From Tenggerimyces flavus (GTDB lineage: Bacteria > Actinomycetota > Actinomycetes > Propionibacteriales > Actinopolymorphaceae): 64,000 bases of DNA. Numbering within the stretch: the first letter of the stretch is position 1; each line of letters opens with the position of its first letter. Location of the stretch: positions 2,790,001 to 2,854,000 of the forward strand of contig NZ_JAFBCM010000001.1 in assembly GCF_016907715.1 (NCBI RefSeq), written 5' to 3'. Below, in pieces: positions 1 through 64,000 of the stretch. The notes under the pieces are model-generated. The model was given only the letters and a program-made list of their open reading frames with translations. It searched no databases and had not been told where the DNA came from. Both the position numbers and the translations under genes were made by a program.

Positions 1-685
1 TGCCGAGGTCGAGCTGATCAGGTCCGACTTCGCTTCGCAGGAGTCGGTGCGTTCACTCGCCGAGCGGGTGCTGTCGACGTACGACCGGCTGGACGTGCTC
101 GTCAACAACGCCGGCACGGTGAACAAGCGGCGCCGGCTGACGGTCGACGGGATCGAGTCGACGTTCGCGGTCAACCACCTCGCGCCGTTCCTGCTCACGA
201 ACCTGCTGCTCGACCGCGTCGTGGCCAGCGCCCCTGCGCGCGTTGTCACGGTGTCGTCGGTGGGACATCTGAACGCGTCACTGGACTTCGACGACCTGGG
301 CTACGAGCGCGGGTACGGGGTGATGAAGGCGTACGCGCGATCGAAGCTGTGCAACGTGCTGTTCTCCTCCGAGCTCGCGCGCCGGCTGCCCGCCGAGGTC
401 ACCTCGAACGCCCTGCACCCGGGCGGAGTGAACACCAACATCTGGTCCGGCGCCCCGACCTGGGCGAAGCCGGTCATCGCGCTGCTCATGCGGCCCTCGT
501 TCATCACCGCCGAGCAGGGCGGCTCGTACCTGGCGGACCTGGTCGCGAACCCGGCGTACGCGGCGCTGACCGGCGCGTACTTCGACCGCGACCGCGCCGT
601 GCCACCGTCGGCGCGGGCGCAGGATCCGGAGCTCGCGCAGCGGCTTTGGGACGTGAGCGCCAAGCTGGTGGGCCTGCCCGCCTGA
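1..685 (+). CDS. SDR-family oxidoreductase, 5' end outside the window
   Basis: The reading frame is open from base 2 and continues a gene that begins upstream. The first GTG at 47 is internal, because residues encoded before it (ending SQESV) fit the SDR fold. Short-chain dehydrogenase/reductases use NAD(P)H to reduce or oxidise small carbonyl substrates in the cytosol. Visible are the NNAG motif (LVNNAG) that follows the nucleotide-binding half, and the catalytic Tyr-x-x-Ser-Lys (YARSK) preceded by a VTVSSVG strand carrying the catalytic serine. The N-terminal TGxxxGIG motif is not in the window. The style (RLTVDGIESTFAVNHL) matches retinol-dehydrogenase-like and WW-oxidoreductase-like bacterial SDRs. 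The substrate cannot be told. The next gene is convergent. Confidence 0.9.
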   Translation, partial: AEVELIRSDFASQESVRSLAERVLSTYDRLDVLVNNAGTVNKRRRLTVDGIESTFAVNHLAPFLLTNLLLDRVVASAPARVVTVSSVGHLNASLDFDDLGYERGYGVMKAYARSKLCNVLFSSELARRLPAEVTSNALHPGGVNTNIWSGAPTWAKPVIALLMRPSFITAEQGGSYLADLVANPAYAALTGAYFDRDRAVPPSARAQDPELAQRLWDVSAKLVGLPA

Positions 686-713
686 GCGGCAGACAGGCCC
701 GACCCGCGGTGAC

Positions 714-1100
714 TCAGTGGCCGTAGTAGAAGAAGTACGTCGGGCAGATCACGCCGGGAGCCGTGCAGCCCGGCGGGCGGTAGGCGATGTCGGACGTCGG
801 CCAGCCGTTGTACCCGTACCGGCCACGGACCTCGTTGCACGCGCCGTAGCTGACGCCGATGCCGCAGTCGTAGCGGTACTTCCACAACTGGGCGGACGCG
901 ACCGCGTCGCCCCGAGCCAGGTCGACCGTCGCGCCGGTGTACGTGGGCGGCAGCTCGACGAACGGGAGCGTCGGGACATCGATCGCGAGAGGCGCAGGCG
1001 CCTCGCGTTGCTCGGCTGCCTGTGCGGGCGCGGCTACCAGGAGGGCGCCGGCGACCAACGCCACTGCGGTCACCAGACGTCGCGCGAGAGAGCTTCGCAC
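714..1100 (-). CDS. small secreted four-cysteine protein (paralogue A)
   Basis: 128 aa from a GTG start preceded by GAAAGGA at a good distance. Residues 1-28 are a Sec signal peptide: a basic RRL start, a hydrophobic stretch, and an APAQA-AE cleavage site. The mature protein is about 100 aa. Its C-terminal half has four cysteines in YDCG, GACNEV, PGCTAPG and ICPTY, so two disulfides are likely. It ends in an aromatic tail, FFYYGH. The neighbouring gene at 1190-1513 is a paralogue with the same cysteine frame. The family is not recognised. The two differ mainly in the linker after the signal peptide, where this copy has about 20 extra residues (LAIDVPTLPFVELPPTYTG region). An extracellular peptide or inhibitor role is possible, but nothing in the sequence proves one. 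Confidence 0.75.
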   Translation of the reverse strand: MRSSLARRLVTAVALVAGALLVAAPAQAAEQREAPAPLAIDVPTLPFVELPPTYTGATVDLARGDAVASAQLWKYRYDCGIGVSYGACNEVRGRYGYNGWPTSDIAYRPPGCTAPGVICPTYFFYYGH

Positions 1101-1189
1101 GGTTTGTCCTTTCTAGGGGGTTTTGGACCCATGCATCCTGCCACTCCCTCGCTGGCGTACCGCTGGCGCCGGGTCTAACTGGGAAGCCC

Positions 1190-1513
1190 TTATGACCGGC
1201 CGTAGTAGAAGTAGTACGTCGGGCAGATGACGCCTGGAGCCGTGCAGCCCGGCGGGCGGTAGTAGATCCTGGAGGTCGCCCAGCCGGCGTAGTTGTACCG
1301 GCCGCGGACCTCGTTGCACGCGCTCCGGCTGACGCCGGTGCCGCAGTCGTACCGGAACCTCCACTTCGCGGCCGCGAAGGTGTCGTAGTTCGAGAAGCCG
1401 CTCGCCGGGGGCGCTTCGCGTGGCTCGGCGGCTTGGGCGGGTGCGGTGAGCAGCAGGGCGCCGGCGATCAGCGCGACGGCGGTCACCAGGAGTCGCACGG
1501 CAGTGCTTCGCAC
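1190..1513 (-). CDS. small secreted four-cysteine protein (paralogue B)
   Basis: 107 aa when started at the GTG at 1513. That start is preceded by AGAAAGGACACCTC, the same leader as paralogue A (AGAAAGGACAAACC), and both proteins begin VRS. An upstream in-frame ATG at 1549 would add 12 residues and spoil the signal peptide. The signal peptide runs to about residue 29 (APAQA-AE). The mature part keeps the four cysteines (YDCG, ACNEV, PGCTAPG, ICPTY) and ends YFYYGRS. Similarity to paralogue A is strongest in the last 50 residues. The copies are tandem on the minus strand, 89 bp apart, with B upstream of A. The conserved ribosome-binding site suggests duplication of a whole expression unit. Function unknown. 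Confidence 0.75.
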   Translation of the reverse strand: MRSTAVRLLVTAVALIAGALLLTAPAQAAEPREAPPASGFSNYDTFAAAKWRFRYDCGTGVSRSACNEVRGRYNYAGWATSRIYYRPPGCTAPGVICPTYYFYYGRS

Positions 1514-1624
1514 GAGGTGTCCTTTCTGCGGGTAGCTGGACGACATCACCGTGCCGATCGCCGCTGGCGCCCTTCTAGCGCGCCGCTAGCGCGGTGGCGC
1601 CGCCGGTCGTTGGGCTGGTCCCGC

Positions 1625-3169
<1,545 letters not shown>

Positions 3170-3176
3170 CGCCAGC

Positions 3177-3182
3177 GACAAT
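3177..3182 (+). promoter_or_regulatory. candidate -10 box for leaderless guaB3 mRNA
   Basis: GACAAT ends 6 nt before the GTG start of guaB3, and no ribosome-binding site is present. This is the spacing expected when transcription begins on the start codon. guaB3 may therefore also be expressed apart from guaB. Confidence 0.4.
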
Positions 3183-3188
3183 GGTGCG

Positions 3189-4295
3189 GTGACCGAGATC
3201 GAGATTGGCCGCGGGAAGCGCGGGCGGCGGGCGTTTTCGTTCGACAGTGTGGCGATCGTGCCGTCGCGGCGGACGCGGGATCCCGAAGAGGTGTCCACGG
3301 CGTGGCAGATCGACGCGTACCGGTTCGAGATGCCTGTGGTCGCGGCGCCGATGGACTCGGTCATGTCGCCCGAGTCGGCCATCGCGCTGGGTAAGCACGG
3401 CGGCCTCGGGGTGCTCAACCTCGAGGGCCTGTGGACCCGGTACGCCGACCCGGAGTCGCTGCTGGAGGAGATCGCCGACCTCGACGAGGCTGGCGCGACT
3501 CGGCGGATGCAGGAGATCTACTCCGCGCCCGTCGATCCCGACCTGATCACGCAGCGGATCGCGCAGATCCGCGAGGCGGGCGTGACGGTCGCGGCGGCGC
3601 TGTCGCCGTCGCGGACCAAGCAGTTCTCCAAGACGGTCGTGGACGCGGGCGTCGACATCTTCGTGATCCGCGGTACGACTGTCTCCGCCGAGCATGTCTC
3701 GCACCAGATCGAGCCGCTCAACCTCAAGCAGTTCATCTACGAGCTCGACGTCCCCGTCATCGTGGGCGGTTGCGCGACGTACCAGGCCGCGCTGCACCTG
3801 ATGCGTACGGGCGCGGCCGGCGTGCTCGTCGGCTTCGGCGGGGGAGCGGCGCACACGACGCACTCGGTGCTCGGCGTCGCCGTACCCATGGCGTCCGCGG
3901 TCGCCGACGTCGCCGCGGCGCGTCGTGACTACCTCGACGAGTCCGGCGGCCGGTACGTGCACGTGATCGCCGACGGCTCGGTCGGCCGCTCCGGCGACAT
4001 CACCAAGGCGATCGCCTGCGGCGCGGACGCGGTCATGCTCGGCTCCCCGCTCGCCCGCGCCGAGGAGGCGCCTGGCCGCGGCTTCCACTGGGGGATGGAG
4101 GCGCACCATGGCGAGCTTCCCCGCGGCGCACGCATCCACCTCGGTACGACCGGGACGCTCGAGGAGATCCTCTTCGGGCCGTCGCACAGCTCCGACGGCA
4201 CCATGAACCTCGTCGGCGCCCTCCGCCGCGCGATGGCGACGACCGGCTACACCGAGCTCAAGGAGTTCCAGCGCATCGAGGTCGTCGTCCACTAG
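3189..4295 (+). CDS. guaB3: GuaB3-family IMPDH-related protein
   Basis: 368 aa, one TIM barrel without the CBS pair. This is the size of the actinobacterial GuaB3 group (M. tuberculosis Rv3410c type). The N terminus (VPSRRTRDPEEVSTAWQID) and the phosphate-binding region (GSVGRSGDITKAIACGADAV) are typical of the group. At the position of the catalytic IMPDH loop it reads GFGGGAAHTTHSVLG, so the nucleophilic cysteine is absent. Family members are known as IMPDH-like or GMP-reductase-like, and their physiological reaction is not settled. The gene follows guaB by 19 bp and probably shares its transcript. Annotation by family and gene order is firm. A catalytic role in guanine metabolism is inferred. 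Confidence 0.92.
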   Translation: MTEIEIGRGKRGRRAFSFDSVAIVPSRRTRDPEEVSTAWQIDAYRFEMPVVAAPMDSVMSPESAIALGKHGGLGVLNLEGLWTRYADPESLLEEIADLDEAGATRRMQEIYSAPVDPDLITQRIAQIREAGVTVAAALSPSRTKQFSKTVVDAGVDIFVIRGTTVSAEHVSHQIEPLNLKQFIYELDVPVIVGGCATYQAALHLMRTGAAGVLVGFGGGAAHTTHSVLGVAVPMASAVADVAAARRDYLDESGGRYVHVIADGSVGRSGDITKAIACGADAVMLGSPLARAEEAPGRGFHWGMEAHHGELPRGARIHLGTTGTLEEILFGPSHSSDGTMNLVGALRRAMATTGYTELKEFQRIEVVVH

Positions 4296-4317
4296 CCCTC
4301 GCCCAGCTCAGCCGGAC

Positions 4318-4370
4318 TGGGTGGGGGGCACCCTGGTCCCATAGGTTCGGACGAGGGTGCCCCCGACCCA
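4318..4370. repeat. AACCTAT-loop hairpin, copy 1
   Basis: Arms of 22 nt with two mismatches (TGGGTGGGGGGCACCCTG... / ...GAGGGTGCCCCCGACCCA) close on a 9-nt loop, CATAGGTTC, which reads GAACCTATG on the other strand. With copy 2 it forms a direct duplication of about 67 bp at a period of about 107 bp, in the convergent gap between guaB3 and the RND gene. It may act as a two-way terminator. Confidence 0.8.
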
Positions 4371-4424
4371 ACTCCACCGACGAGTGGAGCAGCTGATCGC
4401 GGAGGTGGATGGGCTCAGCCGGAC

Positions 4425-4478
4425 TGGGTGGGGGGGCACCCTGGTCCCATAGGTTCGGACGAGGGTGCCCCCGACCCA
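4425..4478. repeat. AACCTAT-loop hairpin, copy 2
   Basis: Nearly identical to copy 1 (one extra G in the left arm, same CATAGGTTC loop). It ends 3 bp before the stop codon end of the minus-strand RND gene, so it is the first structure the RND transcript meets. Confidence 0.8.
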
Positions 4479-4480
4479 AC

Positions 4481-7400
4481 TCAGTCCGACTTGGGCGGCT
4501 CGGGTGGGACGGTGCGGACCAGCACCTCGACCTGCAGTACGCCCACCCGCGTCGCCGTCGTGCCGTCGACCGTCACCTGCACGGGCGTGGGCTGCGGCTG
4601 GGTCTCCGGCTCAGGCTTGGGCTCCGCCGCGTGGGCGGGCTCGGGCGTCGGCGACGGTGCTGGCGTGTTCCCGTTCTCCGCACGTCGGCGCGGAACCGGA
4701 GGCAGGTCGACGAGCGGCGCCGGCTGAACAGCGATCCCCTCCTCCTGCTCCGGAGCAGGAGGAGCCAAGCGGTGCCCGTTCCGCCGCTCGGCCCGACGCT
4801 CCTTCCAACCCTCGATCATCGTGTAGAGCGTCGGCACCAGCACCAACGTCAACAGCGTCGACGAGATCAGCCCGCCGATCACCACGATCGCCAACGGCTG
4901 CGAGATGAACACGCCGCCGCCCGTGAGCCCCAACGACATCGGTAGCAGCGCGAAGATCGTCGCCGTCGCCGTCATCAGGATCGGCCGCAGCCGGCGCCGG
5001 CCGCCCTCGATCACCGCCTCGCGAACGGACATGCCCTGCTCGCGATACTGGTTGATCAGGTCGATCAAAACGATCGCGTTCGTCACCACGATCCCGACCA
5101 GCATCAGCAAGCCGATCAGAGCCGGCACACCCAGAGCGGTGTTCGTCGCCAGCAGCAGGCCGAGCGTTCCGGTCGCCGCGAACGGCACCGACACCAGCAG
5201 GATCAGCGGCTGCACGATGCTGCGGAATGTCGCGACCATCACCAGGAACACGATCGCGATCGCGGCCAGCAACGCCAAGCCCAGTTGGCCAAACGCCTCA
5301 GACTGCTCCGACGAGACGCCGCCGAGCGTGTACGACGCCCCGGACGGCAGCGACAGGTCGTCGAGCTGAGTCTGCAGATCCGCCGACACCTTGCCGACGT
5401 CGGACGCGGTCACCGAAGCCGTCACCGAAGCGCTGCGCTCGCCGTCGATCCGGGTCAGCTGCGCGGGCTGCTCGGACTCCGACACCGTCGCGACCGTCGA
5501 CAGCGCCACCGAGGTGCCGAGCGGCGTACGAATCGCCAAGCTACGCAGGGCTGCCACCGTCGTCGGCTCCGCGCCGCCGCGAACGATCACGTCCCGCTGC
5601 GCCGCGTCGATGAGCACGGTCGTGGACTGCTGACCCTCGAACGCCTGGCGTACGGCCTGCCCGATCTGCGCGTCCGAGAGCCCGACCGCGGCGGCCTTCG
5701 TCCGGTCGACGTCGACCCGGACGCCGGGCTGGTCGGCGGCGAGGTTGTTCGACACGTCCGCCGTACCGTCGACGTCGCGCATCGCGCGCTCGACCTGCGC
5801 GGCGGCGTTCCGCAACACCGTCGCGTCCGGCGCCTGCACGATGACCTCGAGCCCGGACGGCCCGAAGCCGGAAGCGCCCGACTCGACGGCGATCTCGCCC
5901 GCGCCGGTGACCTGGTCCAGCCGGGTCCGCAGCCGGTCCAGGATGTCGGCCTGGTCGGCTTCTTCGTCGGTGGTGATCGAGAACGTCGCCTCGTTCGAGC
6001 CGCCACCGCCGCCGAACCCGCCGAAGCCGCCGCCGGATCCGACCGTGGCCTGGTACGACTCGACGCCGTCGAAGCCGGTCAGCACCGCCTCGACCTTCTT
6101 CGCCGCGGCGTCGGTGCTGCCCAGCGAGGTCGCGACCGGCATCGTCTGGGTGACCGTGAGCGTGTTCTGGCCGCTCTGGTCGAGGAAGTTCGTCTTGAGG
6201 AACGTCGCGCCGCCGATCGTGCCGGCGAAGATCACCAGCGCGACGAAGATCGTGACCAGCCGGTGTTTCGTGACCCAGCGGATCACCGGGACGTACGCGC
6301 GCTGCAGGATGCTGCGTCGTTCGGCCGCCTCCGCCGCCTCGGCGACGGCGGCCTCGTTGCCGGCCGCAGCGGTCTTCGTGCCGAGGAACCAGTACGACAG
6401 CACCGGGATCACCGTCAGCGAGACCAAAAGCGAAGCCAGCAGGGCGATCGTGACCGTCACGGCGAACGGGCGGAACAGCTCGCCGGTCTGGCCTCCGACG
6501 AACGCGATCGGCAGGAACACGCCGACCGTCGTGACCGTCGAGGCGGTCACCGCGCCGGCGACCTCCTTGACCGCGGTGAGGATCGCGGCGCGTTTCTCTT
6601 CGCCATAGGCGATATGTCGCTTGATGTTCTCGAGCACGACGATCGAGTCGTCGACGACGCGTCCGACGGCGACGGTGAGCGCGCCGAGGGTGAGGATGTT
6701 GAGCGAGTAGCCGCCGACGTACAGGCCGATCATCGCGACCAGCAACGAGAACGGGATCGACACCGCGGTCACGAGCGTGGATCGCAACGACAGCAGGAAG
6801 ACGAGGATCACCAGAACGGCGAACAGCAGGCCGATCGCGCCCTCGGTGGTGAGGCCCTCGATCGACTCCTCGATGAACGGAGCCTGGTCGAACACCAGTG
6901 TCAACTTGGCGTTGTCACCGAGCGCGTCCTCGAGGTCGGGGACCTTGTCCTTGACCTCGTTGGCGACCGTGACCGTGTTGCCCTCGGTCTTCTTGGTGAC
7001 GGAGATGCCGAGCGACTCCTTGCCGTCCGTACGCGTGATCGACGTCGACTGCGCCAAGGCGGCCTTGACGGTGGCGACGTCCGACAGCTTGGTGGCCTGC
7101 GGAGCGGCAGGCTCCTGCGGCGCGGGCGCCGGCGGCGCCTGCTCTTCACCCGGGTCCCCGCCCGGCTCGCCGGTCGGCTGCGGGCTCGGCTGCGGTTCCG
7201 GCTGCTGAGCCGGCGGCGCCGAGGTGGGAACGATTGGCACGTTCCGCAGGTCGGCGACCGAGCCGAACGACTTGCCGACCTCGACCGGCAACGTACGGCT
7301 GCCCTGGTCGAGGTTGCCGCCCGGGATGCTGACGCCGTTCGCCTGCAGCGCGGTCGTGACCGCGTCCAGCGTGAGGCCGCGGGCCTCGAGCTTCTTCGCG

Positions 7401-7963
7401 TCGACGGTGACCGTGACCTGCTCGTCGCGGGCGCCGGTGACGGTCGCCTCCTGAACGTCGGCGATGCCCTCGAGCTCGGGGATCACGCGTTCCTTCAGGC
7501 GCTGCGCGAGGACCTTCTCGTCCGCGTCGGACGTCACCGCGAACAGCACCACGGGGAAGTCGTCGGTGCTGCCCGCCTGGACGGTCGGGTCGACGTCCTC
7601 GGGGAGTTGGCCGGAGATCCGGTTGATGTTCTGCTGGACGTCCTGGACCGCGCGGGCGACGTCGGTGCCGTACGTGAACTCGGCCTGGATCATCGAGAAG
7701 CCGTTGCTCGACGTCGAGGTCGTCTTGGACAACCCGTCGACGCCGGTGATGGCGGACTCGATTGGCTCGGTGAGCTCGCGTTCGACGATCTCGGGCGAGG
7801 CGCCGGGGTAGCTGGTCGCGATGAACGCGCCCGGCAGTGTGAGTGACGGGATCAGCTCCTGCTTGAGGGAGACCGTCGAGAGCAGCCCGAAGCCGACGAT
7901 CACAATCGACATCAGCGCGACGAGGCTACGGTTGGCGAGACTGAGTCTGGCCAATCTAGACAT
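4481..7963 (-). CDS. RND-superfamily efflux permease (HAE1/AcrB-like)
   Basis: 1160 aa, slightly above the usual 1020-1080. It is a proton-driven exporter in the cytoplasmic membrane. Its layout is one TM helix (residues 12-30), a large extracytoplasmic loop, TM2-6, TM7 near 565, a second large loop, then TM8-12. The proton-relay motif GRVVDDSIVVLEN lies in TM4 near residue 433. Oddities are a Pro/Gln/Glu-rich insert (about 249-291) in the first loop, a glycine run (about 641-654) in the second, and a long hydrophilic Pro-rich C-terminal tail. No membrane-fusion partner is beside it. GAAGG sits 8 nt before the ATG. It is divergent from a MarR gene that probably controls it. Substrate unknown. 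Confidence 0.93.
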   Translation of the reverse strand: MSRLARLSLANRSLVALMSIVIVGFGLLSTVSLKQELIPSLTLPGAFIATSYPGASPEIVERELTEPIESAITGVDGLSKTTSTSSNGFSMIQAEFTYGTDVARAVQDVQQNINRISGQLPEDVDPTVQAGSTDDFPVVLFAVTSDADEKVLAQRLKERVIPELEGIADVQEATVTGARDEQVTVTVDAKKLEARGLTLDAVTTALQANGVSIPGGNLDQGSRTLPVEVGKSFGSVADLRNVPIVPTSAPPAQQPEPQPSPQPTGEPGGDPGEEQAPPAPAPQEPAAPQATKLSDVATVKAALAQSTSITRTDGKESLGISVTKKTEGNTVTVANEVKDKVPDLEDALGDNAKLTLVFDQAPFIEESIEGLTTEGAIGLLFAVLVILVFLLSLRSTLVTAVSIPFSLLVAMIGLYVGGYSLNILTLGALTVAVGRVVDDSIVVLENIKRHIAYGEEKRAAILTAVKEVAGAVTASTVTTVGVFLPIAFVGGQTGELFRPFAVTVTIALLASLLVSLTVIPVLSYWFLGTKTAAAGNEAAVAEAAEAAERRSILQRAYVPVIRWVTKHRLVTIFVALVIFAGTIGGATFLKTNFLDQSGQNTLTVTQTMPVATSLGSTDAAAKKVEAVLTGFDGVESYQATVGSGGGFGGFGGGGGSNEATFSITTDEEADQADILDRLRTRLDQVTGAGEIAVESGASGFGPSGLEVIVQAPDATVLRNAAAQVERAMRDVDGTADVSNNLAADQPGVRVDVDRTKAAAVGLSDAQIGQAVRQAFEGQQSTTVLIDAAQRDVIVRGGAEPTTVAALRSLAIRTPLGTSVALSTVATVSESEQPAQLTRIDGERSASVTASVTASDVGKVSADLQTQLDDLSLPSGASYTLGGVSSEQSEAFGQLGLALLAAIAIVFLVMVATFRSIVQPLILLVSVPFAATGTLGLLLATNTALGVPALIGLLMLVGIVVTNAIVLIDLINQYREQGMSVREAVIEGGRRRLRPILMTATATIFALLPMSLGLTGGGVFISQPLAIVVIGGLISSTLLTLVLVPTLYTMIEGWKERRAERRNGHRLAPPAPEQEEGIAVQPAPLVDLPPVPRRRAENGNTPAPSPTPEPAHAAEPKPEPETQPQPTPVQVTVDGTTATRVGVLQVEVLVRTVPPEPPKSD

Positions 7964-8012
7964 GACGTGGACCCTTCGGGCGTACTGCGGCTCCGGACGT
8001 GGACGACAATAC

Positions 8013-8027
8013 TTCGTGTAGCACGAA
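8013..8027. promoter_or_regulatory. candidate MarR operator
   Basis: TTCGTG-TAG-CACGAA is a perfect 6-bp inverted repeat between the divergent RND and MarR genes. It is followed by ACTATC, a possible -10 for marR. On the other strand TATTGT could serve the RND gene. Binding here would control both. Confidence 0.5.
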
Positions 8028-8096
8028 CTATCATCGGCAGGCGAAGCGATCTCAGGGTCCTCTCAGGGGGAGGTCCTCCAACGGGAGGAGGTGCGC

Positions 8097-8561
8097 ATGG
8101 CCGAACGGGAGGAGTTGATCGCCCGAATCGACCGTGCCGAACGCGTGATCCATCGGGTAGCGGTGCACAACCGGTCCGGCGGGATCTTCGCGACCGACCT
8201 CACCGTGCAGCAGCTCCGGGTGGTCGTGATCCTGGCGTTGGAGGGGGAGCACTCGTCGGTCCAGCTGGGCGAGATCCTGGGGGTGGGCCTGACCACGCTG
8301 ACCGGGATCGTCGACCGGCTGGAGGCCCGAGCGCTCGTGCGGCGCCAGCCGGACCCGAACGACCGGCGCGTCCGGCGCATCTCGTTGACCGACGAGGGGA
8401 AGAAGCTGGTCGCGGACTTCGCCGAGCTCGGTCGCGAGCACAAGGTCCGCATCCTCCAGCGCCTCGAGCCGCGCATCCTCGCCAACCTCGCCGAGGCGAT
8501 CGAGGCCATCAGCGAGCTCTGCCGCGAGGAGTTCGACGACGACGGCGCCGTCGACCGCTAA
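8097..8561 (+). CDS. MarR-family transcriptional regulator
   Basis: 154 aa. The ATG at 8097 is preferred over the GTG at 8091 because GGAGGAGGT precedes it. The protein is a winged-helix DNA-binding dimer. Helices near VQLGEILGVGLTTLTGIVDRL form the recognition unit, and the wing has DPNDRRVRRISLTDEGKK, close to the MarR signature. Family members repress adjacent transport genes and release DNA on binding small phenolic or lipophilic ligands. It faces the RND gene across 133 bp with an inverted repeat between them, so local control of that exporter is the natural inference. The C terminus is acidic (EEFDDDGAVD). Confidence 0.92.
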   Translation: MAEREELIARIDRAERVIHRVAVHNRSGGIFATDLTVQQLRVVVILALEGEHSSVQLGEILGVGLTTLTGIVDRLEARALVRRQPDPNDRRVRRISLTDEGKKLVADFAELGREHKVRILQRLEPRILANLAEAIEAISELCREEFDDDGAVDR

Positions 8562-8565
8562 TCCT

Positions 8566-8669
8566 GTCCACAGCCGGAACGCACTTCACCCACACCAACG
8601 GGGTTCGCGAGGCAATTGCCACGTTGCAGAACCCCGGTTGGGTGGGTGACGTCGCGGAGATCTGTGGAC
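8566..8669. repeat. long palindromic element, copy A1
   Basis: Nested arms are GTCCACAG/CTGTGGAC (outer), ACTTCACCCAC/GTGGGTGACGT (one mismatch) and GGGGTTC/GAACCCC. The central loop contains GGCAATTGCC. The element lies between marR and gabD2. Its relatives are at 20105, 62362 and 62632. Confidence 0.8.
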
Positions 8670-8832
8670 GGTGGGGGCGGGGGAGAGATCTACGGTGTCG
8701 TCCAGCTCCGCCTTGACGTCGGCGAGCAGCGGCGACCGTCTGGACCTTGACCGCCGTGCCGGGGGCGAGGTTCGCGATCTCCTCGCGGAGGCGACACCTA
8801 ACTCGTGGGTAACGTCCGCGGCGATCTCGGCC

Positions 8833-8838
8833 TAAGCT
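8833..8838 (+). promoter_or_regulatory. candidate -10 box for leaderless gabD2 mRNA
   Basis: TAAGCT ends 6 nt before the ATG of gabD2, with no ribosome-binding site between. From the end of repeat A1 to this box (8670-8832) nothing else was recognised. Confidence 0.45.
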
Positions 8839-8844
8839 GACGCC

Positions 8845-10422
8845 ATGACGGCTTCCACGACGCAGCCGCAGGCGGGCGAGTCCCGCCTCACGCCCGAGCG
8901 GATCGCGGCTCTCACCGGACGCGTCTTCGCCACGTCGGGCAAGACGATCACGAGCATCGCGCCCGCGACGGGTGAGCCGCTCGCGCAGATCCCCGCGTCC
9001 ACCGAGGACGACGTCGCCGCGGCGTTCCAGCGCGCCCGCAAGGCCCAGGCCGACTGGGCTCAGGTGCCGTTGAAGGAACGCGTCGAGCTCCTGCTCCGGC
9101 TGCACGACCTCGTGCTCGACCGGCAGCAGGACATCCTCGACATCGTCCAGGCGGAGTCGGGCAAGGCGCGCAAGCACGCGTTCGAGGAGGTGTGCGACGT
9201 CGCCCTCACCGCCCGCTACTACGCGCGTACGGCGACGCAGCACCTGCTCCCGGCCGCACGAGCCGGCCTGTTCCCGATGCTCACCAGCACCACCGAGATC
9301 CGCCATCCCAAGGGCGTCGTCGGCTTCATCGTTCCCTGGAACTACCCACTGACGTTGGCGATCACCGATGCCCTGCCCGCGCTCGTCGCCGGCAACGCGG
9401 TCGTGCTCAAGCCCGATGTCAAGACCAACTTGTCAGCGCTCGTCGGCGCCGAACTCCTCGCCGACGCTGGCCTTCCGGCCGACCTCTGGCAGATCGTCGT
9501 CGGCGACGGCCCGACGATCGGCAGCGCGCTGATCGAGGAGGCCGACTTCGTCTGCTTCACCGGCTCGACCGCAGTCGGACGCCAGGTCGCCCAACGGTGC
9601 GGCGAACGGCTGATCGGCTGCACGCTCGAGCTCGGCGGTAAGAACGCGATGCTCGTCCTCGACGACGCCAACCTCGACGTCGCCGCCGAGGGCGCGGTCC
9701 GCGGCAGCTTCTCCAACTCCGGTCAGCTCTGCGAGTCGATGGAGCGCCTGTACGTCGCGGCGCCGATCTACGACGCCTTCGTCAAGCGGTTCGTCGAACG
9801 GGTCAACGCGATGCGGCTCGGCGCGACGTACGACTTCGAGCCCGACATGGGCTCGCTGATCAACGAACGGCAGCTCGAGACCACAACGCGACACGTCGAA
9901 GACGCGGTGGACAAGGGTGCGCGCCTCCTCGCCGGCGGCCGGCGACGCCCGGACCTCGGCCCGTACTTCTACGAGCCCACCGTGCTGGAAGGCGTCAAGC
10001 CCGGCATGCAGTGCTTCGCCGAGGAGACGTTCGGCCCGGTCGTCTCGATCTACAAGGTCGCCGACGACGAGGAGGCGATCGCGCGGGCGAACGACACCTC
10101 GTTCGGCCTGAACGCCGCGGTCTACAGCCGCGACACGGCCCGGGCCAGAGCGGTGGCGCAACGCCTGCGGTCCGGCACCGTCAACGTCAACGAGGCGTAC
10201 GCCGCGGCGTGGGGCAGCCTCGACGCACCGCTCGGCGGGTTCTCCGACTCCGGGCTCGGACGGCGGCACGGCGCCGAGGGTTTGCTCAAGTACACCGAGG
10301 CGCAGACGATCGCGGTCCAGCGCGGCATCCGGGTCGCGCCGCCGGCCGGCGTCCCGTACCCGTTGTTCGCGCGCGGCATGACCGTCGCGCTGCGGGTGCT
10401 GCGCAAGACCGGTCGCCGATGA
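8845..10422 (+). CDS. gabD2: succinate-semialdehyde dehydrogenase (NADP+), GabD2 type
   Basis: 525 aa, aldehyde dehydrogenase superfamily. It oxidises succinate semialdehyde to succinate with NAD(P)+ in the cytosol, linking GABA or 2-oxoglutarate breakdown to the TCA cycle. Seen are the cofactor region FIVPWNYPL, the glutamate base in LELGGKN (E262), and the nucleophile in SGQLCESMERLYV (C296). The C terminus (SGTVNVNEAYAAAWGSL, GRRHGAEGLLKYTEAQTIA) is characteristic of the mycobacterial GabD2 subgroup. Its stop codon overlaps the start of the GMC oxidoreductase gene (ATGA), so the two are translationally coupled. Substrate assignment is by subgroup resemblance. A broader semialdehyde range is possible. 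Confidence 0.88.
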   Translation: MTASTTQPQAGESRLTPERIAALTGRVFATSGKTITSIAPATGEPLAQIPASTEDDVAAAFQRARKAQADWAQVPLKERVELLLRLHDLVLDRQQDILDIVQAESGKARKHAFEEVCDVALTARYYARTATQHLLPAARAGLFPMLTSTTEIRHPKGVVGFIVPWNYPLTLAITDALPALVAGNAVVLKPDVKTNLSALVGAELLADAGLPADLWQIVVGDGPTIGSALIEEADFVCFTGSTAVGRQVAQRCGERLIGCTLELGGKNAMLVLDDANLDVAAEGAVRGSFSNSGQLCESMERLYVAAPIYDAFVKRFVERVNAMRLGATYDFEPDMGSLINERQLETTTRHVEDAVDKGARLLAGGRRRPDLGPYFYEPTVLEGVKPGMQCFAEETFGPVVSIYKVADDEEAIARANDTSFGLNAAVYSRDTARARAVAQRLRSGTVNVNEAYAAAWGSLDAPLGGFSDSGLGRRHGAEGLLKYTEAQTIAVQRGIRVAPPAGVPYPLFARGMTVALRVLRKTGRR

Positions 10423-12110
10423 GCGCGGACTACCTCGGCGTAGCACGAGACTACGACGTTCTCGTTGTCGGATCGGGCTTCGGCGGGAGCGTCACGGCGC
10501 TGCGGCTGAGCGAGAAGGGTTACCGCGTCGGCGTGCTCGAGGCCGGTGACCGGTACGACGAGAACAACCTGCCGAAGACGTCGTGGGAGAAGGACAAGTT
10601 CCTGTTCGCGCCGCGGCTCGGTTGGTACGGCATCCAGCGGATCACCTTGCTGCACGACGTTCTGGTGCTTTCCGGCGCCGGCGTCGGCGGTGGGTCGTTG
10701 GTGTACGCGAACACGCTGTACGAGCCGAAAGCCCCGTTCTACGACGACCCGCAGTGGCGCGACATCGCCGACTGGCGGACGGAGCTGGCGCCGTACTACG
10801 ACCAGGCGAGCCGGATGCTCGGCGTCACTGTCAACCCGACCATGACGCCGTCCGATCTCGCGATGCGCAAGGTCGCCGACGAGATGGGTGTCGGGCACAC
10901 GTTCCAGCTCACGCCCGTCGGGGTGTTCTTCGGCGAGTCCGGGACGAAGCCGGGGCAGGAGGTCGACGACCCGTTCTTCGGCGGTGCGGGTCCGAAACGC
11001 CGTGCCTGCTTGGAATGTGGCGAGTGCATGACCGGGTGCCGGCACCATGCCAAGAACGACTTGACGAAGAACTACCTGTATCTCGCCGAGCGCGCCGGTG
11101 CCGTCGTTCATCCGCTGACGACCGCCGTCGCCGTCCGCCCGGTGGCGCGGGGCGGGTACGCGGTCGACACCGAGCGCACCTCGCCGAGGCACGGCAGGGG
11201 CAAGCAGACGTTCACCGCACAGCAGGTGGTCTTCTCGGGTGGCGCGTTGGGAACGCAACGGTTGCTGCACCGGATGGCCAACGACGGTTGGCTTCCTCGG
11301 CTGTCGTCCCGGCTCGGGGATCTGACGAGGACCAACTCCGAGGCGATCCTCGGCGCGATCAGCCAGCAGCGGGGGACCGACTACTCGCAGGGCGTCGCGA
11401 TCACCTCGTCGTTCCATCCCGACGAGTACACGCACGTCGAGCCGGTGCGGTACGGCAAGGGCAGCAACGCGATGGGCCTGCTGCAGACCGTGATGACGGA
11501 CGGCGGCGGCCGTACTCCGCGGGTGCTGAAGTGGCTGGGCGCGGTGGCGAAGGATCCCGCGACGTTCGGCCGGCTGCTCAACCTGCGGCACTGGTCGGAG
11601 CGCACGGTGATCGCGCTGGTGATGCAGTCGCTGGACAACTCGCTGACCGTCCGCATGCGGCGCGGCCGGCTCACGTCACGGCAGGGGCACGGCGAGCCGA
11701 ACCCGGTCTGGATCCCGATCGCGAACGAGGTCGTCCGCCGGCTCGCGAAGCTCATCGACGGCACGCCGGGCGGGACTTGGGGGGAGATCGCCAACATCCC
11801 GTTGACGGCGCACATCATCGGCGGCTGCGTGATCGGCGCTTCTTCGTCGGAGGGCGTCGTGGATGCGTACCAACGCGTCTACGGGCATCCCGGCCTGCAC
11901 GTGGTCGACGGCTCGGCGGTGTCGGCGAACCTCGGCGTCAACCCGTCTTTGACGATCACCGCCCAAGCGGAGCGGGCGATGGCGTTCTGGCCGAACGCCG
12001 GTGAGGTCGATCCGCGGCCGGTGCTGGGATCGCCGTACGTCCGGGTCGACCCGATCGCACCCCGGTCACCTTCGGTGCCAGCCTCGGCCCCGGCGGCGTT
12101 GAGGGTTTAG
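10419..12110 (+). CDS. choD: GMC-family FAD oxidoreductase, cholesterol-oxidase-like
   Basis: 563 aa. It begins at an ATG overlapping the gabD2 stop by 4 nt. An FAD-binding Rossmann motif (VVGSGFGGSV) lies at residues 14-25. The GMC signature region (GAGVGGGSLVYANTL) follows, then a cysteine cluster CLECGECMTGCRHHAKND. The C terminus holds the conserved active-site stretch (HIIGGCVIG... LHVVDGSAV ... NPSLTI). There is no signal peptide. This architecture is that of M. tuberculosis ChoD, whose gene also sits next to guaB3. ChoD-type proteins are called cholesterol oxidases, but steroid activity has been doubtful for several, so another alcohol substrate is possible. The lipoprotein gene downstream is convergent and overlaps by 4 nt. 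Confidence 0.85.
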   Translation: MSADYLGVARDYDVLVVGSGFGGSVTALRLSEKGYRVGVLEAGDRYDENNLPKTSWEKDKFLFAPRLGWYGIQRITLLHDVLVLSGAGVGGGSLVYANTLYEPKAPFYDDPQWRDIADWRTELAPYYDQASRMLGVTVNPTMTPSDLAMRKVADEMGVGHTFQLTPVGVFFGESGTKPGQEVDDPFFGGAGPKRRACLECGECMTGCRHHAKNDLTKNYLYLAERAGAVVHPLTTAVAVRPVARGGYAVDTERTSPRHGRGKQTFTAQQVVFSGGALGTQRLLHRMANDGWLPRLSSRLGDLTRTNSEAILGAISQQRGTDYSQGVAITSSFHPDEYTHVEPVRYGKGSNAMGLLQTVMTDGGGRTPRVLKWLGAVAKDPATFGRLLNLRHWSERTVIALVMQSLDNSLTVRMRRGRLTSRQGHGEPNPVWIPIANEVVRRLAKLIDGTPGGTWGEIANIPLTAHIIGGCVIGASSSEGVVDAYQRVYGHPGLHVVDGSAVSANLGVNPSLTITAQAERAMAFWPNAGEVDPRPVLGSPYVRVDPIAPRSPSVPASAPAALRV

Positions 12111-12679
12111 GCGGTGCAGGCTCCAGCCTCGGTGTTCGTCTTGTGCTGCAGGGCGAACGCGGAGCCGAGGATCTGGTTCATCACGTCGAAGACCGGCTTC
12201 CAGGTCGACGCGGCGTCGCCGAGGCTCTGGTAGCGGATGGTCTGGTCGCCGACGATCAACGTGAGATAGATCTCATCGGCGATCGGCGGCGTCTTGCTCG
12301 GCTTGCCGCCCGGGGCCGCAACCGTGCCCATGGCCTGCATCGCGGTGTTGAGCTTCTCGAACGTCTTCGCTTCCACCGTGCAGGTGAGCGGCTTGTTGCC
12401 GCGGCTGACGAGCGTGGCCGTACCGTCGGCCTTCACCGTGAGATTGTCGTTGAACCCGGCGAATCCGCCAGTGCGCCTGAGGATCAGAGGCATGGACATC
12501 GTGATGTCACCCGCCGTCGAGGTCGGAGCCGGCGTCGAGGTCGGCTCGGTCGTCGGTGTGGTCGTGGGACCCTGTGCGTTCGGATCGTAGCGCTCCGCGC
12601 CGCACCCAGCGACAGTGAAGACGAGGGCGATCGAACAGGCGGCAACGACAATGTTTCGCCAGCGAGCGGTGGCCATCAT
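12107..12679 (-). CDS. putative lipoprotein
   Basis: 190 aa with a type II signal peptide: a basic start, a hydrophobic core, and the lipobox VAGC placing the lipidated cysteine near residue 26. A Thr/Pro-rich spacer (about residues 35-58) follows, as in exported lipoproteins that cross the wall. The globular part (residues 60-190) has a pattern of short strands (NLTVKADGTATLVSRG, IYLTLIVGDQTIRYQSL) and two late cysteines. No family was recognised with confidence. It overlaps the convergent choD-like gene by 4 nt. A role outside the membrane is certain in outline. Its ligand or partner is unknown. Confidence 0.75.
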   Translation of the reverse strand: MMATARWRNIVVAACSIALVFTVAGCGAERYDPNAQGPTTTPTTEPTSTPAPTSTAGDITMSMPLILRRTGGFAGFNDNLTVKADGTATLVSRGNKPLTCTVEAKTFEKLNTAMQAMGTVAAPGGKPSKTPPIADEIYLTLIVGDQTIRYQSLGDAASTWKPVFDVMNQILGSAFALQHKTNTEAGACTA

Positions 12680-12883
12680 GAGGGTGCGACGTCCTTCTTC
12701 GGGTTCCGGTTCCGCCGAATCCTGGCAGATCTACCGAGACATGGCCGAAAGCCGGCGGAACCCGGCCCCCGCAGGCGAGGAGCCGGGTCCCGACACGCGC
12801 GCAGAGGGCCGCGAGGCCGCGAGCGGTCGCCTCCGCACGGACGGCGGGCGTAGGCCCGATCAAGCCAGCACCGCCCCGTCGCT
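12680..12883. other. gap without recognised features
   Basis: Between the lipoprotein start and the next small gene. Open frames on the plus strand here lack a start signal and any family resemblance. No hairpin, promoter or repeat stood out. Confidence 0.4.
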
Positions 12884-13057
12884 TCACCAACGAGTCAGCG
12901 CGGGGGCAGTTACGGCAGGTTGCGGGGAGTTCACTTTTCTGGATCTTTTCGCGCGGGCATCGAGCACATCCCACACCGCAGGGACAACAGCGAGCGCTGC
13001 GAGGACGGGGATGCCCACGACCGCGAAGATCACTGCGAGGACATCGAAAGCGTTCAT
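12884..13057 (-). CDS. possible small membrane protein
   Basis: 57 aa from the ATG at 13057. Residues 4-27 (FDVLAVIFAVVGIPVLAALA) form one strong transmembrane helix, followed by a positively charged stretch (DARAKRSRKV) that would stay inside. Third codon positions are GC-rich as in real genes. The ribosome-binding site is weak. An extended frame to 13093 adds 12 polar residues of doubtful value. Short single-helix proteins of this kind are common in actinobacteria and often unannotated. No function can be proposed. Confidence 0.45.
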   Translation of the reverse strand: MNAFDVLAVIFAVVGIPVLAALAVVPAVWDVLDARAKRSRKVNSPQPAVTAPALTRW

Positions 13058-13146
13058 GCTTCGAGAATCGCTCGCCGGGGACTCGTCCGGCATCGATCGC
13101 GAGGCTCGACTCGTTCATCCCCGCGACCTACGGGATTCCCCTGAGG

Positions 13147-13539
13147 TCAACCCCCGATGGAGCAGGCCGGCAGGTCCGGCGTGTTCACGACTTCCTTGCT
13201 GCCGACCTTGATCGACAGCGAGCCGGTGCAGTCGTTCACCGACAGCCGGCCGTCGAACGTGGCCTGCACCGCTTCGCTCTTCGTGGTCTTGCCCGTGCAC
13301 GACACGGTGCCGGCCAGCACGTCGTTGCCGTCCACCGCGGAGAGGTCGGTCTCGCACTTGGGTGTGCCGTCGAGGGTGTGCCCGACCTGCTCGAGCACCG
13401 GCCCGATGGACTCGGCGATCGCGCGGGCAGCCGCCTCGGAGGTGACATCCTCCGCTGCCTGCTGCACAGCGCTACAACCGGTCGCGGCGAGGAACGCCAA
13501 CCCGGCAAGGGCGATCGCGGAGGTACGCAGGAAAGACAC
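13147..13539 (-). CDS. DUF4333-like lipoprotein
   Basis: 130 aa. The signal peptide ends in the lipobox AATGC, so the mature lipoprotein starts at about Cys22. An amphipathic region (QQAAEDVTSEAAARAIAESI) is followed by a small domain with three spaced cysteines (CETDL, VSCTG, NDCTG) and a final one near the end. The CxTDL...V.C arrangement resembles DUF4333 secreted proteins of actinobacteria, whose function is unknown. It is divergent from guaA across a gap containing an AACCTAT-loop hairpin. Confidence 0.75.
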   Translation of the reverse strand: MSFLRTSAIALAGLAFLAATGCSAVQQAAEDVTSEAAARAIAESIGPVLEQVGHTLDGTPKCETDLSAVDGNDVLAGTVSCTGKTTKSEAVQATFDGRLSVNDCTGSLSIKVGSKEVVNTPDLPACSIGG

Positions 13540-13601
13540 GGCGGCAGTCTAACCAGCTGAGGTGCTCACGGCCGGTCCGCCTCCAGCCGGCGCTGTCTGG
13601 T

Positions 13602-13654
13602 TGGGTCGGGGGCACCCTCGTCCGAACCTATGGGACCAGGGTGCCCCCGACCCA
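13602..13654. repeat. AACCTAT-loop hairpin, copy 3
   Basis: Arms TGGGTCGGGGGCACCCTCG.../...CAGGGTGCCCCCGACCCA close on GAACCTATG. It is the inverse orientation of the copies at 4318 and 4425. It sits between divergent genes, so a terminator role does not fit this copy. Confidence 0.8.
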
Positions 13655-13713
13655 GCTGACCAGGTGGCAGGTGCGCGCGGATCGCCCGAGGAGGTCGGCG
13701 GAGCGGCGGTCGA

Positions 13714-13719
13714 TAGACT
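13714..13719 (+). promoter_or_regulatory. candidate -10 box for leaderless guaA mRNA
   Basis: TAGACT ends exactly 7 nt before the GTG start of guaA, and no ribosome-binding site is present. This supports the GTG at 13727 as the true start. Confidence 0.5.
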
Positions 13720-13726
13720 GACCAAG

Positions 13727-15292
13727 GTGACGGATCACGATCTTGTACTCGTTGTCGACTTCGGCGCCCAGTACGCACAGCTCATCGCCCGGCGAGTGCG
13801 CGAGGCGCGCGTCTACTCCGAGATCGTGCCGCACACGATGCCGGTCGAGCAGATCCTCGCCAAGCGCCCCAAGGCCGTGATCCTGTCCGGCGGTCCGCAG
13901 TCGGTCTACGCCGAGGGTGCGCCGCAGATCGACCGGTCGCTGTTCGAGGCTGGCGTTCCCACGTTCGGCATCTGCTACGGCTTCATGGCGATGGCCCAGG
14001 CCCTCGGCGGGAACGTCGCGCTGACCGGCAACTCCGAGTTCGGCCGCACCACCGTGACCGTCAAGGACAACGGTAAGCTGCTCGCCGGGCTTCCGACCAA
14101 CCACACCGTCTGGATGAGCCACGGCGACGAGGTGATCGGCGCCCCCGAGGGCTTCGACGTCCTCGCCTCCAGCCCGCGCGCCACGGTCGCCGCGTTCGAG
14201 AACGTCGACAGCAAGCTCGCCGGCGTGCAATGGCACCCCGAGGTACTGCACACCGAGCACGGGCAGAAGGTGCTGGAGCACTTCCTGTACGACCTCGCCG
14301 GCTGCCGCCCGACCTGGACGATGGTCAACATCGTCGACGAGGCGGTGCACGACATCCAGGCGAAGATCGGCGGCAAGCGGGTCGTCTGCGCCCTGTCCGG
14401 CGGCGTCGACTCCGCGGTCGCCGGCGCCCTGGTCCAGCGCGCGGTCGGCAACCAGCTCACCTGTGTCTTCGTCGACGGCGGACTCCTCCGCAAGGGCGAG
14501 GCCGAGCAGGTCGAACGCGACTTCGTCGCCGCGATGGGCGTCGAGCTCGTCGTCGTCGACGCCGTCGACCAGTTCCTCGACGCGCTCAAGGGGGTCGAGG
14601 ATCCCGAGCAGAAGCGGAAGATCATCGGCCGCGAGTTCATCCGGACGTTCGAGCAGGCCGCCCGTGAGATCGTCGAGAAGGCCGGCGCCGACGGCGAGGC
14701 CGTCGAGTTCCTCGTCCAGGGCACGCTCTACCCCGACGTCGTCGAGTCCGGCGGCGGCGAGGGCGCCGCTGTGATCAAGTCGCACCACAACGTGGGTGGG
14801 CTTCCCGACGACTTGCAGTTCGCGCTCGTCGAGCCGCTGCGGTGGCTGTTCAAGGACGAGGTCCGACGGGTGGGCGAGCAGCTCGGCCTGCCGCCGGAGA
14901 TGGTCTGGCGGCACCCGTTCCCCGGCCCCGGCCTGGCGATCCGCATCGTCGGCGAGGTCAACCGCGACAACCTCGACATCCTCCGCGAGGCCGACGCGAT
15001 CGCCCGCGAGGAGGTCACGGCCGCCGGTCTGGACAGCGAGATCTGGCAGTTCCCGGTCGTGCTGCTGGCCGGTGTCCGTTCCGTCGGCGTCCAGGGCGAC
15101 GGACGAACGTACGGTCACCCGATCGTGCTCCGCCCGGTGACGAGCGAGGACGCGATGACCGCCGACTGGGGACGGCTGCCGTACGACTTGCTCGAACGCA
15201 TCTCGACGCGCATCACCAACGAGGTCCGCCAGATCAACCGGGTCGTGGTCGACGTGACCAGCAAGCCGCCGGGCACGATCGAATGGGAGTAA
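13727..15292 (+). CDS. guaA: GMP synthase (glutamine-hydrolysing)
   Basis: 521 aa. It converts XMP, ATP and glutamine to GMP, the last step of guanine nucleotide synthesis. The N-terminal class I glutamine amidotransferase has its nucleophile in GICYG (Cys83) and the WHPE motif near residue 170. The ATP-pyrophosphatase domain starts with the P-loop LSGGVDSAV near residue 225. The C-terminal dimerisation domain ends [11 protein letters not shown], as is standard. The frame is open further upstream to 13562, but the GTG at 13727 ([16 protein letters not shown]) matches the family N terminus and has a -10 box 7 nt away. Together with guaB it completes IMP to GMP. Confidence 0.97.
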
Positions 15293-15321
15293 ATCCCGTA
15301 CACCAGCCGGTTTGTCCCGGT

Positions 15322-15327
15322 TAGCAT
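15322..15327 (+). promoter_or_regulatory. candidate -10 box for leaderless LAL-regulator mRNA
   Basis: TAGCAT ends 7 nt before the ATG at 15335, with no ribosome-binding site. The arrangement is the same as for guaA. Confidence 0.45.
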
Positions 15328-15334
15328 CGACCGT

Positions 15335-18214
15335 ATGGGCCGCGGCGGGGGTCTCGTGGGACGGGGTACGCACCTTGCTGCCCTCGACCTGCTGCTGGCC
15401 GGCGTCACCACTCAGGAACGGCTCCGCGTCGTCGAGATCGTTGGCGAGCCGGGCATCGGCAAGTCCCGGCTGCTCGCCGAGCTTCGCAGCCGCGCCCACG
15501 AGGCGGGCCTCACGGTCGTCGCCGGCAGGGCGGGGGAGTACGAGCACCGCCAGCCGTTCCGCCCGTTCGTCGAAGCGCTCGACGACCAGCTCGGCCGGCT
15601 GGCCGCGTACCAGGGCAACGCGATCGAGCACGCCGTCGTCGCCCGTGGCGCGCTCGTGTTCCCGGCGCTGGCCGATCTCATCGCCGACGACCCGCCCGAG
15701 ACCGTCGAGGTCGAGCGCTACCTCGTGCACCGGGCCGCCGTCCAGCTGATCGCGCGGCTCGCGGAGAAGGGGCTGGTGCTCGTTCTCGACGACCTGCACT
15801 GGGCCGACGACGCCACGGTCGAGCTGCTCGCCCACCTGCTCCGGCACACCCCGCGGGCGCCGATCGTGCTCGCCATCGCGTACCGGCCGCGGCAGGCGCC
15901 GGCCGCCCTGCTGTCCGCGATCTCGCGGGCTGCCGAGGAGGGGCTGGTCGAGCGGCACGAGCTCGTCCCGCTCACCAGCGAGGAAGCGGGCGAGCTCGTC
16001 GGGCCGGACGTCTCGCCGGCCCGCGCGCGGAGCCTGTACGAGGCGAGTGGCGGAAACCCGTTCTACCTCGACGCGTTGCTGCGTTCGGGCATCCAACTCA
16101 CCAACGAGGCAAGGGGAGGGCTCGTCGGTGAGGTGCCCGCCACGCTCGAGGCGGCACTGCGTTCGGAGCTCGCCAGCGCCACCCAGGACGCCCAGCTCGT
16201 CGCCCAGGCCGCCGCCGCGGTGGGCGACCCGTTCGAGATCGACATCGTCGCCGAGGCGGCCGAGCTGCCCGACTCCGACGTACTCGGCTACCTCGACGAA
16301 CTACGCGCGATGGACCTGGTCCGGCCGACGGACGGCCCACGCAGGATGCAGTTCCGGCATCCGCTCGTTCGCCACGTCACCTACCACTCCGCGCCGGCGG
16401 TGTTCCGGGTCGCCGCGCACGCGCGGATCGCCAAGGCGCTCGAACGGCAGGGTGCGCCGGCCACCGCGCGAGCCCACCACGTCGAACGATCCGCCGAGCC
16501 CGGCGACGAGCACGGCGTCGACGTCCTCGTCGAAGCCGCGCGCGAGAACATGGCGAAGGCCCCGTCCGCCGCCGCCCACTGGTACGGAGCGGCGCTCGAA
16601 CGACTCTCCGCCGACCCGGGCCAGGATCGGCGCCGCGCCGAGCTCACCCTCGCGCAGGCCCGGGCGTACGCGATCGCCGGCGACATGCGTACCGCCCGCG
16701 ACATCGCCGACGAGCTGCTCGACCGGTTGCCGTTGCGCGCCAGCCCCGAACGCCTGCAGGCCGTCGAGCTCCTCTCGCTGGTCGCCCGCATGCTCGCCAG
16801 ACCGCAGCAGGCGCGCGAACTGATCCGGCGCGAGCTCGCCCACGTCCAGGAAGTCGACTCGCTCGATCTCGCGGTCCTCAAGCTCGAGCTCGGCGCGGCC
16901 GAGATCCTGTGCGCCAACAACGTCGACGCGGCACGCATCGCCGCCACCGAGGCGCTTCAGATCGCCCGCTGGCATGGCGATCGCGTCATCGAAGCGACCG
17001 CGGCGGGCATCCTGTCGATCTGTGGCTCCGTCGCGAGGCGCTTCGACGAGGCCCGCGAGTGGTACGAGACGGCGGCCGCACTCGTCGACGGGTTGTACGA
17101 CGCGGAGCTCGCGCGCCGCCCCGACGCCCTCGACTGGGTCGCGATGTCGGCGATGTCGTTGGACCGCTTCGAGGACTGCCTGCGCTACTCCGGCCGCGAG
17201 CTCGCGATCGCCCAGTCCAGTGGGCAAGGCTGGGTCCTCACGTACCTCCTCAACAGCCGAACGGTCGCGCTGCGGATACTCGGCCGGATCGACGAGGCCG
17301 AGGCCGCCGCGGAGGCGGCGATGGAAGCCGCTGCGTTGTCGCCGAGCGACGGGATGCGGTCGACCGTCCTCACCCAACTGTGCTGGATCGCCCACTGGCA
17401 TGGGGATCTGCCGCTCGCGATCGACCTGGGACGTCGTTCGGTCGAGGAGGCCGCGCTTGTCGGCGACCACCTGAGCCGGCCGGAGGCGATCGTCGCGTAC
17501 ACCGCCGCGCGCTTCGCGTCCGGCGACTACAGCTCGGCCGAGGAGCTGATCGCCGCGCTGGACCTGGACGGTGCGCCGACGCTCGACCCGTTCACCCAGG
17601 CGATCTCGTACGAGATGCTCACGGCCGCGGAGGTGGGTCGCGGGCGGTTGGCCGAGGCGGACCGCTGGGCGACGCGCGCCGACAGCGTCGCGCATCCCGC
17701 GTTGCCGCGCCGGAGCGGGCACGCCGCGCGGGCGCGGGCACGGGTGCTGATCGCGTCGGGCGACTTCGTTCGTGGTGCCGAACTCGCTTCCGTGGCTGCG
17801 GATTCGTACGCTCGGGCTGGCGCTCGGTACGACCTCGGGCGGGCGTGCCTGCTGGGAGCGCAAGCCCACCTTGCCGCCGGCGCGACCGATCGCGCGGTCC
17901 CGTTGCTGCAACGGGTGGTCGAGCTCGCGATCGCTTGTGGGGCTAGGCAGCTGCACGACGAAGCGATCGTCGAGCAGCGCCGCATCGGTGCCCGCGGTGG
18001 GCGGCGTCCCGCTCCCGGCGGGATGGCGGAGCTGACGCGCCGCGAACGTCAGATCGCCGAGCTCGCCGCGATCGGCCTTGCCAGTAAGGAGATCGCGGCT
18101 CAGCTCGTGATCAGCGAACGTACCGTCGAGGCGCACCTGTCGCACGTCTATGCCAAGCTCGGTGTGCCGTCCCGCGCCGCTCTCGCCGCTGTCTGGCCGG
18201 ATCGTTCTTCTTGA
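15335..18214 (+). CDS. LAL-type LuxR-family transcriptional regulator with ATPase domain
   Basis: 959 aa. An N-terminal AAA/STAND-like ATPase has Walker A GEPGIGKS (about residues 38-45) and Walker [14 protein letters not shown] long alpha-helical, TPR-like middle (about 400-880) and a C-terminal LuxR helix-turn-helix ([20 protein letters not shown], then [18 protein letters not shown]) complete the large ATP-binding LuxR (LAL) architecture. Family members activate carbon-use or secondary-metabolite genes when ATP and an inducer bind. No pathway cluster is next to it, so the target is unknown. The start is fixed by [14 protein letters not shown], the usual beginning of these ATPase domains, and by the promoter spacing. 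Confidence 0.92.
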
Positions 18215-18326
18215 TCGTGTGATTTGTCATGGGTCGGGGCACTTCGGCGAGTATGGCGGGAACACGCCGCGTGGTCTCGTGCTGGTCCAGCGCGCTATTC
18301 GGCCGGCACTGGGGTAGGAATCGGCT

Positions 18327-19229
18327 ATGTCACAACGGCGCAAGATCGCGGTCATCTACAACGAGCGCTCTGGCCAGCAGGGTCAGCCGGTGAGCGCTCA
18401 GCTCAAGGACCTGCTGACCGCGCAGGGGGTCGAGTTCGAGCTGTACGAGTTCGACCCTGGGCGGGTGGGGGCTCTGGTGCTCGGCGTTCTCGACTCCTCG
18501 CCCGACGCCGTGCTGGCCGCTGGTGGGGACGGGACGGCGACGTCGGTGGCACAGCAGCTGGTCGGTACGTCGGTGCCGCTTGGGGTGCTGCCGACGGGGA
18601 CGATGAACGTGCTGGCGCGGGATCTCGGCGTTCCGGCGCGGCTCGACGAGGCGGTGGCGGCCGTTCTCTCGGCGCCGACGCATGAGATCGACGTGGCGCG
18701 GGTGAACGACCGATTGTTCTTGTGCAGCACGGTTTTGGCCGTCCTCCCGCACCTCGGGCGGATCCGCGAGCGCGCGCGTTCGGCGCCGGGACCTCGGGTG
18801 GTGCAGCTGGTGGCTCGTACGTTCCAGACGCTCCGTACCTATCCGCGGATGCGGCTCACGATGGACGTCGACGGCACTCCGCACTCCGTACGGACGCGGG
18901 CCGTGGTGGTCTCGAACAACCCGCTCGCCGAGGGGCCGGCGCCGATGCCGGGTCGCGGGCGGCTCGACACCGGGAAGCTCGCCGTGTACGTGGCGCGCGA
19001 CCGGACTCGGTGGGATCTCGCGGGCATCGCGACGAAGGTGATGATGGGCAGCTGGAAGCAGGCGAAGCGGCTGCGCACGTACGGGGGTGAATCCGTACGA
19101 ATCGACTTCGACGGACTGGGCATGATGAGCGTCATGACCGACGGCGAGGTGATTCAGTTGACATTGCCGCTCCAGTTCGAGCTGTCGCCGCGAGCGCTGT
19201 CGGTGTTGATGCCTGGGGCGGCTTCATGA
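18327..19229 (+). CDS. diacylglycerol-kinase-family lipid kinase
   Basis: 300 aa. An N-terminal DAGK catalytic domain has the nucleotide motif GGDGTATSVAQQL (about residues 66-78) and the following PTGTMNVLARDLGVP, which defines the family (YegS/BmrU/LCB5-like). The enzyme phosphorylates a lipid alcohol such as diacylglycerol or a related glycolipid precursor at the cytoplasmic face of the membrane. AGGA lies 9 nt before the ATG. The next gene begins within its stop codon (ATGA overlap), so it is co-translated with the metallophosphoesterase. The exact lipid substrate is not readable from sequence. Confidence 0.9.
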   Translation: MSQRRKIAVIYNERSGQQGQPVSAQLKDLLTAQGVEFELYEFDPGRVGALVLGVLDSSPDAVLAAGGDGTATSVAQQLVGTSVPLGVLPTGTMNVLARDLGVPARLDEAVAAVLSAPTHEIDVARVNDRLFLCSTVLAVLPHLGRIRERARSAPGPRVVQLVARTFQTLRTYPRMRLTMDVDGTPHSVRTRAVVVSNNPLAEGPAPMPGRGRLDTGKLAVYVARDRTRWDLAGIATKVMMGSWKQAKRLRTYGGESVRIDFDGLGMMSVMTDGEVIQLTLPLQFELSPRALSVLMPGAAS

Positions 19230-20029
19230 CGGTGCGGATCGCGCAGATCTCGGATCTGCACTTCGGGCGGGAGATCGACACCATCGTGACGGCGCTGGCG
19301 TCGGAGCTGAGCGAGCGCGCGCCGGCGCTGGTGGCGGTGTGCGGTGACCTGACGCAGACGGCGCGGGAGCGGGAGTTCGTTGCCGCCCGTTCGTTCCTGG
19401 ACTCGATCGCGGCGCCGACGTTGGTCGTACCAGGGAACCACGACCTTCCCGGCTGGCGCGTCTGGTCGCGCTTCGCCCGCCCCTGGCGCCGATGGCGGCG
19501 GCACCTGGGGTCGGAGCCCTTCGAGACGGCGACCGCGGTGTCGCCGGGCCTGGTAGCGGTGGGCGTGAACACGGCGCGGAGCTGGGGCTTCCACCCGGAC
19601 TGGTCGCGCGGGCGGATCAACACGCGCCAGGTCGAGGAATCGTTGGCGGTCTTTGAGGAGTCGTCGTCCTCGGATCTTCGCGTTTTGGTGACACATCACC
19701 CATTCCTGCTGACCCAGGCCTCGCGAACGCGGGGGATGGTCGGCCGCTCGGCCGCGGCGTTGGTACGGCTGAAGGCCAAGTGCGACCTCCTGCTCGGCGG
19801 CCACACCCACCTCAGCTACTGCGGCGCCGCCGGCGGCATGGTGGTAGCGCAGTCGGGGACGGCGTTCTCGAACCGGCTGAAGGGCGAGCCGAACGGCTAC
19901 AACCTCATCGACGCCGACGGGCCGCGGATGACGGTGACCACGATGCAGTGGAACGGTTCGAAGTTCGAAGAGTCGGCGCGGAACGACTTCGAACGCGACG
20001 ACACCCGCACCTGGCACCCCGCCCACTAA
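19226..20029 (+). CDS. calcineurin-like metallophosphoesterase
   Basis: 267 aa. All metal-binding motifs of the family are present: DLHFG near the N terminus (D-x-H), GDLTQ, the GNHD signature (VVPGNHD), THHPF, and GGHTH near residue 192. Such enzymes hydrolyse phosphodiesters, cyclic nucleotides or lipid-linked phosphates using two metal ions. There is no signal peptide, so it is cytoplasmic. It is coupled to the lipid kinase by a 4-nt overlap, so a phospholipid or nucleotide-lipid substrate is conceivable but is inference only. The gene is followed by a hairpin-rich non-coding stretch. Confidence 0.9.
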   Translation: MTVRIAQISDLHFGREIDTIVTALASELSERAPALVAVCGDLTQTAREREFVAARSFLDSIAAPTLVVPGNHDLPGWRVWSRFARPWRRWRRHLGSEPFETATAVSPGLVAVGVNTARSWGFHPDWSRGRINTRQVEESLAVFEESSSSDLRVLVTHHPFLLTQASRTRGMVGRSAAALVRLKAKCDLLLGGHTHLSYCGAAGGMVVAQSGTAFSNRLKGEPNGYNLIDADGPRMTVTTMQWNGSKFEESARNDFERDDTRTWHPAH

Positions 20030-20047
20030 CCCGCGCCCGCGTTTTGT

Positions 20048-20094
20048 ATGAAGGGCACCTTCATTCGAACCTATTGAATGAAGGTGCCCTTCAT
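20048..20094. repeat. AACCTAT-loop hairpin, copy 4
   Basis: Perfect 19-bp arms (ATGAAGGGCACCTTCATTC / complement) close on GAACCTATT. Arm sequence differs from copies 1-3 except for GGCACC/GGTGCC, while the loop is kept. It lies 19 bp past the metallophosphoesterase stop and may end that transcript. Confidence 0.85.
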
Positions 20095-20104
20095 TCAAAC
20101 CAGG

Positions 20105-20221
20105 GCGCACTTCACCTACTGGGCTGGGGTTCTCCAACGTTGCAACAGCGCTCCGAACCCCGTTTCGGTAGGTGAAGTCGCGCAGGTTGTGGACAGCGAT
20201 CAGCTGATCCCGCATCGTGAC
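20105..20221. repeat. long palindromic element, copy A2
   Basis: Arms ACTTCACCTAC/GTAGGTGAAGT (perfect 11 bp) and GGGGTTC/GAACCCC. It is oriented opposite to A4, with which it shares the flank GTCACGATGCGGGAT (here as its complement at 20207-20221). Confidence 0.8.
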
Positions 20222-20222
20222 A

Positions 20223-20285
20223 TTGCCCATGAAGGGGGCGTTCCCACCCCTGCGGGCACCCTCGGAACGCCCCTTTGATGGGCAA
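20223..20285. repeat. large hairpin in the 20-kb island
   Basis: 22-nt arms with two mismatches (TTGCCCATGAAGGGGGCGTT... / ...AACGCCCCTTTGATGGGCAA) around a 19-nt loop. It begins directly after repeat A2. Confidence 0.75.
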
Positions 20286-20308
20286 AGTGGATGGCGCGTG
20301 AGGGCAGG

Positions 20309-20339
20309 GTTTCGAATGAGGGCGTCCCTCATTCGAAAC
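20309..20339. repeat. perfect 14-bp hairpin
   Basis: GTTTCGAATGAGGG, a CGT loop, then the exact complement. It is too tight for a usual operator and has no T-run after it. Confidence 0.75.
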
Positions 20340-20376
20340 GTGGCGGGGCAGCTCGGCCGCCAGTGGAGGGAGTGCG

Positions 20377-20431
20377 TTGGATGAAGGGCACCTTCATCCA
20401 AACCTATTGGATGAAGGTGCCCTTCATCCAA
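20377..20431. repeat. AACCTAT-loop hairpin, copy 5
   Basis: 23-nt perfect arms (TTGGATGAAGGGCACCTTCA...) close on AAACCTATT. It differs from copy 4 by paired changes on both arms, so base pairing is conserved. Confidence 0.85.
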
Positions 20432-20938
20432 ACAGCGGGAGTGGTGGCGAAGGGGATGGGGCGCGGCAGAGCTGGGTGCGCCAGCTGGTCGTCGGGGAGT
20501 GATGTCGCCAGGGAGCTGGCAGGGAGTCGATCAGGCGCCACGTCGATCTCGTCCCTGCGCCTTTCCGGTCGCGGCGGAGCTAGTCAAGGGCCGCAAAGCG
20601 GTCGCGCAGCGACGCCGCCCATCTGCGAAGCCGCCGCGGCGCCCTTTACTCGCTCCGCCGCGACCGGACACTGGCGGACGAGATGACGAGGCAGAGCACC
20701 ACTCCCCGGAGAGCCGGTGACGAACCCCGCTAGCCGGACAGCTCGATCGCGAGGCAGCCCGTCGGAGTGGACGCGAGCTGGTCGACGCGGAGCACCCACT
20801 CTACGGACAGCGCGCGGACCGCACAGCCGAGTGATCATGAAGGCGCAGCCGTCTCAGGCGCCAGTTGGGCGACATGATCACCGACATGATCACGTCCCGA
20901 GGGCAGGTGTGATCGGGTTCTCAGTGGTCAAGGTCTTC
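20432..20938. other. non-coding gap upstream of the iron-regulated gene
   Basis: No convincing gene on either strand. Two copies of an ACATGATCAC-like segment occur (20878-20896). Open frames here lack start signals and family resemblance. Confidence 0.4.
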
Positions 20939-20957
20939 CGAGCTTAGGCTTACCTAA
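20939..20957. promoter_or_regulatory. IdeR/DtxR-type iron box
   Basis: CGAGCTTAGGCTTACCTAA matches 15 of 19 positions of the known IdeR/DtxR consensus TTAGGTTAGSCTAACCTAA. It lies about 100 bp before the siderophore-binding lipoprotein gene, in the expected promoter region. Iron-loaded regulator would repress transcription here. Confidence 0.75.
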
Positions 20958-21059
20958 GCTATGGTCTCCCTCGTGCGGCTCTTCCAGGGGGTGAGCCGCA
21001 CGCCAAGCCAGCCAGACCAAGCCAGACGAAGCCAGAACAAGACCGAGAAGGGCATGTGC

Positions 21060-22070
21060 ATGGCAGTGCGCCAGATGGCGGTGGTGACGGCGGCGGTGCT
21101 CGCTGTCGCGGCGCTGGTGGGATGTGGAGCGAACACCACCAACGAGCCTCACGAGCCAGCTGCCGAAGGGCCGACAGCGAGCGCCAGCGCTCCGGACGAC
21201 GCGGCGGGCTTCCCGCTCACGGTCAAGCACGCCATGGGCGAGACGACGATCCCCGCCAAGCCGAAGCGGGTCGTCGCGCTCGACGCGTCGATGGTGGACG
21301 ACGCGCTGTTGCTGGGTACGCCGGTCGTCGGCTTCACCTCGTACCGCGCGATCGGCGACGAGCTCCCCGAGTACCTCGGCGACGCCCGCGACACGCTCGC
21401 GAAGGACGCGCAGTCGGTCGGCACGCTGGAAGAGCCCAGCCTGGAGAAGATCATCGCCCTCCAGCCCGACCTGATCCTGTCCGCCAAGGTCCGCCACGAG
21501 AAGATCTACGACAAGCTCAGCGCGATCGCGCCCACCGTGTTCAGCGAGACGACCGGCCCGAGCTGGAAGAAGAACATCGAGCTGATCGGCACCGCCCTCG
21601 GCGAGGAGACCAAGGCCAAGGACGAGCTAGCAAGGTATGAGAAGCGCGCCAAGGCGATCGGGGATGCGATCAACGCCAAGGCGGGCAACCCGACGATCTC
21701 GGTCGTACGGTTCGTCGACGGCCCCACGCGCCTCTACCAGAAGGCCTCGTTCAGCGGAATCGTCCTGCAGGACGCCGGCCTGGCACGACCAAAGGCCCAG
21801 GACGTCGAGGACTTCGCCCTCGAGATCTCCGCCGAGGAGACGCTCAAGGCCGAGGCGGACGACATCTTCGTGACGACGTACGCCGACGAGGCGGGCGTAA
21901 GCGCCAAGACCAAGGGGCAGATCCAGGGCGGCGCGCTCTGGAAGAAGCTCCAGGGCCGTGTCCACGAGGTCCAGGACACGTTGTGGATGACCCCCTGCAG
22001 CATCCAGGGCGCCGAGTACATCTTGGACGACCTGGCCAAGGCCTTCGAGGTGGATCCCCAGCGCGGGTGA
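21060..22070 (+). CDS. iron-siderophore ABC transporter substrate-binding lipoprotein
   Basis: 336 aa. The lipobox ALVGC puts the lipidated cysteine near residue 22, anchoring it outside the membrane. It belongs to the FecB/FepB/PeriBP-2 family: KPKRVVALDASMVDDALLLG near the start, PDLILSAKVRHEKIYDKLSAIAPTV in lobe 1, and a long connecting helix. It captures ferric siderophores for an ABC importer. No permease or ATPase gene is adjacent, so it must work with components encoded elsewhere. Starts at 21054 and 21060 both exist. AGAAGG fits 21060 better. An iron box upstream and a strong terminator downstream make it a single-gene iron-repressed unit. Confidence 0.9.
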   Translation: MAVRQMAVVTAAVLAVAALVGCGANTTNEPHEPAAEGPTASASAPDDAAGFPLTVKHAMGETTIPAKPKRVVALDASMVDDALLLGTPVVGFTSYRAIGDELPEYLGDARDTLAKDAQSVGTLEEPSLEKIIALQPDLILSAKVRHEKIYDKLSAIAPTVFSETTGPSWKKNIELIGTALGEETKAKDELARYEKRAKAIGDAINAKAGNPTISVVRFVDGPTRLYQKASFSGIVLQDAGLARPKAQDVEDFALEISAEETLKAEADDIFVTTYADEAGVSAKTKGQIQGGALWKKLQGRVHEVQDTLWMTPCSIQGAEYILDDLAKAFEVDPQRG

Positions 22071-22088
22071 CGGCTCACACTTCGAAGG

Positions 22089-22128
22089 ACGGAGGCGCGA
22101 CCATGGGGGTCGCGCCTCCGTTTACTTT
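22089..22128 (+). terminator. rho-independent terminator
   Basis: Perfect 14-bp stem ACGGAGGCGCGACC / GGTCGCGCCTCCGT, loop ATGGG, then TTACTTT. It lies 18 bp after the substrate-binding protein stop. The convergent lipoprotein gene ends at 22138, so it may serve both. Confidence 0.85.
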
Positions 22129-22137
22129 CCCCAGAAC

Positions 22138-22794
22138 CTAGAGCGCGGCGAGCAGGTGTTTGGCCAACGTGGCCAGCTTGTCGTCCGTCGTCGCCGTCGG
22201 CGCGCGTACGAGGACCGCCCCCACGCCGGAGGTGGTCTGCTTCGCCGCCGCCAGGAACGCGTACCCGTTCCCCAACCGCCCGCTGCGATCCACCCCGGCC
22301 GCCTCGCCGACGTCCCGAACCGCGGTCGAAGGCGTGCCCAGCAGGTTGTCAACCGCCGCTTGCGGGGTGTCGGCTCCGCTGGACGGCAGCACGGAGAGCA
22401 GCAGCCGCGTCGCGACCGGGTCCTCGCCCCACTTGTACGTACACCGGTACGCGGTCGGCATCGTCGGTCCGCCCGGAGCCGGCGTCGCGGAGGGCGAGGC
22501 CTCGGGCACCTGCTCGACCGAAGCGGCACCGATCAGCGCGCGGACGACGTCCGTCGGCACCAGCGCGCACACGTCGATCGCCTCGCCCGGTGCCGCACTC
22601 CCCGTCGGCGGCTCCGACGAAGCTGTCGCGCCAGGCGCGACGCCTCCGGACACCGTCGACTCGGAGTCCGGCTCCAGCTCCGGCGGCGCGATCGGGTCGG
22701 CCGAGCAGCCGGCCACCACCACGCCAGCCAGCGCCAACGCCACGAGCCCGCGGCAGACACGGCCGAGCAGGGCCGCCCCGTTCGTCATAGGCAC
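22138..22794 (-). CDS. DUF3558-like lipoprotein
   Basis: 218 aa from a GTG. The ATG two codons later (22788) is equally likely. The signal peptide ends in the lipobox VVAGC (Cys near residue 30). A Ser/Pro/Glu-rich spacer reaches about residue 70. The folded part begins DVCALVPTDVVRALIG, the form of DUF3558 proteins (Cys-x-Leu-Val/Leu..., then YRCTYKW), suggesting a disulfide between these cysteines. DUF3558 lipoproteins are exported actinobacterial proteins without a settled function. The gene is convergent to the siderophore-binding gene and divergent from the NlpC/P60-like gene. No operon partner was seen. Confidence 0.72.
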   Translation of the reverse strand: MPMTNGAALLGRVCRGLVALALAGVVVAGCSADPIAPPELEPDSESTVSGGVAPGATASSEPPTGSAAPGEAIDVCALVPTDVVRALIGAASVEQVPEASPSATPAPGGPTMPTAYRCTYKWGEDPVATRLLLSVLPSSGADTPQAAVDNLLGTPSTAVRDVGEAAGVDRSGRLGNGYAFLAAAKQTTSGVGAVLVRAPTATTDDKLATLAKHLLAAL

Positions 22795-22940
22795 GAAGCG
22801 TAGTGCCCCGCCTCCAGACCGCGTTCACGGTTATCCACAGTGGCCGACGGGAACTCTGTTCAAGAGTTGAGGGGATTCGTAGACTGCTGTCGGGTTTGGT
22901 CGGATGTCGCACTTCGCCCGCTTCCTGAGATGGGGGTTTC

Positions 22941-23951
22941 ATGGTGCGGACCCGGGTGGCGCGGCGCCCGTATGGTCGGGTGTCGATCGCGTCGATGCTC
23001 GTGCTGGCCGCGCTGGTGGTCAGCGCACCGCCGAGCGACGCGACCGTACGCATGCCCGCGGGCGGCGCGACCTACAGCCGTACGGCAGCCGACCAGAACA
23101 CCCCGATCACGCCCGAGGAAGCGCTCTTCCGCGCCGAGTACTGGGTGACGCTGGGCCTGACCTACAGCCAGACGGCCGGCCACGTCGACCTGAACGGGAC
23201 GTCGTACCGCACCGACTGCTCCGGCTTCGTGAGCATGGCCTGGCACGCCAACAACCCCGGCTACACGACCAGCACGATGGAAGAGATCTCGCACCGCATC
23301 TCCTGGTCAGAGCTCCAGCCCGGCGACGCCGTCAACAGCGACGGCCACATCGCGCTGGCCGAGTCGGCGTACATCCCCGGCGTGGGCGTCCGCGTGATGA
23401 CGTTCGGAGCCTCGCCACCCACGCACTCCCTCTACAGCGACGCCTATCTCGCCGGCGCCGGCTACTACCCGCTCAGGTACAACCGGATGCGGATGGTCAC
23501 CGACGAGATGGTGCTGGACGAGCTGAAGCAGCGCGTGCAGCGGCCGGAGGTGTTCATCCAGCCGCCGAACGGGCAGACGCTGGTCAACCTCGACACGATC
23601 TTCTACGCCGACGACGATCCGTACCACGAGATCATCCCGATCGGGTCCGTGCAGGTGGAGGTCTGGGCCGCGCCCAACCCGTTCGAGTGGGACTTCGGCG
23701 ACAACCAGAAGCGGACGACCACCACCGGTGGTGAGCCGTACCCGGACCAGACCATCACGCACAAGTACGAGAGAGCCGCCACGTTCCACCCGAAGGTCGA
23801 CGTGACCTGGGGCGGGATTCGCTGGCAGATCGTCGGCGATCCCGAGCTGCACATCGTGAACGAGACGTACACGCTGAACGGCGCGCCGGTTGACCTGACC
23901 AGCATCGAGACCCGGAACGTGCTCGGAGGCAGAGGATCACCCAACCGGTGA
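22941..23951 (+). CDS. secreted NlpC/P60-like protein with PKD-like C-terminal domain
   Basis: 336 aa. The signal peptide runs to about residue 35 (VVSAPPSDA). Residues 60-190 resemble the NlpC/P60 papain-like fold: the nucleophile in TDCSGFVSMAW and a histidine in SDGHIALAES, as in peptidoglycan endopeptidases. A third domain (about 255-310: FEWDFGDNQ ... ITHKYERAATFHPKVDV) has the W-DFGD and K-Y pattern of PKD beta-sandwich domains. It probably acts at or outside the cell wall. The stop overlaps the GTG of the abgT gene by 4 nt, an unusual partner for a secreted protein. An unprocessed amidase-like role is an alternative. Confidence 0.8.
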   Translation: MVRTRVARRPYGRVSIASMLVLAALVVSAPPSDATVRMPAGGATYSRTAADQNTPITPEEALFRAEYWVTLGLTYSQTAGHVDLNGTSYRTDCSGFVSMAWHANNPGYTTSTMEEISHRISWSELQPGDAVNSDGHIALAESAYIPGVGVRVMTFGASPPTHSLYSDAYLAGAGYYPLRYNRMRMVTDEMVLDELKQRVQRPEVFIQPPNGQTLVNLDTIFYADDDPYHEIIPIGSVQVEVWAAPNPFEWDFGDNQKRTTTTGGEPYPDQTITHKYERAATFHPKVDVTWGGIRWQIVGDPELHIVNETYTLNGAPVDLTSIETRNVLGGRGSPNR

Positions 23952-25462
23952 GCGGCCGGCTCGACAAGGTCTTCGCCGGCATCGAACGGGTCGGCAACAA
24001 GATCCCCGACCCGTTCATGCTCTTCGTCTATCTGATCGCGATCCTCGCGGTCGCCTCGACGATCGTCGCCGCGTTCCACGTCACGGTCACGATCCCCGGT
24101 CAGGACGAAGCCCAACCAGTACGGGGAATTCTCACCAGCGACGGCATCGTGTGGTGGCTGGAGAACTTCGTCGACAACTTCATCAGCTTCCCGCCGCTCG
24201 GCAACGTGCTCGTGATGCTGATCGCGGTCGGCGTCGCCGAACGTACCGGCTTCCTGTCGTCGGCGGTCACCGCGACGTTCGCCAGGGCGCCGCGATGGCT
24301 GCTCCCGTACGCCGTCGCGTTCGTCGCCTGCCAGGGCCACGTGATGTCCGACCCGAGCGTGATCGTGATCCCGCCGCTGGCCGCCCTCGTCTTCAAGGCC
24401 GCCGGCCGGCACCCGATCGCCGGCTTGATCGGCGCGTTCGCGTGCGGGACGGCCGGGTACGGCGGCGGCATCCTGATCGGCTCGCTCGACGCGCTGCTGC
24501 AGGGCATCACCCAAGAGGTCGTCGGCATCGTCCCGCAGGGCGCGCAGATCACCACGCACATCGCGATGAACTACTTCTTCTCCGCGGTCGCGGGACTCAT
24601 CCTCCCGGTCGTCGGGGGCTTCCTCATCGACAAGGTGCTGGAGCCCCGCCTGGGCCCTTGGACGGATCCCGACAAGGAGCCGCAACGCGGCCTTGACAGT
24701 CGCCAGCGGCGGGCGCTGATCGGCACCGTGGTCATCCTCGCCGTGTACGTCGTCGGCGTCTTCGCCGCCTGGCTGCTCCCCGGCAGCCCGCTGCGCGGTG
24801 AGGGCGGTGCGCTGATCCCGTCGCCGTTCGTGTCCGGCATCGTGCCGCTCATCGTCGTCGCGTTCCTGATCGCCGGCGTGTCGTACGGCCTGTTCGCACG
24901 CACGATCACCAGCACCCGCGACGTGCCGAAGATGATGGCCGAAGCCGTCAAGGACATGTCCGGCTACATCGTCTTCATCTTCGCCGCCGCGCAGTTCATC
25001 GCGCTGTTCACCTGGACCAATCTCGGCACGCTGCTCGCCGTCAAGGCGGCCGAGGGACTCGAGGCCGCGCACCTCACCGGGTACGTCGGCGTGCTGTGCA
25101 TCGTGCTGATCGCGACGTTCGCCAACCTGTTCATCACTTCCGGCTCCGCGCTCTGGGCGTTGCTCGCGCCGGTGATGGTGCCGGCGTTCATGCTGCTCGG
25201 GTACGACCCGGCGTTCATCCAGGCCGCGTACCGCATCGGCGACTCCGCGACCCAGCCGATCACGCCGCTGAACCCGTACGTGTACGTGCAGCTCGAGTAC
25301 GCCCGCCGCTACCAGCCCGAGCTGCAGCTCGGCGGGCTGCTAGCCCGCCTCAGCATCTTCGTGATCCCGTTCTGGATCACCTGGGTGGCGGTGCTCACGA
25401 TCTTCTACGTCTTCGGCCTGCCCGTCGGTCCGGGCTCCGAGATTCGCCTTCCTGGACAGTGA
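23948..25462 (+). CDS. abgT: AbgT-family transporter
   Basis: 504 aa polytopic membrane protein, about 11-13 TM helices including two re-entrant loops, the size of E. coli AbgT and Neisseria MtrF. Family traits seen are IPDPFMLFVYLIAIL at the start, CQGHVMSDPSVIVIPPLAAL, and the C-terminal GDSATQPITPLNPY that lines the substrate site. AbgT imports p-aminobenzoyl-glutamate. Other members export sulfonamides. The next gene encodes an M20 amidohydrolase whose ribosome-binding site overlaps this stop, so import followed by amide cleavage is the better reading here. Translationally coupled to the NlpC/P60-like gene. Confidence 0.9.
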   Translation: MSGRLDKVFAGIERVGNKIPDPFMLFVYLIAILAVASTIVAAFHVTVTIPGQDEAQPVRGILTSDGIVWWLENFVDNFISFPPLGNVLVMLIAVGVAERTGFLSSAVTATFARAPRWLLPYAVAFVACQGHVMSDPSVIVIPPLAALVFKAAGRHPIAGLIGAFACGTAGYGGGILIGSLDALLQGITQEVVGIVPQGAQITTHIAMNYFFSAVAGLILPVVGGFLIDKVLEPRLGPWTDPDKEPQRGLDSRQRRALIGTVVILAVYVVGVFAAWLLPGSPLRGEGGALIPSPFVSGIVPLIVVAFLIAGVSYGLFARTITSTRDVPKMMAEAVKDMSGYIVFIFAAAQFIALFTWTNLGTLLAVKAAEGLEAAHLTGYVGVLCIVLIATFANLFITSGSALWALLAPVMVPAFMLLGYDPAFIQAAYRIGDSATQPITPLNPYVYVQLEYARRYQPELQLGGLLARLSIFVIPFWITWVAVLTIFYVFGLPVGPGSEIRLPGQ

Positions 25463-25473
25463 AAGGACCCCAC

Positions 25474-26724
25474 TTGAACTTCGAGCAGCTCGTCGAGCTC
25501 CGCCGCGACCTGCACCGGTACGCCGAGCCCGCGTTCCTGGAGATCCGCACGTCGAGCATCGTCGCGGATCGCCTTGCCTCGTTGGGAATCTCGACGCGGC
25601 GCGGGCATCACGCGATGCGGATCGACGGGATCTCGGCGTACCCGGACGACGCGACACGGCAGCGGATGTACGAGCGCGCCGTCGCGACTGGGGCCGACCG
25701 CGAGCTCGCCGCTCAGGCCGCGACCGAGGGGACGGCGATCGTCGCCGAGCTCGAGGGCGACCGGCCGGGACCCACGTGGGGGATCCGCTGCGACATGGAC
25801 GCGCTGCCGCTGACCGAGGCAGCGGACGACGCACATTTCCCTGCCGCACAAGGCTTTCACTGCGCGGACGGGTTCATGCACGCGTGCGCGCACGACACGC
25901 ACACGGTGATCGGGCTCGCCCTGGCCGAACGGCTGGCCGACCGGGCGTTCGCCGGCCGGGTGCGCATCTTCTTCCAGCCAGCCGAGGAAGGCGGCCGCGG
26001 TGCCCGGGCCATGCTCGGCGCCGGTGTCGCGGAGGGCGTGGACCGGTTCGTCGCCGTCCACCTCGGGCTGGACCAGCCGGCCGGCACGGTGATCGGCGGT
26101 GCGGTGGGCCTGCTCGCCACCCACAAGCTGCGGGCCAGGTTCAGCGGCATCGCCGCGCACGCTGCCGGAGCGCCCGAGCAGGGGCGGAACGCCTTGGTGG
26201 GCGCGGCTTCCGCGCTGCTGAACGTGATGGCACTGCCGCGCTACTCGACCGCCGACACGAGGATCAACGTCGGCACGCTGCACGGCGGCGACAACGTGAA
26301 CATCGTTCCCTCGTGGGCGGAAATGACGCTCGAGGCACGGTCGGTCGACACCGACGTCTGCGAGGCGCTGACCGAGCGTGTCGAGACCGTGCTGCGTGGT
26401 GCTGCGGCGATGCACGGGCTGGAGGTCGAGATCGAACGTACGGGCGGCTCGGCGACGATGTCCTGCGACGACGAGCTGGTCGATGCGGTCGTACGCCTCG
26501 CCACCGCCCGGTACGGCGCGGAGAAGACTGAACGCACGCATCAGATGGGCGGCAGCGACGACGCCTCGTTGTTCGCACGCGAGGTGCAGCGTCAAGGCGG
26601 CCTTGCCACCTACATGCTCGTCGGTGGCGGCAACGAGGCGCCGCACCACAACCCGTACTTCGACATCGACGAGGCCGCGATGCCCGTAGCCATTGACACG
26701 CTGGAGGACTTGATCCGTTCCTAG
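25474..26724 (+). CDS. M20-family amidohydrolase (AbgA/AbgB-like)
   Basis: 416 aa from a TTG. That TTG (25474) has GAAAGGA 6 nt upstream, and the protein then begins NFEQLVELRRDLHRYAEPAF, the canonical N terminus. Metal ligands are in MHACAHDTHT, in PAEEGGRGARAM and in the final PHHN motif. A lid/dimerisation domain lies between (about 200-310). M20 enzymes of this type cut N-acyl amino acids or aminobenzoyl-glutamate. With abgT 11 bp upstream, an abg-like uptake and hydrolysis pathway is likely. Only one amidohydrolase is present, whereas E. coli uses an AbgA/AbgB pair. Confidence 0.9.
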   Translation: MNFEQLVELRRDLHRYAEPAFLEIRTSSIVADRLASLGISTRRGHHAMRIDGISAYPDDATRQRMYERAVATGADRELAAQAATEGTAIVAELEGDRPGPTWGIRCDMDALPLTEAADDAHFPAAQGFHCADGFMHACAHDTHTVIGLALAERLADRAFAGRVRIFFQPAEEGGRGARAMLGAGVAEGVDRFVAVHLGLDQPAGTVIGGAVGLLATHKLRARFSGIAAHAAGAPEQGRNALVGAASALLNVMALPRYSTADTRINVGTLHGGDNVNIVPSWAEMTLEARSVDTDVCEALTERVETVLRGAAAMHGLEVEIERTGGSATMSCDDELVDAVVRLATARYGAEKTERTHQMGGSDDASLFAREVQRQGGLATYMLVGGGNEAPHHNPYFDIDEAAMPVAIDTLEDLIRS

Positions 26725-27134
26725 CTCGCCGCCAGGCCAGCGGAGATCAGGCCGACCCCGGCCCCGACGACGCCGACCGTCAGCGAGGCGGCGCCCAGCC
26801 AGATGAGGTAGCGCAGGGCGTTCGGGCGCTGCGGGTTGCTGCCAAGTACGGAGAGGAAGAAGCCTGCTGGCATGAGGATCGCCGCGAACAGCACGCCGTC
26901 CGCGAGCGCACTGCTCCAGCCGGGAGCGTTGGCCTCGTTGACGAGCAGCCGGACGACCAGGCCGAGGATCACGAGCACGCCGGCGTGGGCGTGACCCGCG
27001 CGGTAGAAACTCTTCTGCAGGTCGTTGGCGGGCACGCCGCCGGTGGTGACGCGGAGCAGGAACGTGCCGCCGTACGCGATGCCGGCGACCGCCAAGAGGA
27101 CGGCGCCAGTAGTGATGAGGGTGCCGGGGGACAT
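26721..27134 (-). CDS. four-helix integral membrane protein
   Basis: 137 aa from the ATG at 27134. Four hydrophobic helices lie at about residues 5-27, 45-62, 75-95 and 108-133. A GHAHAGVLVILGL segment in helix 2 carries two histidines, which could bind metal or haem. The family is not recognised by name. It is the third gene behind tetR and the hydrolase (16-bp gap), so it should share their TetR-controlled promoter. It overlaps the convergent amidohydrolase gene by 4 nt at the stops. Confidence 0.75.
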   Translation of the reverse strand: MSPGTLITTGAVLLAVAGIAYGGTFLLRVTTGGVPANDLQKSFYRAGHAHAGVLVILGLVVRLLVNEANAPGWSSALADGVLFAAILMPAGFFLSVLGSNPQRPNALRYLIWLGAASLTVGVVGAGVGLISAGLAAS

Positions 27135-27150
27135 GGTGAATCTCCAAGTT

Positions 27151-28167
27151 TTATTGACGTTTGGGTCTGCGGAAGGCCGCGATCGCCAGCGCGAGCGCGA
27201 TGACGAAGTGGCCGAGGGGGTTGAGGAACCAGGCGTTCTCGGGCGGCGTCGGCGGGCCGGCGAGCGTCGCGGGCTCGACGCCGCGAACCTCCTCGACCGC
27301 GCTGGAAGGCAGCGCGGTGATCCAGCCCGCGAGGTCGGTGATCCAGTCGTCGCCGGTGGGACTGTGGCCGGTGTCCGGGAGGACGCGTACGGTCGCCGGC
27401 GCGACGTTCGTCGTGAGCACACGGACCGCCGTGGCGACCGGGACGATCGCGTCGTCGGCGCCCCAGATCGCGTACGTGGGAACGCGAAGCTGCCGTAACG
27501 CGGGCTCGACGTCGAAGTCGAGGAAGTCGGCGACCGTCCGGCCCGATGCGAGGGCCGTCGCCGGAACGCGGCGCACGAACTCCGGCGCCCATGCCACCGA
27601 CCGGTCCGCCGTCCATGCCACCTGCTCGAGCGGCGTGACGAACGACGGGGACAGGAACGCCGCGAACGCGTATCTCTCCGGCTCGCGTTGCAGCGCGAGC
27701 GGCACGACCCAGCCACCCTCGCTGAACCCGAGCATGCCGAGCCGGTTCTTGTCGATGCCGGGCTGCGCGGCGAGCACGTCTGCCGCCTCGCGAGCGTTGT
27801 CGGCGAGCGCGGCGAAGTCGCGGCGGAAGAACGAGTAGTCGCGCTTGTCGTACGTGATCGCGGCAATTCCCTTGCGGGCAAGGGATTCGGCGAAGCCCAG
27901 TAGTTCGTCGCGATCCTTCGACCCGGCGCCGTGCACGAGAACGAGGGCGGGAACGTTGCTGGTGGTCATGGGTTTCACGACCCAGGCGTGCCCGTCGACG
28001 TCGATGCGTTCGATCTCGTAGGTGATGCTCTGGCGAGGGTTGAGCGGTTGCGGGTCGAGAGGCGCTTCGGCGACGCCCGGCCGCCAGCCCGGCGCGAACT
28101 GCGCGGCCACGACGAGCAGCGCGACGCTCGTTCCCACGAACACGAGCACCGCCCGCAGGAGTCTCAT
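27151..28167 (-). CDS. membrane-anchored alpha/beta hydrolase
   Basis: 338 aa. The N-terminal helix (about 4-22) acts as a signal anchor. Another hydrophobic stretch closes the C terminus (HFVIALALAIAAF). The alpha/beta-hydrolase core shows an oxyanion strand VLVHGAGSKD, the nucleophile elbow LGFSEGGW (Gly-x-Ser-x-Gly), an acid near WGADDAIVPV and the histidine in LPDTGHS. It is a serine esterase or peptidase of the DUF/dienelactone-hydrolase-like class acting at the membrane. The ATG overlaps the tetR stop (ATGA). Substrate unknown. The operon suggests induction by a small molecule sensed by the TetR protein. Confidence 0.85.
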   Translation of the reverse strand: MRLLRAVLVFVGTSVALLVVAAQFAPGWRPGVAEAPLDPQPLNPRQSITYEIERIDVDGHAWVVKPMTTSNVPALVLVHGAGSKDRDELLGFAESLARKGIAAITYDKRDYSFFRRDFAALADNAREAADVLAAQPGIDKNRLGMLGFSEGGWVVPLALQREPERYAFAAFLSPSFVTPLEQVAWTADRSVAWAPEFVRRVPATALASGRTVADFLDFDVEPALRQLRVPTYAIWGADDAIVPVATAVRVLTTNVAPATVRVLPDTGHSPTGDDWITDLAGWITALPSSAVEEVRGVEPATLAGPPTPPENAWFLNPLGHFVIALALAIAAFRRPKRQ

Positions 28168-28754
28168 GGCTGGTCCGGGTAGAGCATCGCGGCGCTCCTG
28201 CGCGCGATCGCGAGGATGTCGCCACGCGCGATGAGCGGGCGCAGCTCGGCCTTGTCCAGGTTGCCGGTCAGCGCGAGCGTCGCGATGCCGTGCACCAGCG
28301 ACCAGCTCGCGACGATCGCGGTGGCCGCGTCCTCGACCCGGCCCTCGTCGGACATCTGGTCGACGCCGGCGCGCAGCTCGCGGAACGAGGCCTCGCGAGC
28401 GGCGGCCAGGTCGGGATCGTTCTCGTCGAGCAGCGTGGGCGTGAACATCACCTGGAAGTGCGCCGGGTGGTCCAGAGCGAACTCCACGTACGCCACGCCC
28501 GCCTCGAGGAACCCGGCGCCCGCTTCGCGCAGCGTGGTCAGCTTGTCGCTGAGCAGCCGGAAGCCCTCGGCCGCGACGGCGTTGAGCACGCCCTCCCGGC
28601 TGCGGAAGTGGTGCAGGGGAGCGGTGTGGCTCACGCCGAGGTCGGCCGCGAGCGAGCGCAGGCTGAACCCGGTCGGCCCGTCGGTCGCGATGACCGCGAC
28701 GGCCCGCTCGAGGACGGCCTGGCGCAGGTTTCCGTGATGGTAGGCATCCGCCAT
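28164..28754 (-). CDS. TetR-family transcriptional regulator
   Basis: 196 aa from the ATG at 28754. A TTG at 28763 is in frame, but a -10 box ends 7 nt before the ATG, pointing to a leaderless message. The N-terminal HTH (FSLRSLAADLGVSHTAPLHHF, residues about 25-45) is typical. The C-terminal ligand domain contains SWSLVHGIATLAL, the WHG variant found in many actinobacterial TetR proteins. It should bind the inverted repeat overlapping its own promoter and so repress itself, the hydrolase and the membrane protein. The inducer is unknown. Confidence 0.92.
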   Translation of the reverse strand: MADAYHHGNLRQAVLERAVAVIATDGPTGFSLRSLAADLGVSHTAPLHHFRSREGVLNAVAAEGFRLLSDKLTTLREAGAGFLEAGVAYVEFALDHPAHFQVMFTPTLLDENDPDLAAAREASFRELRAGVDQMSDEGRVEDAATAIVASWSLVHGIATLALTGNLDKAELRPLIARGDILAIARRSAAMLYPDQP

Positions 28755-28761
28755 GCCTACC

Positions 28762-28790
28762 AAGTTACCACCGGTAAGTTACCAGTGTAA
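28762..28790 (-). promoter_or_regulatory. tetR promoter overlapped by its likely operator
   Basis: On the minus strand, TTACAC (-35), 17 nt, TAACTT (-10), then 7 nt to the ATG. TTACC-ACC-GGTAA (28765-28777), flanked by further GGTAAC/GTTACC half-sites, fills the spacer. Repressor binding here would block RNA polymerase directly. Confidence 0.6.
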
Positions 28791-28825
28791 AGATACGCTG
28801 TGTCATGGTCGCGCTGGCGCGCTCC

Positions 28826-28933
28826 GAGCCGGGTGCTTGAACGCGGCCCCTTCCCTCTGGCCGAAGGGCCACGTGGTCGTTCGGGTGCGGTTCGTACAGC
28901 CAGAGGGAAAGGACCGCGGCACCCGGCTACTCG
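28826..28933. repeat. very large hairpin at the 3' end of the LOG gene
   Basis: Outer arms GAGCCGGGTGC / GCACCCGGCTACTC and inner arms CGCGGCCCCTTCCCTCTGG / CCAGAGGGAAAGGACCGCG (few mismatches) enclose a 38-nt loop with its own CCACGTGG core. The right arm overlaps the stop codon of the LOG gene, so it probably ends that transcript. Confidence 0.75.
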
Positions 28934-29739
28934 GGCGGTTCCTCCGGCACGGGCTCGTCGACGATCGTGCCGCCGGCGCCGGCCTCCGACGCCTTGATGA
29001 TCGCGATCGCCTCGTCGATGTCGTCGGTGAGTTGGAGCAGCTCGAGGTCGGTCTCCTTGATCTTGCCCTCGGCGAGAACCGGTCCGCGGAGCCAGTCGAT
29101 CAGGCCGGACCAGTACGCCGTCCCCATCAACACGATCGGGAACGACGTGACCTTGCGCGTCTGCACCAAGGTGAGCGCCTCGAACAGCTCGTCGAACGTC
29201 CCGAACCCGCCGGGCAGAACGACGAATCCCTGTGCGTACTTGACGAACATCGTCTTGCGGGCGAAGAAGTAGCGGAAGTTGATGCCGATGTCGACCCAGG
29301 GGTTGAGGCCCTGCTCGAACGGCAGCTCGATGCCGAGACCGACCGAGACGCCGCCAGCCTCGCTCGCGCCCTTGTTGGCGGCCTCCATCGTGCCCGGCCC
29401 GCCACCGGTGACCACGGCGTAGCCGGCGCCGACCAGAGCGCGGCCGAGCTGCTCGGCGACCGCGTACGTGGGATCGTCCTTCCCGATCCGCGCGCTGCCG
29501 AACACGCTGATCGCCGGCCCGAGCTCGGCGAGCATGCCGAAGCCCTCGATGAACTCGGACTGGATACGCAGCACCCGCCAGGGGTCGGTGTGGACCCAGT
29601 CAGCAGGGCCGCGGCTGTCCAGGAGGCGCTGGTCGGTGGTGCTCGTCTGGACCTGTGCGCGCCGCATCAGGATCCGCCCACGCCGCTTCTGCGGCGGGCG
29701 GTCCGGGTGCACAGAGGGGTCCGGTTGTTGCTCGTACAT
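28927..29739 (-). CDS. LOG-family protein (TIGR00730-like)
   Basis: 270 aa. A Rossmann-like LOG domain (about residues 70-245) carries VTGGGPGTMEAANKG and PGGFGTFDELFE, the two phosphate-binding motifs that define the family. Family members act as cytokinin riboside 5'-monophosphate phosphoribohydrolases, releasing adenine-type bases from nucleotides. Older annotations call them lysine decarboxylases, wrongly. The N terminus (about 60 residues, basic and Pro-rich) is a longer tail than in minimal LOG proteins but is common in actinobacteria. The cellular role in non-plant-associated bacteria is not settled. Neighbours give no clue. Confidence 0.9.
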   Translation of the reverse strand: MYEQQPDPSVHPDRPPQKRRGRILMRRAQVQTSTTDQRLLDSRGPADWVHTDPWRVLRIQSEFIEGFGMLAELGPAISVFGSARIGKDDPTYAVAEQLGRALVGAGYAVVTGGGPGTMEAANKGASEAGGVSVGLGIELPFEQGLNPWVDIGINFRYFFARKTMFVKYAQGFVVLPGGFGTFDELFEALTLVQTRKVTSFPIVLMGTAYWSGLIDWLRGPVLAEGKIKETDLELLQLTDDIDEAIAIIKASEAGAGGTIVDEPVPEEPPE

Positions 29740-29818
29740 CCCCAGAGGCTAACGCGGTCCGCTTCGTGGGCAGGTGAACGTGACCTGACTGTGAGGTTCA
29801 GCGACGATGAAACTGGCC

Positions 29819-32677
29819 TCAGCTGTTGACGTGTGCGGGCAGTTGGGGGTCCGGCGAGGCGAGGATGGTCTCGATCTCGTCCGGCGCGATGAGGTGCAGG
29901 TCGCGCAGGATCGTCAACGACGAACGCCAGCAGGCCTTCGCCTCGTCGGGGTCGCCGAGCGCGTTGAGCGCCCGGCCGAGGTTCCAGAACGAGACGGACT
30001 CGCCGAGCTTGTCGCCCGCGTCGTCGTACACCAGCGTGGCTTGCAGATAGAGCGGCACTGCCCGCTTGGGATCGCCGGCCGCGAGGTGCGTCTCGGCGGT
30101 GTTCTCCAGCGCCATGCCCTCGCCGCGACGCTCGTCCAGCTGGCGGAAGATCGTCAGCGCCTGGTCGAAGTACTCCAGCGCGTCTGGGTACTGTCCGTTG
30201 CGGTTGGCCTCGCTGCCGAGCACGTTCAGCAGGTGGGCGACGCCGAACATATCCTGCTGGTTGCGACGAATCTGCAACGCACGTTGGAAGAACTGCTCCG
30301 CTGACACGCGATGGCCGCGACGTGCGTAGATCGAGCCGAGGCTGAACAGGATGTCGGCCTCGTGGTCGCGGTCGTCGACGCGCTGCCAGCCGGCCAACGC
30401 TCGTTCGAAGTGCCGCTCGGCGTCGTCGCGGCGGCCGGACAGCCTGTACGCGCGGCCCAGATCCCCGTGTGCCAAGGCGATCGTCGCCTCGTCGCCGCTC
30501 GCCTCGGCAGCGGGGAGAACGAGCTCGTGCACTCCCGCGAGCGCGTGCCAATGCCCGTGCATGCCCATCGAGGCGTTGAGCGCGGCGGCCATCCCGATCG
30601 CGATCATCGGCCCGTCGGGCGCGAACGTCATCGCCTGCCGCGTCACCGCGATCAGGTTGTCCTGCTCCGCCGCCAGCCAGTCGGCCGCGGCGACGCGGTC
30701 GCGGAACGTGCTGCCAGCATGCAGGAGCTCGTGGGGCGGTGTGCCGTACTCCGTGCGCGGCGCGCTGTCGTAGATGAGCGTGGTCATCGCGTTGCGCGCG
30801 CTCGCCAGGTAGTAGTGCAGCGCGCGCCGGATCGCGGTCTCGCGGTCGAGCTCGTCGACGTCTCGGGTGAGCAGCTCGCGCGCGTGCAGGCGAACGAGGT
30901 CGTGCATCGCGTACTTGCCGGCGCCAAGGGGCTGGACGAGCTGCGCCCGCACGAGCGGGTCGATCGCCGCCGCCGCGTGGTGCGGGCTGCCGTCGGCGAG
31001 CGCGGCCGCCACGGGCGCGGCGAAGTCGGCGGTGTCGAGCAGCCCCAGCAGCTCGAACAGCCTCGCCGGATCGATGTCGCCGCGGACGGAGTCGGCGCGG
31101 AGCTGGTCGAGGCTGAGCGCGAAGCTGCTTCGGACGGCGAGGTCGGCGTGCTGGAGCTCGTCAAGACGGCCTTGCGCATTGGCGAGGCGGTCGGCGAACG
31201 TCGCCAACGTCCAGTCGGTGCGGGTCGCGAGCCTCGCGCCGGCGATGCGGATCGCGAGCGGGAGCAGGCCGCAGCGGCGCACGATGTGAAGGGCCTCGCC
31301 GGGCTCGGCGTCGACGCGTTCGCTCCCGACCAGGCTGGCCAGCAGCTCGATCCCGTCCGGCTCGGTGAGCGTGTCGAGGTGGAGGTGGCCGACGCCGTCG
31401 ACGGTGGACATCACGTCGCGGCTGGTGATGAGGACGGCGCAGGTCGATCCGCCGGGCAGCAGCGGCCGTACCTGGGCCGCGTCGTACGCGTCGTCGAGCA
31501 CGACGAGCAGGCGCCGCGCGGACGTGAGCGAGCGGTAGCGCGCGGTCGCCTCGTCGAGGTCGGACGGGACGTCGTTGCTCCCGAGCGCGCGCAGGAACCT
31601 GCTCAGCACGGCCTGCGGGGACAGCGGCGCGACGCCCGGCGTCGCGCCGCGCAGGTTGATGTAGAGCTGGCCGTGAGGGAACTCCGGGGCGACCGCGTGG
31701 GCGACGCGGATCGCGAGCGCGGACTTGCCGACGCCGCCGGTGCCGTCGATGGCCGCGATCGGAGTGGCGCCGCGAGCCGCGTTCGTCAGGTACGTGTGCA
31801 GGCGGGCAGCCTCGCCCGCGCGGCCGCTGAACGTGGCGATGTCAGTCGGGAGCTCGGCGGGCATCGTGGGCTTGGCCTCGACCCTGGCCGGCGGCGGCTG
31901 TTGCTGGGCGGGCGCCGACGCGCCGTCGGTCCAGGCGAGCGCGGGATCCTCGCGTACGACGGCCTGCTCGAGGTTGCGCAGCTCCCGGCCGGGCTCCTGG
32001 GCCAGCTCCCGCTGCAGGATCACGCGGCCCTGCCGGTAGGCCTGCAGCGCCTCGGCCTGGCGGCCGGAACGGAACAGCGCGAGCATGAGCTGGGCCCGGA
32101 ACCGTTCGCTGAGTGGGTGCTCGTTGACGAGCTGGGTGAGCTCGGGAATCACCTTGGTGTGTTGGCCGAGAGCGAGCTCGGCGTCGATCGCGGCCTCGAT
32201 CGCGGCGAGGCGCTGGCTGGTGAGGCGCGCGGCCACCTCGCGCAGCTGGTCGACGCTGTCGAGCCCGGCGAGCGGCTCGCCCCGCCAGAGGTCGAGCGCC
32301 TTGCGCATGAGCTCGGCAGCCTTGGTGGAGTCGCCGCCCTGAGCGGCGAGCTGGCCGTCGGTGAGCAGTGCGTCGAACCGGTCGGCGTCGTACTCGTTCG
32401 GGCCGACGACGAGCGTGTACGTCCCGTGCACGTGGGCGATCCGGGTCTCGTCCAGGAGCGCGCGGCGGAGCTGGTAGACGTACACGTGCAGGCTGCTGCG
32501 GGCGGACTTCGGGTCGCGGTCGGGCCAGAGCATCGCGATCAGCTGGTCGACCGCGAGCGTGTGTTGGTCGGCGGACAGCAGGCATGCCAACAGCTGGCGG
32601 CGTTTCAGTCCGGTCAACCGGACCGAGCTGCCGTCGTCAGCATCGACCTCCAGTGGGCCGAGCAACCGAAACCGCAC
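29819..32677 (-). CDS. SARP-family regulator with NB-ARC ATPase and TPR domains (AfsR-like)
   Basis: 952 aa from the GTG at 32677 (VRFRLLGPLEV). Domains: OmpR-like winged helix (residues 1-95: LTGLKRRQLLACLL ... SARSSLHVYVYQLRR), bacterial transcriptional activation domain (about 100-245), NB-ARC ATPase with P-loop GTGGVGKSALA (about 308-318) and DDAYDAAQVRPLL, then TPR repeats (about 650-940). This is the AfsR architecture. Such proteins activate secondary-metabolite or developmental genes, often under Ser/Thr kinase control. No biosynthetic cluster is nearby. GGGGGTGG precedes the start. The frame is open far upstream on the minus strand, but that part is antisense to the DUF2785 gene and is not coding. 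Confidence 0.93.
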   Translation of the reverse strand: MRFRLLGPLEVDADDGSSVRLTGLKRRQLLACLLSADQHTLAVDQLIAMLWPDRDPKSARSSLHVYVYQLRRALLDETRIAHVHGTYTLVVGPNEYDADRFDALLTDGQLAAQGGDSTKAAELMRKALDLWRGEPLAGLDSVDQLREVAARLTSQRLAAIEAAIDAELALGQHTKVIPELTQLVNEHPLSERFRAQLMLALFRSGRQAEALQAYRQGRVILQRELAQEPGRELRNLEQAVVREDPALAWTDGASAPAQQQPPPARVEAKPTMPAELPTDIATFSGRAGEAARLHTYLTNAARGATPIAAIDGTGGVGKSALAIRVAHAVAPEFPHGQLYINLRGATPGVAPLSPQAVLSRFLRALGSNDVPSDLDEATARYRSLTSARRLLVVLDDAYDAAQVRPLLPGGSTCAVLITSRDVMSTVDGVGHLHLDTLTEPDGIELLASLVGSERVDAEPGEALHIVRRCGLLPLAIRIAGARLATRTDWTLATFADRLANAQGRLDELQHADLAVRSSFALSLDQLRADSVRGDIDPARLFELLGLLDTADFAAPVAAALADGSPHHAAAAIDPLVRAQLVQPLGAGKYAMHDLVRLHARELLTRDVDELDRETAIRRALHYYLASARNAMTTLIYDSAPRTEYGTPPHELLHAGSTFRDRVAAADWLAAEQDNLIAVTRQAMTFAPDGPMIAIGMAAALNASMGMHGHWHALAGVHELVLPAAEASGDEATIALAHGDLGRAYRLSGRRDDAERHFERALAGWQRVDDRDHEADILFSLGSIYARRGHRVSAEQFFQRALQIRRNQQDMFGVAHLLNVLGSEANRNGQYPDALEYFDQALTIFRQLDERRGEGMALENTAETHLAAGDPKRAVPLYLQATLVYDDAGDKLGESVSFWNLGRALNALGDPDEAKACWRSSLTILRDLHLIAPDEIETILASPDPQLPAHVNS

Positions 32678-32803
32678 GAGACCACCCCCGGGCGAGCACT
32701 TGATCGCGAGGATAGCCGTCAGGAGGGCTTGCACTGAGTGGTCGAGCGCTGGCTTGTGGACAGTAAAGGATTTCCTGCCGGAGTTGGCTGTCTTTGGGAT
32801 GAC

Positions 32804-32809
32804 TAGGGT
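32804..32809 (+). promoter_or_regulatory. candidate -10 box for leaderless DUF2785 mRNA
   Basis: TAGGGT ends 6 nt before the ATG at 32816. The 138-bp gap to the divergent SARP gene shows no other clear site. Confidence 0.4.
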
Positions 32810-32815
32810 GTGCGG

Positions 32816-33610
32816 ATGGTCGACTGGAGGGCCGTCGCGGCCGCGGACTACGCCGTTCCCGAGAACGAGGATCTGCCGTCGCTCGTCGACGAGCTGGCGC
32901 GGATGCTGACGTCGGACGATCCGGTCGTACGCGACGAGCTGGGCTACTCGATTCTGGCGACCTGGATCGCCCGCGACGTGCTGCCGCCGGCCGAGCTCGA
33001 TCTGCTCGGCGACCAGATGGCCAAGCGGTTCACGGCCGACGAGATCCAGGCGCGGACGTTTGCCCCGCTGATCCTCGACTCGGTGGTTTCGAAGGGGCGC
33101 TTCAGCCAGGCCTGGTTCGACGCGTTCGCGGCCTGGTACCCGAACGAGGACGACCTGCGCGGCTTCGATCCCCGGCTCGGCTGGCTGCACGCCGTCGCCC
33201 ATGGCGCGGACCTGTTGGGCGCGTTCGGACGGTGTCCGCAGGTGCGCCCCGAGCTGGTGCTGTCCGTCGCCTCCGAGCGGCTGACGAGGCCGGCGGCCGA
33301 GGTGTGGCGCGACCACGAGGACGACCGGCTGGGGTACGCGATCGCGCTCACCCTGACGCGGCGGGAGCTGACCGAGTGGACGGCGGTGCGGTGGTTGGAC
33401 GCCGTCGCCGACAGCTGGGCTCGCCGAGGACACGGCCCACCGCCGGCCGAGGTCAGCAACGCGGCGCACACGCTGCGGATGGTCTACATCCTCGCGACGA
33501 CGGGCGTCCGGCCGAGCGGGGAGAAGACGCCTGTCCTGCTGAGCCACGAGGCGACCGTGCGCCACCGCCTGCTCGACGTGCTGCACGCGGTGAGCCCGTA
33601 CATGTGGTGA
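32816..33610 (+). CDS. DUF2785 family protein
   Basis: 264 aa, soluble and rich in helices. The pattern of the family is seen: MLTSDDPVVRDELGYSILATW near the N terminus, LGWLHAVAHGADLLGAF in the middle, and LLDVLHAVSPYMW at the end. The GWLHAVAHGAD segment, with two histidines and an aspartate, is its best conserved part. DUF2785 proteins have no established function. The ATG at 32816 is chosen over the GTG two codons earlier because of the promoter spacing. It is divergent from the SARP regulator and convergent with the enoyl-CoA hydratase gene, so it is a stand-alone gene. Confidence 0.82.
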   Translation: MVDWRAVAAADYAVPENEDLPSLVDELARMLTSDDPVVRDELGYSILATWIARDVLPPAELDLLGDQMAKRFTADEIQARTFAPLILDSVVSKGRFSQAWFDAFAAWYPNEDDLRGFDPRLGWLHAVAHGADLLGAFGRCPQVRPELVLSVASERLTRPAAEVWRDHEDDRLGYAIALTLTRRELTEWTAVRWLDAVADSWARRGHGPPPAEVSNAAHTLRMVYILATTGVRPSGEKTPVLLSHEATVRHRLLDVLHAVSPYMW

Positions 33611-33617
33611 GCGCTCG

Positions 33618-34406
33618 TCAGTGCCCGGTGAACGTCGGCTGCTGCTTGGCCACGAACGCGGCGACGGAGTTGCGGTGGTCGTCGGTCGACCCGGTGGCGC
33701 GCATCATGTCGGCCTCGAAGGCGAGCGACTCGTCCAGGCTGTGGTTCGCGGAGTATGCGAGCGACAGCCGGATCGCGGCGTACGCGGCGGTCGGGCCGGC
33801 GGCGAGCGTCCTGGCCAGCGAGGCGGCGGCCTGGGCGAGGCCGGCGGCGGGGACGACCTCGGTGGCGAGTCCGAGCGTCAGGGCCTCCTCGGCCGAGACG
33901 GTCCGCGGCCGGAGCAGCAGCTCGATGGCGCGCGCGTGGCCGATCAGGCGGGGCAGCGTCCATGACGAGCCGGTGTCACAGGACAGACCGACGCCGGCGA
34001 ACGCGAGGTTGAAGCCCGCGGTGTCGGCCAGCAGCCGGAAGTCGCAGGCGAACGCCATGCTCGCGCCCGCGCCCGCGGCGATCCCGTTCACCGCGGCGAT
34101 CACCGGCTTCGGCATGGTCGCGAGGCCCTGCGCGATCGGGTTGTAGTGCGCCGGAACGGTGCCCCACAGCTCCTCCGGCGCCTTGTCCTGCAGCGCGGCC
34201 GCGTGCTCGCGGAGGTCCTGGCCGACGCAGAACGCCGGCCCGTTCCCGGTCAGCACCACACAGCGCACGCCCTCGTCGGTCGCCGCGTCCCGGATCGCGT
34301 CGCGCAGCGCCTCCTTGAGGAACAGGTCCATCGCGTTCCGCGCCTCGGGCCGGTTCAGCGTGATGGTCGCGACCTGGTCCTTGACCTCGTACGTGACAGG
34401 CGACAT
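33618..34406 (-). CDS. enoyl-CoA hydratase/isomerase family protein (PaaG-like)
   Basis: 262 aa from the ATG at 34404-34406, preceded by GGAGGATC. It has the crotonase fold: substrate pocket VGQDLREHAAAL, oxyanion-hole segment NGIAAGAGASMAFACDFRL. At the usual second glutamate the sequence is GLSCDTGSSWTLPRLIG, an aspartate in a context like PaaG (ring-epoxide isomerase of phenylacetate breakdown) rather than a plain hydratase. No other paa gene is in the window. It acts on acyl-CoA esters in the cytosol. It may be an isomerase of fatty or aromatic acyl-CoA. The frame continues upstream without a start signal. It is separated from RidA by 188 bp with a hairpin. Confidence 0.85.
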   Translation of the reverse strand: MSPVTYEVKDQVATITLNRPEARNAMDLFLKEALRDAIRDAATDEGVRCVVLTGNGPAFCVGQDLREHAAALQDKAPEELWGTVPAHYNPIAQGLATMPKPVIAAVNGIAAGAGASMAFACDFRLLADTAGFNLAFAGVGLSCDTGSSWTLPRLIGHARAIELLLRPRTVSAEEALTLGLATEVVPAAGLAQAAASLARTLAAGPTAAYAAIRLSLAYSANHSLDESLAFEADMMRATGSTDDHRNSVAAFVAKQQPTFTGH

Positions 34407-34568
34407 TTGATCCTCCGCTTGTTCGACAACGCACACCATCACGCTCGGCGGTTTCGGCTTCCGGGGGCCGAGGACGATCCGCCCGGCCGAAGGCCCCATC
34501 CGATCGCCGCAGGTCCACCCGGAGCCGCCGAGCACTGCGACCCGAAGCGTGGGAGGCCGGCCACGGCC

Positions 34569-34585
34569 GACCGCTGCGAGCGGTC
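34569..34585 (-). terminator. short hairpin after the RidA gene
   Basis: GACCGCT-GCG-AGCGGTC lies 10 bp beyond the stop of the minus-strand RidA gene. There is no T-run, so it is a weak terminator candidate. The remainder of the 188-bp gap to the enoyl-CoA hydratase start is unremarkable. Confidence 0.4.
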
Positions 34586-34594
34586 GCCATGAGC

Positions 34595-34990
34595 CTAGTC
34601 GTGGAGGAGGGTGTCGAGGACGGCTTCGGCCTCGATCTCGACCAGCCAGCGCTCGTCGATCAGCTGGCTGACCACGATCATGCTGGTCACCGGCCGGATG
34701 TCCTTGAACACCTCGCCGTGGGTCCGCCCGACGATGTCGGAGATGGCCGGGTCGGTGATGTACATGCGCGTACGGACGACGTGCTCCGGTCCGGCTTCCA
34801 CCTCCGCCAGCGCCGCCAGGATGATGTCGAAGCAGCGCTTCGCCTGGACGGCTGGGTCGGGGTCGACGTGCCCGTCCGGCCAGATCGGAGCCGTGCCGGA
34901 GACCAGCACGCGGTCGCCGACGGTGATGGCGCGGCTGTAGCCGTACGTTTCCTCGTACGGTGCGCCCGATGCCACTCGCTGCCGTGTCAT
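34595..34990 (-). CDS. RidA/YjgF-family protein
   Basis: 131 aa, the standard size. Family features are YGYSRAITVGDRVLVSGTAPI in strand 1-2 and the ligand-binding arginine in VVRTRMYIT, with E-IEAEAVL near the end. RidA proteins deaminate reactive enamine/imine intermediates from PLP enzymes. Subgroups have other deaminase roles, and this one resembles the Rid members with a YxYS start. AAAGGAGAAGTG precedes the ATG. Its ATG overlaps the stop of tag (TGATG), so it is the last gene of the DivIVA-SRPBCC-tag-RidA operon. Confidence 0.9.
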   Translation of the reverse strand: MTRQRVASGAPYEETYGYSRAITVGDRVLVSGTAPIWPDGHVDPDPAVQAKRCFDIILAALAEVEAGPEHVVRTRMYITDPAISDIVGRTHGEVFKDIRPVTSMIVVSQLIDERWLVEIEAEAVLDTLLHD

Positions 34991-35571
34991 CACTTCTCCT
35001 TTCGCCGTGCGTGACAGTCGACGAGGTGGTCGTCGACCAGGCCGGCCGCCTGCATGAGCGCGTACGCCGTCGTCGGACCGACGAACGCGAAGCCGCGCCG
35101 CTTGAGCTCCTTCGCCATCGCCTTGGACTCGTCGGTCAGCGGCGGCACGTCGCCCAGCGTCTTCGGTGCCGGCCGCCCCTTCGGGTCGGGGGCGAACGAC
35201 CAGAGCAGCTTGGCGAGTCCGCCCTCGAGCGCCAGCGCCGCGTTCGCGTTCCGGATCGCCGCCTCGATCTTCGCGCGGTTGCGCACGATCGCCGCGTCGG
35301 CGAGCAGCCGCTCGACGTCCTTCGGCCCGTACGCGGCGACAGTCTCCAGCTCGAAGCCGTCGAACGCCTTCCGGAAGCCCTCGCGCTTGCGCAGGATCGT
35401 CAACCAGGACAGGCCGGACTGGAACGCCTCGAGCGTCATGCGCTCGTACAGACCCTTGTCCGTACGGATCCGCTTGCCCCACTCCTTGTCGTGGTACGCG
35501 ATGTACTCCGGCGCCGACATGCCCCACGGGCAGCGCAGCTTGCCGTCCGGACCCGCGACGGCGCCGCTCAC
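34990..35571 (-). CDS. tag: DNA-3-methyladenine glycosylase I
   Basis: 193 aa from a GTG that overlaps the stop of the SRPBCC gene (GTGA). It removes 3-methyladenine from alkylated DNA. The zinc-snap ligands are all visible: Cys in RCPWG, His in YHDKEWG, and His/Cys in DDHLVDCHARR near the C terminus. The base-binding region (MTLEAFQSGLSWLTILRKRE) and GPTTAYALMQAAGLV are family-typical. The same gene follows folP2-linked genes in mycobacteria (Rv1210). A longer frame to 35805 is antisense read-through of the next gene and is rejected. Confidence 0.95.
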   Translation of the reverse strand: MSGAVAGPDGKLRCPWGMSAPEYIAYHDKEWGKRIRTDKGLYERMTLEAFQSGLSWLTILRKREGFRKAFDGFELETVAAYGPKDVERLLADAAIVRNRAKIEAAIRNANAALALEGGLAKLLWSFAPDPKGRPAPKTLGDVPPLTDESKAMAKELKRRGFAFVGPTTAYALMQAAGLVDDHLVDCHARRKEK

Positions 35572-36008
35572 GCGCCGGCCTCGACGAGGCGGGCGAACGT
35601 ACGCAACGAGCGGCGGACGAACACGCTGAAGACCGGTCCGCCGACGGCCCAGGCCACCTTGCCGAGCGGCCCGAACGGCACCGCGATCCGTTCCCACCAC
35701 ACCAGGCGGGTGCGGTCGCCGGCGACGGGCTCGAGGCGGAACCCGCCGTCGCCGCGCAGCAGCCGGCCGACGTGCAGGACGTCGCACCGGGTCGGCGGCT
35801 CCCATGCTGTGACGATCATGTGGTCAGTAAAGCCCAGCGGACCGACACCCGTCCGAGCTGCCAGCCGGCCGCCGACCTCGTCGGCTGTGCCGTCGACCGA
35901 GGTCGCGAACATCCACTCGCCCTGCCGTTCCCAGGCCACGAGCATCGCCCAGACCCGTTCCGGCGGCGCGTGGACGACCACCGACGCGGTGACCTCACCC
36001 GTCGTCAC
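35568..36008 (-). CDS. SRPBCC-family (START-like) protein
   Basis: 146 aa. It begins at a GTG that overlaps the stop of the DivIVA-like gene by 4 nt. It has the polyketide-cyclase/START helix-grip pattern: VVVHAPPERVWAMLVAWERQGEWM at the N terminus, a central strand set, and a long C-terminal helix (FVRRSLRTFARLVEAG). Such proteins bind a hydrophobic ligand in a deep cavity. The ligand here is unknown. Overlaps on both sides show tight operon membership between the DivIVA-like gene and tag. A similar gene is often found at this place in actinobacteria, which supports a housekeeping role. Confidence 0.85.
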   Translation of the reverse strand: MTTGEVTASVVVHAPPERVWAMLVAWERQGEWMFATSVDGTADEVGGRLAARTGVGPLGFTDHMIVTAWEPPTRCDVLHVGRLLRGDGGFRLEPVAGDRTRLVWWERIAVPFGPLGKVAWAVGGPVFSVFVRRSLRTFARLVEAGA

Positions 36009-36481
36009 GTCTGGTGCGGGTCGGCTGAGGCCTGGGTACGCGGGGGCTGTTGCGGGTACGGCTGGCTGAACGGCTGGGCGTACGACTCCGCCCGCTGCTG
36101 CCGTTGCGTCGGCCGTGCTTGTTGCTGGGGGTGCTCCTCGACGAACTCGTACGCCTCCGGCGGGCCGAACGCGTCGTCGTCCTCGTCCGCGGGCGCCCGG
36201 TGCTTGGCCGGACCGGCGAGCTCGGCGATCAGCGCGTCGCGTTCGGCGATCTCGGTGACGAGCCTCTGCAGCACGTCGTCGACCTCGTCCATGCGGTAGC
36301 CCCGCATGGTGACGGAGAAGTCGATGTCCTCCAGGTCCTCCGCGGTGAGCGGGCGGTCGGCAGGCAGCCGTACCTCCGGACGGTCGGGGTACGCGCGCGC
36401 CATCGCGCCGCCGCGCCCGATCGCCACAGCCGCGGTGAGCCCGAGCAGGACGACCACCAGGGCGACCCAGATGTAGGTCAT
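36005..36481 (-). CDS. DivIVA-domain membrane protein
   Basis: 158 aa. An N-terminal TM helix (residues 3-24, WVALVVVLLGLTAAVAI) is followed by a short DivIVA-type motif (DIDFSVTMRGYRMDEVDDVLQRL, about 52-74), then a predicted coiled coil and a Gln/Pro-rich disordered tail. The LRGYRMDEVD-like motif is that of small actinobacterial DivIVA-domain proteins (Rv1209 position). It may recruit wall-growth factors at curved membrane, but this is by analogy. It starts the operon with SRPBCC, tag and RidA. It is divergent from folP2, with a perfect palindrome at its start. Confidence 0.85.
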   Translation of the reverse strand: MTYIWVALVVVLLGLTAAVAIGRGGAMARAYPDRPEVRLPADRPLTAEDLEDIDFSVTMRGYRMDEVDDVLQRLVTEIAERDALIAELAGPAKHRAPADEDDDAFGPPEAYEFVEEHPQQQARPTQRQQRAESYAQPFSQPYPQQPPRTQASADPHQT

Positions 36482-36482
36482 G

Positions 36483-36496
36483 GGCACGATCGTGCC
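36483..36496. promoter_or_regulatory. perfect 14-bp palindrome between divergent genes
   Basis: GGCACGATCGTGCC starts 2 bp upstream of the DivIVA-like ATG and 40 bp before folP2. It is a possible operator for either gene. No partner regulator is adjacent. Confidence 0.45.
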
Positions 36497-36535
36497 ACGC
36501 TGGGTCAACGCATTGGGTAGCGGGAGGTACACGTA

Positions 36536-37396
36536 GTGCGTCTTGGGTCGATCGACTTCGGCGCCACGGGGTACGCGGTGATGGCGATCGTGAACCGTAC
36601 GCCCGACTCGTTCTTCGACCGCGGCGCCACGTACACCGACGCCGCCGCGCTGGACCGAGTGGCCCAGGTCGTCTCGGAGGGCGCCTCGATCGTCGACATC
36701 GGCGGGGTGAAGGCGGGGTACGGGCCGACGGTCGACGTGGCGGAGGAGCTGCGGCGGACGGTGCCGTTCGTGGCGGAGGTGCGGTCGCGGTTTCCCTCGG
36801 TGGTGATCTCGGTGGACACCTGGCGTTCGGAGGTGGCGCGGGCTGCTTGTCTCGCCGGGGCTGATCTGCTGAACGACACCTGGGCTGGGGCTGACCCTGC
36901 TCTGGCGGAGGTGGCGGCGGAGTTCTCGGTCGGGCTGGTCTGCTCGCACACGGGCGGGTTGCCACCTCGTACCGACCCGCACCGGGTGGCGTACTCCGAC
37001 GTGATGGCCTCGGTGGTCGAGGGGACGCTTTCTCTTGCCTCGCGGGCGGTCTCCGTCGGCGTGCGGCCGGACGGGATCCTGCTCGACCCGACGCACGATT
37101 TCGGCAAGAACACCTGGCAGTCGTTGGAGATCTCGCGGCGCCTGGACGAGCTCGTGGCGACGGGGTACGCGGTGCTGGTGGCGTTGTCGAACAAGAAGTT
37201 CGTGGGCGAGACACTCGACCTGCCCGAGCCTTCTGATCGGCTGGCGGGGACGTTGGCGGTGACGGCTCTGGCTGCCTGGCAGGGGGCGCGGGTCTTCCGC
37301 GCGCACCAGGTGCCGGAGACGTTGCAGGTGCTCGACATGATCGCCTCCGTACGCGGCGACCGACCGCCCATCGCGGCGCGGCGGGGACTGTACTGA
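36536..37396 (+). CDS. folP2: dihydropteroate synthase-related protein FolP2
   Basis: 286 aa from a GTG with GGGAGGT 7 nt upstream. It has the TIM-barrel dihydropteroate synthase fold: AIVNRTPDSFFDRG (pterin loop), ISVDTWRSEVARAACLAGADLLND, and the substrate segment DPTHDFGKNTWQS. The change from NVTPDSF to NRTPDSF, and the sequence style overall, match the FolP2 paralogue of mycobacteria (Rv1207). For some FolP2 proteins dihydropteroate synthase activity could not be shown. It is therefore best called FolP2-type rather than the folate enzyme FolP1. It is divergent from the DivIVA operon. Confidence 0.9.
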   Translation: MRLGSIDFGATGYAVMAIVNRTPDSFFDRGATYTDAAALDRVAQVVSEGASIVDIGGVKAGYGPTVDVAEELRRTVPFVAEVRSRFPSVVISVDTWRSEVARAACLAGADLLNDTWAGADPALAEVAAEFSVGLVCSHTGGLPPRTDPHRVAYSDVMASVVEGTLSLASRAVSVGVRPDGILLDPTHDFGKNTWQSLEISRRLDELVATGYAVLVALSNKKFVGETLDLPEPSDRLAGTLAVTALAAWQGARVFRAHQVPETLQVLDMIASVRGDRPPIAARRGLY

Positions 37397-37494
37397 AATC
37401 CCTTAAGTCCCTTTGCTGCATTGGCAGGTAGCTGCCCGTTCCACGTTCGGTTTCCGACGCCCCTCTTACGCTGAACCAGGCGACCTCGCGGTGC

Positions 37495-37569
37495 ATGGAC
37501 GACAGCGACCAGGGGTTCCGGACGATGCCTTGCCACTCGGGTCAGACCCAGAGCTGGTTCCGCCAGTAG
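37495..37569 (+). CDS. possible 24-residue ORF upstream of the nucleotidyltransferase
   Basis: ATG to TAG encodes MDDSDQGFRTMPCHSGQTQS followed by WFRQ. About 90 % of its third codon positions are G or C, as in real genes. TACGCT at 37467-37472 could be a -10 box giving a short leader. There is no clear ribosome-binding site, and no family is recognised. It may be a leader peptide or chance. Confidence 0.25.
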   Translation: MDDSDQGFRTMPCHSGQTQSWFRQ

Positions 37570-37614
37570 TCCCTCCTGGGCGAGCTGCCGGGCGGCATGC
37601 GATGCTCTGCGATC

Positions 37615-38325
37615 ATGGAGTTCGATGCGGCCCGGCGGCTCGTTCTGCGCCACGTACGCGACGCGTTCCCCGGCTTCCGGGCAGCGATGCTGTCCGGCTC
37701 GGTGGTCCGCAACACCACCACCCCAACGTCCGACATCGACGTGATCGTGCTCGTCGAGGACGGCGTGGGCTCGCGGCGCGAGACGGTGTCGTGGGACGGG
37801 CATACCGTCGACTTGTTCGCGTACGACGACGACGGCCTGCACCGCTGGCTGGCCCAGGACATCGAACAGCGGCGGCCGGTCCTGACGACGTTGATCCTGG
37901 ACGGCGTCCCGGTGACGGGGAGCGCGTCGGTCACGGATGCGGCGAAGGCGGCGGCCCAGTCGATCTTCGACGAGGGGCCGCGGCTGGTGAAGGGGCCGGA
38001 GCTCACGCGGATGCGGTACGTGGTCACGGACCTGCTGCTGGACGTCGAGTGGTCGATGGAACGTGCCGAGACTTTGATGATCGCTGCTGAGCTCTTTCAA
38101 CGGTCTGGCGATCTGGTTTTGGCGGCCGCTCGGGTGTGGTCGGGGCGGGGGAAGTGGCTGCTGCAGGAGCTGCGGGACTACGACGCCGTGCTGACCGCGG
38201 ACCTGGTTGCTGGCTTGGACGAGGTAGCGCACTCGGACGCTCGTCGATTGCTGATCGAGTCCGTGGAAACAGCCCTCGACCACGTCGGCGGCCGCTACCT
38301 CGTGGGCCGGGCCGACGAGGGCTGA
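37615..38325 (+). CDS. nucleotidyltransferase-domain protein
   Basis: 236 aa from the ATG at 37615 (MEFDAARRL). An earlier ATG at 37597 adds six residues. The Pol-beta-like nucleotidyltransferase motif is clear: LSGSVVRNTTTPTSDIDVIV (Gly-Ser...Asp-x-Asp, about residues 26-45), with the third carboxylate likely in DLFAYDDDGL. The second half is helical, like substrate-binding domains of antibiotic or tRNA-type nucleotidyltransferases. It may transfer NMP to a small molecule or protein. The substrate is unknown. It is not paired with a HEPN gene, so a toxin-antitoxin arrangement is not supported. Two CGCTATAGCG hairpins follow the stop. Confidence 0.85.
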   Translation: MEFDAARRLVLRHVRDAFPGFRAAMLSGSVVRNTTTPTSDIDVIVLVEDGVGSRRETVSWDGHTVDLFAYDDDGLHRWLAQDIEQRRPVLTTLILDGVPVTGSASVTDAAKAAAQSIFDEGPRLVKGPELTRMRYVVTDLLLDVEWSMERAETLMIAAELFQRSGDLVLAAARVWSGRGKWLLQELRDYDAVLTADLVAGLDEVAHSDARRLLIESVETALDHVGGRYLVGRADEG

Positions 38326-38337
38326 ACTGGGAGGATC

Positions 38338-38376
38338 GTGGAAACTTTGGGTCGCTATAGCGCCCATAGTTTCCAC
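38338..38376. repeat. CGCTATAGCG-core hairpin, copy 1
   Basis: Arms GTGGAAACT / AGTTTCCAC around TTGGGTCGCTATAGCGCCCA. It begins 12 bp after the nucleotidyltransferase stop. Confidence 0.8.
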
Positions 38377-38410
38377 AGTCATCGGTCAGCTGGCGGCCAT
38401 GGGATGAGCG

Positions 38411-38447
38411 CGAAGACTTTTGGTCGCTATAGCGCTCATAGTCTTCG
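38411..38447. repeat. CGCTATAGCG-core hairpin, copy 2
   Basis: Arms CGAAGACT / AGTCTTCG around TTTGGTCGCTATAGCGCTCA. The core is as in copy 1, but the arms are different and complementary. ATGAGCGC (38404) and GCGCTCAT (38432) offer a rival stem. Confidence 0.8.
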
Positions 38448-38610
38448 GGCTAACGAGAATGGCGACGGCCACCTCTGGCGGTGGCCGGGGTGTGGCCGCG
38501 GGAGGTGAGTGCGTGAAGCTGAGCGTCTTTGGATCTCAGCGCTGCTGCTCGTGCCGGGTCGCCACGGGGCACGGGTGGGCAGGCGGAGCCTGCCCTTAAC
38601 GACCTGCGTC

Positions 38611-38750
38611 GGGCCGCCGAGAGGCTCAATGTCAAGGGTCAGGTCGCTCCGCGACCTGATCTCGCACAAACTCGCCCACCGGCCGCGCCAGCCATGCACT
38701 GCCGCGAGTTTGGTCGAGACGCGAAGCGCCCTTGACATTGAGGGCGGCCC
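38611..38750. repeat. three-stem palindromic element E1
   Basis: The outer stem GGGCCGCC / GGCGGCCC continues, after a 6-nt bulge, into CTCAATGTCAAGGG / CCCTTGACATTGAG (perfect 14 bp). Inside are two hairpins, TCAGGTCGC/GCGACCTGA and CAAACTCGC/GCGAGTTTG. No ORF with family resemblance crosses it. Confidence 0.75.
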
Positions 38751-38830
38751 ATAAACTCCCGGGGCGACCCATCAGCAGGCGATCTCGACTCCGCACTGGG
38801 ACAGCTCCCCGCACAAGGTGGAGCTGCGCG

Positions 38831-38986
38831 ACTGACAACCGAGGCGATGACTGCACGCCTCATCGCGCGGGGGTGTTGCGCGGATGACAGCCGAGCGGGT
38901 GGCCGCTCCTCTCGTCGCGCGGAGATACTGGGCGGACCCCAGTCGAGCCGGTGGCCGCACACCTCATTGCGCGGAGGTGCTGCGCG
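38831..38986 (+). repeat. three degenerate tandem repeats of about 52 nt
   Basis: Units start near 38831, 38884 and 38936. Each contains a CGAG(C/G)...GGTGGCC-like part, then CCTC(A/G)T(C/T)GCGCGG and a T(A/G)CTG(G/C)GCG end. The unit length is not a multiple of three, so it is unlikely to be coding. Confidence 0.6.
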
Positions 38987-39088
38987 CCAGCGTGGCGAGA
39001 GCTCTTCTTTGGTCAGCTCTTCACTGTTCCGACGGGCGCTCTTCGGGAGCTTGGAGCTCTCGGGTCTGTGGCGGCGGTCGATGGTGGT

Positions 39089-39190
39089 GGCCGGTCCGGG
39101 GCGCGTCAAGGGCGCCTCCCAGGGGCGCTTCGCGCGCGGTGAGAGGCGTCGCTTCGCGATCTTCGACCCTTGACTCGCCCCGGCCCGGCC
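39089..39190. repeat. palindromic element E2
   Basis: 24-nt arms with two mismatches, GGCCGGTCCGGGGCGCGTCA... and its complement, ending in TCAAGGG / CCCTTGA as in E1. The interior is rich in GCGC/CGCG repeats. Confidence 0.75.
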
Positions 39191-39545
39191 ACATGTTTTT
39201 CACGCGCCGCCCCCTCCCCCCGGAACAGGTGTCCCGGGACAGGCCTGCTTGGCCCTAGGTCTGCTGCCGTGCTCGCGTCGCTTGTGGAGCCCCGGTCTCT
39301 TGTCGTGCAGATGAAGCCGGGCGTGGCCGCGTGACATCCCACCTCCTCTTCCCACCCTGTTTCACCCTCTTCTTGCCTCTCTGAACGCCTCTGCCGCAGT
39401 CGGTCAGGACCGGTATGCCGATCTTGCGTACATGCCGCGGGAACTGTGCGGGATAATGGGCGATCGAATCGACACGCGTTGGCGGCGTGGTCACCGAACC
39501 ACGGTGTGAGTCGTCTCGCACAGATCACAGGAAGGGAGTGCGCGC
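39191..39545. other. gap upstream of the DUF3117 gene
   Basis: No gene recognised. GATAAT at 39452-39457 is a good -10 candidate for the DUF3117 gene, leaving a leader of about 85 nt. AGGAAGGGAG sits 6-15 nt before its ATG. Confidence 0.45.
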
Positions 39546-39713
39546 ATGGCGGCCATGAAGCCGCGGACAGGCGACGGACCGCTGGAGGTCACCAAGGAGG
39601 GCCGGGGCATCGTCATGCGGGTCCCACTCGAGGGTGGCGGGCGGCTCGTGGTCGAGCTCTCGGCCGACGAGGCCAGCGAGCTTGGCGACGCGCTCAAGTC
39701 GGTGGTCCCCTAG
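39546..39713 (+). CDS. DUF3117 family small protein
   Basis: 55 aa: it begins MAAMKPRTGDGPLEVTKEGR, continues into RVPLEGGGRLVVELSADEA and ends LKSVVP. The family is nearly invariant across actinobacteria (Rv1211 in M. tuberculosis, also next to tag and glgA), but its function is unknown. The compact sequence alternates strands and ends in a helix. No cysteines, no membrane segment. A strong AGGAAGGGAG ribosome-binding site and a perfect terminator make it a single-gene unit, probably highly expressed. Conservation and context make this call firm despite the length. Confidence 0.93.
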   Translation: MAAMKPRTGDGPLEVTKEGRGIVMRVPLEGGGRLVVELSADEASELGDALKSVVP

Positions 39714-39744
39714 ATCGCGTTTACGCCTCGCGACCTAACTCTCT

Positions 39745-39780
39745 GAACCCCGGCTGGACCAGGATGTCCGGCCGGGGTTC
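39745..39780 (+). terminator. terminator hairpin of the DUF3117 gene
   Basis: GAACCCCGGCTGGAC / GTCCGGCCGGGGTTC (one mismatch) with a 6-nt loop, 31 bp after the stop. It is followed by TCTCGC rather than a T-run. Confidence 0.7.
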
Positions 39781-39876
39781 TCGCTGCCTGCAGTCATCCC
39801 ATCACCGTCCGAATCCGGACAGCTTCCCAACCTTTCAGCCCTCCACCCACTTCTCCTGGGATAACACGAGTGGCGG

Positions 39877-39895
39877 TTGCATACCGAGTATGTAA
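39877..39895. promoter_or_regulatory. inverted repeat upstream of the first subtilase
   Basis: TTGCATAC-CGA-GTATGTAA has 8-nt arms with one mismatch, 113 bp before the subtilase ATG. It is a possible operator. Confidence 0.4.
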
Positions 39896-40008
39896 TCATC
39901 GCATCAACACCAGGTGCTGTACGGGGGTCGGCACGATCACGGGGATGCGTGACCAGCTTTGTCCTCTCGGGGACCGATCCCTCCCAATCTGACCCTGGGA
40001 GGTCATGC

Positions 40009-43000
40009 ATGAAGTGGTGGAAGCAACGGGGGAGAACGGCGAGCCTCGCCGTCCTCGTAGCAGGAATCGCCGGGGTGCTCGTCGCCGGGACTGGCAGCGG
40101 CCTCGCGGCAACGGACCCAGTGGCGAACGGCACGCGCCCGGCATCGCAGCCGGGCGCACTGAGCACGGTCACGCTGGTCACCGGTGACCGCGTCACGCTG
40201 TACGCCAAGGACGGCTCGAAGGCGAGCGTGACACCCGGCGAGGGCCGCCGGGGCATGACGTTCAGCACGCATCGGGCCGACGGCAAGCTGTACGTGATCC
40301 CGCGCGACGCCGCGGCGCTGGTCCAGTCCGGGAAGGTGGACCGGCGACTGTTCGACGTGCTCGCGCTCACCAACGCCCAGCGGGACGGGCGCCTCAGGCT
40401 GATCGTCACCTACGCCAAGGGCAAGAACGGAGCCAACACGCTCCGCCAGGCCGGCGCCGACACCGAGCGCGCCCTGCCGGCGATCGGCGGCCAGGCCGTC
40501 AGCGTCGGCCCAGGCGAGGCGACGAACTTCTGGCATCAGATCACCGGCCCGACCACGCTCAGCACCGGCCTGGAGAAGGTCTGGCTGGACGCGATCAAGA
40601 AGCCCGTCCTCGACCAGAGCGTCCCGCAGATCGGCGCGCCCACCGCCTGGGCGAAGGGCTTCACCGGCAAGGGCGTCAAGGTCGCAGTGGTCGACACCGG
40701 CATCGACGCCACCCACCCCGACCTGGCCGCGCGGGTCGTTGCCGCGAAGAACTTCACCGCGGAGGAGGCCAAGGACCTCGTCGGCCACGGCACCCACGTG
40801 GCGTCGACGATCGCCGGCACCGCGGCCGCGTCGGACGGCAGGTACAAGGGCGTGGCGTACGAAGCGCAACTGCTCGACGCCAAGGTCTGCGAGCTCTACG
40901 GCTGCCCCGAGTCCGCCATCCTCGACGGCATGCAGTGGGCGGTCGACCAGGGCGCCAAGGTCGTCAACATCAGCCTCGGCGGCACCGACACGCCGGAGCT
41001 CGACCCGCTCGAGGAGGCCGTCAACACGCTGACCGAGACGACCGGCACGCTGTTCGTCATCGCCGCCGGCAACGAGGGCGAGTTCGGCGCGAAGACGGTC
41101 GGCTCGCCCGGCAGTGCCGATGCCGCGCTCACCGTGGGCGCGGTCGACAAGCAGGACCAGCTCGCCTCGTTCTCCAGCCGCGGCCCGCGGGTGGGCGACG
41201 GCGCGGTCAAGCCCGACATCACCGCTCCCGGCGTCGACATCGTCGCGGCGAAGTCGAAGGACTCCTCGATCGGCACCCCCGTCGGCGACAAGTACCTGAG
41301 CCTGTCCGGTACGTCGATGGCCACCCCGCACGTCGTCGGGGCCGCCGCGATCCTCGCGCAGCAGCACCCCGACTGGAAGGGCCCGCAGGTGAAGGCCGCC
41401 TTGATGGCCTCGGCCAAGCCCAACCCGGAGCTCGCCGCGTTCGAGCAGGGCGCGGGCAGGGTGGACGTCGCGAAGGCGATCACCCAGTCGGTCGTCTCCG
41501 AGCCGGTCAGCCTGTCGTTCGGCACCCAGCGGTGGCCGCACGACGACGACCAGCCGGTGGCGAAGACGCTGACGTACCGCAACCTCGGCAGCGCACCGGT
41601 CACCCTCGCGCTCGCCGGCACGATGACCGGTCCGGACGGCGAGCCCGCGCCGGCAGGTGCGTTCACGATGAGCGCGAACGAGGTCACCGTTCCCGCGGGC
41701 GGCACCGCTGACGTCACCGTCACGGCCAGCACCAAGCACGCCGGCCCGGACGGCTTCTACAGCGGCAGCATCACCGCGACCGCCGGAACGGCGTCGGCGA
41801 TCACCCCGTTCGGTGTGGAGAAGGAGATCGAGAGCTACGACGTCACGATCAACCACATCGACCGGGACGGCAAGGCCGACGGCTCGGCGTCGGACCTGGT
41901 GTTCGGCCTGAGCGTCGACTTCTGGAACTTCTACTTCGGCAACACCGCCACCAAGGTCCGGTTGCCGAAGGGCGACTACCTCATCGAGAGCGCGATCGAC
42001 ACCGGTGAGGACGAGGCGAGTACGTCGAGCGTGCTGCTGCGCCCGACGATCACGGTCGACAAGACCACCACGCTCACGTTCGACGCCCGCGAGGCGAAGC
42101 CGATCTCGATCAAGGCGGAGAAGGCGTCGGCGAAGCCGTTGCTGGCAGACATCGGCTACCTGATCCTCACCGAGAACTCCGGCCTCGACTCGTCGTACCT
42201 GGCGGACAGCTTCGACGGCATCTACACCGCACATCAGGGCGAGGCGCTCGACCCGACGTCGTTCACGGCGCGGGTCAACCTGCAGCTGGCCGAGCCTGGT
42301 GAGGACGGGGCGTTCCGCAACTCCCCGTACCGCTACGGGCTCGCCTGGTACCAGACCGGCACGTACTTCACCGGGTTCCAGAAGTCGGTCAAGGACAAGC
42401 AGCTCGCGACGGTCAAAGCCGCGGCGTCGCAGACGCTGCCGGGACGCCAGAGCAGCAAGGTGGTCTTCGCCTACGGGCCGAACGGCAGCGGCAGCTGGTC
42501 CGCCGGTCTGGTGTCCGACCTGCCGTCGACGGTGACCGAGCTGAACCAGCCCCAGGGCGTGCGGTGGGGCGGGAGCTTCAGCGAGTTCGTCCTCGACCCG
42601 GACGGCTTCCCGAACGACGTCACGGCGCTGAACGCCGAGCCCCGGACGCTGAAGGCGGGCAAGCGGTACAAGGAACGCTGGAACGCCGCCGCGTTCTCGC
42701 CGGCCTTCCCGGGCGAGATCCTGGCGGCCGGCCGCGCGGGCGACTTCCTGTTCACCGACGTGCCGTTGTTCAGCGACCAGGGCGGCCACGCTGGCTACTC
42801 CCTGGCCGACAGCGGGTACACGAAGCTGTTCCGCAACGGCCAGCTGGTCGGCGAGACCGAGTACGCCGGCTACGTCGAGGTCGACAACCTGCCAGCAGGA
42901 CGCGGCGAGTTCACGCTCGAGACGCACGCTGACCGCACCAAGCTCGCGCCGTTCACCACGGTGGAGGACGTGAGCTGGAAGTTCCGCTCGGGCCACGTTG

Positions 43001-43341
43001 CCGGCGAGGACTTCAAACCGCTGCCGTTGTGGTCGGTGCAGTACAAGCCGGACGTCGACGCGGAGAACTACGCCAAGCGCAAGCCGATCGTGGTGCTTCC
43101 GCTGACCGCGCAGGCGCAGGCCGGCTCGGCTGTCGGCAAGCTGCACAAGCTGAGGGTCGAGGTGTCGTACGACGACGGCGACACCTGGCACAAGGCGCCG
43201 CTGCTGCCGTCCGGCAAGAACGCCTGGAAGGCCGTCCTGAAGCCGAAGAACGCGAAGTTCGTCTCGCTCCGCGCGACGGCTGAGGACCGCTCGGGCAACG
43301 AGCTCGAGCAGACGCTGATCCGGGCGTACGGCATTCGGTAG
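40009..43341 (+). CDS. secreted S8 family serine peptidase (subtilase) 1
   Basis: 1110 aa. The ATG at 40009 has GGGAGG 5 nt upstream and starts a good signal peptide (KWWKQRGR, then a hydrophobic core, GSGLAA). The frame is open earlier, to 39877, but those residues are not signal-like. The propeptide begins TVTLVTGDRVTLYAKDG. The catalytic triad is Asp229 (VVDTGIDATHPD), His260 (GHGTHVASTIAG) and Ser436 (SGTSMATPH). The Asn of the oxyanion hole is in AAGNEG. The C-terminal 600 residues are beta-rich extension domains of unknown target. It is an extracellular endopeptidase. It is followed by a paralogue in the same orientation. Confidence 0.95.
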   Translation: MKWWKQRGRTASLAVLVAGIAGVLVAGTGSGLAATDPVANGTRPASQPGALSTVTLVTGDRVTLYAKDGSKASVTPGEGRRGMTFSTHRADGKLYVIPRDAAALVQSGKVDRRLFDVLALTNAQRDGRLRLIVTYAKGKNGANTLRQAGADTERALPAIGGQAVSVGPGEATNFWHQITGPTTLSTGLEKVWLDAIKKPVLDQSVPQIGAPTAWAKGFTGKGVKVAVVDTGIDATHPDLAARVVAAKNFTAEEAKDLVGHGTHVASTIAGTAAASDGRYKGVAYEAQLLDAKVCELYGCPESAILDGMQWAVDQGAKVVNISLGGTDTPELDPLEEAVNTLTETTGTLFVIAAGNEGEFGAKTVGSPGSADAALTVGAVDKQDQLASFSSRGPRVGDGAVKPDITAPGVDIVAAKSKDSSIGTPVGDKYLSLSGTSMATPHVVGAAAILAQQHPDWKGPQVKAALMASAKPNPELAAFEQGAGRVDVAKAITQSVVSEPVSLSFGTQRWPHDDDQPVAKTLTYRNLGSAPVTLALAGTMTGPDGEPAPAGAFTMSANEVTVPAGGTADVTVTASTKHAGPDGFYSGSITATAGTASAITPFGVEKEIESYDVTINHIDRDGKADGSASDLVFGLSVDFWNFYFGNTATKVRLPKGDYLIESAIDTGEDEASTSSVLLRPTITVDKTTTLTFDAREAKPISIKAEKASAKPLLADIGYLILTENSGLDSSYLADSFDGIYTAHQGEALDPTSFTARVNLQLAEPGEDGAFRNSPYRYGLAWYQTGTYFTGFQKSVKDKQLATVKAAASQTLPGRQSSKVVFAYGPNGSGSWSAGLVSDLPSTVTELNQPQGVRWGGSFSEFVLDPDGFPNDVTALNAEPRTLKAGKRYKERWNAAAFSPAFPGEILAAGRAGDFLFTDVPLFSDQGGHAGYSLADSGYTKLFRNGQLVGETEYAGYVEVDNLPAGRGEFTLETHADRTKLAPFTTVEDVSWKFRSGHVAGEDFKPLPLWSVQYKPDVDAENYAKRKPIVVLPLTAQAQAGSAVGKLHKLRVEVSYDDGDTWHKAPLLPSGKNAWKAVLKPKNAKFVSLRATAEDRSGNELEQTLIRAYGIR

Positions 43342-43385
43342 CCAGCGATCCGCGTCCAGTAACGGACGTCGTACGCGTACGCCGC

Positions 43386-43419
43386 TGGCGGGATCCAGCC
43401 AACGCCGGTTCCCGCCAGC
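43386..43419. terminator. possible hairpin between the subtilase genes
   Basis: CTGGCGGG / CCCGCCAG, 8 bp with an 18-nt loop. A weak terminator candidate in the 113-bp gap. Confidence 0.35.
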
Positions 43420-43454
43420 TCGTACTCTCCACCTGCGTTCACCTCTTGCTCACA

Positions 43455-46400
43455 ATGCGGAGCATGGGATCGACTCCTCTCCTGCGGGCCGTCGTGCTCG
43501 CGGCCGCGCTGGTCGTCACGGGCGCGCCGGTGCCGGCCTCGGCAGCCCCAAGCCCGGCCGCCGCCGAGCCGCAGCCGCAGTCGCAGAAGGCAGTGACGCT
43601 GCTGACCGGCGACCGCGTGGTGCTGCTCTCGCCCGACGGCGCGCGGCTGTCGGTGCTGCGCGGCCCCGGCCGCCGCGACGTGAGCTTCCAGACCGAACGG
43701 TCCCGCGGTCACCTGTACGTGATCCCGACCGACGCCGCGCCGCTGGTGGCGAACGGGACGCTGGACCGGCACCTGTTCGACGTCACCGAGCTCGCCGCGT
43801 CCGGCTACCACGACCGGCTGCCGGTGATCGTGACCGGCGGGACGCGCTCGTTCGCGGGCGCAGGTGCGTCCGCCGTTCGTTCGCTTGCCACGGTCGGCGG
43901 CGTCGCGATGCGACTCGACGAGCCCGGCACGTTCTGGAACGCCCTGCTGAGCAAGCAGGTCCGCGGCAAGGTCTGGCTGGACCGGCTGCGCAAGATCGAT
44001 CTCGACCAGAGCGTCCCGCAGATCGGGGCGCCGGCCGCCTGGCAGGCCGGGTTCACCGGACGCGGCGTGAAGGTCGCGGTCCTCGACACCGGCGTGGACG
44101 CGGCGCATCCGTCACTCGCGGGCCAGGTCGTCGCGAGCAGGAACTTCACCACCGACCCAGCCGGCGACGGCTTCGGCCACGGTACGCACGTCGCCTCGAC
44201 GATCGCCGGCACGAACGCGAAGTACCGCGGCGTGGCGTACGACGCGCAGATCCTCGACGGCAAGGTGTGCGACAACTCCGGCAGCTGCCCCGACTCCGCG
44301 CTGATCGCGGGCATGCACTGGGCCGCGGTCGAGCAGGGCGCCCGCGTGATCAACCTCAGCCTGAGCGGCGAGGACACCCCGGACATCGACCCGCTCGAGC
44401 AGGCCGTCAACGACCTCACCGCCCAGACCGGCGCGCTGTTCGTCGCGGCGGCGGGCAACCGGCCGCGTTGTACGCAAGGGGAGTACGTGAACTCGCCGGC
44501 CACCGCGGACGCCGCCCTGTCGGTCGGCGCGAGCGACCGGAACGAGCAGCTCGCGGTGTTCTCCTGCCGCGGCCCCCGGATCGGCGACCTCGGGATGAAG
44601 CCGGACGTCACCGCACCCGGCGTCGGCATCGTCGCGGCGCAGGCGGCCGGCACCGAAATGGGTCCGGTCGTGGAGCCCGGCTACATCCGCGCCTCCGGTA
44701 CGTCGATGGCGACACCGCACGTCGCGGGCGCCGCGGCCCTGCTCGCGCAGCAGCATCCTTCCTGGAAGGGCTCCGACCTCAAGGCGGCGCTGATGGCGTC
44801 GGCGTGGCCGAATCCGTCGCTGCGCCCGTACGACCAGGGTTCGGGTCGGATCGACGTCGCCGCCGCGATCAAGCAGAACGTGGTCACGTCGCCGGGCGGT
44901 CTCTCGTTCGGCAAGCAGGGTTGGCCGCATGACGACGACCTTCCGGTGTCGCGGCAGCTGACGTACCGCAACCTCGGGTTGACAGCAGCGACGCTCGCCC
45001 TCGAGGCGACCCTTCTCGACGCGAACGGACAGCCTGCCCCCGCTGGCGCGCTGACCGTGAGCGCGTCGAGTGTCACCGTGCCGGCCGGGGGATCGGCCAC
45101 GGTCACGGTGACCTCGAACACTCGGCACGACGGGCCACCCGGCATCTACCACGGGCGGATCGTCGCGAGCGGGGGCGGCCAGACTGTCGGCGTCCCGCTC
45201 GCGGTCGAGCTCGAGCCGGAGAGCTACGACCTGACGCTGTCGGCAGTCGACCGCAAGGGTGCCTTGACAGGCAACGTCGTGACGACGCTGTACTCGATCG
45301 ACGACCCGGACAGCCTGTGGATCCATCCGACCGACCCGTCCGGTGTGGTGACCGTTCGGGTGCCGAAGGGCCGCTACCACCTGGAGACGTACGTCGGGAC
45401 GGCCCGGAACGGTGGCGGTTGGGACACGGCGATGCTCGTGCGTCCGTTGATCGAAGTCGGCGCGAACACGCGAGTCACCTTGGACTCCCGGCTCGCGAAG
45501 CCTGTCAAGGTGACCTTGCCGCGCAAGTCCGCCGACGCCGCGATCATCGACATCGGCTACCTGCGCAAGCACGGACGGGGCGACCACATCTCGGGCTACC
45601 TGACCTGGACGCTCGACGGCTTCTACACCGCGCACCTCGGCCCGACCGTTCCCGACAGCGACTTCGTGTCGCGCGTCACCGGGCAGTGGGGCGAGGAAGG
45701 GCCGAAGGGGAACTTCGCGAACACGCCGTACTTCTATGCGCTGAACTGGTTCGGCTACGGGAAGTACGTCACCGGGTTCCAGCGCACGGTGAAGGACAGC
45801 CAGCTGGCGAGGATCACGGCCACGTTCTCCTCGACCGTGTCCAAGCGCGAGGGTCTGAAGTACCTGTTCGGGTTGGCGCCGGGGACCTCCGCGGGCGGAG
45901 CGTCGCTGGGCGTGCCGTACGACCTGCCCGGGAAGGCGACGCAGTACGTGCAGCCGGAGGGCGTGGGCTGGAACGCGTCGTTCGACGAGGTCGTGCGCGA
46001 TGGCCAGAACGCGCCGGTGACGTTGACGACGCTGCGCGCGGACGAGCGTTTCCTGCAGCCCGGCGACCGCGTGTCGGAGCAGTGGAACGCGGCGGTGTTC
46101 GGACCGTCGTGGCCGACGGGCGGGAAGAACCCGCCGGTCGCGCGGAGCGGCGACTCGATCGTCATGGACGTGCCGTTGTTCTCCGACGCCGCGGGGCACG
46201 TGGGTGCGTCCGCGGTGGACGCGGGCGAGACCGTTCTGTACCGGAACGGGCAGCGGGTCGCGGAGTCGTCCGAGCCCGGGGTCCTGTTCGCGGACGTTCC
46301 GGCGGCGTCGGCCACGTACCGGTTGGCGACGACGGTCGAACGGTCGGTCGCGGACTTCTCCACCCGGCAGGCGATCTCGTGGACGTTCCGGTCGTCGCAC

Positions 46401-46739
46401 GTCGAGTCGGAGACGCGGCTGCCGGCCGCGGTCGCGCGGTTCGCGCCGGACGTGGACTCGCGTAACCGGGCCTCGTGGCGGTCGGAGTGGGTGCCGATGG
46501 CGCTGGATCCGTTGCCTGACTCGGCGTTCGGTACGGTGCGGCGCCCGACGGTCGACGTGTCGTTCGACGACGGCACGTCGTGGTCGCGCGCCTCGGTGCG
46601 GCCGTCGCGGCACGGCGACTTCGAGGTGCTCGTAGCTCCGCCGAGGAAGGGCGCGTTCGTGTCGCTGCGGGTATCGGCAACGGACCGGTTCGGCAACCGG
46701 CTCGACCAGTCGGTGGTCCGAGCGTACGGACTGCGCTAG
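43455..46739 (+). CDS. secreted S8 family serine peptidase (subtilase) 2
   Basis: 1094 aa from the ATG at 43455. The ATG at 43464 (MGSTPLL) is also possible, and neither has a good ribosome-binding site. The signal peptide is followed by an Ala/Pro/Gln-rich stretch. The prodomain starts VTLLTGDRVVLLSPDG, a direct match in style to subtilase 1. The triad is Asp211 (VLDTGVDAAHPS), His242 (GHGTHVASTIAG) and Ser417 (SGTSMATPH). Extra cysteines (KVCDNSGSCPDS, RPRCTQGE, FSCRGPR) may stabilise the catalytic domain. The long beta-rich C-terminal half aligns with subtilase 1 in order, indicating tandem duplication and divergence. Confidence 0.94.
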   Translation: MRSMGSTPLLRAVVLAAALVVTGAPVPASAAPSPAAAEPQPQSQKAVTLLTGDRVVLLSPDGARLSVLRGPGRRDVSFQTERSRGHLYVIPTDAAPLVANGTLDRHLFDVTELAASGYHDRLPVIVTGGTRSFAGAGASAVRSLATVGGVAMRLDEPGTFWNALLSKQVRGKVWLDRLRKIDLDQSVPQIGAPAAWQAGFTGRGVKVAVLDTGVDAAHPSLAGQVVASRNFTTDPAGDGFGHGTHVASTIAGTNAKYRGVAYDAQILDGKVCDNSGSCPDSALIAGMHWAAVEQGARVINLSLSGEDTPDIDPLEQAVNDLTAQTGALFVAAAGNRPRCTQGEYVNSPATADAALSVGASDRNEQLAVFSCRGPRIGDLGMKPDVTAPGVGIVAAQAAGTEMGPVVEPGYIRASGTSMATPHVAGAAALLAQQHPSWKGSDLKAALMASAWPNPSLRPYDQGSGRIDVAAAIKQNVVTSPGGLSFGKQGWPHDDDLPVSRQLTYRNLGLTAATLALEATLLDANGQPAPAGALTVSASSVTVPAGGSATVTVTSNTRHDGPPGIYHGRIVASGGGQTVGVPLAVELEPESYDLTLSAVDRKGALTGNVVTTLYSIDDPDSLWIHPTDPSGVVTVRVPKGRYHLETYVGTARNGGGWDTAMLVRPLIEVGANTRVTLDSRLAKPVKVTLPRKSADAAIIDIGYLRKHGRGDHISGYLTWTLDGFYTAHLGPTVPDSDFVSRVTGQWGEEGPKGNFANTPYFYALNWFGYGKYVTGFQRTVKDSQLARITATFSSTVSKREGLKYLFGLAPGTSAGGASLGVPYDLPGKATQYVQPEGVGWNASFDEVVRDGQNAPVTLTTLRADERFLQPGDRVSEQWNAAVFGPSWPTGGKNPPVARSGDSIVMDVPLFSDAAGHVGASAVDAGETVLYRNGQRVAESSEPGVLFADVPAASATYRLATTVERSVADFSTRQAISWTFRSSHVESETRLPAAVARFAPDVDSRNRASWRSEWVPMALDPLPDSAFGTVRRPTVDVSFDDGTSWSRASVRPSRHGDFEVLVAPPRKGAFVSLRVSATDRFGNRLDQSVVRAYGLR

Positions 46740-46807
46740 GACCTGGTGGGTAGGTCGGTGGTGCTGGCGGACGGGGCACCGATGCCGCTTTACCTGGTGA
46801 GTGGGTG

Positions 46808-46868
46808 CTCTACGCGGGGTGTATCCCACGTAGAGCGGCAAATGATCATGTAAACATGATCATTTGCC
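46808..46868. repeat. double-hairpin 3' element, copy D1
   Basis: Read with the minus-strand MmcQ gene: GGCAAATGATCATGT / complement (perfect 15 bp, AA loop, 46837-46868), then CTCTACGTGGG / CCCGCGTAGAG (46808-46835). The MmcQ stop codon lies inside the first hairpin. It probably ends transcripts of both convergent genes. Confidence 0.8.
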
Positions 46869-47237
46869 GTCGCTGGTCTCCGCGTCCAGCTGGGCGAGGA
46901 GCTTCTTCGGGGCGATCTGGCGATACGCGTCCTCGATGAGCTCCTCGATCCGGTCCCAGTCGGCCGGCACGTCGAGGTAGATGCCGATCCAGCCGCGGTG
47001 GCCTACGTACGGCGGCCGGTAGTAGCGCTCGGGATCCGTCGCGATCAGCTCGGTCTGCACGCCCTCGCCCGCGGCGGCCCAGATCCCGACGCGGTCGTCG
47101 TGGTGCTGGTTGGCGTACGAGACGAACACCTTCTTGTCGCGGACGAACCAGGTCGGCTCGCCGTGGCTGAGGCGCTCGGTGGCCTCGGGCAGCGCGAGAC
47201 AGAGCTTCCGGATCCGGTCGAGCGGGTCGCTGGCCAT
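46860..47237 (-). CDS. MmcQ/YjbR family protein
   Basis: 125 aa from the ATG at 47237. It is a small single-domain cytosolic protein of the MmcQ/YjbR-like (CyaY-like fold) family. The start has LDRIRKLCLALPEATERLSHG, the centre KVFVSYANQHHDDRVGIW, and the end HRGWIGIYLDVPADWDRIEELI with the conserved GWIGI.LD. Some members are tied to DNA binding or mitomycin resistance, but no general function is known. Upstream residues in frame (to 47276) are rejected because a -10 box ends 7 nt before this ATG. It is divergent from the glucan synthase gene, with a shared promoter. Confidence 0.88.
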   Translation of the reverse strand: MASDPLDRIRKLCLALPEATERLSHGEPTWFVRDKKVFVSYANQHHDDRVGIWAAAGEGVQTELIATDPERYYRPPYVGHRGWIGIYLDVPADWDRIEELIEDAYRQIAPKKLLAQLDAETSDGK

Positions 47238-47243
47238 AGCGCC

Positions 47244-47250
47244 TATTGTC
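47244..47250. promoter_or_regulatory. two-way leaderless promoter core
   Basis: TATTGTC reads TATTGT (47244-47249) rightward, ending 7 nt before the glycosyltransferase ATG. Its complement GACAAT (47250-47245) reads leftward, ending 7 nt before the MmcQ ATG. One 7-bp segment may supply both -10 boxes. Confidence 0.5.
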
Positions 47251-47256
47251 GCGAAC

Positions 47257-48411
47257 ATGCGAGTCGCCTTGCTCACCCGGGAGTTCCCGCCCCACGTCTA
47301 CGGCGGCGCTGGCGTCCATGTCGACTACCTGAGCCGCGAGCTGCGGTCGCTGGTGGAGCTGTCGGTGCACTGTCTGGGGGAGCCGCGTCCGGGTGCGGTG
47401 GCGCACTCGGAGCAGGACGTTCGGCTGCCGGGCGCTAACCCGGCATTGCGGATCTTCGCGGCGAACCTGGAGATGGCGGCGGTGACCGGCGAGGCGGAGC
47501 TCCTGCACTCGCACACGTGGTACGCGAACCTGGCCGGGCACGTGGGCGGCCTGCTGCATGGTGTGCCGCACGTGCTGACCGCGCACTCGCTCGAGCCGCG
47601 GCGCCCGTGGAAGGAGGAGCAGCTCGGTGGCGGCTACCGGTTGTCCTCGTGGGCCGAGCAGACGGCGTACTCCGGCGCTGCCGCGGTGATCGCGGTCAGC
47701 CACGCGATGCGCGACGACGTGCTGGACTGCTACCCGTTCCTGGACGCGTCGAGCGTGCACGTGGTGCACAACGGGATCGACACGTCGCTGTACCACCCGG
47801 TCGCGGAGACCGACGTGCTCGCGCGGGTGGGGATCGACGCGGCGCGGCCGTACGTCGTCTTCGTCGGGCGGATCACGCGCCAGAAGGGTGTGGCGCACCT
47901 GGTCCGAGCGGCCGCCCGCTTCGACCCTGACGCGCAGATTCTGCTGCTGGCCGGAGCACCGGACACCCCGGAGATCGCCGCGGAGATGGCGTCCGCTGTG
48001 GCTTCGCTGCAGGCCTCGCGCGACGGCGTGGTGTGGGTGCAGGAGATGCTCCCGCGCGAGGACATCCTGCAGGCGTTGACCCACGCGACGGTCTTCTGCT
48101 GTCCCTCGATCTACGAGCCGCAGGGCATCGTGAACCTCGAGGCCATGGCTTGCGAGACAGCCGTCGTCGCCAGCGCCGTGGGCGGCATCCCCGAGGTCGT
48201 CGCGAACGGCGAGACGGGCCTGTTGGTCCCGTACACGCCGGACGACCCGGAGACGTTCGAACGCACCTTCGCTGCCGCCGTGAACGAACTGCTCGGCGAT
48301 CCCGCCCGCGCCGCCACCATGGGCCGCGCCGGCCGCGAACGCGCGATCAGCGCATTCGACTGGTCAGCGATCGCCCACCAAACTCTCGCGGTGTACGACT
48401 CGGTCCGCTAG
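47257..48411 (+). CDS. glgM: GT4 glycosyltransferase, GlgA/GlgM-type (alpha-glucan/maltose-1-phosphate synthase)
   Basis: 384 aa, shorter than classical GlgA (about 480) and typical of the actinobacterial ADP-glucose-using enzyme. It starts LLTREFPPHVYGGAGVHVDYL (acceptor-side glycine loop). The donor site has FVGRITRQKGVAHLV and the retaining GT4 signature PSIYEPQGIVNLEAMACETA (E-x7-E). In mycobacteria the gene at this position (Rv1212c), beside glgC, makes maltose-1-phosphate from ADP-glucose for alpha-glucan. The same role is inferred here. The ATG at 47257 is set by a -10 box 7 nt upstream. glgC lies 1.3 kb away on the other strand and supplies ADP-glucose. Confidence 0.88.
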   Translation: MRVALLTREFPPHVYGGAGVHVDYLSRELRSLVELSVHCLGEPRPGAVAHSEQDVRLPGANPALRIFAANLEMAAVTGEAELLHSHTWYANLAGHVGGLLHGVPHVLTAHSLEPRRPWKEEQLGGGYRLSSWAEQTAYSGAAAVIAVSHAMRDDVLDCYPFLDASSVHVVHNGIDTSLYHPVAETDVLARVGIDAARPYVVFVGRITRQKGVAHLVRAAARFDPDAQILLLAGAPDTPEIAAEMASAVASLQASRDGVVWVQEMLPREDILQALTHATVFCCPSIYEPQGIVNLEAMACETAVVASAVGGIPEVVANGETGLLVPYTPDDPETFERTFAAAVNELLGDPARAATMGRAGRERAISAFDWSAIAHQTLAVYDSVR

Positions 48412-49635
48412 TCGGCCCGATAGTCGTTCTCGGCCCACCAGTACGTCTGGTCCGTCGTCGTGCCCTCGGCGCACGAAGGGTCACAGTCGTTGAAGCGCTG
48501 GACGACCTCGAACACCCCGTCGCCGTCGCTGCCGGCCCGGGACGCGGAACGGGTTGTCGACCAGGAGCTTGTCGACGAGATCCGTACGCCCCCACGCTCG
48601 AGCGACGCGCAACCTGACCTCGGTCGCATCGCAGAGAGCCGGCGCCGGCTTGCCCTTGCCTTCCGTCCAGCAGGAGAACTGGCCCGACGTCTTCCGCATC
48701 GTCGCGTGCTGGATGGTCGCGAGGCCTGACGCCGGGATCGACAAGGACGTGCCGCTGTCAGGCGACATCGGGACGTCGTAGGAGCGGGTCTCGCCTTCGA
48801 CGGTAGCCTCCACGGTCACCTTGCCGGCGAAGTCCTGGAGTCCCTCGGTCGTGATCAACAACGACCCCGTCTCGCCGGGAGCGAGGTTGAACGCGAAGGG
48901 GCGGTTCGACCTGCTCTCCACCGCCGGGCGACGGGAGTCGAGATCCAACGTCAGCGCGACAGAGTCCGCGATACCGCCGCCGAACTCGCAGTCGACCAGC
49001 AGGACGGGCTCCGAGACCGGGGTCGACGTCCCCTGAGCCCGCAGGTTTCGCACCGAGAGCTGCGCGCCGTCCTTGGCGTCGTTGCGGAGTTCGACGCCGT
49101 ACTTGGTCAAGCGGGAAGCGCCATGCGCGCGAAGCCACTCGAGCCGTTCTGGTGAACAGTAGGAGTCCTCGCCAGCGGGGAACGTCTCGATGGGCGCGTC
49201 GAAGGGAAGCACGTAGGTCACCAGCGGATAGTCCACACTGAATGGCGCGAGGTGGAGACTCAGCGGACTCGTGTCGTTCTTCGCGACGTAGTCGGCGACC
49301 GTGATGGAGGTTCCGACGATCGTCGCGAGTGCCACCAGGCCCGACCCGACCGCCACCAGCGCCGTGCGAACCGGGTGCCGGCGCAGCGCGGCAACGATCC
49401 GTTGCAAGGCGCTGGGGCGCGCCACACCGTCCTGCTCGAGCAGCTTGGCCTGCTGGTCACGGCACCGCTTGCACGTCGGTGACGCGGCAAGGTCGAAGCC
49501 GCGCCTCGCCGCCTCCTCGGCGTTCAGGAACGCGGCCGTACGGGTTCGTCCACACAGCAGCTTGCCGGACTCCTGGTCCACGACATGGGTTCGCGATGCC
49601 CGGTTCGGATACCAGACGAGCGCGTATCGACTCAC
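48408..49635 (-). CDS. membrane protein with CxxC pair, apparent frameshift near the 3' end
   Basis: From the GTG at 49635 (AGGGGGC upstream). The N-terminal part (about 60 aa) has CG near residue 29 and CKRC near residue 57, as in a small zinc ribbon. One TM helix (about 85-110, TALVAVGSGLVALATIVG) follows, then an extracytoplasmic beta-rich domain with several cysteines. The frame stops at 48481 after a poor basic tail (RQRRRRGVRGRPALQRL). The next frame reads GSDGDGVFEVVQRFNDCDPS and onward to WWAENDYRAD, stopping at 48408, and looks like the true C terminus. One extra base in 48531-48540 (CCGGGCCGGC) would explain it. The family is not recognised. Confidence 0.65.
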
Positions 49636-49680
49636 CAAGCCCCCTGAGTCACCTGCCATGGCGTCGAGCATTCTCCACTG

Positions 49681-50910
49681 CTAGAGGATGACCTCCTGCC
49701 CCTTCCCCAACACGGTCACGCCGTCCGCGGACACGGTGAAGCCGCGGGCGCGGTCGTGCTCGTGGTCGACGCCGATCTCCGCGCCGTCGGGGACCACGAT
49801 GTTCTTGTCCAGGATCGCCCGCTTGATCACCGCGCCGGCGCCGATCACGGTGTTGTTCAGGACCACAGTCTCGTCCACGCGGGCTCCGCGCCCGACCCGG
49901 ACGCCGGGCGAGAGGACGCAGTGGTCGACCGCGCCGCCGGCGATGATCGAGCCCATCGACAGGATCGACTCGTTCGCCTGGCCGCCCTCCACCAGCTTCG
50001 CGCCCGGGTACTGCGGGAAGCTCGTGTAGATCGGCCATTGCCGGTTGTAGAGGTTGAACACCGGGTCGATCGACACCAGGTCCATGTGCGCCTCGTGGTA
50101 CGAGTCGAGCGTCCCGACGTCGCGCCAGTAGAACCGGTCCCGGTCGGTCGCGCCGGGCACCTCGTTCTCGGCGAAGTCGTACACGTACGCCTCGCCCTTC
50201 GCGGTCAGCAGCGGGATGATCGAGCCGCCCATGTCGTGGACCGAGCCCTCGTCGTCCGCGTCCAGCCGGAGCGCCTCGAGCAGCACATCGGTCGAGAAGA
50301 CGTAGTTGCCCATCGAGACGAACGACTCATCCGGACTGTCCGCGAGGCCCGGCGGGTTGGCCGGCTTCTCCAGGAACGCCTCGATCTCACGCCCCGACGG
50401 CCCGCCGGCCTGGATCACGCCGAACGCCGACGCCTGCGAGCGCGGCATCCGGATCCCCGCGACCGTCACGCCCGCGCCCGTGGCGATGTGCTGGTCGACC
50501 ATCTGCGACGCGTCCATCCGGTACACGTGGTCCGCGCCGAACACCACGACGTGGTCCGGCTGGTCGTCGTAGATGAGGTTCAGCGACTGGTAGATCGCGT
50601 CCGCACTGCCCTGGTACCACCGAGGTCCGAGCCGCTGCTGCGCCGGCACCGGCGTCACGTAGTTGCCGAGCAGCGTCGACATGCGCCAGGTCAGCGACAC
50701 GTGCCGGTCGAGCGAGTGCGACTTGTACTGCGTCAGCACACAGAGCTGCCGGTACTCCGCGTTCGCGAGATTGGAGAGCACGAAGTCGATGAGCCGGTAC
50801 GTGCCGCCGAACGGGACCGCGGGTTTCGCACGGTCAGCGGTCAACGGCAGCAGCCGTTTGCCTTCCCCGCCGGCGAGAACGATGCCGAGAACGCGCGGTT
50901 GCCTGGCCAT
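49681..50910 (-). CDS. glgC: glucose-1-phosphate adenylyltransferase
   Basis: 409 aa, normal length. It makes ADP-glucose from ATP and glucose-1-phosphate for glycogen and alpha-glucan. The N-terminal nucleotidyltransferase motif [16 protein letters not shown], regulatory/ATP region AKPAVPFGG, the WYQGSADAI site, glucose-1-phosphate site FLEKP, and the C-terminal left-handed beta-helix repeats (about 300-400) are all seen. It lies close to the GlgA/GlgM-type gene as in mycobacteria (Rv1213/Rv1212c), here separated by a frameshifted membrane-protein gene. It starts at ATG 50910. Confidence 0.96.
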
Positions 50911-50946
50911 GTGCGCACCCTATTCGCACTAGTCAAACGTAAGGGA

Positions 50947-51495
50947 CTACTTCTGTTTCCATTCTTCGTAGAGCAAGCCGAACACCTGTTCATCGACACG
51001 CTCGCCATCGACGTACCCCACGGAGCGAAGAACACCCTCGCGGACGAAGCCTGCCGCCTCCGCGACCTTGATCATGCCGGTATTGGTCGTCAACGTCTCG
51101 CAGCCGATCCGCAGCAGGGCGCGGATGCGGAAGCCGTAGTCGAGCAGCACGCGGACGGCATCCAGGCCGTAGCCCTGCCCACGCGCTTCGGGAACGAGCG
51201 AGAGGCCGAGGTGCGCGACGCGCTGGTGCACGTCGATGCCCCACAGCAGCCCGTACCCGACGCCGCTCCCCACCTCGTCCGCCCGGTCGCGGGGAACGAT
51301 CGTGAACAGCGCCATCGCCTTGTCGAGGTCGACCAGCTCCTTGTCGTACCGCGCGTAGGCGGCCTCGAGCGACTCCGGGCGCCACGGCCTGGTGTTGGTC
51401 AACTGCTGCAGGTCGGCATCGGACTCGAGCCGGTGCAGCATCGGTACGTCGTCGCGGGTCGTCGCGCGAAGCAGGACTCGTTCCCCGTTCAGCAT
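50947..51495 (-). CDS. GNAT-family N-acetyltransferase
   Basis: 182 aa. It resembles the RimJ/RimL-type GNAT group: GERVLLRATTRDDVPMLHRL at the start, and the acetyl-CoA loop VPEARGQGYGLDAVRVLLDYGF (Q/R-x-x-G-x-G/A). TNTGMIKVAEAAGFVREGVLRS is the conserved C-terminal strand pair. It transfers an acetyl group to an amine on a protein N terminus or small molecule. The acceptor is unknown. The ATG is at 51495 with GAATAT 6 nt upstream, consistent with leaderless expression. It is divergent from a second GNAT gene 49 bp away. Confidence 0.9.
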   Translation of the reverse strand: MLNGERVLLRATTRDDVPMLHRLESDADLQQLTNTRPWRPESLEAAYARYDKELVDLDKAMALFTIVPRDRADEVGSGVGYGLLWGIDVHQRVAHLGLSLVPEARGQGYGLDAVRVLLDYGFRIRALLRIGCETLTTNTGMIKVAEAAGFVREGVLRSVGYVDGERVDEQVFGLLYEEWKQK

Positions 51496-51544
51496 GGCCC
51501 GATATTCGCATAGCCCGCTTGGCTCTGCGGGGGAGAATGGGCAG

Positions 51545-52084
51545 GTGCCTGAACTGATTCAGCCCGTTGCCCGGGTCCACCTGTCGTTCCTCGCCGCGGT
51601 CCAGGAGTTCCTCGCCGAGGGGCGCGGGCAGGCGTCCGACCGGACGATGCTCGGCCGCGAGACGCAGAAGTACGGCGGGACCTGGTCGACGCCGGCCGGG
51701 TTCGCCGCGTACGTCGAGGCCATCAAGGCCGACGCGCTACCCGAGACGCCGCGCGCGGAGGGCATCGTCCCCGCGACGACGCTCTGGTACGTCGACGGTG
51801 ACGAGTACCTCGGCCGGCTCTCGATCCGGCACCAGCTGACCGAGTTCCTGCTCGAGCAGGGCGGCCACATCGGCTACGACGTACGCCCGTCCGCGCGCCG
51901 GCGCGGCCACGCGACCGCCATGCTCAAGTCGGCGCTGCCGATCACGCACGCGCTCGGCATCGACCCGGTGCTCGTGACCTGCGACAACGACAACGTGGGC
52001 TCGCGCAAGGTGATCGAGGCCAGTGGCGGTGTCCTGGAGGACGAACGGGTCGGCAAGCTCCGCTTCTGGGTCCCGACTGGCTAG
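51545..52084 (+). CDS. GNAT-family N-acetyltransferase
   Basis: 179 aa from a GTG. It has the YjdJ/COG3981-like form: HLSFLAAVQEFLAEGRG near the N terminus, LGRLSIRHQLTEFLLEQGGHIGYDV in the middle, acetyl-CoA site RPSARRRGHATAML, and TCDNDNVGSRKVIEASGGVLED at the end. The acceptor is unknown. GAGAAT ends 6 nt before the GTG and could be the -10 of a leaderless message, supporting this start over an in-frame one at 51392 inside the neighbour. It is divergent from the other GNAT gene, which is of a different subgroup, so the two are not recent duplicates. Confidence 0.88.
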   Translation: MPELIQPVARVHLSFLAAVQEFLAEGRGQASDRTMLGRETQKYGGTWSTPAGFAAYVEAIKADALPETPRAEGIVPATTLWYVDGDEYLGRLSIRHQLTEFLLEQGGHIGYDVRPSARRRGHATAMLKSALPITHALGIDPVLVTCDNDNVGSRKVIEASGGVLEDERVGKLRFWVPTG

Positions 52085-52147
52085 TACAAGCGGCCCCAGC
52101 CGGGCCGCTTGGTGCCAAGGGCGTCGCAGCGAGCGAGCGGTGGTCCC

Positions 52148-52153
52148 TACATT
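52148..52153 (+). promoter_or_regulatory. candidate -10 box for the EEP gene
   Basis: TACATT ends 6 nt before the ATG at 52160, with no ribosome-binding site. A leaderless message is likely. Confidence 0.4.
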
Positions 52154-52159
52154 CGCGCC

Positions 52160-53575
52160 ATGCGCAGCCTCGCGTTCGCCCTTGCTGCCGGCCTCGTTCT
52201 CGCTGGCCTGCACGCAACGACCGCCCACGCCGCGGACCCGCCGGCGGCCGCCCGCCAGGAGTGGTCGATCCGCGCGGTGGCGAACAGCCGGTACGTCACG
52301 ACCGAGATCAGCAAGGTCGGGGCCGACGCCAGCATGCTCCGGGCGCGCGGTGCCAATGCCGGTGCCTGGGAGCGCTACACGCTGCACAACGCCAACGACA
52401 GCGACGGCAGCACGTTCAGCATCAAGTCGCTCGCGAACGGCAAGTTCGTCACGGTGGAGGCGAACTATCCCGGCGCGTACCAAGGGCTCCTGCGTGCGAG
52501 GTCGGACAGCGTCGGCGCCTGGGAACGCTTCCGCCTCGAGGACGGCGGCGACAGCGACCCGACCACGGTGGCGATCTGGTCGTTCGGCGCCGCGAGGTAC
52601 GTCACCACCGAGGTCAACGCAGCCGGCGAGGACGCCGGCATGCTGCGCGCCCGCTCGACCACCGTCGGCGGTTGGGAACGGTTCGTCCTCACCGACCTCA
52701 CCGCGCCGCCGCCTCCCACCACGGACCAACCCACGCCATCGGCCGGCACCGTCTCGGTGATGTCGTGGAACGTCTGCGCGGCCAACAACGCCGCCTGCGA
52801 CTTCTTCCACACCCCGGGCGGGCCGATGGCGAGCGCGGTGGCGACGCAGGCCACCAGCGCGGGCTTCGCCGCCGACGCCGTCCTGCTCCAGGAGGTCTGC
52901 GAGACGCACGCGCCGCTGGTGGAGCAGGAGCTCGAACGGCGCAGCGGAAGGGCCTGGTCGGTGCGGTTCGCGCCGTCGTACGAACGGCTCCCCAACCTCA
53001 CTCCCGTCGTGCTCGTGCAGAAGGCCTGCCAGCGCGACACCGCCGGCGCTGCTCGAGGCTCGTTCGGCATCGCGTTGGCAGTGCCCGCCGAGAACGCCTG
53101 GTACCACTGGTATCCGCTGCCCTCGCCGCCCGCGACCGTCGCCAGCCCGCAGGAGCAGCGCGTCGCGGTGTGCGCGACGGTCGAGTCGAGAAAGCTGCAC
53201 GTCTGCGCCGCGCACTTCAGCGCGGGGCATCCGACCTTGCCGCCGGCTGACGACTTCCGCCCCGAGCAGGCCCAGGCCTTGCTGCAACGCGTCGCGAAGT
53301 CCGGCTACACGTCGATCTTCGGCGGGGATCTCAACCTGTCACCGCCGGACGATGCCGAGGGCGACGAGCCGAAGAGCGCGCTGGTGCCCTTGTACGCCGC
53401 GTACGAGGAGTGCGACCAGTCGGCGCACGGAGGCGCCCGCGACGGGAGGCCGACGTTCGGCAGCCTGAAGCTCGACTACGTCTTCGGTCCGCCGAGCGCG
53501 ACGTTCGCCTGCCGGGTGGGTGCGACCGGGCAGTCCGATCACGAGCCGATCTTCGCCACCGTCTCGATTCCGTAG
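52160..53575 (+). CDS. secreted beta-trefoil + endonuclease/exonuclease/phosphatase protein
   Basis: 471 aa. The signal peptide ends at TTAHA-AD (about residue 24). Residues 30-180 hold three internal repeats of about 48 residues, each with RYVTTE or KFVTVE, then (S/G)MLRAR or LLRAR, then (A/G)WERF; this looks like a fascin/actin-crosslinking-like beta-trefoil, possibly a carbohydrate- or surface-binding module. A Pro/Thr linker leads to the EEP domain (about 195-471): VMSWNVCAANN, LLQEVCE, AAHFSAG, GGDLNLS and SDHEPIF are the metal and catalytic motifs. It could be a secreted nuclease or phosphodiesterase. Multiple cysteines fit an extracellular protein. Its 3' end is overlapped by the convergent GT87-like gene. 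Confidence 0.85.
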   Translation: MRSLAFALAAGLVLAGLHATTAHAADPPAAARQEWSIRAVANSRYVTTEISKVGADASMLRARGANAGAWERYTLHNANDSDGSTFSIKSLANGKFVTVEANYPGAYQGLLRARSDSVGAWERFRLEDGGDSDPTTVAIWSFGAARYVTTEVNAAGEDAGMLRARSTTVGGWERFVLTDLTAPPPPTTDQPTPSAGTVSVMSWNVCAANNAACDFFHTPGGPMASAVATQATSAGFAADAVLLQEVCETHAPLVEQELERRSGRAWSVRFAPSYERLPNLTPVVLVQKACQRDTAGAARGSFGIALAVPAENAWYHWYPLPSPPATVASPQEQRVAVCATVESRKLHVCAAHFSAGHPTLPPADDFRPEQAQALLQRVAKSGYTSIFGGDLNLSPPDDAEGDEPKSALVPLYAAYEECDQSAHGGARDGRPTFGSLKLDYVFGPPSATFACRVGATGQSDHEPIFATVSIP

Positions 53576-54709
53576 CGGCCCACAGCCCCGCGCGAGGAGG
53601 GCCATGGCCGTCAGCGCGAGGACGAGGTAGGCGTTGCCCACGACCTGCTCGGCGAGCGACCACGTCAGCTCCTGGTCGGCGCCGTGCGGTGGCCACCAGA
53701 TCGGGGCCAGGACGAACAGGCCGAACCAGGTCGCCGCCACCGGGATCGGATGGCGCCGGCCGACGGCGGTGCCGGAGACCAGCGCGACGCCGAGCGGGAC
53801 CGCCCACACCCAGTGGTGGCTCCAGGAGACCGGCGAGCAGAGCAACGCCATCGTGCCGCAGACGGACACGCTGGCGAGCCGGTCGCCGCGCGACCAGAGT
53901 GCGCGCGCGAGCCACAAGGCGCCGACGACAGTCACGACGACCAGGACCAGCCACAGCCGCCCACCACCAGCCGTGTCCCCGCTGAGGCGGATGAGCAGGC
54001 CGTTCCACGACTGGTTGCTGGCGTACGCGAGCGCGCCGATCCGACCGGTGTCGGGGAGCAGTTCGGTCCAGTACTGCCAGGCGGTCCGCGGCGCGACGAC
54101 GAAGCCGATCACCACGGTGCCGGCGAACGCCGCGATGGCGTGGGCCAACGCTCGCCACTGGCGGGTGACCAGCAGCAGGGCGAAGAAGACGAGCGGCGTG
54201 AGCTTGATCCCCGCGGCGATCCCGACCCAGATTCCGCGCGCGGGATGGTTCGCCCGCACGAGGTCGTAGACGATGACCGCGCAGAGGATCAGGTTGATCT
54301 GCCCGTACGAAACGGTCTCCCGGACCGGCTCGATCAGCAGGGATCCCGCGACGACGGCGACGAGGATCGCCGGATGCAGGCGGCCGGCGACGAGCTTGGC
54401 AAGGCCGACGCGCCACAGCGTCCACAGCGCGACCACCGACGCGGCGATTGAGGTCACGTACGCCAGCGGCCAGGGCAGCAACGCCGACGGGACGAAGACC
54501 AGCCCGGCGAACGGTGGATACGTGAACGGCAGCGGGCTCTTCGGCAGGCGAGCGGTGTAGAGGGTCGACGGATCGGTCAGCATCGCCGAGCCGCCGATTC
54601 GATAGACCTTGAGGTCGAAGCCGAAGTGCCTCCAGAGGAACGGCAACGCGATGGCGACCACCGCGCAGACGCCGGCCGCCACCCACCACTTCTTCCGCGA
54701 GCTGAGCAC
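53339..54709 (-). CDS. GT87-like integral membrane glycosyltransferase
   Basis: 456 aa from the GTG at 54709 (GGGGGT upstream). An ATG at 54778 would add 23 residues across an inverted repeat. About 10 TM helices are seen. The first luminal loop has FGFDLKVYRIGG, the aspartate-bearing motif of polyprenyl-phosphate mannose-dependent GT87/DUF2029 enzymes, then PFTYPPFAGLVF and SYGQINLILCAVI. It probably adds mannose to a lipid glycan outside the membrane. After the last helix (about residue 375) the frame runs on for about 80 polar residues antisense to the EEP gene and stops at 53339, an unusually long convergent overlap of 237 bp. Confidence 0.85.
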   Translation of the reverse strand: MLSSRKKWWVAAGVCAVVAIALPFLWRHFGFDLKVYRIGGSAMLTDPSTLYTARLPKSPLPFTYPPFAGLVFVPSALLPWPLAYVTSIAASVVALWTLWRVGLAKLVAGRLHPAILVAVVAGSLLIEPVRETVSYGQINLILCAVIVYDLVRANHPARGIWVGIAAGIKLTPLVFFALLLVTRQWRALAHAIAAFAGTVVIGFVVAPRTAWQYWTELLPDTGRIGALAYASNQSWNGLLIRLSGDTAGGGRLWLVLVVVTVVGALWLARALWSRGDRLASVSVCGTMALLCSPVSWSHHWVWAVPLGVALVSGTAVGRRHPIPVAATWFGLFVLAPIWWPPHGADQELTWSLAEQVVGNAYLVLALTAMALLARGCGPLRNRDGGEDRLVIGLPGRTHPAGERRARRTEDVVELQAAERRPPVAGASVRRLVALLVRGVQGHQRALRLVALGIVRR

Positions 54710-54734
54710 GGGACCCCCGCCGATGGTCGTCGCT

Positions 54735-54767
54735 CCTAAGGACGGCGCGGTACTACGCCGTCCTAGG
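54735..54767. repeat. inverted repeat upstream of the GT87-like gene
   Basis: CCTAAGGACGGCG / CGCCGTCCTAGG (one unpaired A) with an 8-nt loop, 26 bp before the preferred GTG. It could be an operator or an mRNA leader hairpin. Confidence 0.55.
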
Positions 54768-54814
54768 TACTGACGCATGCGGACTACCGAAAGTTGCGCA
54801 AGGGAGCTGTCAGG

Positions 54815-55126
54815 TCAGGCGGGGTCGACCCGCCAGAGCCACTTCGCCTCGAGCTCGGCCGGCATGTCGACGCCGCAGGCGCGGGCGAGCAGCAGCGTGT
54901 GGGCGAGGACGTCGGCGAGCTCCGCGCGGAACGCCGCCTCCAGCTCCTCCGGCGACCGCCCGTTCGCGCGCGCCTGGCCGGTGCGCTTGAGGTACGCCTG
55001 GGTCAGCTCGCCGACCTCTTCCTGCAGCTTGAGCAGGTACCAGGTCTCGGTCCGTTCGAACCCGTGCGACTCGGCGTACGCCGAACTCACCGCCTCCACC
55101 CGGCGGGAGAGATCGTCCAGCTCCAC
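54815..55126 (-). CDS. MazG-like nucleotide pyrophosphohydrolase-domain protein
   Basis: 103 aa. The four-helix MazG pattern is visible: LLKLQEEVGELTQAYLK (E-E-x-x-E) and, two helices later, FRAELADVLAHTLLLA (E-x-x-D). These carboxylates bind Mg and cut NTPs to NMP + PPi. One domain only, as in MazG-like housecleaning enzymes. The start is a GTG 8 bp after the O-methyltransferase stop, so it is the second gene of that operon. Substrate could be damaged nucleotides. The exact preference is unknown. Confidence 0.8.
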   Translation of the reverse strand: MELDDLSRRVEAVSSAYAESHGFERTETWYLLKLQEEVGELTQAYLKRTGQARANGRSPEELEAAFRAELADVLAHTLLLARACGVDMPAELEAKWLWRVDPA

Positions 55127-55134
55127 GTGAGTGG

Positions 55135-55788
55135 CTAGATTTTCTTGACTGCGCAGAGCAGGCCGTCGCCGACCGGGAGCAGCAGCGGGATCACGCGCTC
55201 GTCCTCGAGCAGGGTCTTGTTCAGCTCGCGGATCGTCACCGTCGACGGGTCCCGCTGCGCGGGATCGGCGACGCGGTCGTGCCAGAGCGTGTTGTCGATC
55301 GCCACCACGCCGCCCGGGCGCAGCAGGCGGAGCGCCTCGGCGAAGTACTCCGGGTACTCCTTCTTGTCCCCGTCGCAGAACACCAGGTCGTACCCGCCGT
55401 CGGTGAGCCGCGGCAGCACGTCCAGCGCGCGGCCGGTGATCAGCCGGGTGCGCTGCGGCGGGATCCCGGCGTCGGCGAACGTCTCCCGCGCGAGCCGCTG
55501 GTGCTCGGCCTCGACGTCGACCGAGGTGAGCGTGCCGGACGGCACCATCCCGCGGATCAGCCAGACGCCGGAAACGCCGCAGCCCGTGCCGACCTCGACG
55601 ACCGACTTGGCCTGGAGCAACGTGGCGAGGAAGCGCAGTGTGGCGCCGCCACCTGGGCCGATGGGCGGCGCACCGACCTCCGCACCCCGTGCGCGGGCGG
55701 CCGTGAGGACCTCGTCCTCGGCGACATAACTCTCGGCGTACGCCAGGCTCGCGGCGTTCAGCGGCGTGCTGATGGCTGCCTCCCTCAA
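55135..55788 (-). CDS. class I SAM-dependent O-methyltransferase
   Basis: 217 aa, of the caffeoyl-CoA/catechol O-methyltransferase-like family (Rv1220c position, beside sigE). The SAM site is VVEVGTGCGVSGVWLI (about residues 64-79), with the acidic residue in LTSVDVEAEHQRLA, and metal-site DGDKKEYPEYF. The C terminus is LLPVGDGLLCAVKKI. It methylates a hydroxyl group of an unknown small molecule. The start is uncertain. The only standard codon at the right place is a TTG (55788), yet GAGGGAGG lies 5 nt before an ATC (55773), so an ATC start is possible. Confidence 0.88.
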   Translation of the reverse strand: MREAAISTPLNAASLAYAESYVAEDEVLTAARARGAEVGAPPIGPGGGATLRFLATLLQAKSVVEVGTGCGVSGVWLIRGMVPSGTLTSVDVEAEHQRLARETFADAGIPPQRTRLITGRALDVLPRLTDGGYDLVFCDGDKKEYPEYFAEALRLLRPGGVVAIDNTLWHDRVADPAQRDPSTVTIRELNKTLLEDERVIPLLLPVGDGLLCAVKKI

Positions 55789-55978
55789 GTCGTCGCCTAC
55801 GTTCCGTGACGGAAGCCTAGTCGCGGTCGACTCGTCGAAGCAGCGAAGGCGGCGTGTCGCGGCCTGAATTGGCTAGCCGTAGCGAAACTGAGCGAGTCGA
55901 GCCGCGACCAAAGATGGCTAGCGGCGCAGGCCAGGAGTGGTGGGAGCAACCCTGGATCAGACCTCAGACGGACGACCC

Positions 55979-55996
55979 CTCAGGGAAAACCCTGAG
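55979..55996. repeat. short perfect hairpin upstream of sigE
   Basis: CTCAGGG-AAAA-CCCTGAG. It lies between the divergent O-methyltransferase and sigE genes, 26 bp before the ECF promoter. The rest of the 337-bp gap shows only a repeated GGCTAGC. Confidence 0.5.
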
Positions 55997-56022
55997 TCTA
56001 AGAAGAGCCTAAATCCGGGCCC

Positions 56023-56049
56023 GGAACCGATCCAGTTGGGCCGACCGTT
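56023..56049 (+). promoter_or_regulatory. ECF-type promoter of sigE
   Basis: GGAACC (56023-56028), 17 nt, CGTT (56046-56049). This is the known -35/-10 pattern of actinobacterial SigE/SigH-class sigma factors, so sigE probably activates itself. Transcription would start about 75 nt before the first possible start codon. Confidence 0.7.
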
Positions 56050-56125
56050 GGGGATGATGTGAGCATCCGCCGCACCGGCGGGTGCCGACGGTACTCCCTA
56101 CACCGGCGGCAGGTGGTGAGCAGTT

Positions 56126-56824
56126 GTGGGCATGGCAAGCATGACCGCGACTCTCACGTGGAGAGGGGGAGCCGCTCCGGTGATCGATCAACCGAGAGAC
56201 ACGGCCACCGCGTCGCCAGTCGAACTGACCGAAGAAGAGGTCTGGACGCCGCCGTCGTGGGAAGAGATCGTCCGTACGCACTCAACCCGCGTCTACCGGC
56301 TGGCATACCGGTTGACCGGTAACAAGCACGATGCCGAGGACCTCACGCAGGAGGTCTTCGTTCGCGTCTTCCGTTCGCTGAACACCTACACGCCCGGCAC
56401 ATTCCAGGGCTGGCTGCACCGCATCACGACCAACCTGTTCCTCGACCAGGCACGCCGCAAGCAGCGCATCCGCTTCGACGCCCTGCCCGAGGACGCGTCC
56501 GAACGCCTGGCCGGCTCCGAGCCGAGCCCGGACCAGTCGTACGACGACCGGCATCTCGACGCCGACATCCAGGCGGCGCTCGACGGGCTGGTCCCGGAGT
56601 TCCGCGCGGCTGTCGTCCTCTGCGACATCGAAGGACTGTCGTATGAGGAGATCGCCGCTACGCTCGGCGTGAAGCTGGGAACCGTCCGGAGCCGGATCCA
56701 CCGTGGCCGCGCGCACCTGCGCGCCGCGCTGGCGCACCGGATGCCCGAGCGGGCCGGCGCCGAGTCGGACGCCATCGAGCAGGAGACCGAGCGAGTCGGC
56801 ACCGGAGGAGGCAGTACGTCGTGA
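56126..56824 (+). CDS. sigE: ECF sigma factor SigE
   Basis: Up to 232 aa. Region 2 ([31 protein letters not shown] ... [19 protein letters not shown], about 55-115) and region 4 ([32 protein letters not shown] ... [12 protein letters not shown], about 155-205) are complete. It directs RNA polymerase to cell-envelope stress promoters. Possible starts are GTG 56126, ATG 56132, ATG 56141 and GTG 56180. The last has the best ribosome-binding site (AGGGGG). Several start sites are also known for mycobacterial sigE. Its stop overlaps the anti-sigma gene (GTGA), and the order sigE-rseA-htrA is as in mycobacteria. Confidence 0.95.
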
Positions 56825-57414
56825 GCCATGACACACCCTGGCTCTCGTCCCTCGCCGACGGCGAGCTCGACCACGAGTCGCGGGACCAGCTGTTGGCCCA
56901 CCTCGCGCACTGCGACGAGTGCCGCGAGGCCGTGGAGGCCAACCGCCAGGTCAAGGCCGCGGTCAGCTCACTGCCGGATCCCGTTCCCTCCGAGTCCTTC
57001 GTCGCCGGGCTGCTGAAGCTCGGCGACCCCCAAGACGATTCACAGCCGCCTCAGCCACCGCCGCCGGTCGCGCCTCGGCGCCGGCTGCGTGGCCTCACCC
57101 GCCCGCGTACGGGTCCGTTCACCGGCCGTCCGGGCAACCTCGCCGCAAGCACCGGGCCGGGCCGCGCGAGCCGTCTCGGCCGGCCACTCCGCGTCGGAGT
57201 GGCCGGTGTCGTCTCCCTGGCCGGGATGGCGTTCGTCGTCGCGTTCGCCGCCGGCGGCGAGACGAACCAGCCGTCCCAGGTCTCGGTCGTCCCGCCCGTC
57301 GAGCAGTTCTCCGTCGAGCATGCCGGCACTGTGGCCAACCAGCCTCTGGGCGACGCCGGCGCGATCACCGCGTCCTTCGACCGAGGAGTCCTGACCGGCG
57401 TCGTCGGACGGTGA
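56821..57414 (+). CDS. rseA: zinc-type anti-sigma factor RseA
   Basis: 197 aa. The cytosolic anti-sigma domain has the ZAS motif H27-x3-C31-x2-C34 ([10 protein letters not shown]), which binds zinc and holds SigE. A Pro-rich linker (about 60-105), a basic stretch, one TM helix (about 122-143, [20 protein letters not shown]) and an external tail follow. M. tuberculosis RseA lacks such a clear TM tail, so this form resembles membrane-bound anti-sigmas that pair with an RseB-type partner. That fits the next gene. It is coupled to sigE by a 4-nt overlap. Confidence 0.92.
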
Positions 57415-57421
57415 CGGCCTC

Positions 57422-58537
57422 GTGTCCTCCTCGCACCTTCGTACCTCTTCCGCCCTGCGACTGTTGGCGCTCGTCGTCGTCGCGGGGCTGATGCTGAGCA
57501 GCGGGCTCTCCTCGACCGCCACCGCGGGGCCGCGTACGGACCAGCCGCCGGCGCCCGATGGCGCCGATGAGCCGGACGCGCTGGAACTGCTGGCGCAGGC
57601 GACGGCCGCCGAACGTACCGTCGCCTACCTCGGCACCCAGTTCGTCTCGGTCTGGCGCGGCTCGGCCAGCAGCTCCGAGCTCGTCGACCTTACCAACCTC
57701 CCGGGCCAGGGCACGGTCGTGCGCGTCCGCGGCGGCGACTCCACCGGCGCGGCCGACCAGGCGCGCTTCGTCGCTGCCCGGTCCGGTACGGACGTGGGCC
57801 GGCTCGCCACCGCCGACGGCGAGACGTCGACGCTGGCCGACCGCTACGCGGTCACGGTCGCCGGCGCCGCCAAGTCCGCCGGCCGCCCGGCCACGATCGT
57901 CGAGGCGCACTCCGGCTCCGGCGCGATCGCGGCCCGGTTCTGGATCGACGACGAGACCGGCCTGCTGCTGCGCCGCGAGCTCTACGCGTCGGACGGCTCG
58001 CTCGAACGTGCCAGCGGTTTCATCGACCTGTCCATCGACCCCGACGTGTTCGTCTCGCACCTGCCGCCGATGCTCGAGCAGGCGGAGGGGCTGAAGGTCT
58101 CGCCCGCCGCGTACACCTCGCTGACCGAGGCCGGCTGGACGTGCTGCGCGCCGGAGGTCGCGGGCGCGCTGCGGCTGACCGACGTACGCCGTTCCACCGA
58201 CGGCACGTCGCTGCACCTGGCGTACTCCGACGGCCTCACCACCGCCTCGGTCTTCGAGCAGCGGGGCCGGCTCGACGCCTCGTCGCTGGAGGGTTTCAGC
58301 GAGGTCGGAACAGGTAACGCTCGTCACTACGTTCGCTATGGGCTGTCGTCGTACGCGGTCTGGGCGAGCGGCGAGACGGTGTACACGGCGGTCAGCGACA
58401 CCCCGCGGGGACTCGACGCGCTGCTGGCGACGTTCCCGCACCACGGGACCGACTCCGGAGCGTCCGACAACGGACTCGGACAGCGACTGGACCGGGGCAT
58501 GACGCGGATGGTCTCCTGGTTGAACCCGTTCGACTGA
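57422..58537 (+). CDS. MucB/RseB-like exported sigma-E regulator
   Basis: 371 aa from a GTG. An N-terminal signal or anchor helix (about 12-30) is present. The mature part begins LLAQATAAERTVAYLGTQFV, in the style of the MucB/RseB N-terminal domain (a lipoprotein-carrier-like fold), and continues DETGLLLRRELYASDGSLER, where the family has D-x-x-T/S-G-L-L-L-R. The C-terminal half (about 215-350) is a second beta domain. RseB proteins bind the anti-sigma tail outside the membrane and sense stray lipid or lipoprotein. It lies 7 bp after rseA and before htrA, in the right place for that role. Confidence 0.8.
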   Translation: MSSSHLRTSSALRLLALVVVAGLMLSSGLSSTATAGPRTDQPPAPDGADEPDALELLAQATAAERTVAYLGTQFVSVWRGSASSSELVDLTNLPGQGTVVRVRGGDSTGAADQARFVAARSGTDVGRLATADGETSTLADRYAVTVAGAAKSAGRPATIVEAHSGSGAIAARFWIDDETGLLLRRELYASDGSLERASGFIDLSIDPDVFVSHLPPMLEQAEGLKVSPAAYTSLTEAGWTCCAPEVAGALRLTDVRRSTDGTSLHLAYSDGLTTASVFEQRGRLDASSLEGFSEVGTGNARHYVRYGLSSYAVWASGETVYTAVSDTPRGLDALLATFPHHGTDSGASDNGLGQRLDRGMTRMVSWLNPFD

Positions 58538-58622
58538 ACCGGATCCGTTCGGAGCGGTCGTCCGCGGGGGAACATGGGTAACGTGGATTACCCGTACGGG
58601 GTGCACGAGGGAGAGGGCCCGG

Positions 58623-60041
58623 ATGTCCGAGCCACAGGAGGGGCGTCACCAACGCCCTGATGACGAGCCGACGACGGCCTTACCCGGCCCGCCGCCGGCT
58701 CCTTCGCCCAGCCCTTACGGTGGCCAGCTCTACGGCTCGCCCTTCGCTCCGCCTGGCGGGCAGCCCCTGCCGCCACCTTCGCCGTCGATGCCGCCGCCCA
58801 GCTGGCGGCCTCCTGGCTATCCCGTCGGCCGGCCGGACTTCGAGCCCCCGCCCGCGTGGGCGCGGCCCTCGCCGTCGATGCCGGCTCCGTCGACGGCGCC
58901 GTTCGGCATGACGTCGTTCGACCGGCCGGCTGCCCCTGTCTCGACCGGTCCGCGTCGTGGGACCTTGGTGGTCGTCGCGATCGTGATCGCGCTCGTCGCC
59001 GGCGCGATCGGGGCGGTGGCGGGAACGTACGGCACGCTGCGCTTCGCCGACCCGGTCGCCGGCGAGCCGGCGCCGCCGATCAACGACAACCTGGGCGACA
59101 AGGAGAAGGCGTTCCCGAAGCCGGAGAACGTCGCGACCGTCGCCGAGGCGATGCTGCAGAGCGTCGTCCAGATCAAGGTGTCGTCGAAGGCCGGGAAGGC
59201 GACCGGCTCGGGCTTCGTGATCCGAGACGACGGCCACATCGTCACCAACAACCACGTGATCGCGATGGCCGCGACCGACGGCTCGATCACGGTCGGCTTC
59301 GACAACGGCGAGGAAGCGCCGGCGAAGATCGTCGGGCGGAGTCCGTCGTACGACCTCGCGGTGATCCGCGTGACCGGGGTCGACAACCTGCATCCGGTCG
59401 CGCTGGGCGACTCCGACGGCGTGATCGTCGGGGAGCCGGTGGTGGCGATCGGCTCGCCGCTCGGGCTGGCGGGGACGGTGACCAGCGGGATCGTGAGCGC
59501 GCGGAACCGGCCGGTGACGGCGGGCGGTGAGGGCGAGAACTCGTTCATCAACGCGCTGCAGACCGACGCGGCGATCAACCCGGGCAACTCCGGCGGGCCG
59601 CTGGTCAACCTGCGCGCGGAGGTGATCGGGGTGAACTCCGCGATCGCCACGCTGGGGCAGGACCCCGGGGCCGAGGAGGAGCAGGCGCAGGGCAACATCG
59701 GGCTCGGCTTCGCGATCCCGATCAACCAGGCGCGGCGGACGGCCGACCAGATCATCAAGAACGGGTACGCGGTCTATCCGGTGATGGGCGCGACGGTGGA
59801 CGTGCGCTTCGACGGGCCTGGCGCGCGGGTGGTCGAGGTGACGCCGGGGTCGGCGGCGGCTGAAGCTGGGCTGCGGACCGGGGACATCGTGACGGTGATC
59901 GACGGGCACAAGGTGACCGGGGCGGACGATCTGATCGTGCAGATCCGGAGCCATGTGCCGGGGCAGCGGGTTTCCCTGACGTACAAGCGTTCCGGCAAGG
60001 AAGACCGGGTGACCGTGACGTTGGGCGAGCAGCGCGGCTGA
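58623..60041 (+). CDS. htrA: HtrA/DegP-type serine protease
   Basis: 472 aa. The cytosolic N-terminal 115 residues are Pro-rich and probably unstructured. One TM helix (about 118-140) is followed by a trypsin-like domain with triad His211 (TNNHVI), Asp244 (YDLAVIRV) and Ser323 (GNSGGPL), then one PDZ domain (about 385-465, VEVTPGSAAAEAGLRTGDIV). It degrades or refolds damaged proteins outside the membrane and is part of the SigE regulon in relatives (Rv1223). GGGAGAGGG precedes the ATG. It is the fourth gene of the sigE cluster after an 85-bp gap. Confidence 0.95.
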   Translation: MSEPQEGRHQRPDDEPTTALPGPPPAPSPSPYGGQLYGSPFAPPGGQPLPPPSPSMPPPSWRPPGYPVGRPDFEPPPAWARPSPSMPAPSTAPFGMTSFDRPAAPVSTGPRRGTLVVVAIVIALVAGAIGAVAGTYGTLRFADPVAGEPAPPINDNLGDKEKAFPKPENVATVAEAMLQSVVQIKVSSKAGKATGSGFVIRDDGHIVTNNHVIAMAATDGSITVGFDNGEEAPAKIVGRSPSYDLAVIRVTGVDNLHPVALGDSDGVIVGEPVVAIGSPLGLAGTVTSGIVSARNRPVTAGGEGENSFINALQTDAAINPGNSGGPLVNLRAEVIGVNSAIATLGQDPGAEEEQAQGNIGLGFAIPINQARRTADQIIKNGYAVYPVMGATVDVRFDGPGARVVEVTPGSAAAEAGLRTGDIVTVIDGHKVTGADDLIVQIRSHVPGQRVSLTYKRSGKEDRVTVTLGEQRG

Positions 60042-60054
60042 GGCCCTGCTTGGG

Positions 60055-60543
60055 TCAGGTCGCTTCGGGGTCGAAGGGGACGCGGCCGTTGAGCGGGCGG
60101 GTCTTGGTGCGGGTCGTGCTGGCGGCCGCGGCCTCGGTCTCGCTGGCAGCGTCCGCGGTGAGATCGGCGGCGGTGTCGTCGGTCACGACCGCAGAGTCGA
60201 GCTCGTCGGTGTGGCCGTTCTTCCCGTTCGTCGACGCGGTGTCGTCGTCGCGGAACGCGTCGCGGATGTCCAGGTCCTTGTCGAAGCGCAGGTCGTCCTC
60301 GTCGAGGTCGTTCAGCAGCCGCTTCTTGACGAACGTCCGCGGGTTGAGGTCGTTGATGTCGAAGTCCTCGAACTCCGGGCCGAGCTCCTTGGTCAGCTCG
60401 CGTCGGGCGTTCTGGGCCATCGCGCGTACGGTCCGGATGCCCCGCGCCGCCTGGCGGGCGATGTCGGGCAGGCGGTCGGGACCGAAGATGAACAGCGCGG
60501 CGACTGCCAGCACCAAAAACTCAGGGATCCCGATGTCGAACAC
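60055..60543 (-). CDS. tatB: twin-arginine translocase subunit TatB
   Basis: 162 aa. The N-terminal TM helix with the family signature (FDIGIPEFLVLAVAALFIFG, then PDRLPDIARQ) is followed by an amphipathic helix (AARGIRTVRAMAQNAR) and a long acidic, Ala/Thr-rich tail. The glutamate at position 8 of the membrane helix fits TatB. It forms the signal-peptide-receptor complex with TatC. Here the gene is convergent with htrA. In mycobacteria (Rv1224) it runs in the same direction as htrA, so an inversion or re-orientation has occurred. Confidence 0.93.
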   Translation of the reverse strand: MFDIGIPEFLVLAVAALFIFGPDRLPDIARQAARGIRTVRAMAQNARRELTKELGPEFEDFDINDLNPRTFVKKRLLNDLDEDDLRFDKDLDIRDAFRDDDTASTNGKNGHTDELDSAVVTDDTAADLTADAASETEAAAASTTRTKTRPLNGRVPFDPEAT

Positions 60544-60585
60544 GCGCTAAGGGTAACTCGGATAGCACACCTGTGCCTGGCGCAC

Positions 60586-61734
60586 CTAGACCTGGGCGCC
60601 GGTCCGCGACTGCCGCAGCATTGTGAGCGCGACAAGTAGTCCGAGAACGGTCAACCCGGCGCTGACCAGCGGCAGGTTGCGCATCCCGGTGTCGCCCGCG
60701 ATCAGCTGCCCACCCAGCCAACCGGCGAACGCCGCCGCGACCTGGTAGCCGGACGCGTTCACCGCCACGGCCAGCGTCGGGGCCGCGCTGGCCGACGAGA
60801 CGACCAGCGTCTGCAGGCCGGGCACGATCGCGAACGCCAACGCGCCGAGGACGAACGCGAGGACGGCGAACGCGGCTTGGGTGTCGCCCAGTGCCTTGAG
60901 GAGCACCAGCGCGCCGGCCAGAACGGCGAGCATCCCGACCAGCGACGGGACGAGCGCGCGGTCGGAGAGCCAGCCGCCGACGAAGTTGCCGAGCAGGCTC
61001 CCCGCCCCGTACACGAGCAGCAGGACCGGCACGGCTTCGGCGTCGAAGCCGGCGACGTCGGTGGCGAGCGGGGCGAAGTACGTGAAAACGGTCACCACGC
61101 CGACGTTCCCCAGGGCCGTGAGCGCGATCGCGAGCCAGACCTGCTTGCTCTTGAAGACCCGCAGCTCGTTCGCCACCGACGACGTCGCGGCGGCCGCCTG
61201 CGCTGGAACGAAGCGCAGCACCATCAGCAGCCCCATGGCGGCGATCGCGGCGACGGCCACGAACGTCGCACGCCAGCCGAGGTGCTGCCCGACGAACGTG
61301 CCGATCGGTGCGCCGAGGATGAGGCCGAGGCTCATGCCGGCCGCGAGCCGGGCGACCGCCGAGGACTCGCGGCCCTTCTTCGCCGTGGCGATGGCGATCG
61401 CGATGGCCACGGCGAAGAACGTCGCCACCACCAACCCGGCGGCGAAGCGGGTCGCGAGCACGAGCAGGTAGTGCGGGACGATCGCCGAGGCCAGGTTGGC
61501 GAGGATCGCGAAGCCGACCAGTCCGGCGATCAGCTGCTTGCGCGCGTACCTCGCAGTCAGGACGGTCACGACCGGTCCGCCGACGATCATGCCGAGCGCG
61601 TACGCGGTCACCAGCAGGCCCGCGGACCCGAGCGAAACGTTCAGGTCGTCGGCCACGTCGGGGAGGATGCCCGCGGGCACGAACTCGCCGGTGGTCAGGC
61701 TGAAAACCACGAGCATGAGCGACAGCACGGGCAC
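60586..61734 (-). CDS. MFS transporter (DHA1-like efflux permease)
   Basis: 382 aa, 12 TM helices, no large loops. It begins LSLMLVVFSLTTGEFVPAGI, a form seen in AraJ/YdhP-type sugar or drug exporters with the TM1 motif TTGEF. TAYALGMIVGGPVV is TM2, and the loop 2-3 motif A-like segment is LTARYARKQL. Likely exports a small organic compound with proton exchange. The GTG start faces the MarR gene across 83 bp with two inverted repeats, so MarR control is likely. The ligand is unknown. Confidence 0.92.
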   Translation of the reverse strand: MPVLSLMLVVFSLTTGEFVPAGILPDVADDLNVSLGSAGLLVTAYALGMIVGGPVVTVLTARYARKQLIAGLVGFAILANLASAIVPHYLLVLATRFAAGLVVATFFAVAIAIAIATAKKGRESSAVARLAAGMSLGLILGAPIGTFVGQHLGWRATFVAVAAIAAMGLLMVLRFVPAQAAAATSSVANELRVFKSKQVWLAIALTALGNVGVVTVFTYFAPLATDVAGFDAEAVPVLLLVYGAGSLLGNFVGGWLSDRALVPSLVGMLAVLAGALVLLKALGDTQAAFAVLAFVLGALAFAIVPGLQTLVVSSASAAPTLAVAVNASGYQVAAAFAGWLGGQLIAGDTGMRNLPLVSAGLTVLGLLVALTMLRQSRTGAQV

Positions 61735-61762
61735 GGGGCTGGCCTCCGATGCATCTAGTTTG

Positions 61763-61802
61763 GATAGTTCAGACTAGAACTATCATGGATTGCACCGTGC
61801 AA
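61763..61802. promoter_or_regulatory. two inverted repeats between MFS and MarR genes
   Basis: GATAGTTC-AGACTA-GAACTATC (61763-61784, perfect 8 bp) is the likely MarR operator. TTGCAC-C-GTGCAA (61790-61802, perfect 6 bp) lies just before the marR -10 box. Confidence 0.6.
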
Positions 61803-61804
61803 GC

Positions 61805-61810
61805 TAGACT
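61805..61810 (+). promoter_or_regulatory. candidate -10 box for leaderless marR mRNA
   Basis: TAGACT ends 7 nt before the ATG at 61818, identical in sequence and spacing to the guaA promoter. Confidence 0.5.
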
Positions 61811-61817
61811 CTTTGCC

Positions 61818-62258
61818 ATGGCGAGTGAGGAGCTCGATCGGGACCTGTGCAAGCTGATCCATCGGTTCGCGCACCGCATGGACGTTCAGGCTCGCCGCGT
61901 GGCGGACTCCCTGGAGATGACGGCGACGCAGGTGATCGCGCTGCGGGAGCTGTCGGAGCCGATCACGTCACGGGAGCTGGCGGAGCGGATGTCCTGCGAG
62001 CCGTCGAACGTGACGTTCGTCCTGGACCGGCTCGAGCAACAACAGCTGGTCGAACGGCGCCCGCACCCCACCGACCGCCGAGCTCGGCAGCTCGTCCTGA
62101 CCCCCGCGGGCAAGCGACGCCGCGCCGCGGTGGTGAAGCGCCTCAGCGAGCACAGCCCGGTGGACAACCTGACGGAGGCCCAGCAAGAAACCCTCCGCAC
62201 CCTCCTCCAGCGCGCCGCCTCCCCCTCCACCTCCAAAGAGGCGAATCAGCAGCCCTAG
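61818..62258 (+). CDS. MarR-family transcriptional regulator
   Basis: 146 aa from the ATG at 61818. Upstream frame to 61749 is rejected because it crosses the promoter. The winged helix has ITSRELAERMSCEPSNVTFVLDRLE as recognition unit, and the wing has HPTDRRARQLVLTPAGKRRR, a standard MarR signature. It probably represses itself and the divergent MFS exporter through GATAGTTC...GAACTATC. The inducer is unknown. A double hairpin begins 6 bp after the stop and should end the transcript. Confidence 0.92.
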   Translation: MASEELDRDLCKLIHRFAHRMDVQARRVADSLEMTATQVIALRELSEPITSRELAERMSCEPSNVTFVLDRLEQQQLVERRPHPTDRRARQLVLTPAGKRRRAAVVKRLSEHSPVDNLTEAQQETLRTLLQRAASPSTSKEANQQP

Positions 62259-62263
62259 GGCCT

Positions 62264-62329
62264 GGGGGCAATGATCATGTATACATGATCATTGGCCCCT
62301 TTACGTGGGGTAGACGCCAGGTAGAGGGG
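62264..62329. repeat. double-hairpin 3' element, copy D2
   Basis: CAATGATCATGTATACATGA...ATTG (perfect 26-bp palindrome, 62269-62294) is followed by CCCCTTTAC / GTAGAGGGG (62296-62329). It has the same order and orientation relative to its upstream gene as copy D1. Confidence 0.8.
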
Positions 62330-62361
62330 TTGTTGGCCGCGTGAGGCAACCATCGGCGAGG

Positions 62362-62465
62362 TGTCCCCAGATCGGCGACTCCCCTTACCGGGGTGGGGTT
62401 CTGGCGGGTGTTGCCACGGTGCAGAACCCCAGCTGGGTAAGGGAAGTGCGGGCTGGCTGTGGATC
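62362..62465. repeat. long palindromic element, copy A3
   Basis: Arms ACTCCCCTTACC / GGTAAGGGAAGT (one mismatch) and GGGGTTC/GAACCCC. About 95 bp nearly identical (three or four changes) to copy A4, 271 bp away. Confidence 0.8.
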
Positions 62466-62477
62466 TGTGGATGGGCG

Positions 62478-62570
62478 GCCAGCCGCGGGCGGCTGGCGTG
62501 AGCGTGAGGGCGCGGCCGCCGAGGGGTCGAGGCCACCTCGGCAGGACGATCGACGACGCTGAGCTGCCTT
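62478..62570 (-). pseudogene. decayed copy of the mrp 3' end
   Basis: On the minus strand this aligns with the last 30 or so codons of mrp: ...GTCGTC-ATCGTCCTG..., GAGGTGGCCTC, TCGGCGGCCGC, CTCAC(G/C)CT(C/G)AC(G/C)CCAGCCGCCCGC then a broken stop. A deletion of about 17 nt and frame shifts separate it from the functional copy. It sits between repeats A3 and A4. Confidence 0.55.
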
Positions 62571-62631
62571 CGCTGCAGGTCTACCGCATGATCGTGGGCG
62601 CGGTTCGTGGTGAAGTCACGATGCGGGATGT

Positions 62632-62735
62632 GTGTCCCCAGATCGGCGACTCCCCTTACCGGGGTGGGGTTCTGGCCGGTATTGCCACGGTGCAGAACCC
62701 CAGCTGGGTAAGGGAAGTGCGGGCCGGCGCTGAGC
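62632..62735. repeat. long palindromic element, copy A4
   Basis: Same as A3, with GTCACGATGCGGGAT (62615-62629) just before it, as at copy A2. After it, about 30 bp again resemble mrp codons (GGGGTCGCTCGCCACCATCC). Confidence 0.8.
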
Positions 62736-62834
62736 TCGGGGTCGCTCGCCACCATCCGCTCCGATATCGGCCGGATCCGCTCCGAATCCAAAGCCACCCA
62801 ACCCCGCCGGTCGCCCGCCGACACTCAGGCAAGA

Positions 62835-62890
62835 GCCGAGTTGTTGGACAGATGTCGGTCTCAATGCCGAGATCTGTCCAACAAGTCGGC
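62835..62890 (-). terminator. long hairpin after mrp
   Basis: 24-nt arms with two mismatches (GCCGAGTTGTTGGACAGATG... / complement), loop TCTCAATG. It begins 3 bp past the mrp stop on the minus strand. No T-run follows. Confidence 0.7.
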
Positions 62891-62893
62891 CAG

Positions 62894-64000
62894 CTAGCTG
62901 CGGGCGGCTGGGGTCAGGGTGAGGGAGCGGCCGGCGAGGCCGCGGCTGCGGCCGCCGAGGGCGGAGGCCATCTCTGTCAGGACGACGGACGACGCCGAGG
63001 TGGGGTCGCTCACCACCACCGGCATCCCCACGTCGCCACCCGAGCGCAGCGTCACGTCCAACGGGATCGAGCCCAGCAGCGGTACCGGGTAGCCGAAGCG
63101 CTGGGTCAGCGTCTCCGCCACCCGGGCACCGCCGCCCGTACCGAACACGTCGATCTGGTGCGACGGTCCGCAGTGCGGGCACGGCAGCCAGGACATGTTC
63201 TCGATCACGCCCGTCACCCGCTGGTGCAGCATCGAGGCGATCGTTCCTGCCCGTTCGGCCACCTCGGCCGCGGCCTCCTGGGGGGTCGTCACCACGACCA
63301 CCTCGGAGTTCGTCAGGTGCTGCCCGACCGAGATCGCCATGTCCCCCGTGCCAGGCGGCAGGTCCAGCAGCAGGATGTCCAGGTCGCCCCAGAAGACGTC
63401 TCCGAGCATCTGCACCAGAGCCCGATCGAGCATCGGCCCGCGCCACGCCACGACCTGGTCGCGCTTCTGCTTCAGCTGGCCGACCGAGATCACCTTCACA
63501 CCGTGCGCCGGCACCGGCATGATCATGTCCTCGACCCGCGTCGGCCGGGTGTCCGCGACGCCGAAGATCGCCGGGATCGAGTGCCCGTACACGTCCGCGT
63601 CGATCACGCCGACCTTGTGCCCGCGCGCGGCCATCGCCACGGCGAGGTTCGCCGTCACCGTGGACTTGCCCACGCCGCCCTTGCCGGACGCGATCGCGAA
63701 GATCTTGGTCAGCGAGTCCGGCCGCGAGAACGGGTTCTCCCGCGCCGGCGTCCCGCCCCGCAGCTGCCCCTGCAGTTGCTGGCGCTGCTCCGCGGACATC
63801 ACGTCCAGCGTCACGTTCACGTCAGTCACGCCCGGCAACGCGGCCATTGCCGCGGTCACGTCACGGGTCAGCGTGTCGCGCATGGGGCAGCCGGCGACCG
63901 TCAGCAGTACGGTCACCTCGGCATGCCCGTCGGGCCGCACCTCGGCGGAGCGCACCATGCCGAGCTCGGTGATCGGCCGCTTGATCTCCGGGTCGAGCAC
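62894..64000 (-). CDS. mrp: Mrp/NBP35-family Fe-S carrier ATPase, 5' end outside the window
   Basis: At least 368 aa. The GTG at the window edge is probably internal, because the MIP18 (DUF59) domain normally starts about 10-15 residues before DPEIKRPITELGMV. Order: DUF59 domain (to about residue 75, with VAGCPMRDTL), linker, then the P-loop ATPase with KGGVGKST (SGKGGVGKSTVTANLAVA), DADVYGHSIP, DLPPGTGD and the Fe-S-binding CPHC motif in WLPCPHCGPSHQ. It carries or assembles Fe-S clusters for apoproteins in the cytosol. In mycobacteria mrp (Rv1229c) also lies shortly after sigE-htrA-tatB. A decayed copy of its 3' end is found downstream. Confidence 0.95.
   Translation of the reverse strand: MLDPEIKRPITELGMVRSAEVRPDGHAEVTVLLTVAGCPMRDTLTRDVTAAMAALPGVTDVNVTLDVMSAEQRQQLQGQLRGGTPARENPFSRPDSLTKIFAIASGKGGVGKSTVTANLAVAMAARGHKVGVIDADVYGHSIPAIFGVADTRPTRVEDMIMPVPAHGVKVISVGQLKQKRDQVVAWRGPMLDRALVQMLGDVFWGDLDILLLDLPPGTGDMAISVGQHLTNSEVVVVTTPQEAAAEVAERAGTIASMLHQRVTGVIENMSWLPCPHCGPSHQIDVFGTGGGARVAETLTQRFGYPVPLLGSIPLDVTLRSGGDVGMPVVVSDPTSASSVVLTEMASALGGRSRGLAGRSLTLTPAARS

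What the first reader, a model, noticed from the sequence alone, without database searches (positions are those of the whole stretch)
20030..20440. Hairpin island: five different palindromes in 400 bp
Between the metallophosphoesterase gene and the iron-regulated lipoprotein are two AACCTAT hairpins, element A2, a 22-nt-arm hairpin (20223-20285) and a perfect 14-bp hairpin (20309-20339), almost back to back. Different families have accumulated in one place, as if it were a preferred landing site.
Basis: seen in the sequence. Interest (0 to 1): 0.6.

Follow-up and report, generated by a model that had tools for sequence, protein, structure and literature searches.

The report
Mosaic island of mobile DNA palindromes
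This 900-base gap between two genes is a patchwork of seven hairpin-forming repeats from families scattered in the hundreds through this one actinomycete genome, and elsewhere in the genome one such repeat sits almost always inside the loop of another, so hairpin loops do act as landing sites for further repeats.

Summary
The hairpins are real (z = -14; at most 1 such stem in 500 shuffles against 4 observed). The island is larger than reported: a ~105-nt palindrome (20564-20668) and a decayed further element (20831-20894) extend it to about 20895. It is not a unique pile-up: 12 other examined sites in the 8.5-Mb genome carry partial copies, with modules gained or lost. In a 1.6-Mb sample, 221 strong hairpins (2 in one shuffled control) fall into about ten dispersed families, almost never in genes, concentrated just behind stop codons and between convergent genes. 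The 14-bp 'perfect hairpin' is best read as a collapsed copy of a longer family.

The 'preferred landing site' idea gains a specific basis, outside this island: a 117-nt element (27 near-full copies) lies in the apical loop of another hairpin in nearly every copy (three host families, fixed orientation, CT at both junctions), and two IS481-like elements entered the same spot of the AACCTAT palindrome with 16-bp duplications. Within this island the landing order is not shown; part was probably copied as a block. The mobilising enzyme is unidentified (no Y1/RAYT transposase found). Likely a new variant of REP/BIME-type mosaics; terminator function unproven.

The parts
19226..20029 (+). Upstream gene, calcineurin-like metallophosphoesterase; the copied backbone starts 2 nt after its stop
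   Evidence: ORF; PF00149 E 5e-15
20043..20099 (.). Family A doublet, alpha type: two ~25-nt palindromes around loop GAACCTATT
   Evidence: half-palindrome ATGAAGGNNNCCTTCAT has 336 copies in this genome, reversed control 0
20109..20178 (.). Family F hairpin ACTTCACC...GGTGAAGT
   Evidence: seven members clustered in the 1.6-Mb sample; a relative sits inside a 194-nt element in a family-I loop elsewhere
20223..20285 (.). Family H hairpin TTGCCC(A/C)TGAAGGGGGCGTTCC, 19-nt loop
   Evidence: other copies at 5029028 and 4487587
20309..20339 (.). Collapsed family I element (I'): perfect 31-nt palindrome, probably formed by deletion between the two GGGCGTCCCT repeats of a full 61-nt I element
   Evidence: the deletion is inferred from full copies
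20377..20431 (.). Family A doublet, beta type (GGATGAAGG), loop ACCTA, perfect 25-nt arms
   Evidence: identical 55-57-nt matches at several other sites
20564..20668 (.).
   Evidence: its core has a few dozen other matches in the genome
20831..20894 (.). Decayed family B element (GTGATCATGAAG...CATGATCAC)
   Evidence: 75-80% matches at B elements
20944..20959 (.). TTAGGCTTACCTAAGC, iron-box-like palindrome in the promoter region of the next gene, not part of the island
   Evidence: sequence; role as iron box is from general knowledge, untested
20961..22070 (+). Downstream gene, periplasmic binding (iron-siderophore type) lipoprotein; true start may be near 21055-21061
   Evidence: PF01497 E 8e-25

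Best explanation
The interval is a mosaic island of non-autonomous, palindromic repeats comparable to REP/BIME arrays. Mobile palindromes of several families settle in 3' intergenic DNA, where insertion is tolerated; settled palindromes then serve as targets for others (shown for loops and arms at other sites); and homologous recombination or slippage between the repeats duplicates, shuffles and collapses modules. This island is one of about a dozen related mosaics in the genome. Shown: families, dispersal, modular copies, intergenic placement, loop insertions elsewhere, IS481-like insertions into family A. Inferred: that the families move by a trans-acting recombinase, and the order of events here.
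For: Partial copies at 12 other sites with modules present or absent. 221 strong hairpins against 2 in one shuffled control in 1.6 Mb, about ten families. 245 elements, 3 in gene calls; 42% of convergent, 14% of tandem and 5.5% of divergent gaps carry one (P 3e-17 convergent against divergent); in tandem gaps median 24 nt after the stop against 131 nt before the next start. The 117-nt element D: about 23 of 27 copies cleanly inside one hairpin's loop (A 14, G 5, I 4), two more with loop halves of two different hosts, fixed orientation, CT at both junctions. A 194-nt F-containing element and a 22-nt remnant of D in I loops. Two IS481-like copies in family A with 16-bp duplications GAATGAAGGGCACCTT and GTATGAAGGGCACCTT.
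Against: No empty site from a relative for any family. No identified mobiliser. The window island shows no element inside a loop. Block duplication explains part of the island without new insertions. The gene finder and family patterns were my own and approximate, and the sampled regions were chosen partly because they hold islands.
Confidence: 0.8

Rival explanations
1. The palindromes are mainly transcription terminators or mRNA 3'-end stabilisers that selection keeps behind genes; their clustering reflects function, not landing.
For: Strong bias to convergent gaps and to just behind stop codons; very stable folds.
Against: No U-rich tail (no terminator-like site); near-identical dispersed copies; loop-nested copies; no clear compensatory changes in the arms of family G. 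The position bias can also come from removal of insertions in promoters.
Confidence: 0.3
2. D and the F-containing element are moved by an IS110/IS1111-type recombinase acting in trans, with CT as core dinucleotide (a version of the best explanation that names the enzyme).
For: CT at both junctions, no terminal inverted repeats, fixed orientation. Six IS110 copies here whose ends also give a CT core; at three of them the reconstructed empty site is or resembles a GC-rich hairpin with CT in its loop. IS621 uses a CT core and targets REPs (PMC11208160, PMC1525189).
Against: The ends of this IS110 differ from the ends of D; the three loop sites share repeated flanks and so may be one event; no IS110 copy was found in an A, G or I loop.
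Confidence: 0.3
3. A single-strand (HUH-type) transposase inserts D into hairpin loops exposed on single-stranded DNA, as for RAYT/IS200 elements.
For: Targets are hairpin loops; orientation fixed; no target duplication beyond CT.
Against: No Y1 transposase (PF01797) in the genome, while five control genomes ring. Other HUH families were not searched, and the enzyme could have been lost.
Confidence: 0.2
4. The island is an ancestral segment spread only by block duplication and gene conversion; no palindrome ever moved on its own.
For: Same module order at 8129 kb and largely at 5029 kb.
Against: A, G, B, C and J also occur alone in unrelated flanks; D occurs in three different host loops with constant ends; modules are absent from single copies.
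Confidence: 0.1

Closest known systems
REP sequences / BIMEs (repetitive extragenic palindromes and their mosaics)
   Same: Short, high-copy, extragenic palindromes, often paired and in mosaic clusters; private to a lineage; targets of insertion sequences
   Different: About ten families in one genome, longer stems, family A made of two self-palindromic halves; no RAYT/Y1 gene found; no test of GTAG/CGTC tags was made
REPINs (paired REPs moved by RAYTs)
   Same: Family A is a pair of palindromes in inverted order around a short loop; single halves also exist
   Different: No Y1 transposase; some singles look like collapsed doublets
REP dimers inserted within palindromes (A. variabilis GTAG-15, T. 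roseum GTAG-23, H. neapolitanus CGTC-1; PMC3733652)
   Same: A repeat sits inside another palindrome
   Different: Here the same element uses loops of three host families, with a fixed orientation and CT junctions, and uninterrupted host palindromes are abundant (as also reported for T. roseum)
IS1397, ISKpn1, IS621, ISPpu9 (insertion sequences that target REPs; PMC1525189, PMC8450116)
   Same: Mobile DNA aimed at palindromes; IS110-type CT core (PMC11208160)
   Different: The inserted element is a 117-nt palindrome too short to carry a transposase gene
Neisseria mosaic intergenic repeat arrays (mentioned in PMC3733652)
   Same: Several repeat families interleaved in intergenic islands
   Different: Different host; details of Neisseria arrays not checked here

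Membership tests
REP / BIME | Short palindrome in high copy number | tested here: met
   336 half-A palindromes, control 0
REP / BIME | Extragenic | tested here: met
   3 of 245 elements in gene calls
REP / BIME | Mosaic clusters of several units | tested here: met
   29 gaps with three or more elements; layouts
REPIN/RAYT system | Y1 (RAYT) transposase gene in the genome | tested here: not met
   PF01797: 0 matches, controls positive; a lost partner is not excluded
GTAG or CGTC REP superfamilies | GTAG or CGTC tag at one end | not tested
   No systematic scan for the tags was made
IS110/IS1111 derivative (element D) | CT core at both junctions, no terminal inverted repeats | tested here: met
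   Nearly all left junctions read CT; right junction is C followed by T of TAT in most copies
IS110/IS1111 derivative (element D) | Ends shared with a resident autonomous element | tested here: not met
   IS110 ends CCGC-CT-AATGGGACC / GGTGT-CT-AACC do not match D
MITE | Terminal inverted repeats of a resident transposon and target duplication | tested here: inconclusive
   D has no evident terminal inverted repeats and only CT in common at its junctions; other families not resolved
Known structured RNA | Match above an Rfam gathering score | tested here: not met
   Only sub-threshold hits to unrelated eukaryotic microRNAs and an archaeal sRNA

The most novel reading that the evidence does not exclude
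This lineage has an undescribed site-specific system in which hairpin loops themselves are attachment sites: non-coding palindromic elements integrate, in one orientation, at a CT core in the loop of other palindromes, and so build nested hairpin islands.
Probability: 0.35. Interest if true: 0.75.

Novelty: new variant of a known kind. Interest (0 to 1): 0.55.

Why it matters
REP-type repeats are among the commonest repeats in bacteria, yet how mosaics of different families arise is unclear. Here one genome holds intact hosts, nested inserts, hybrid flanks and collapsed remnants side by side, so order of insertion can be read in places, and the target (a loop with CT-AT) is narrow enough for a direct test of the enzyme. 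A genome rich in such elements without a detectable RAYT gene asks for another mobiliser.

Tried and rejected
Y1/RAYT as mobiliser: no PF01797 match. Known RNA: none. Intrinsic terminators with a T tract: none. Resident IS110 as the autonomous parent of D: ends differ. Longer elements with the right end of D: a whole-genome pattern search listed mostly the known D copies and loci could no longer be cut out, so an autonomous partner is not excluded. Loop preference against sequence preference: cannot be separated, because GAACCTAT is mostly confined to hairpins (35 of 43). Compensatory changes in family G: none clear. Vehicles: no match in plasmids or phages. Orthologous interval: no usable ortholog (the named loci are at most 64% identical in other families and were not examined for synteny). 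First hairpin script had an indexing error and returned nothing, replaced.

Full report
Observation. The region folds far better than shuffled sequence (z -14.35), and four of its stems pass a threshold that 500 shuffles of the island pass at most once each. The two AACCTAT hairpins are variants of one family. Reading on, the island continues past 20440: a ~105-nt palindrome lies at 20564-20668 and a decayed GTGATCATG element at 20831-20894. The repeated sequence begins 2 nt after the stop of the metallophosphoesterase gene (PF00149) and ends some 50 nt before an iron-box-like sequence in front of the PF01497 lipoprotein gene.

Same blocks elsewhere. A search of the own genome (8.52 Mb, one contig) finds parts of the island at many places. 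Dissecting 12 of them by module shows a common backbone in which modules come and go: 8129 kb has A-F-H(truncated)-spacer-A-spacer-J in the same order; 5029 kb lacks the 14-bp hairpin and has a single instead of a double second A; 2710 kb lacks F, H and I'; 5872 kb has a full-length family I element where the window has the 14-bp hairpin; 7697 kb lacks J. The truncation at 8129 kb lies between two AACG words, which suggests a short-homology deletion. The perfect 14-bp hairpin GTTTCGAATGAGGG-CGT-CCCTCATTCGAAAC equals what remains if a full I element is deleted between its two GGGCGTCCCT repeats; some full copies carry these as direct repeats. This is inference from comparison, not an observed event.

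Families. In 1.6 Mb of chosen regions I found 221 strong hairpins; one shuffled control of the same regions gave 2. They cluster in about ten families. Of 245 pattern-defined elements, 3 lie in gene calls. They sit in 54 of 128 convergent, 63 of 459 tandem and 13 of 235 divergent gaps (P = 3e-17, convergent against divergent); in tandem gaps the median distance is 24 nt from the upstream stop and 131 nt from the next start. Gaps with three or more different families number 21, against a simulated mean of 8.7 and a maximum of 17 or 18 in 1000 runs, whether or not element lengths are subtracted. Gene calls come from my own codon-usage script. Sampled stretches (200 kb each) of four related genomes have 25-60 strong hairpins per Mb against 138 here, with the caution that the regions here were chosen around islands.

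Loop insertions. A 117-nt element (D) has 27 near-full copies at 95-100% identity. Reading their flanks: 14 lie in the loop of a family A hairpin (GAAC-CT-ATT), 5 in a family G loop (TCCGAAC-CT-ATGGGA), 4 in a family I loop (GCGAT-CT-ATTCG), two between halves of two different host hairpins (I/A and I/G), and two are atypical (one next to an F-containing element within an A loop, one with an unrecognised left flank). Orientation relative to the loop is constant, and CT appears at both junctions in most copies. A 194-nt element with an F hairpin lies in an I loop, and a 22-nt remnant of D in another. Loop structure and loop sequence cannot be told apart as the target, because the loop word is mostly confined to hairpins. 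The two hybrid flanks suggest that recombination between D copies rearranges islands (inference).

Other landings. Two copies of an IS481-like element (family assignment from the look of the protein and its TGT...ACA ends, not from a profile search) have both entered family A after ...GAAGGGCACCTT, with 16-bp duplications that differ in one base, hence probably two events. Six IS110 copies have a CT core; for three the reconstructed empty site is or resembles a GC-rich hairpin with CT in the loop, but these share repeated flanks and may be one event.

Distribution. The half-A word is found 336 times here and at most once in each of 395 other actinobacterial genomes sampled. A composite probe of all families over 294 genomes of the order matched only one other genome, G005 of the same family but another genus, which has one I-like and one B-like element, both close behind a predicted gene; only two candidates per genome were scored, so copy numbers there are lower bounds. 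A B-like hairpin also appeared in a sample of G007. No match in plasmids or phages.

Mechanism. Most likely: mobile palindromes settle in 3' intergenic DNA, settled palindromes become targets, and recombination reshuffles the result. Steps shown: nesting, targets, dispersal, module presence and absence. Steps inferred: movement by an enzyme in trans, and the history of this island. IS110-type (CT core) and HUH-type enzymes are both possible; neither is shown. Terminator function is possible given the position bias, but there is no T tract and no transcript evidence.

Novelty. Mosaic clusters, insertion sequences aimed at REPs, and REP dimers inside palindromes are known (PMC1525189, PMC3733652, PMC8450116). 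The loop-specific, oriented nesting of a non-coding palindrome in three host families, in an actinomycete without a detectable RAYT gene, is to my knowledge a new variant; the literature search was limited to a held library.

Noticed in passing
G000 2669384-2670760 and 2995380-2998074 (L227-L229): IS481-like element, two copies, both inside family A palindromes with 16-bp duplications; the second is itself interrupted by another transposase gene.
   Followed up: yes
L220, L222, L225 (IS110 copies at 2.56, 5.76, 1.44 Mb): IS110 element whose reconstructed target is (or resembles) a hairpin CCCCGGCCGC-CTAACCA-GCGGCCGGGG behind a repeated gene; three more copies (L221, L223, L224) share identical flanks.
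   Followed up: partly
L191, L201: Element D flanked by halves of two different host hairpins, suggesting recombination between D copies.
   Followed up: no
G000, e.g. 8045826, 6693727, 2855511: Family C palindrome AATGATCATGTAAACATGATCATT, mostly between convergent genes or behind genes; shares ATGATCATG with family B and may be a terminator or a protein site.
   Followed up: no
window 62378-62447 and 62649-62718: Two F-family hairpins 271 bp apart next to a family C and a family E palindrome, a second mosaic in the window.
   Followed up: no
G000 2711051-2711593 (L005/L035): The tail of the island backbone is repeated about four times in tandem (~143-bp unit).
   Followed up: no
L282 and L284 (genome G005): I-like and B-like palindromes in another genus of the same family, each close behind a predicted gene.
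   Followed up: partly

What the first reader, a model, noticed from the sequence alone, without database searches (positions are those of the whole stretch)
38338..38447. Twin hairpins with invariant CGCTATAGCG core and swapped arms
Two adjacent hairpins share GGTCGCTATAGCGC-CAT, while arms are GGAAACT/AGTTTCC in one and GAAGACT/AGTCTTC in the other. Multiple paired changes keep the stem. In copy 2 ATGAGCGC and GCGCTCAT can form a rival stem that would break the first, a possible switch.
Basis: seen in the sequence. Interest (0 to 1): 0.6.

Follow-up and report, generated by a model that had tools for sequence, protein, structure and literature searches.

The report
Repeated hairpins at actinobacterial gene ends
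The two hairpins belong to a family of long, dispersed DNA palindromes whose two arms change together and which, in related bacteria, mostly sit where two genes end facing each other, so they are probably two-way stop signals for transcription rather than an RNA switch.

Summary
Two adjacent hairpins (38338-38376, 38411-38447) share GGTCGCTATAGCGC-CAT and carry different, internally matched arms. The host genome holds 24 places of this family in 16 loci. A wider model finds the same hairpin in 6 of 8 family genomes, with tens of copies in several. In 41 aligned copies, 16 of 20 stem pairs change on both sides (covariation 0.488 against 0.214 shuffled, 0/500). The proposed rival stem does not covary and is complete in 4 of 19 copies, so the switch is not supported. 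In relatives 28 of 54 classifiable copies lie between convergent genes, against 29 of 212 gaps in one relative. There is no orientation preference and no U-tract. At orthologous junctions the hairpin stays about 83% identical while its 30-nt flanks are near shuffled background. Best reading: U-tract-less, bidirectional 3'-end (terminator) hairpins that spread as palindromic repeats. In the window's genome they sit at one edge of dispersed noncoding repeat islands. They lack the GTAG tag and the consistent Y1/RAYT partner of REP elements. Termination itself is inferred, not shown.

The parts
38338..38376 (+). hairpin A (type A arms GTGGAAACT/AGTTTCCAC, core GGTCGCTATAGCGCCCAT); model match 38327-38387
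38411..38447 (+). hairpin B (type B arms CGAAGACT/AGTCTTCG, core GGTCGCTATAGCGCTCAT); model match 38399-38459
   Evidence: no model match near orthologues
38326..39545 (.). about 1.2-kb noncoding repeat island whose left edge is the hairpin pair; pieces recur with other copies of the hairpin
38463..38825 (.). island module M2 (contains CTCAATGTCAAGGG / CCCTTGACATTGAG inverted repeat at 38625-38638 / 38729-38742)
38825..38986 (.). island module M3, about 50-nt tandem units
   Evidence: (offset self-matches), reading
39038..39330 (.). island module M4, also found dispersed without the hairpins (L041, L042, L045)

Best explanation
The twin hairpins are two members (a type A and a type B) of a dispersed family of 20-24-bp hairpins found in the window's genome and in five of seven other genomes of its family. 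Pairing and position are kept while arm sequence drifts. The most likely action is as a strand-neutral, U-tract-less ('I-shaped') block at transcript 3' ends: transcription from either side produces a long stable stem that stops the polymerase or fixes the 3' end, mainly between convergent genes. The copies reached their sites by duplication or dispersal, because unlinked copies in one genome share arm sequence, and were then retained where they served as gene-end boundaries. In the window's lineage they are also carried at one edge of dispersed noncoding islands. SHOWN: hairpin, dispersal, arm covariation, gene-end placement, site retention among relatives, no U-tract, no orientation preference. 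INFERRED: actual termination, and the way copies spread.
For: Covariation in own copies and across genera: 16 of 20 pairs changed on both sides, 144 cells against 53 shuffled, 0/500. Model R2 matches in 6 of 8 family genomes at E<=1e-4 and in none of 800 kb sampled from G004 and G059 at E<=1. Of 60 fetched places, 54 could be classified: 28 convergent, 21 tandem, 5 divergent; background 29 convergent and 58 divergent of 212 gaps in G004; Fisher 1.5e-8 and 0.004. Without G005: 18 of 33 convergent. An unbiased scan of long hairpins in G004 and G059 shows the same placement (22 of 39 classifiable intergenic hairpins convergent), the typical terminator position. In 24 orthologous pairs hairpin identity is 0.83, against 0.57 and 0.59 in 30-nt flanks and 0.55 shuffled. 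U-poor downstream sequence: 14 of 120 strands have 3 or more T of 8, about the 12% expected. Experimental parallel: highly structured U-lacking ends, and bidirectional ends with longer stems and less read-through, in Streptomyces clavuligerus (passages of PMC8269248).
Against: No transcript data. In the window's own genome the placement is weaker: 5 of 14 loci convergent (p = 0.07) and 3 divergent, so many own copies may be passengers of the islands. A family-wide apical motif (GNYYATRR-like) is not needed by a plain terminator. Orthologous hairpins are only modestly more alike than non-orthologous family members (20 of 24 above the mean, mean z 0.86), so part of the retained similarity is family resemblance or concerted evolution. 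Avoidance of divergent gaps is also expected of a harmless insertion element. The ORF caller was home-made.
Confidence: 0.6

Rival explanations
1. A REP/MITE-like selfish palindromic element: the hairpin is the substrate of a transposase acting on single-stranded DNA, copies accumulate where insertion is least harmful (gene ends), and pairing is kept because the enzyme needs it.
For: Copies share arm sequence at unlinked sites; type A and B pairs at 72-81 nt; strong amplification in G005 (128 rows) with more similar copies within that genome (0.81 within, 0.66-0.70 between) and conserved flanks there (reading); own copies ride on dispersed islands.
Against: Y1 transposase PF01797 is absent from five of the six genomes that carry the family (G000, G002, G003, G004, G006) and present in G007, which has no hairpins. 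No GTAG tag (1 of 60 flanks). Orthologous sites keep the hairpin (9 of 14 examined G004 places have a fetched orthologous place with a hairpin; my tally). No target-site duplication was sought.
Confidence: 0.28
2. A cis-acting regulatory RNA switch formed by main and rival stems.
For: Rival stem is complete in copy 2 and in 3 further copies; one copy (L010) is predicted to prefer it.
Against: No covariation of the rival stem; random orientation towards genes (tally); predominantly 3' placement; no Rfam match.
Confidence: 0.03
3. A DNA-level protein-binding site (nucleoid, gyrase or chromosome-organising type) that needs a cruciform or palindrome and is excluded from promoters.
For: Strand-neutral: G.T to A.C counts 12:12 outside G005; conserved apical bases; gene-end placement.
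Against: Arm sequence varies widely while pairing stays, unlike a duplex-read site; no binding protein known.
Confidence: 0.09

Closest known systems
U-tract-lacking 'I-shaped' and bidirectional terminators of high-GC bacteria (Streptomyces clavuligerus HS-U-lack and Bi-TEPs, PMC8269248, passages read)
   Same: Long stable stem, no U-tract, gene-end position, works in either direction
   Different: Those are, as far as I read, individual sequences; this is one homologous, dispersed family with a conserved apical motif and covarying arms
REP / GTAG- and CGTC-tagged palindromes and REPINs (PMC3733652 and PMC3116915, passages read)
   Same: Intergenic palindromes in many copies, heterodimer pairs, subfamilies with complementary stem changes
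   Different: Stems 20-24 bp rather than mostly 6-9 bp, no GTAG tag, no consistent RAYT/Y1 partner, pairs are head-to-tail, sites shared between species
Rfam RNA families
   Same: Covarying RNA-like hairpin
   Different: No family matches the window at gathering score or seven relative loci at E<=0.01

Membership tests
REP elements with RAYT | GTAG or CGTC unpaired tag at one foot | tested here: not met
   GTAG/CTAC in the flanks of 1 of 60 places; CGTC/GACG anywhere in the two 14-nt flanks of 14 of 60, no chance level computed and not at a fixed place
REP elements with RAYT | Y1 (PF01797) transposase in the carrying genome | tested here: not met
   0 in own genome and in G002, G003, G004, G006; 9 in G005; 7 in G007, which lacks the hairpins
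REP elements with RAYT | many intergenic palindromic copies | tested here: met
I-shaped (U-less) bidirectional terminator | long stable hairpin without U-tract | tested here: met
I-shaped (U-less) bidirectional terminator | located at gene 3' ends / convergent junctions | tested here: met
   28 of 54 convergent, 5 divergent in relatives; in the own genome only 5 of 14 convergent
I-shaped (U-less) bidirectional terminator | ends transcription in vivo | not testable with these tools
   no transcript data
riboswitch / RNA switch | conserved alternative helix | tested here: not met
   rival helix without covariation, 446/500 shuffles as high
known Rfam family | covariance-model match | tested here: not met

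The most novel reading that the evidence does not exclude
A self-dispersing terminator: a family of hairpins that copies itself to new gene ends without a Y1/RAYT enzyme, is domesticated there as a two-way transcription stop, and keeps a conserved apical loop read by an unknown factor while its arms evolve in concert within each genome.
Probability: 0.2. Interest if true: 0.75.

Novelty: new variant of a known kind. Interest (0 to 1): 0.5.

Why it matters
Terminators are usually thought to arise site by site. A homologous, covarying family spread over gene ends in several species would show that transcript ends can be seeded by a repeat. It would give an actinobacterial group with no REP system described in the papers I read a testable case of how palindromes spread and are kept, and a ready set of natural bidirectional terminators.

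Tried and rejected
Switch: rejected. Single-locus element tied to the upstream gene: rejected. Y1/RAYT-driven REP: not supported. 'Only in this genome': this was my own reading after (0 of 56 relatives with a 21-nt pattern, up to 2 mismatches); the covariance models overturned it. A tip CTATAG shared with out-of-family genomes (G059, G074, G252, G353, G365, G386): treated as chance plus model bias, because each had one weak match, about 4 are expected at E<=0.01 over 391 genomes, and the unbiased scan of G059 showed no such tip. RNA polarity from G.T over A.C pairs: 66 to 19 overall, but the excess sits in G005 (55:7; others 12:12). Replication-strand bias of the family: 7 of 13 own loci with a clear orientation, none. 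Loop inversion between orthologues: seen in several pairs, left open because the tip orients only 31 of 57 copies clearly. Naming the organism: both genome-contig scans returned 0. Literature searches; no paper on palindromic repeats of this family turned up in them, which does not show that none exists.

Full report
OBSERVATION. Copy A pairs 38338-38346 with 38368-38376, and copy B pairs 38411-38418 with 38440-38447. Both share GGTCGCTATAGCGC-CAT. The region folds far better than shuffles on both strands.

THE FAMILY IN THIS GENOME. A 61-column alignment of 19 own copies shows 9 of 21 pairs with changes on both sides; the covariation score is 0.265 against 0.158 shuffled, 0/500. Model R1 finds 47 rows at E<=1, which I reduce to 24 places in 16 loci. 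Eight loci hold two copies (spacing 72-81 nt in five, 137-179 nt in three). Three places are near-perfect palindromes (L025, L028, L095). In most of the rest the 3' side of the tip is one base shorter. Many copies lie at one edge of noncoding islands of about 0.8-1.2 kb, whose modules recur in fixed order. The genome also holds other dispersed palindrome families: 47 long hairpins in 464 kb, 43 of them outside called genes, shuffled control 0.

THE SWITCH. The rival helix (columns 6-13 with 34-41) is complete in 4 of 19 copies and does not covary (observed score reached by 446 of 500 shuffles). I reject a conserved switch.

RELATIVES. An exact-type pattern found nothing in 56 relatives, but R1 found weak matches in same-family genomes (11 of 391 genomes including the own one; the six out-of-family ones are near the chance number). 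The fetched sequences are clear homologues, such as GATTGTGAAGACTTTGGGGTGCTATGGGACCCCAAAGTCTTCACAAT. Model R2 (23 sequences) gives, at E<=1e-4 and with each place often listed on both strands, rows: G000 41, G005 128, G004 59, G006 32, G003 30, G002 27, G001 0, G007 0 (at most 150 candidates per genome were scored, so G005 may be undercounted). R2 finds nothing at E<=1 in 800 kb sampled from G004 and G059. I fetched 60 further places, chosen from the top of the printed list. Over 41 aligned rows (39 of those 60 plus 2 own) 16 of 20 pairs change on both sides.

PLACEMENT. With a home-made codon-usage ORF caller, the 60 places fall: convergent 28, tandem 21, divergent 5, and 6 not classifiable. 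Background gaps of 40 nt or more in G004: 29 convergent, 58 divergent, 125 tandem of 212. Enrichment p = 1.5e-8, depletion in divergent gaps p = 0.004. The background comes from one genome. In tandem contexts 12 copies face with and 9 against the genes (tally). In the own genome 5 of 14 classifiable loci are convergent, p = 0.07, and three are divergent. Downstream T content is at background.

SITE RETENTION. Flank comparison shows orthologous sites among G002-G006, for example one junction shared by G002, G003, G004 and G005. Nine of 14 examined G004 places have a fetched orthologous partner. Only listed places were fetched, so this is a lower bound on shared sites and says nothing of junctions that lost the hairpin. 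In 24 pairs from 11 groups (10 with matches on both flanks, counting L120/L200 inside a group linked through L215) hairpins average 0.83 identity, taking the better of the two tip orientations; flanking 30-mers 0.57 and 0.59; shuffled 0.55. Control: over the 24 pairs of the 10 both-flank groups, orthologues exceed the mean of non-orthologous pairs of the same genomes in 20 of 24, mean z 0.86. So there is a vertical signal, but much similarity is family-wide. Own copies share no flank with relatives at the threshold used, and the orthologues of the upstream gene in G005 and G001 have no R2 match nearby.

WHAT IT IS. The combination (strand-neutral long hairpin, covarying arms, no U-tract, convergent gene ends, retention at orthologous junctions, homologous copies at unlinked sites) fits a repeat-borne, bidirectional 3'-end element best. 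REP-like mobility may explain the spread but lacks the usual signs: no GTAG tag, and no Y1 transposase in five of six carriers. Papers: passages of PMC3733652, PMC12306157, PMC8269248 and PMC3116915; all others were seen as search listings only.

Noticed in passing
window 46836-46869, 62264-62299: Another palindrome family, ATGATCATGTNNACATGATCAT: 145 places in the own genome, 0 in 56 relatives at exact match. None of those in the 464-kb sample lies in a divergent gap. A diverged version seems to sit downstream of the upstream gene's orthologue in G005.
   Followed up: partly
window 20043-20099, 20377-20431: Palindrome family TTGAATGAAGGTGCCCTTCATTCAA: 282 matches over both strands (up to 2 mismatches) in the own genome, 0 in 56 relatives. 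Orientation of 45 of 63 exact copies follows the replication direction, taking dnaA at 1,065,125 as origin and the antipode as terminus (p = 9e-4); not separated from gene orientation.
   Followed up: partly
window 4318-4370, 13602-13654, 20043-20099: Two palindrome families with unrelated stems share the loop GAACCTAT.
   Followed up: no
window 38463-39330: Modular noncoding island with nested inverted repeats whose inner stems are swapped as units between copies, and about 50-nt tandem units.
   Followed up: partly
L187/L228, L195/L217, L200/L215 (relatives): At orthologous sites stems differ by 3-6 compensated pairs (L187/L228 5, L195/L217 3, L200/L215 6) and the tip sometimes seems inverted; suggests conversion between copies or arm recombination.
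   Followed up: partly
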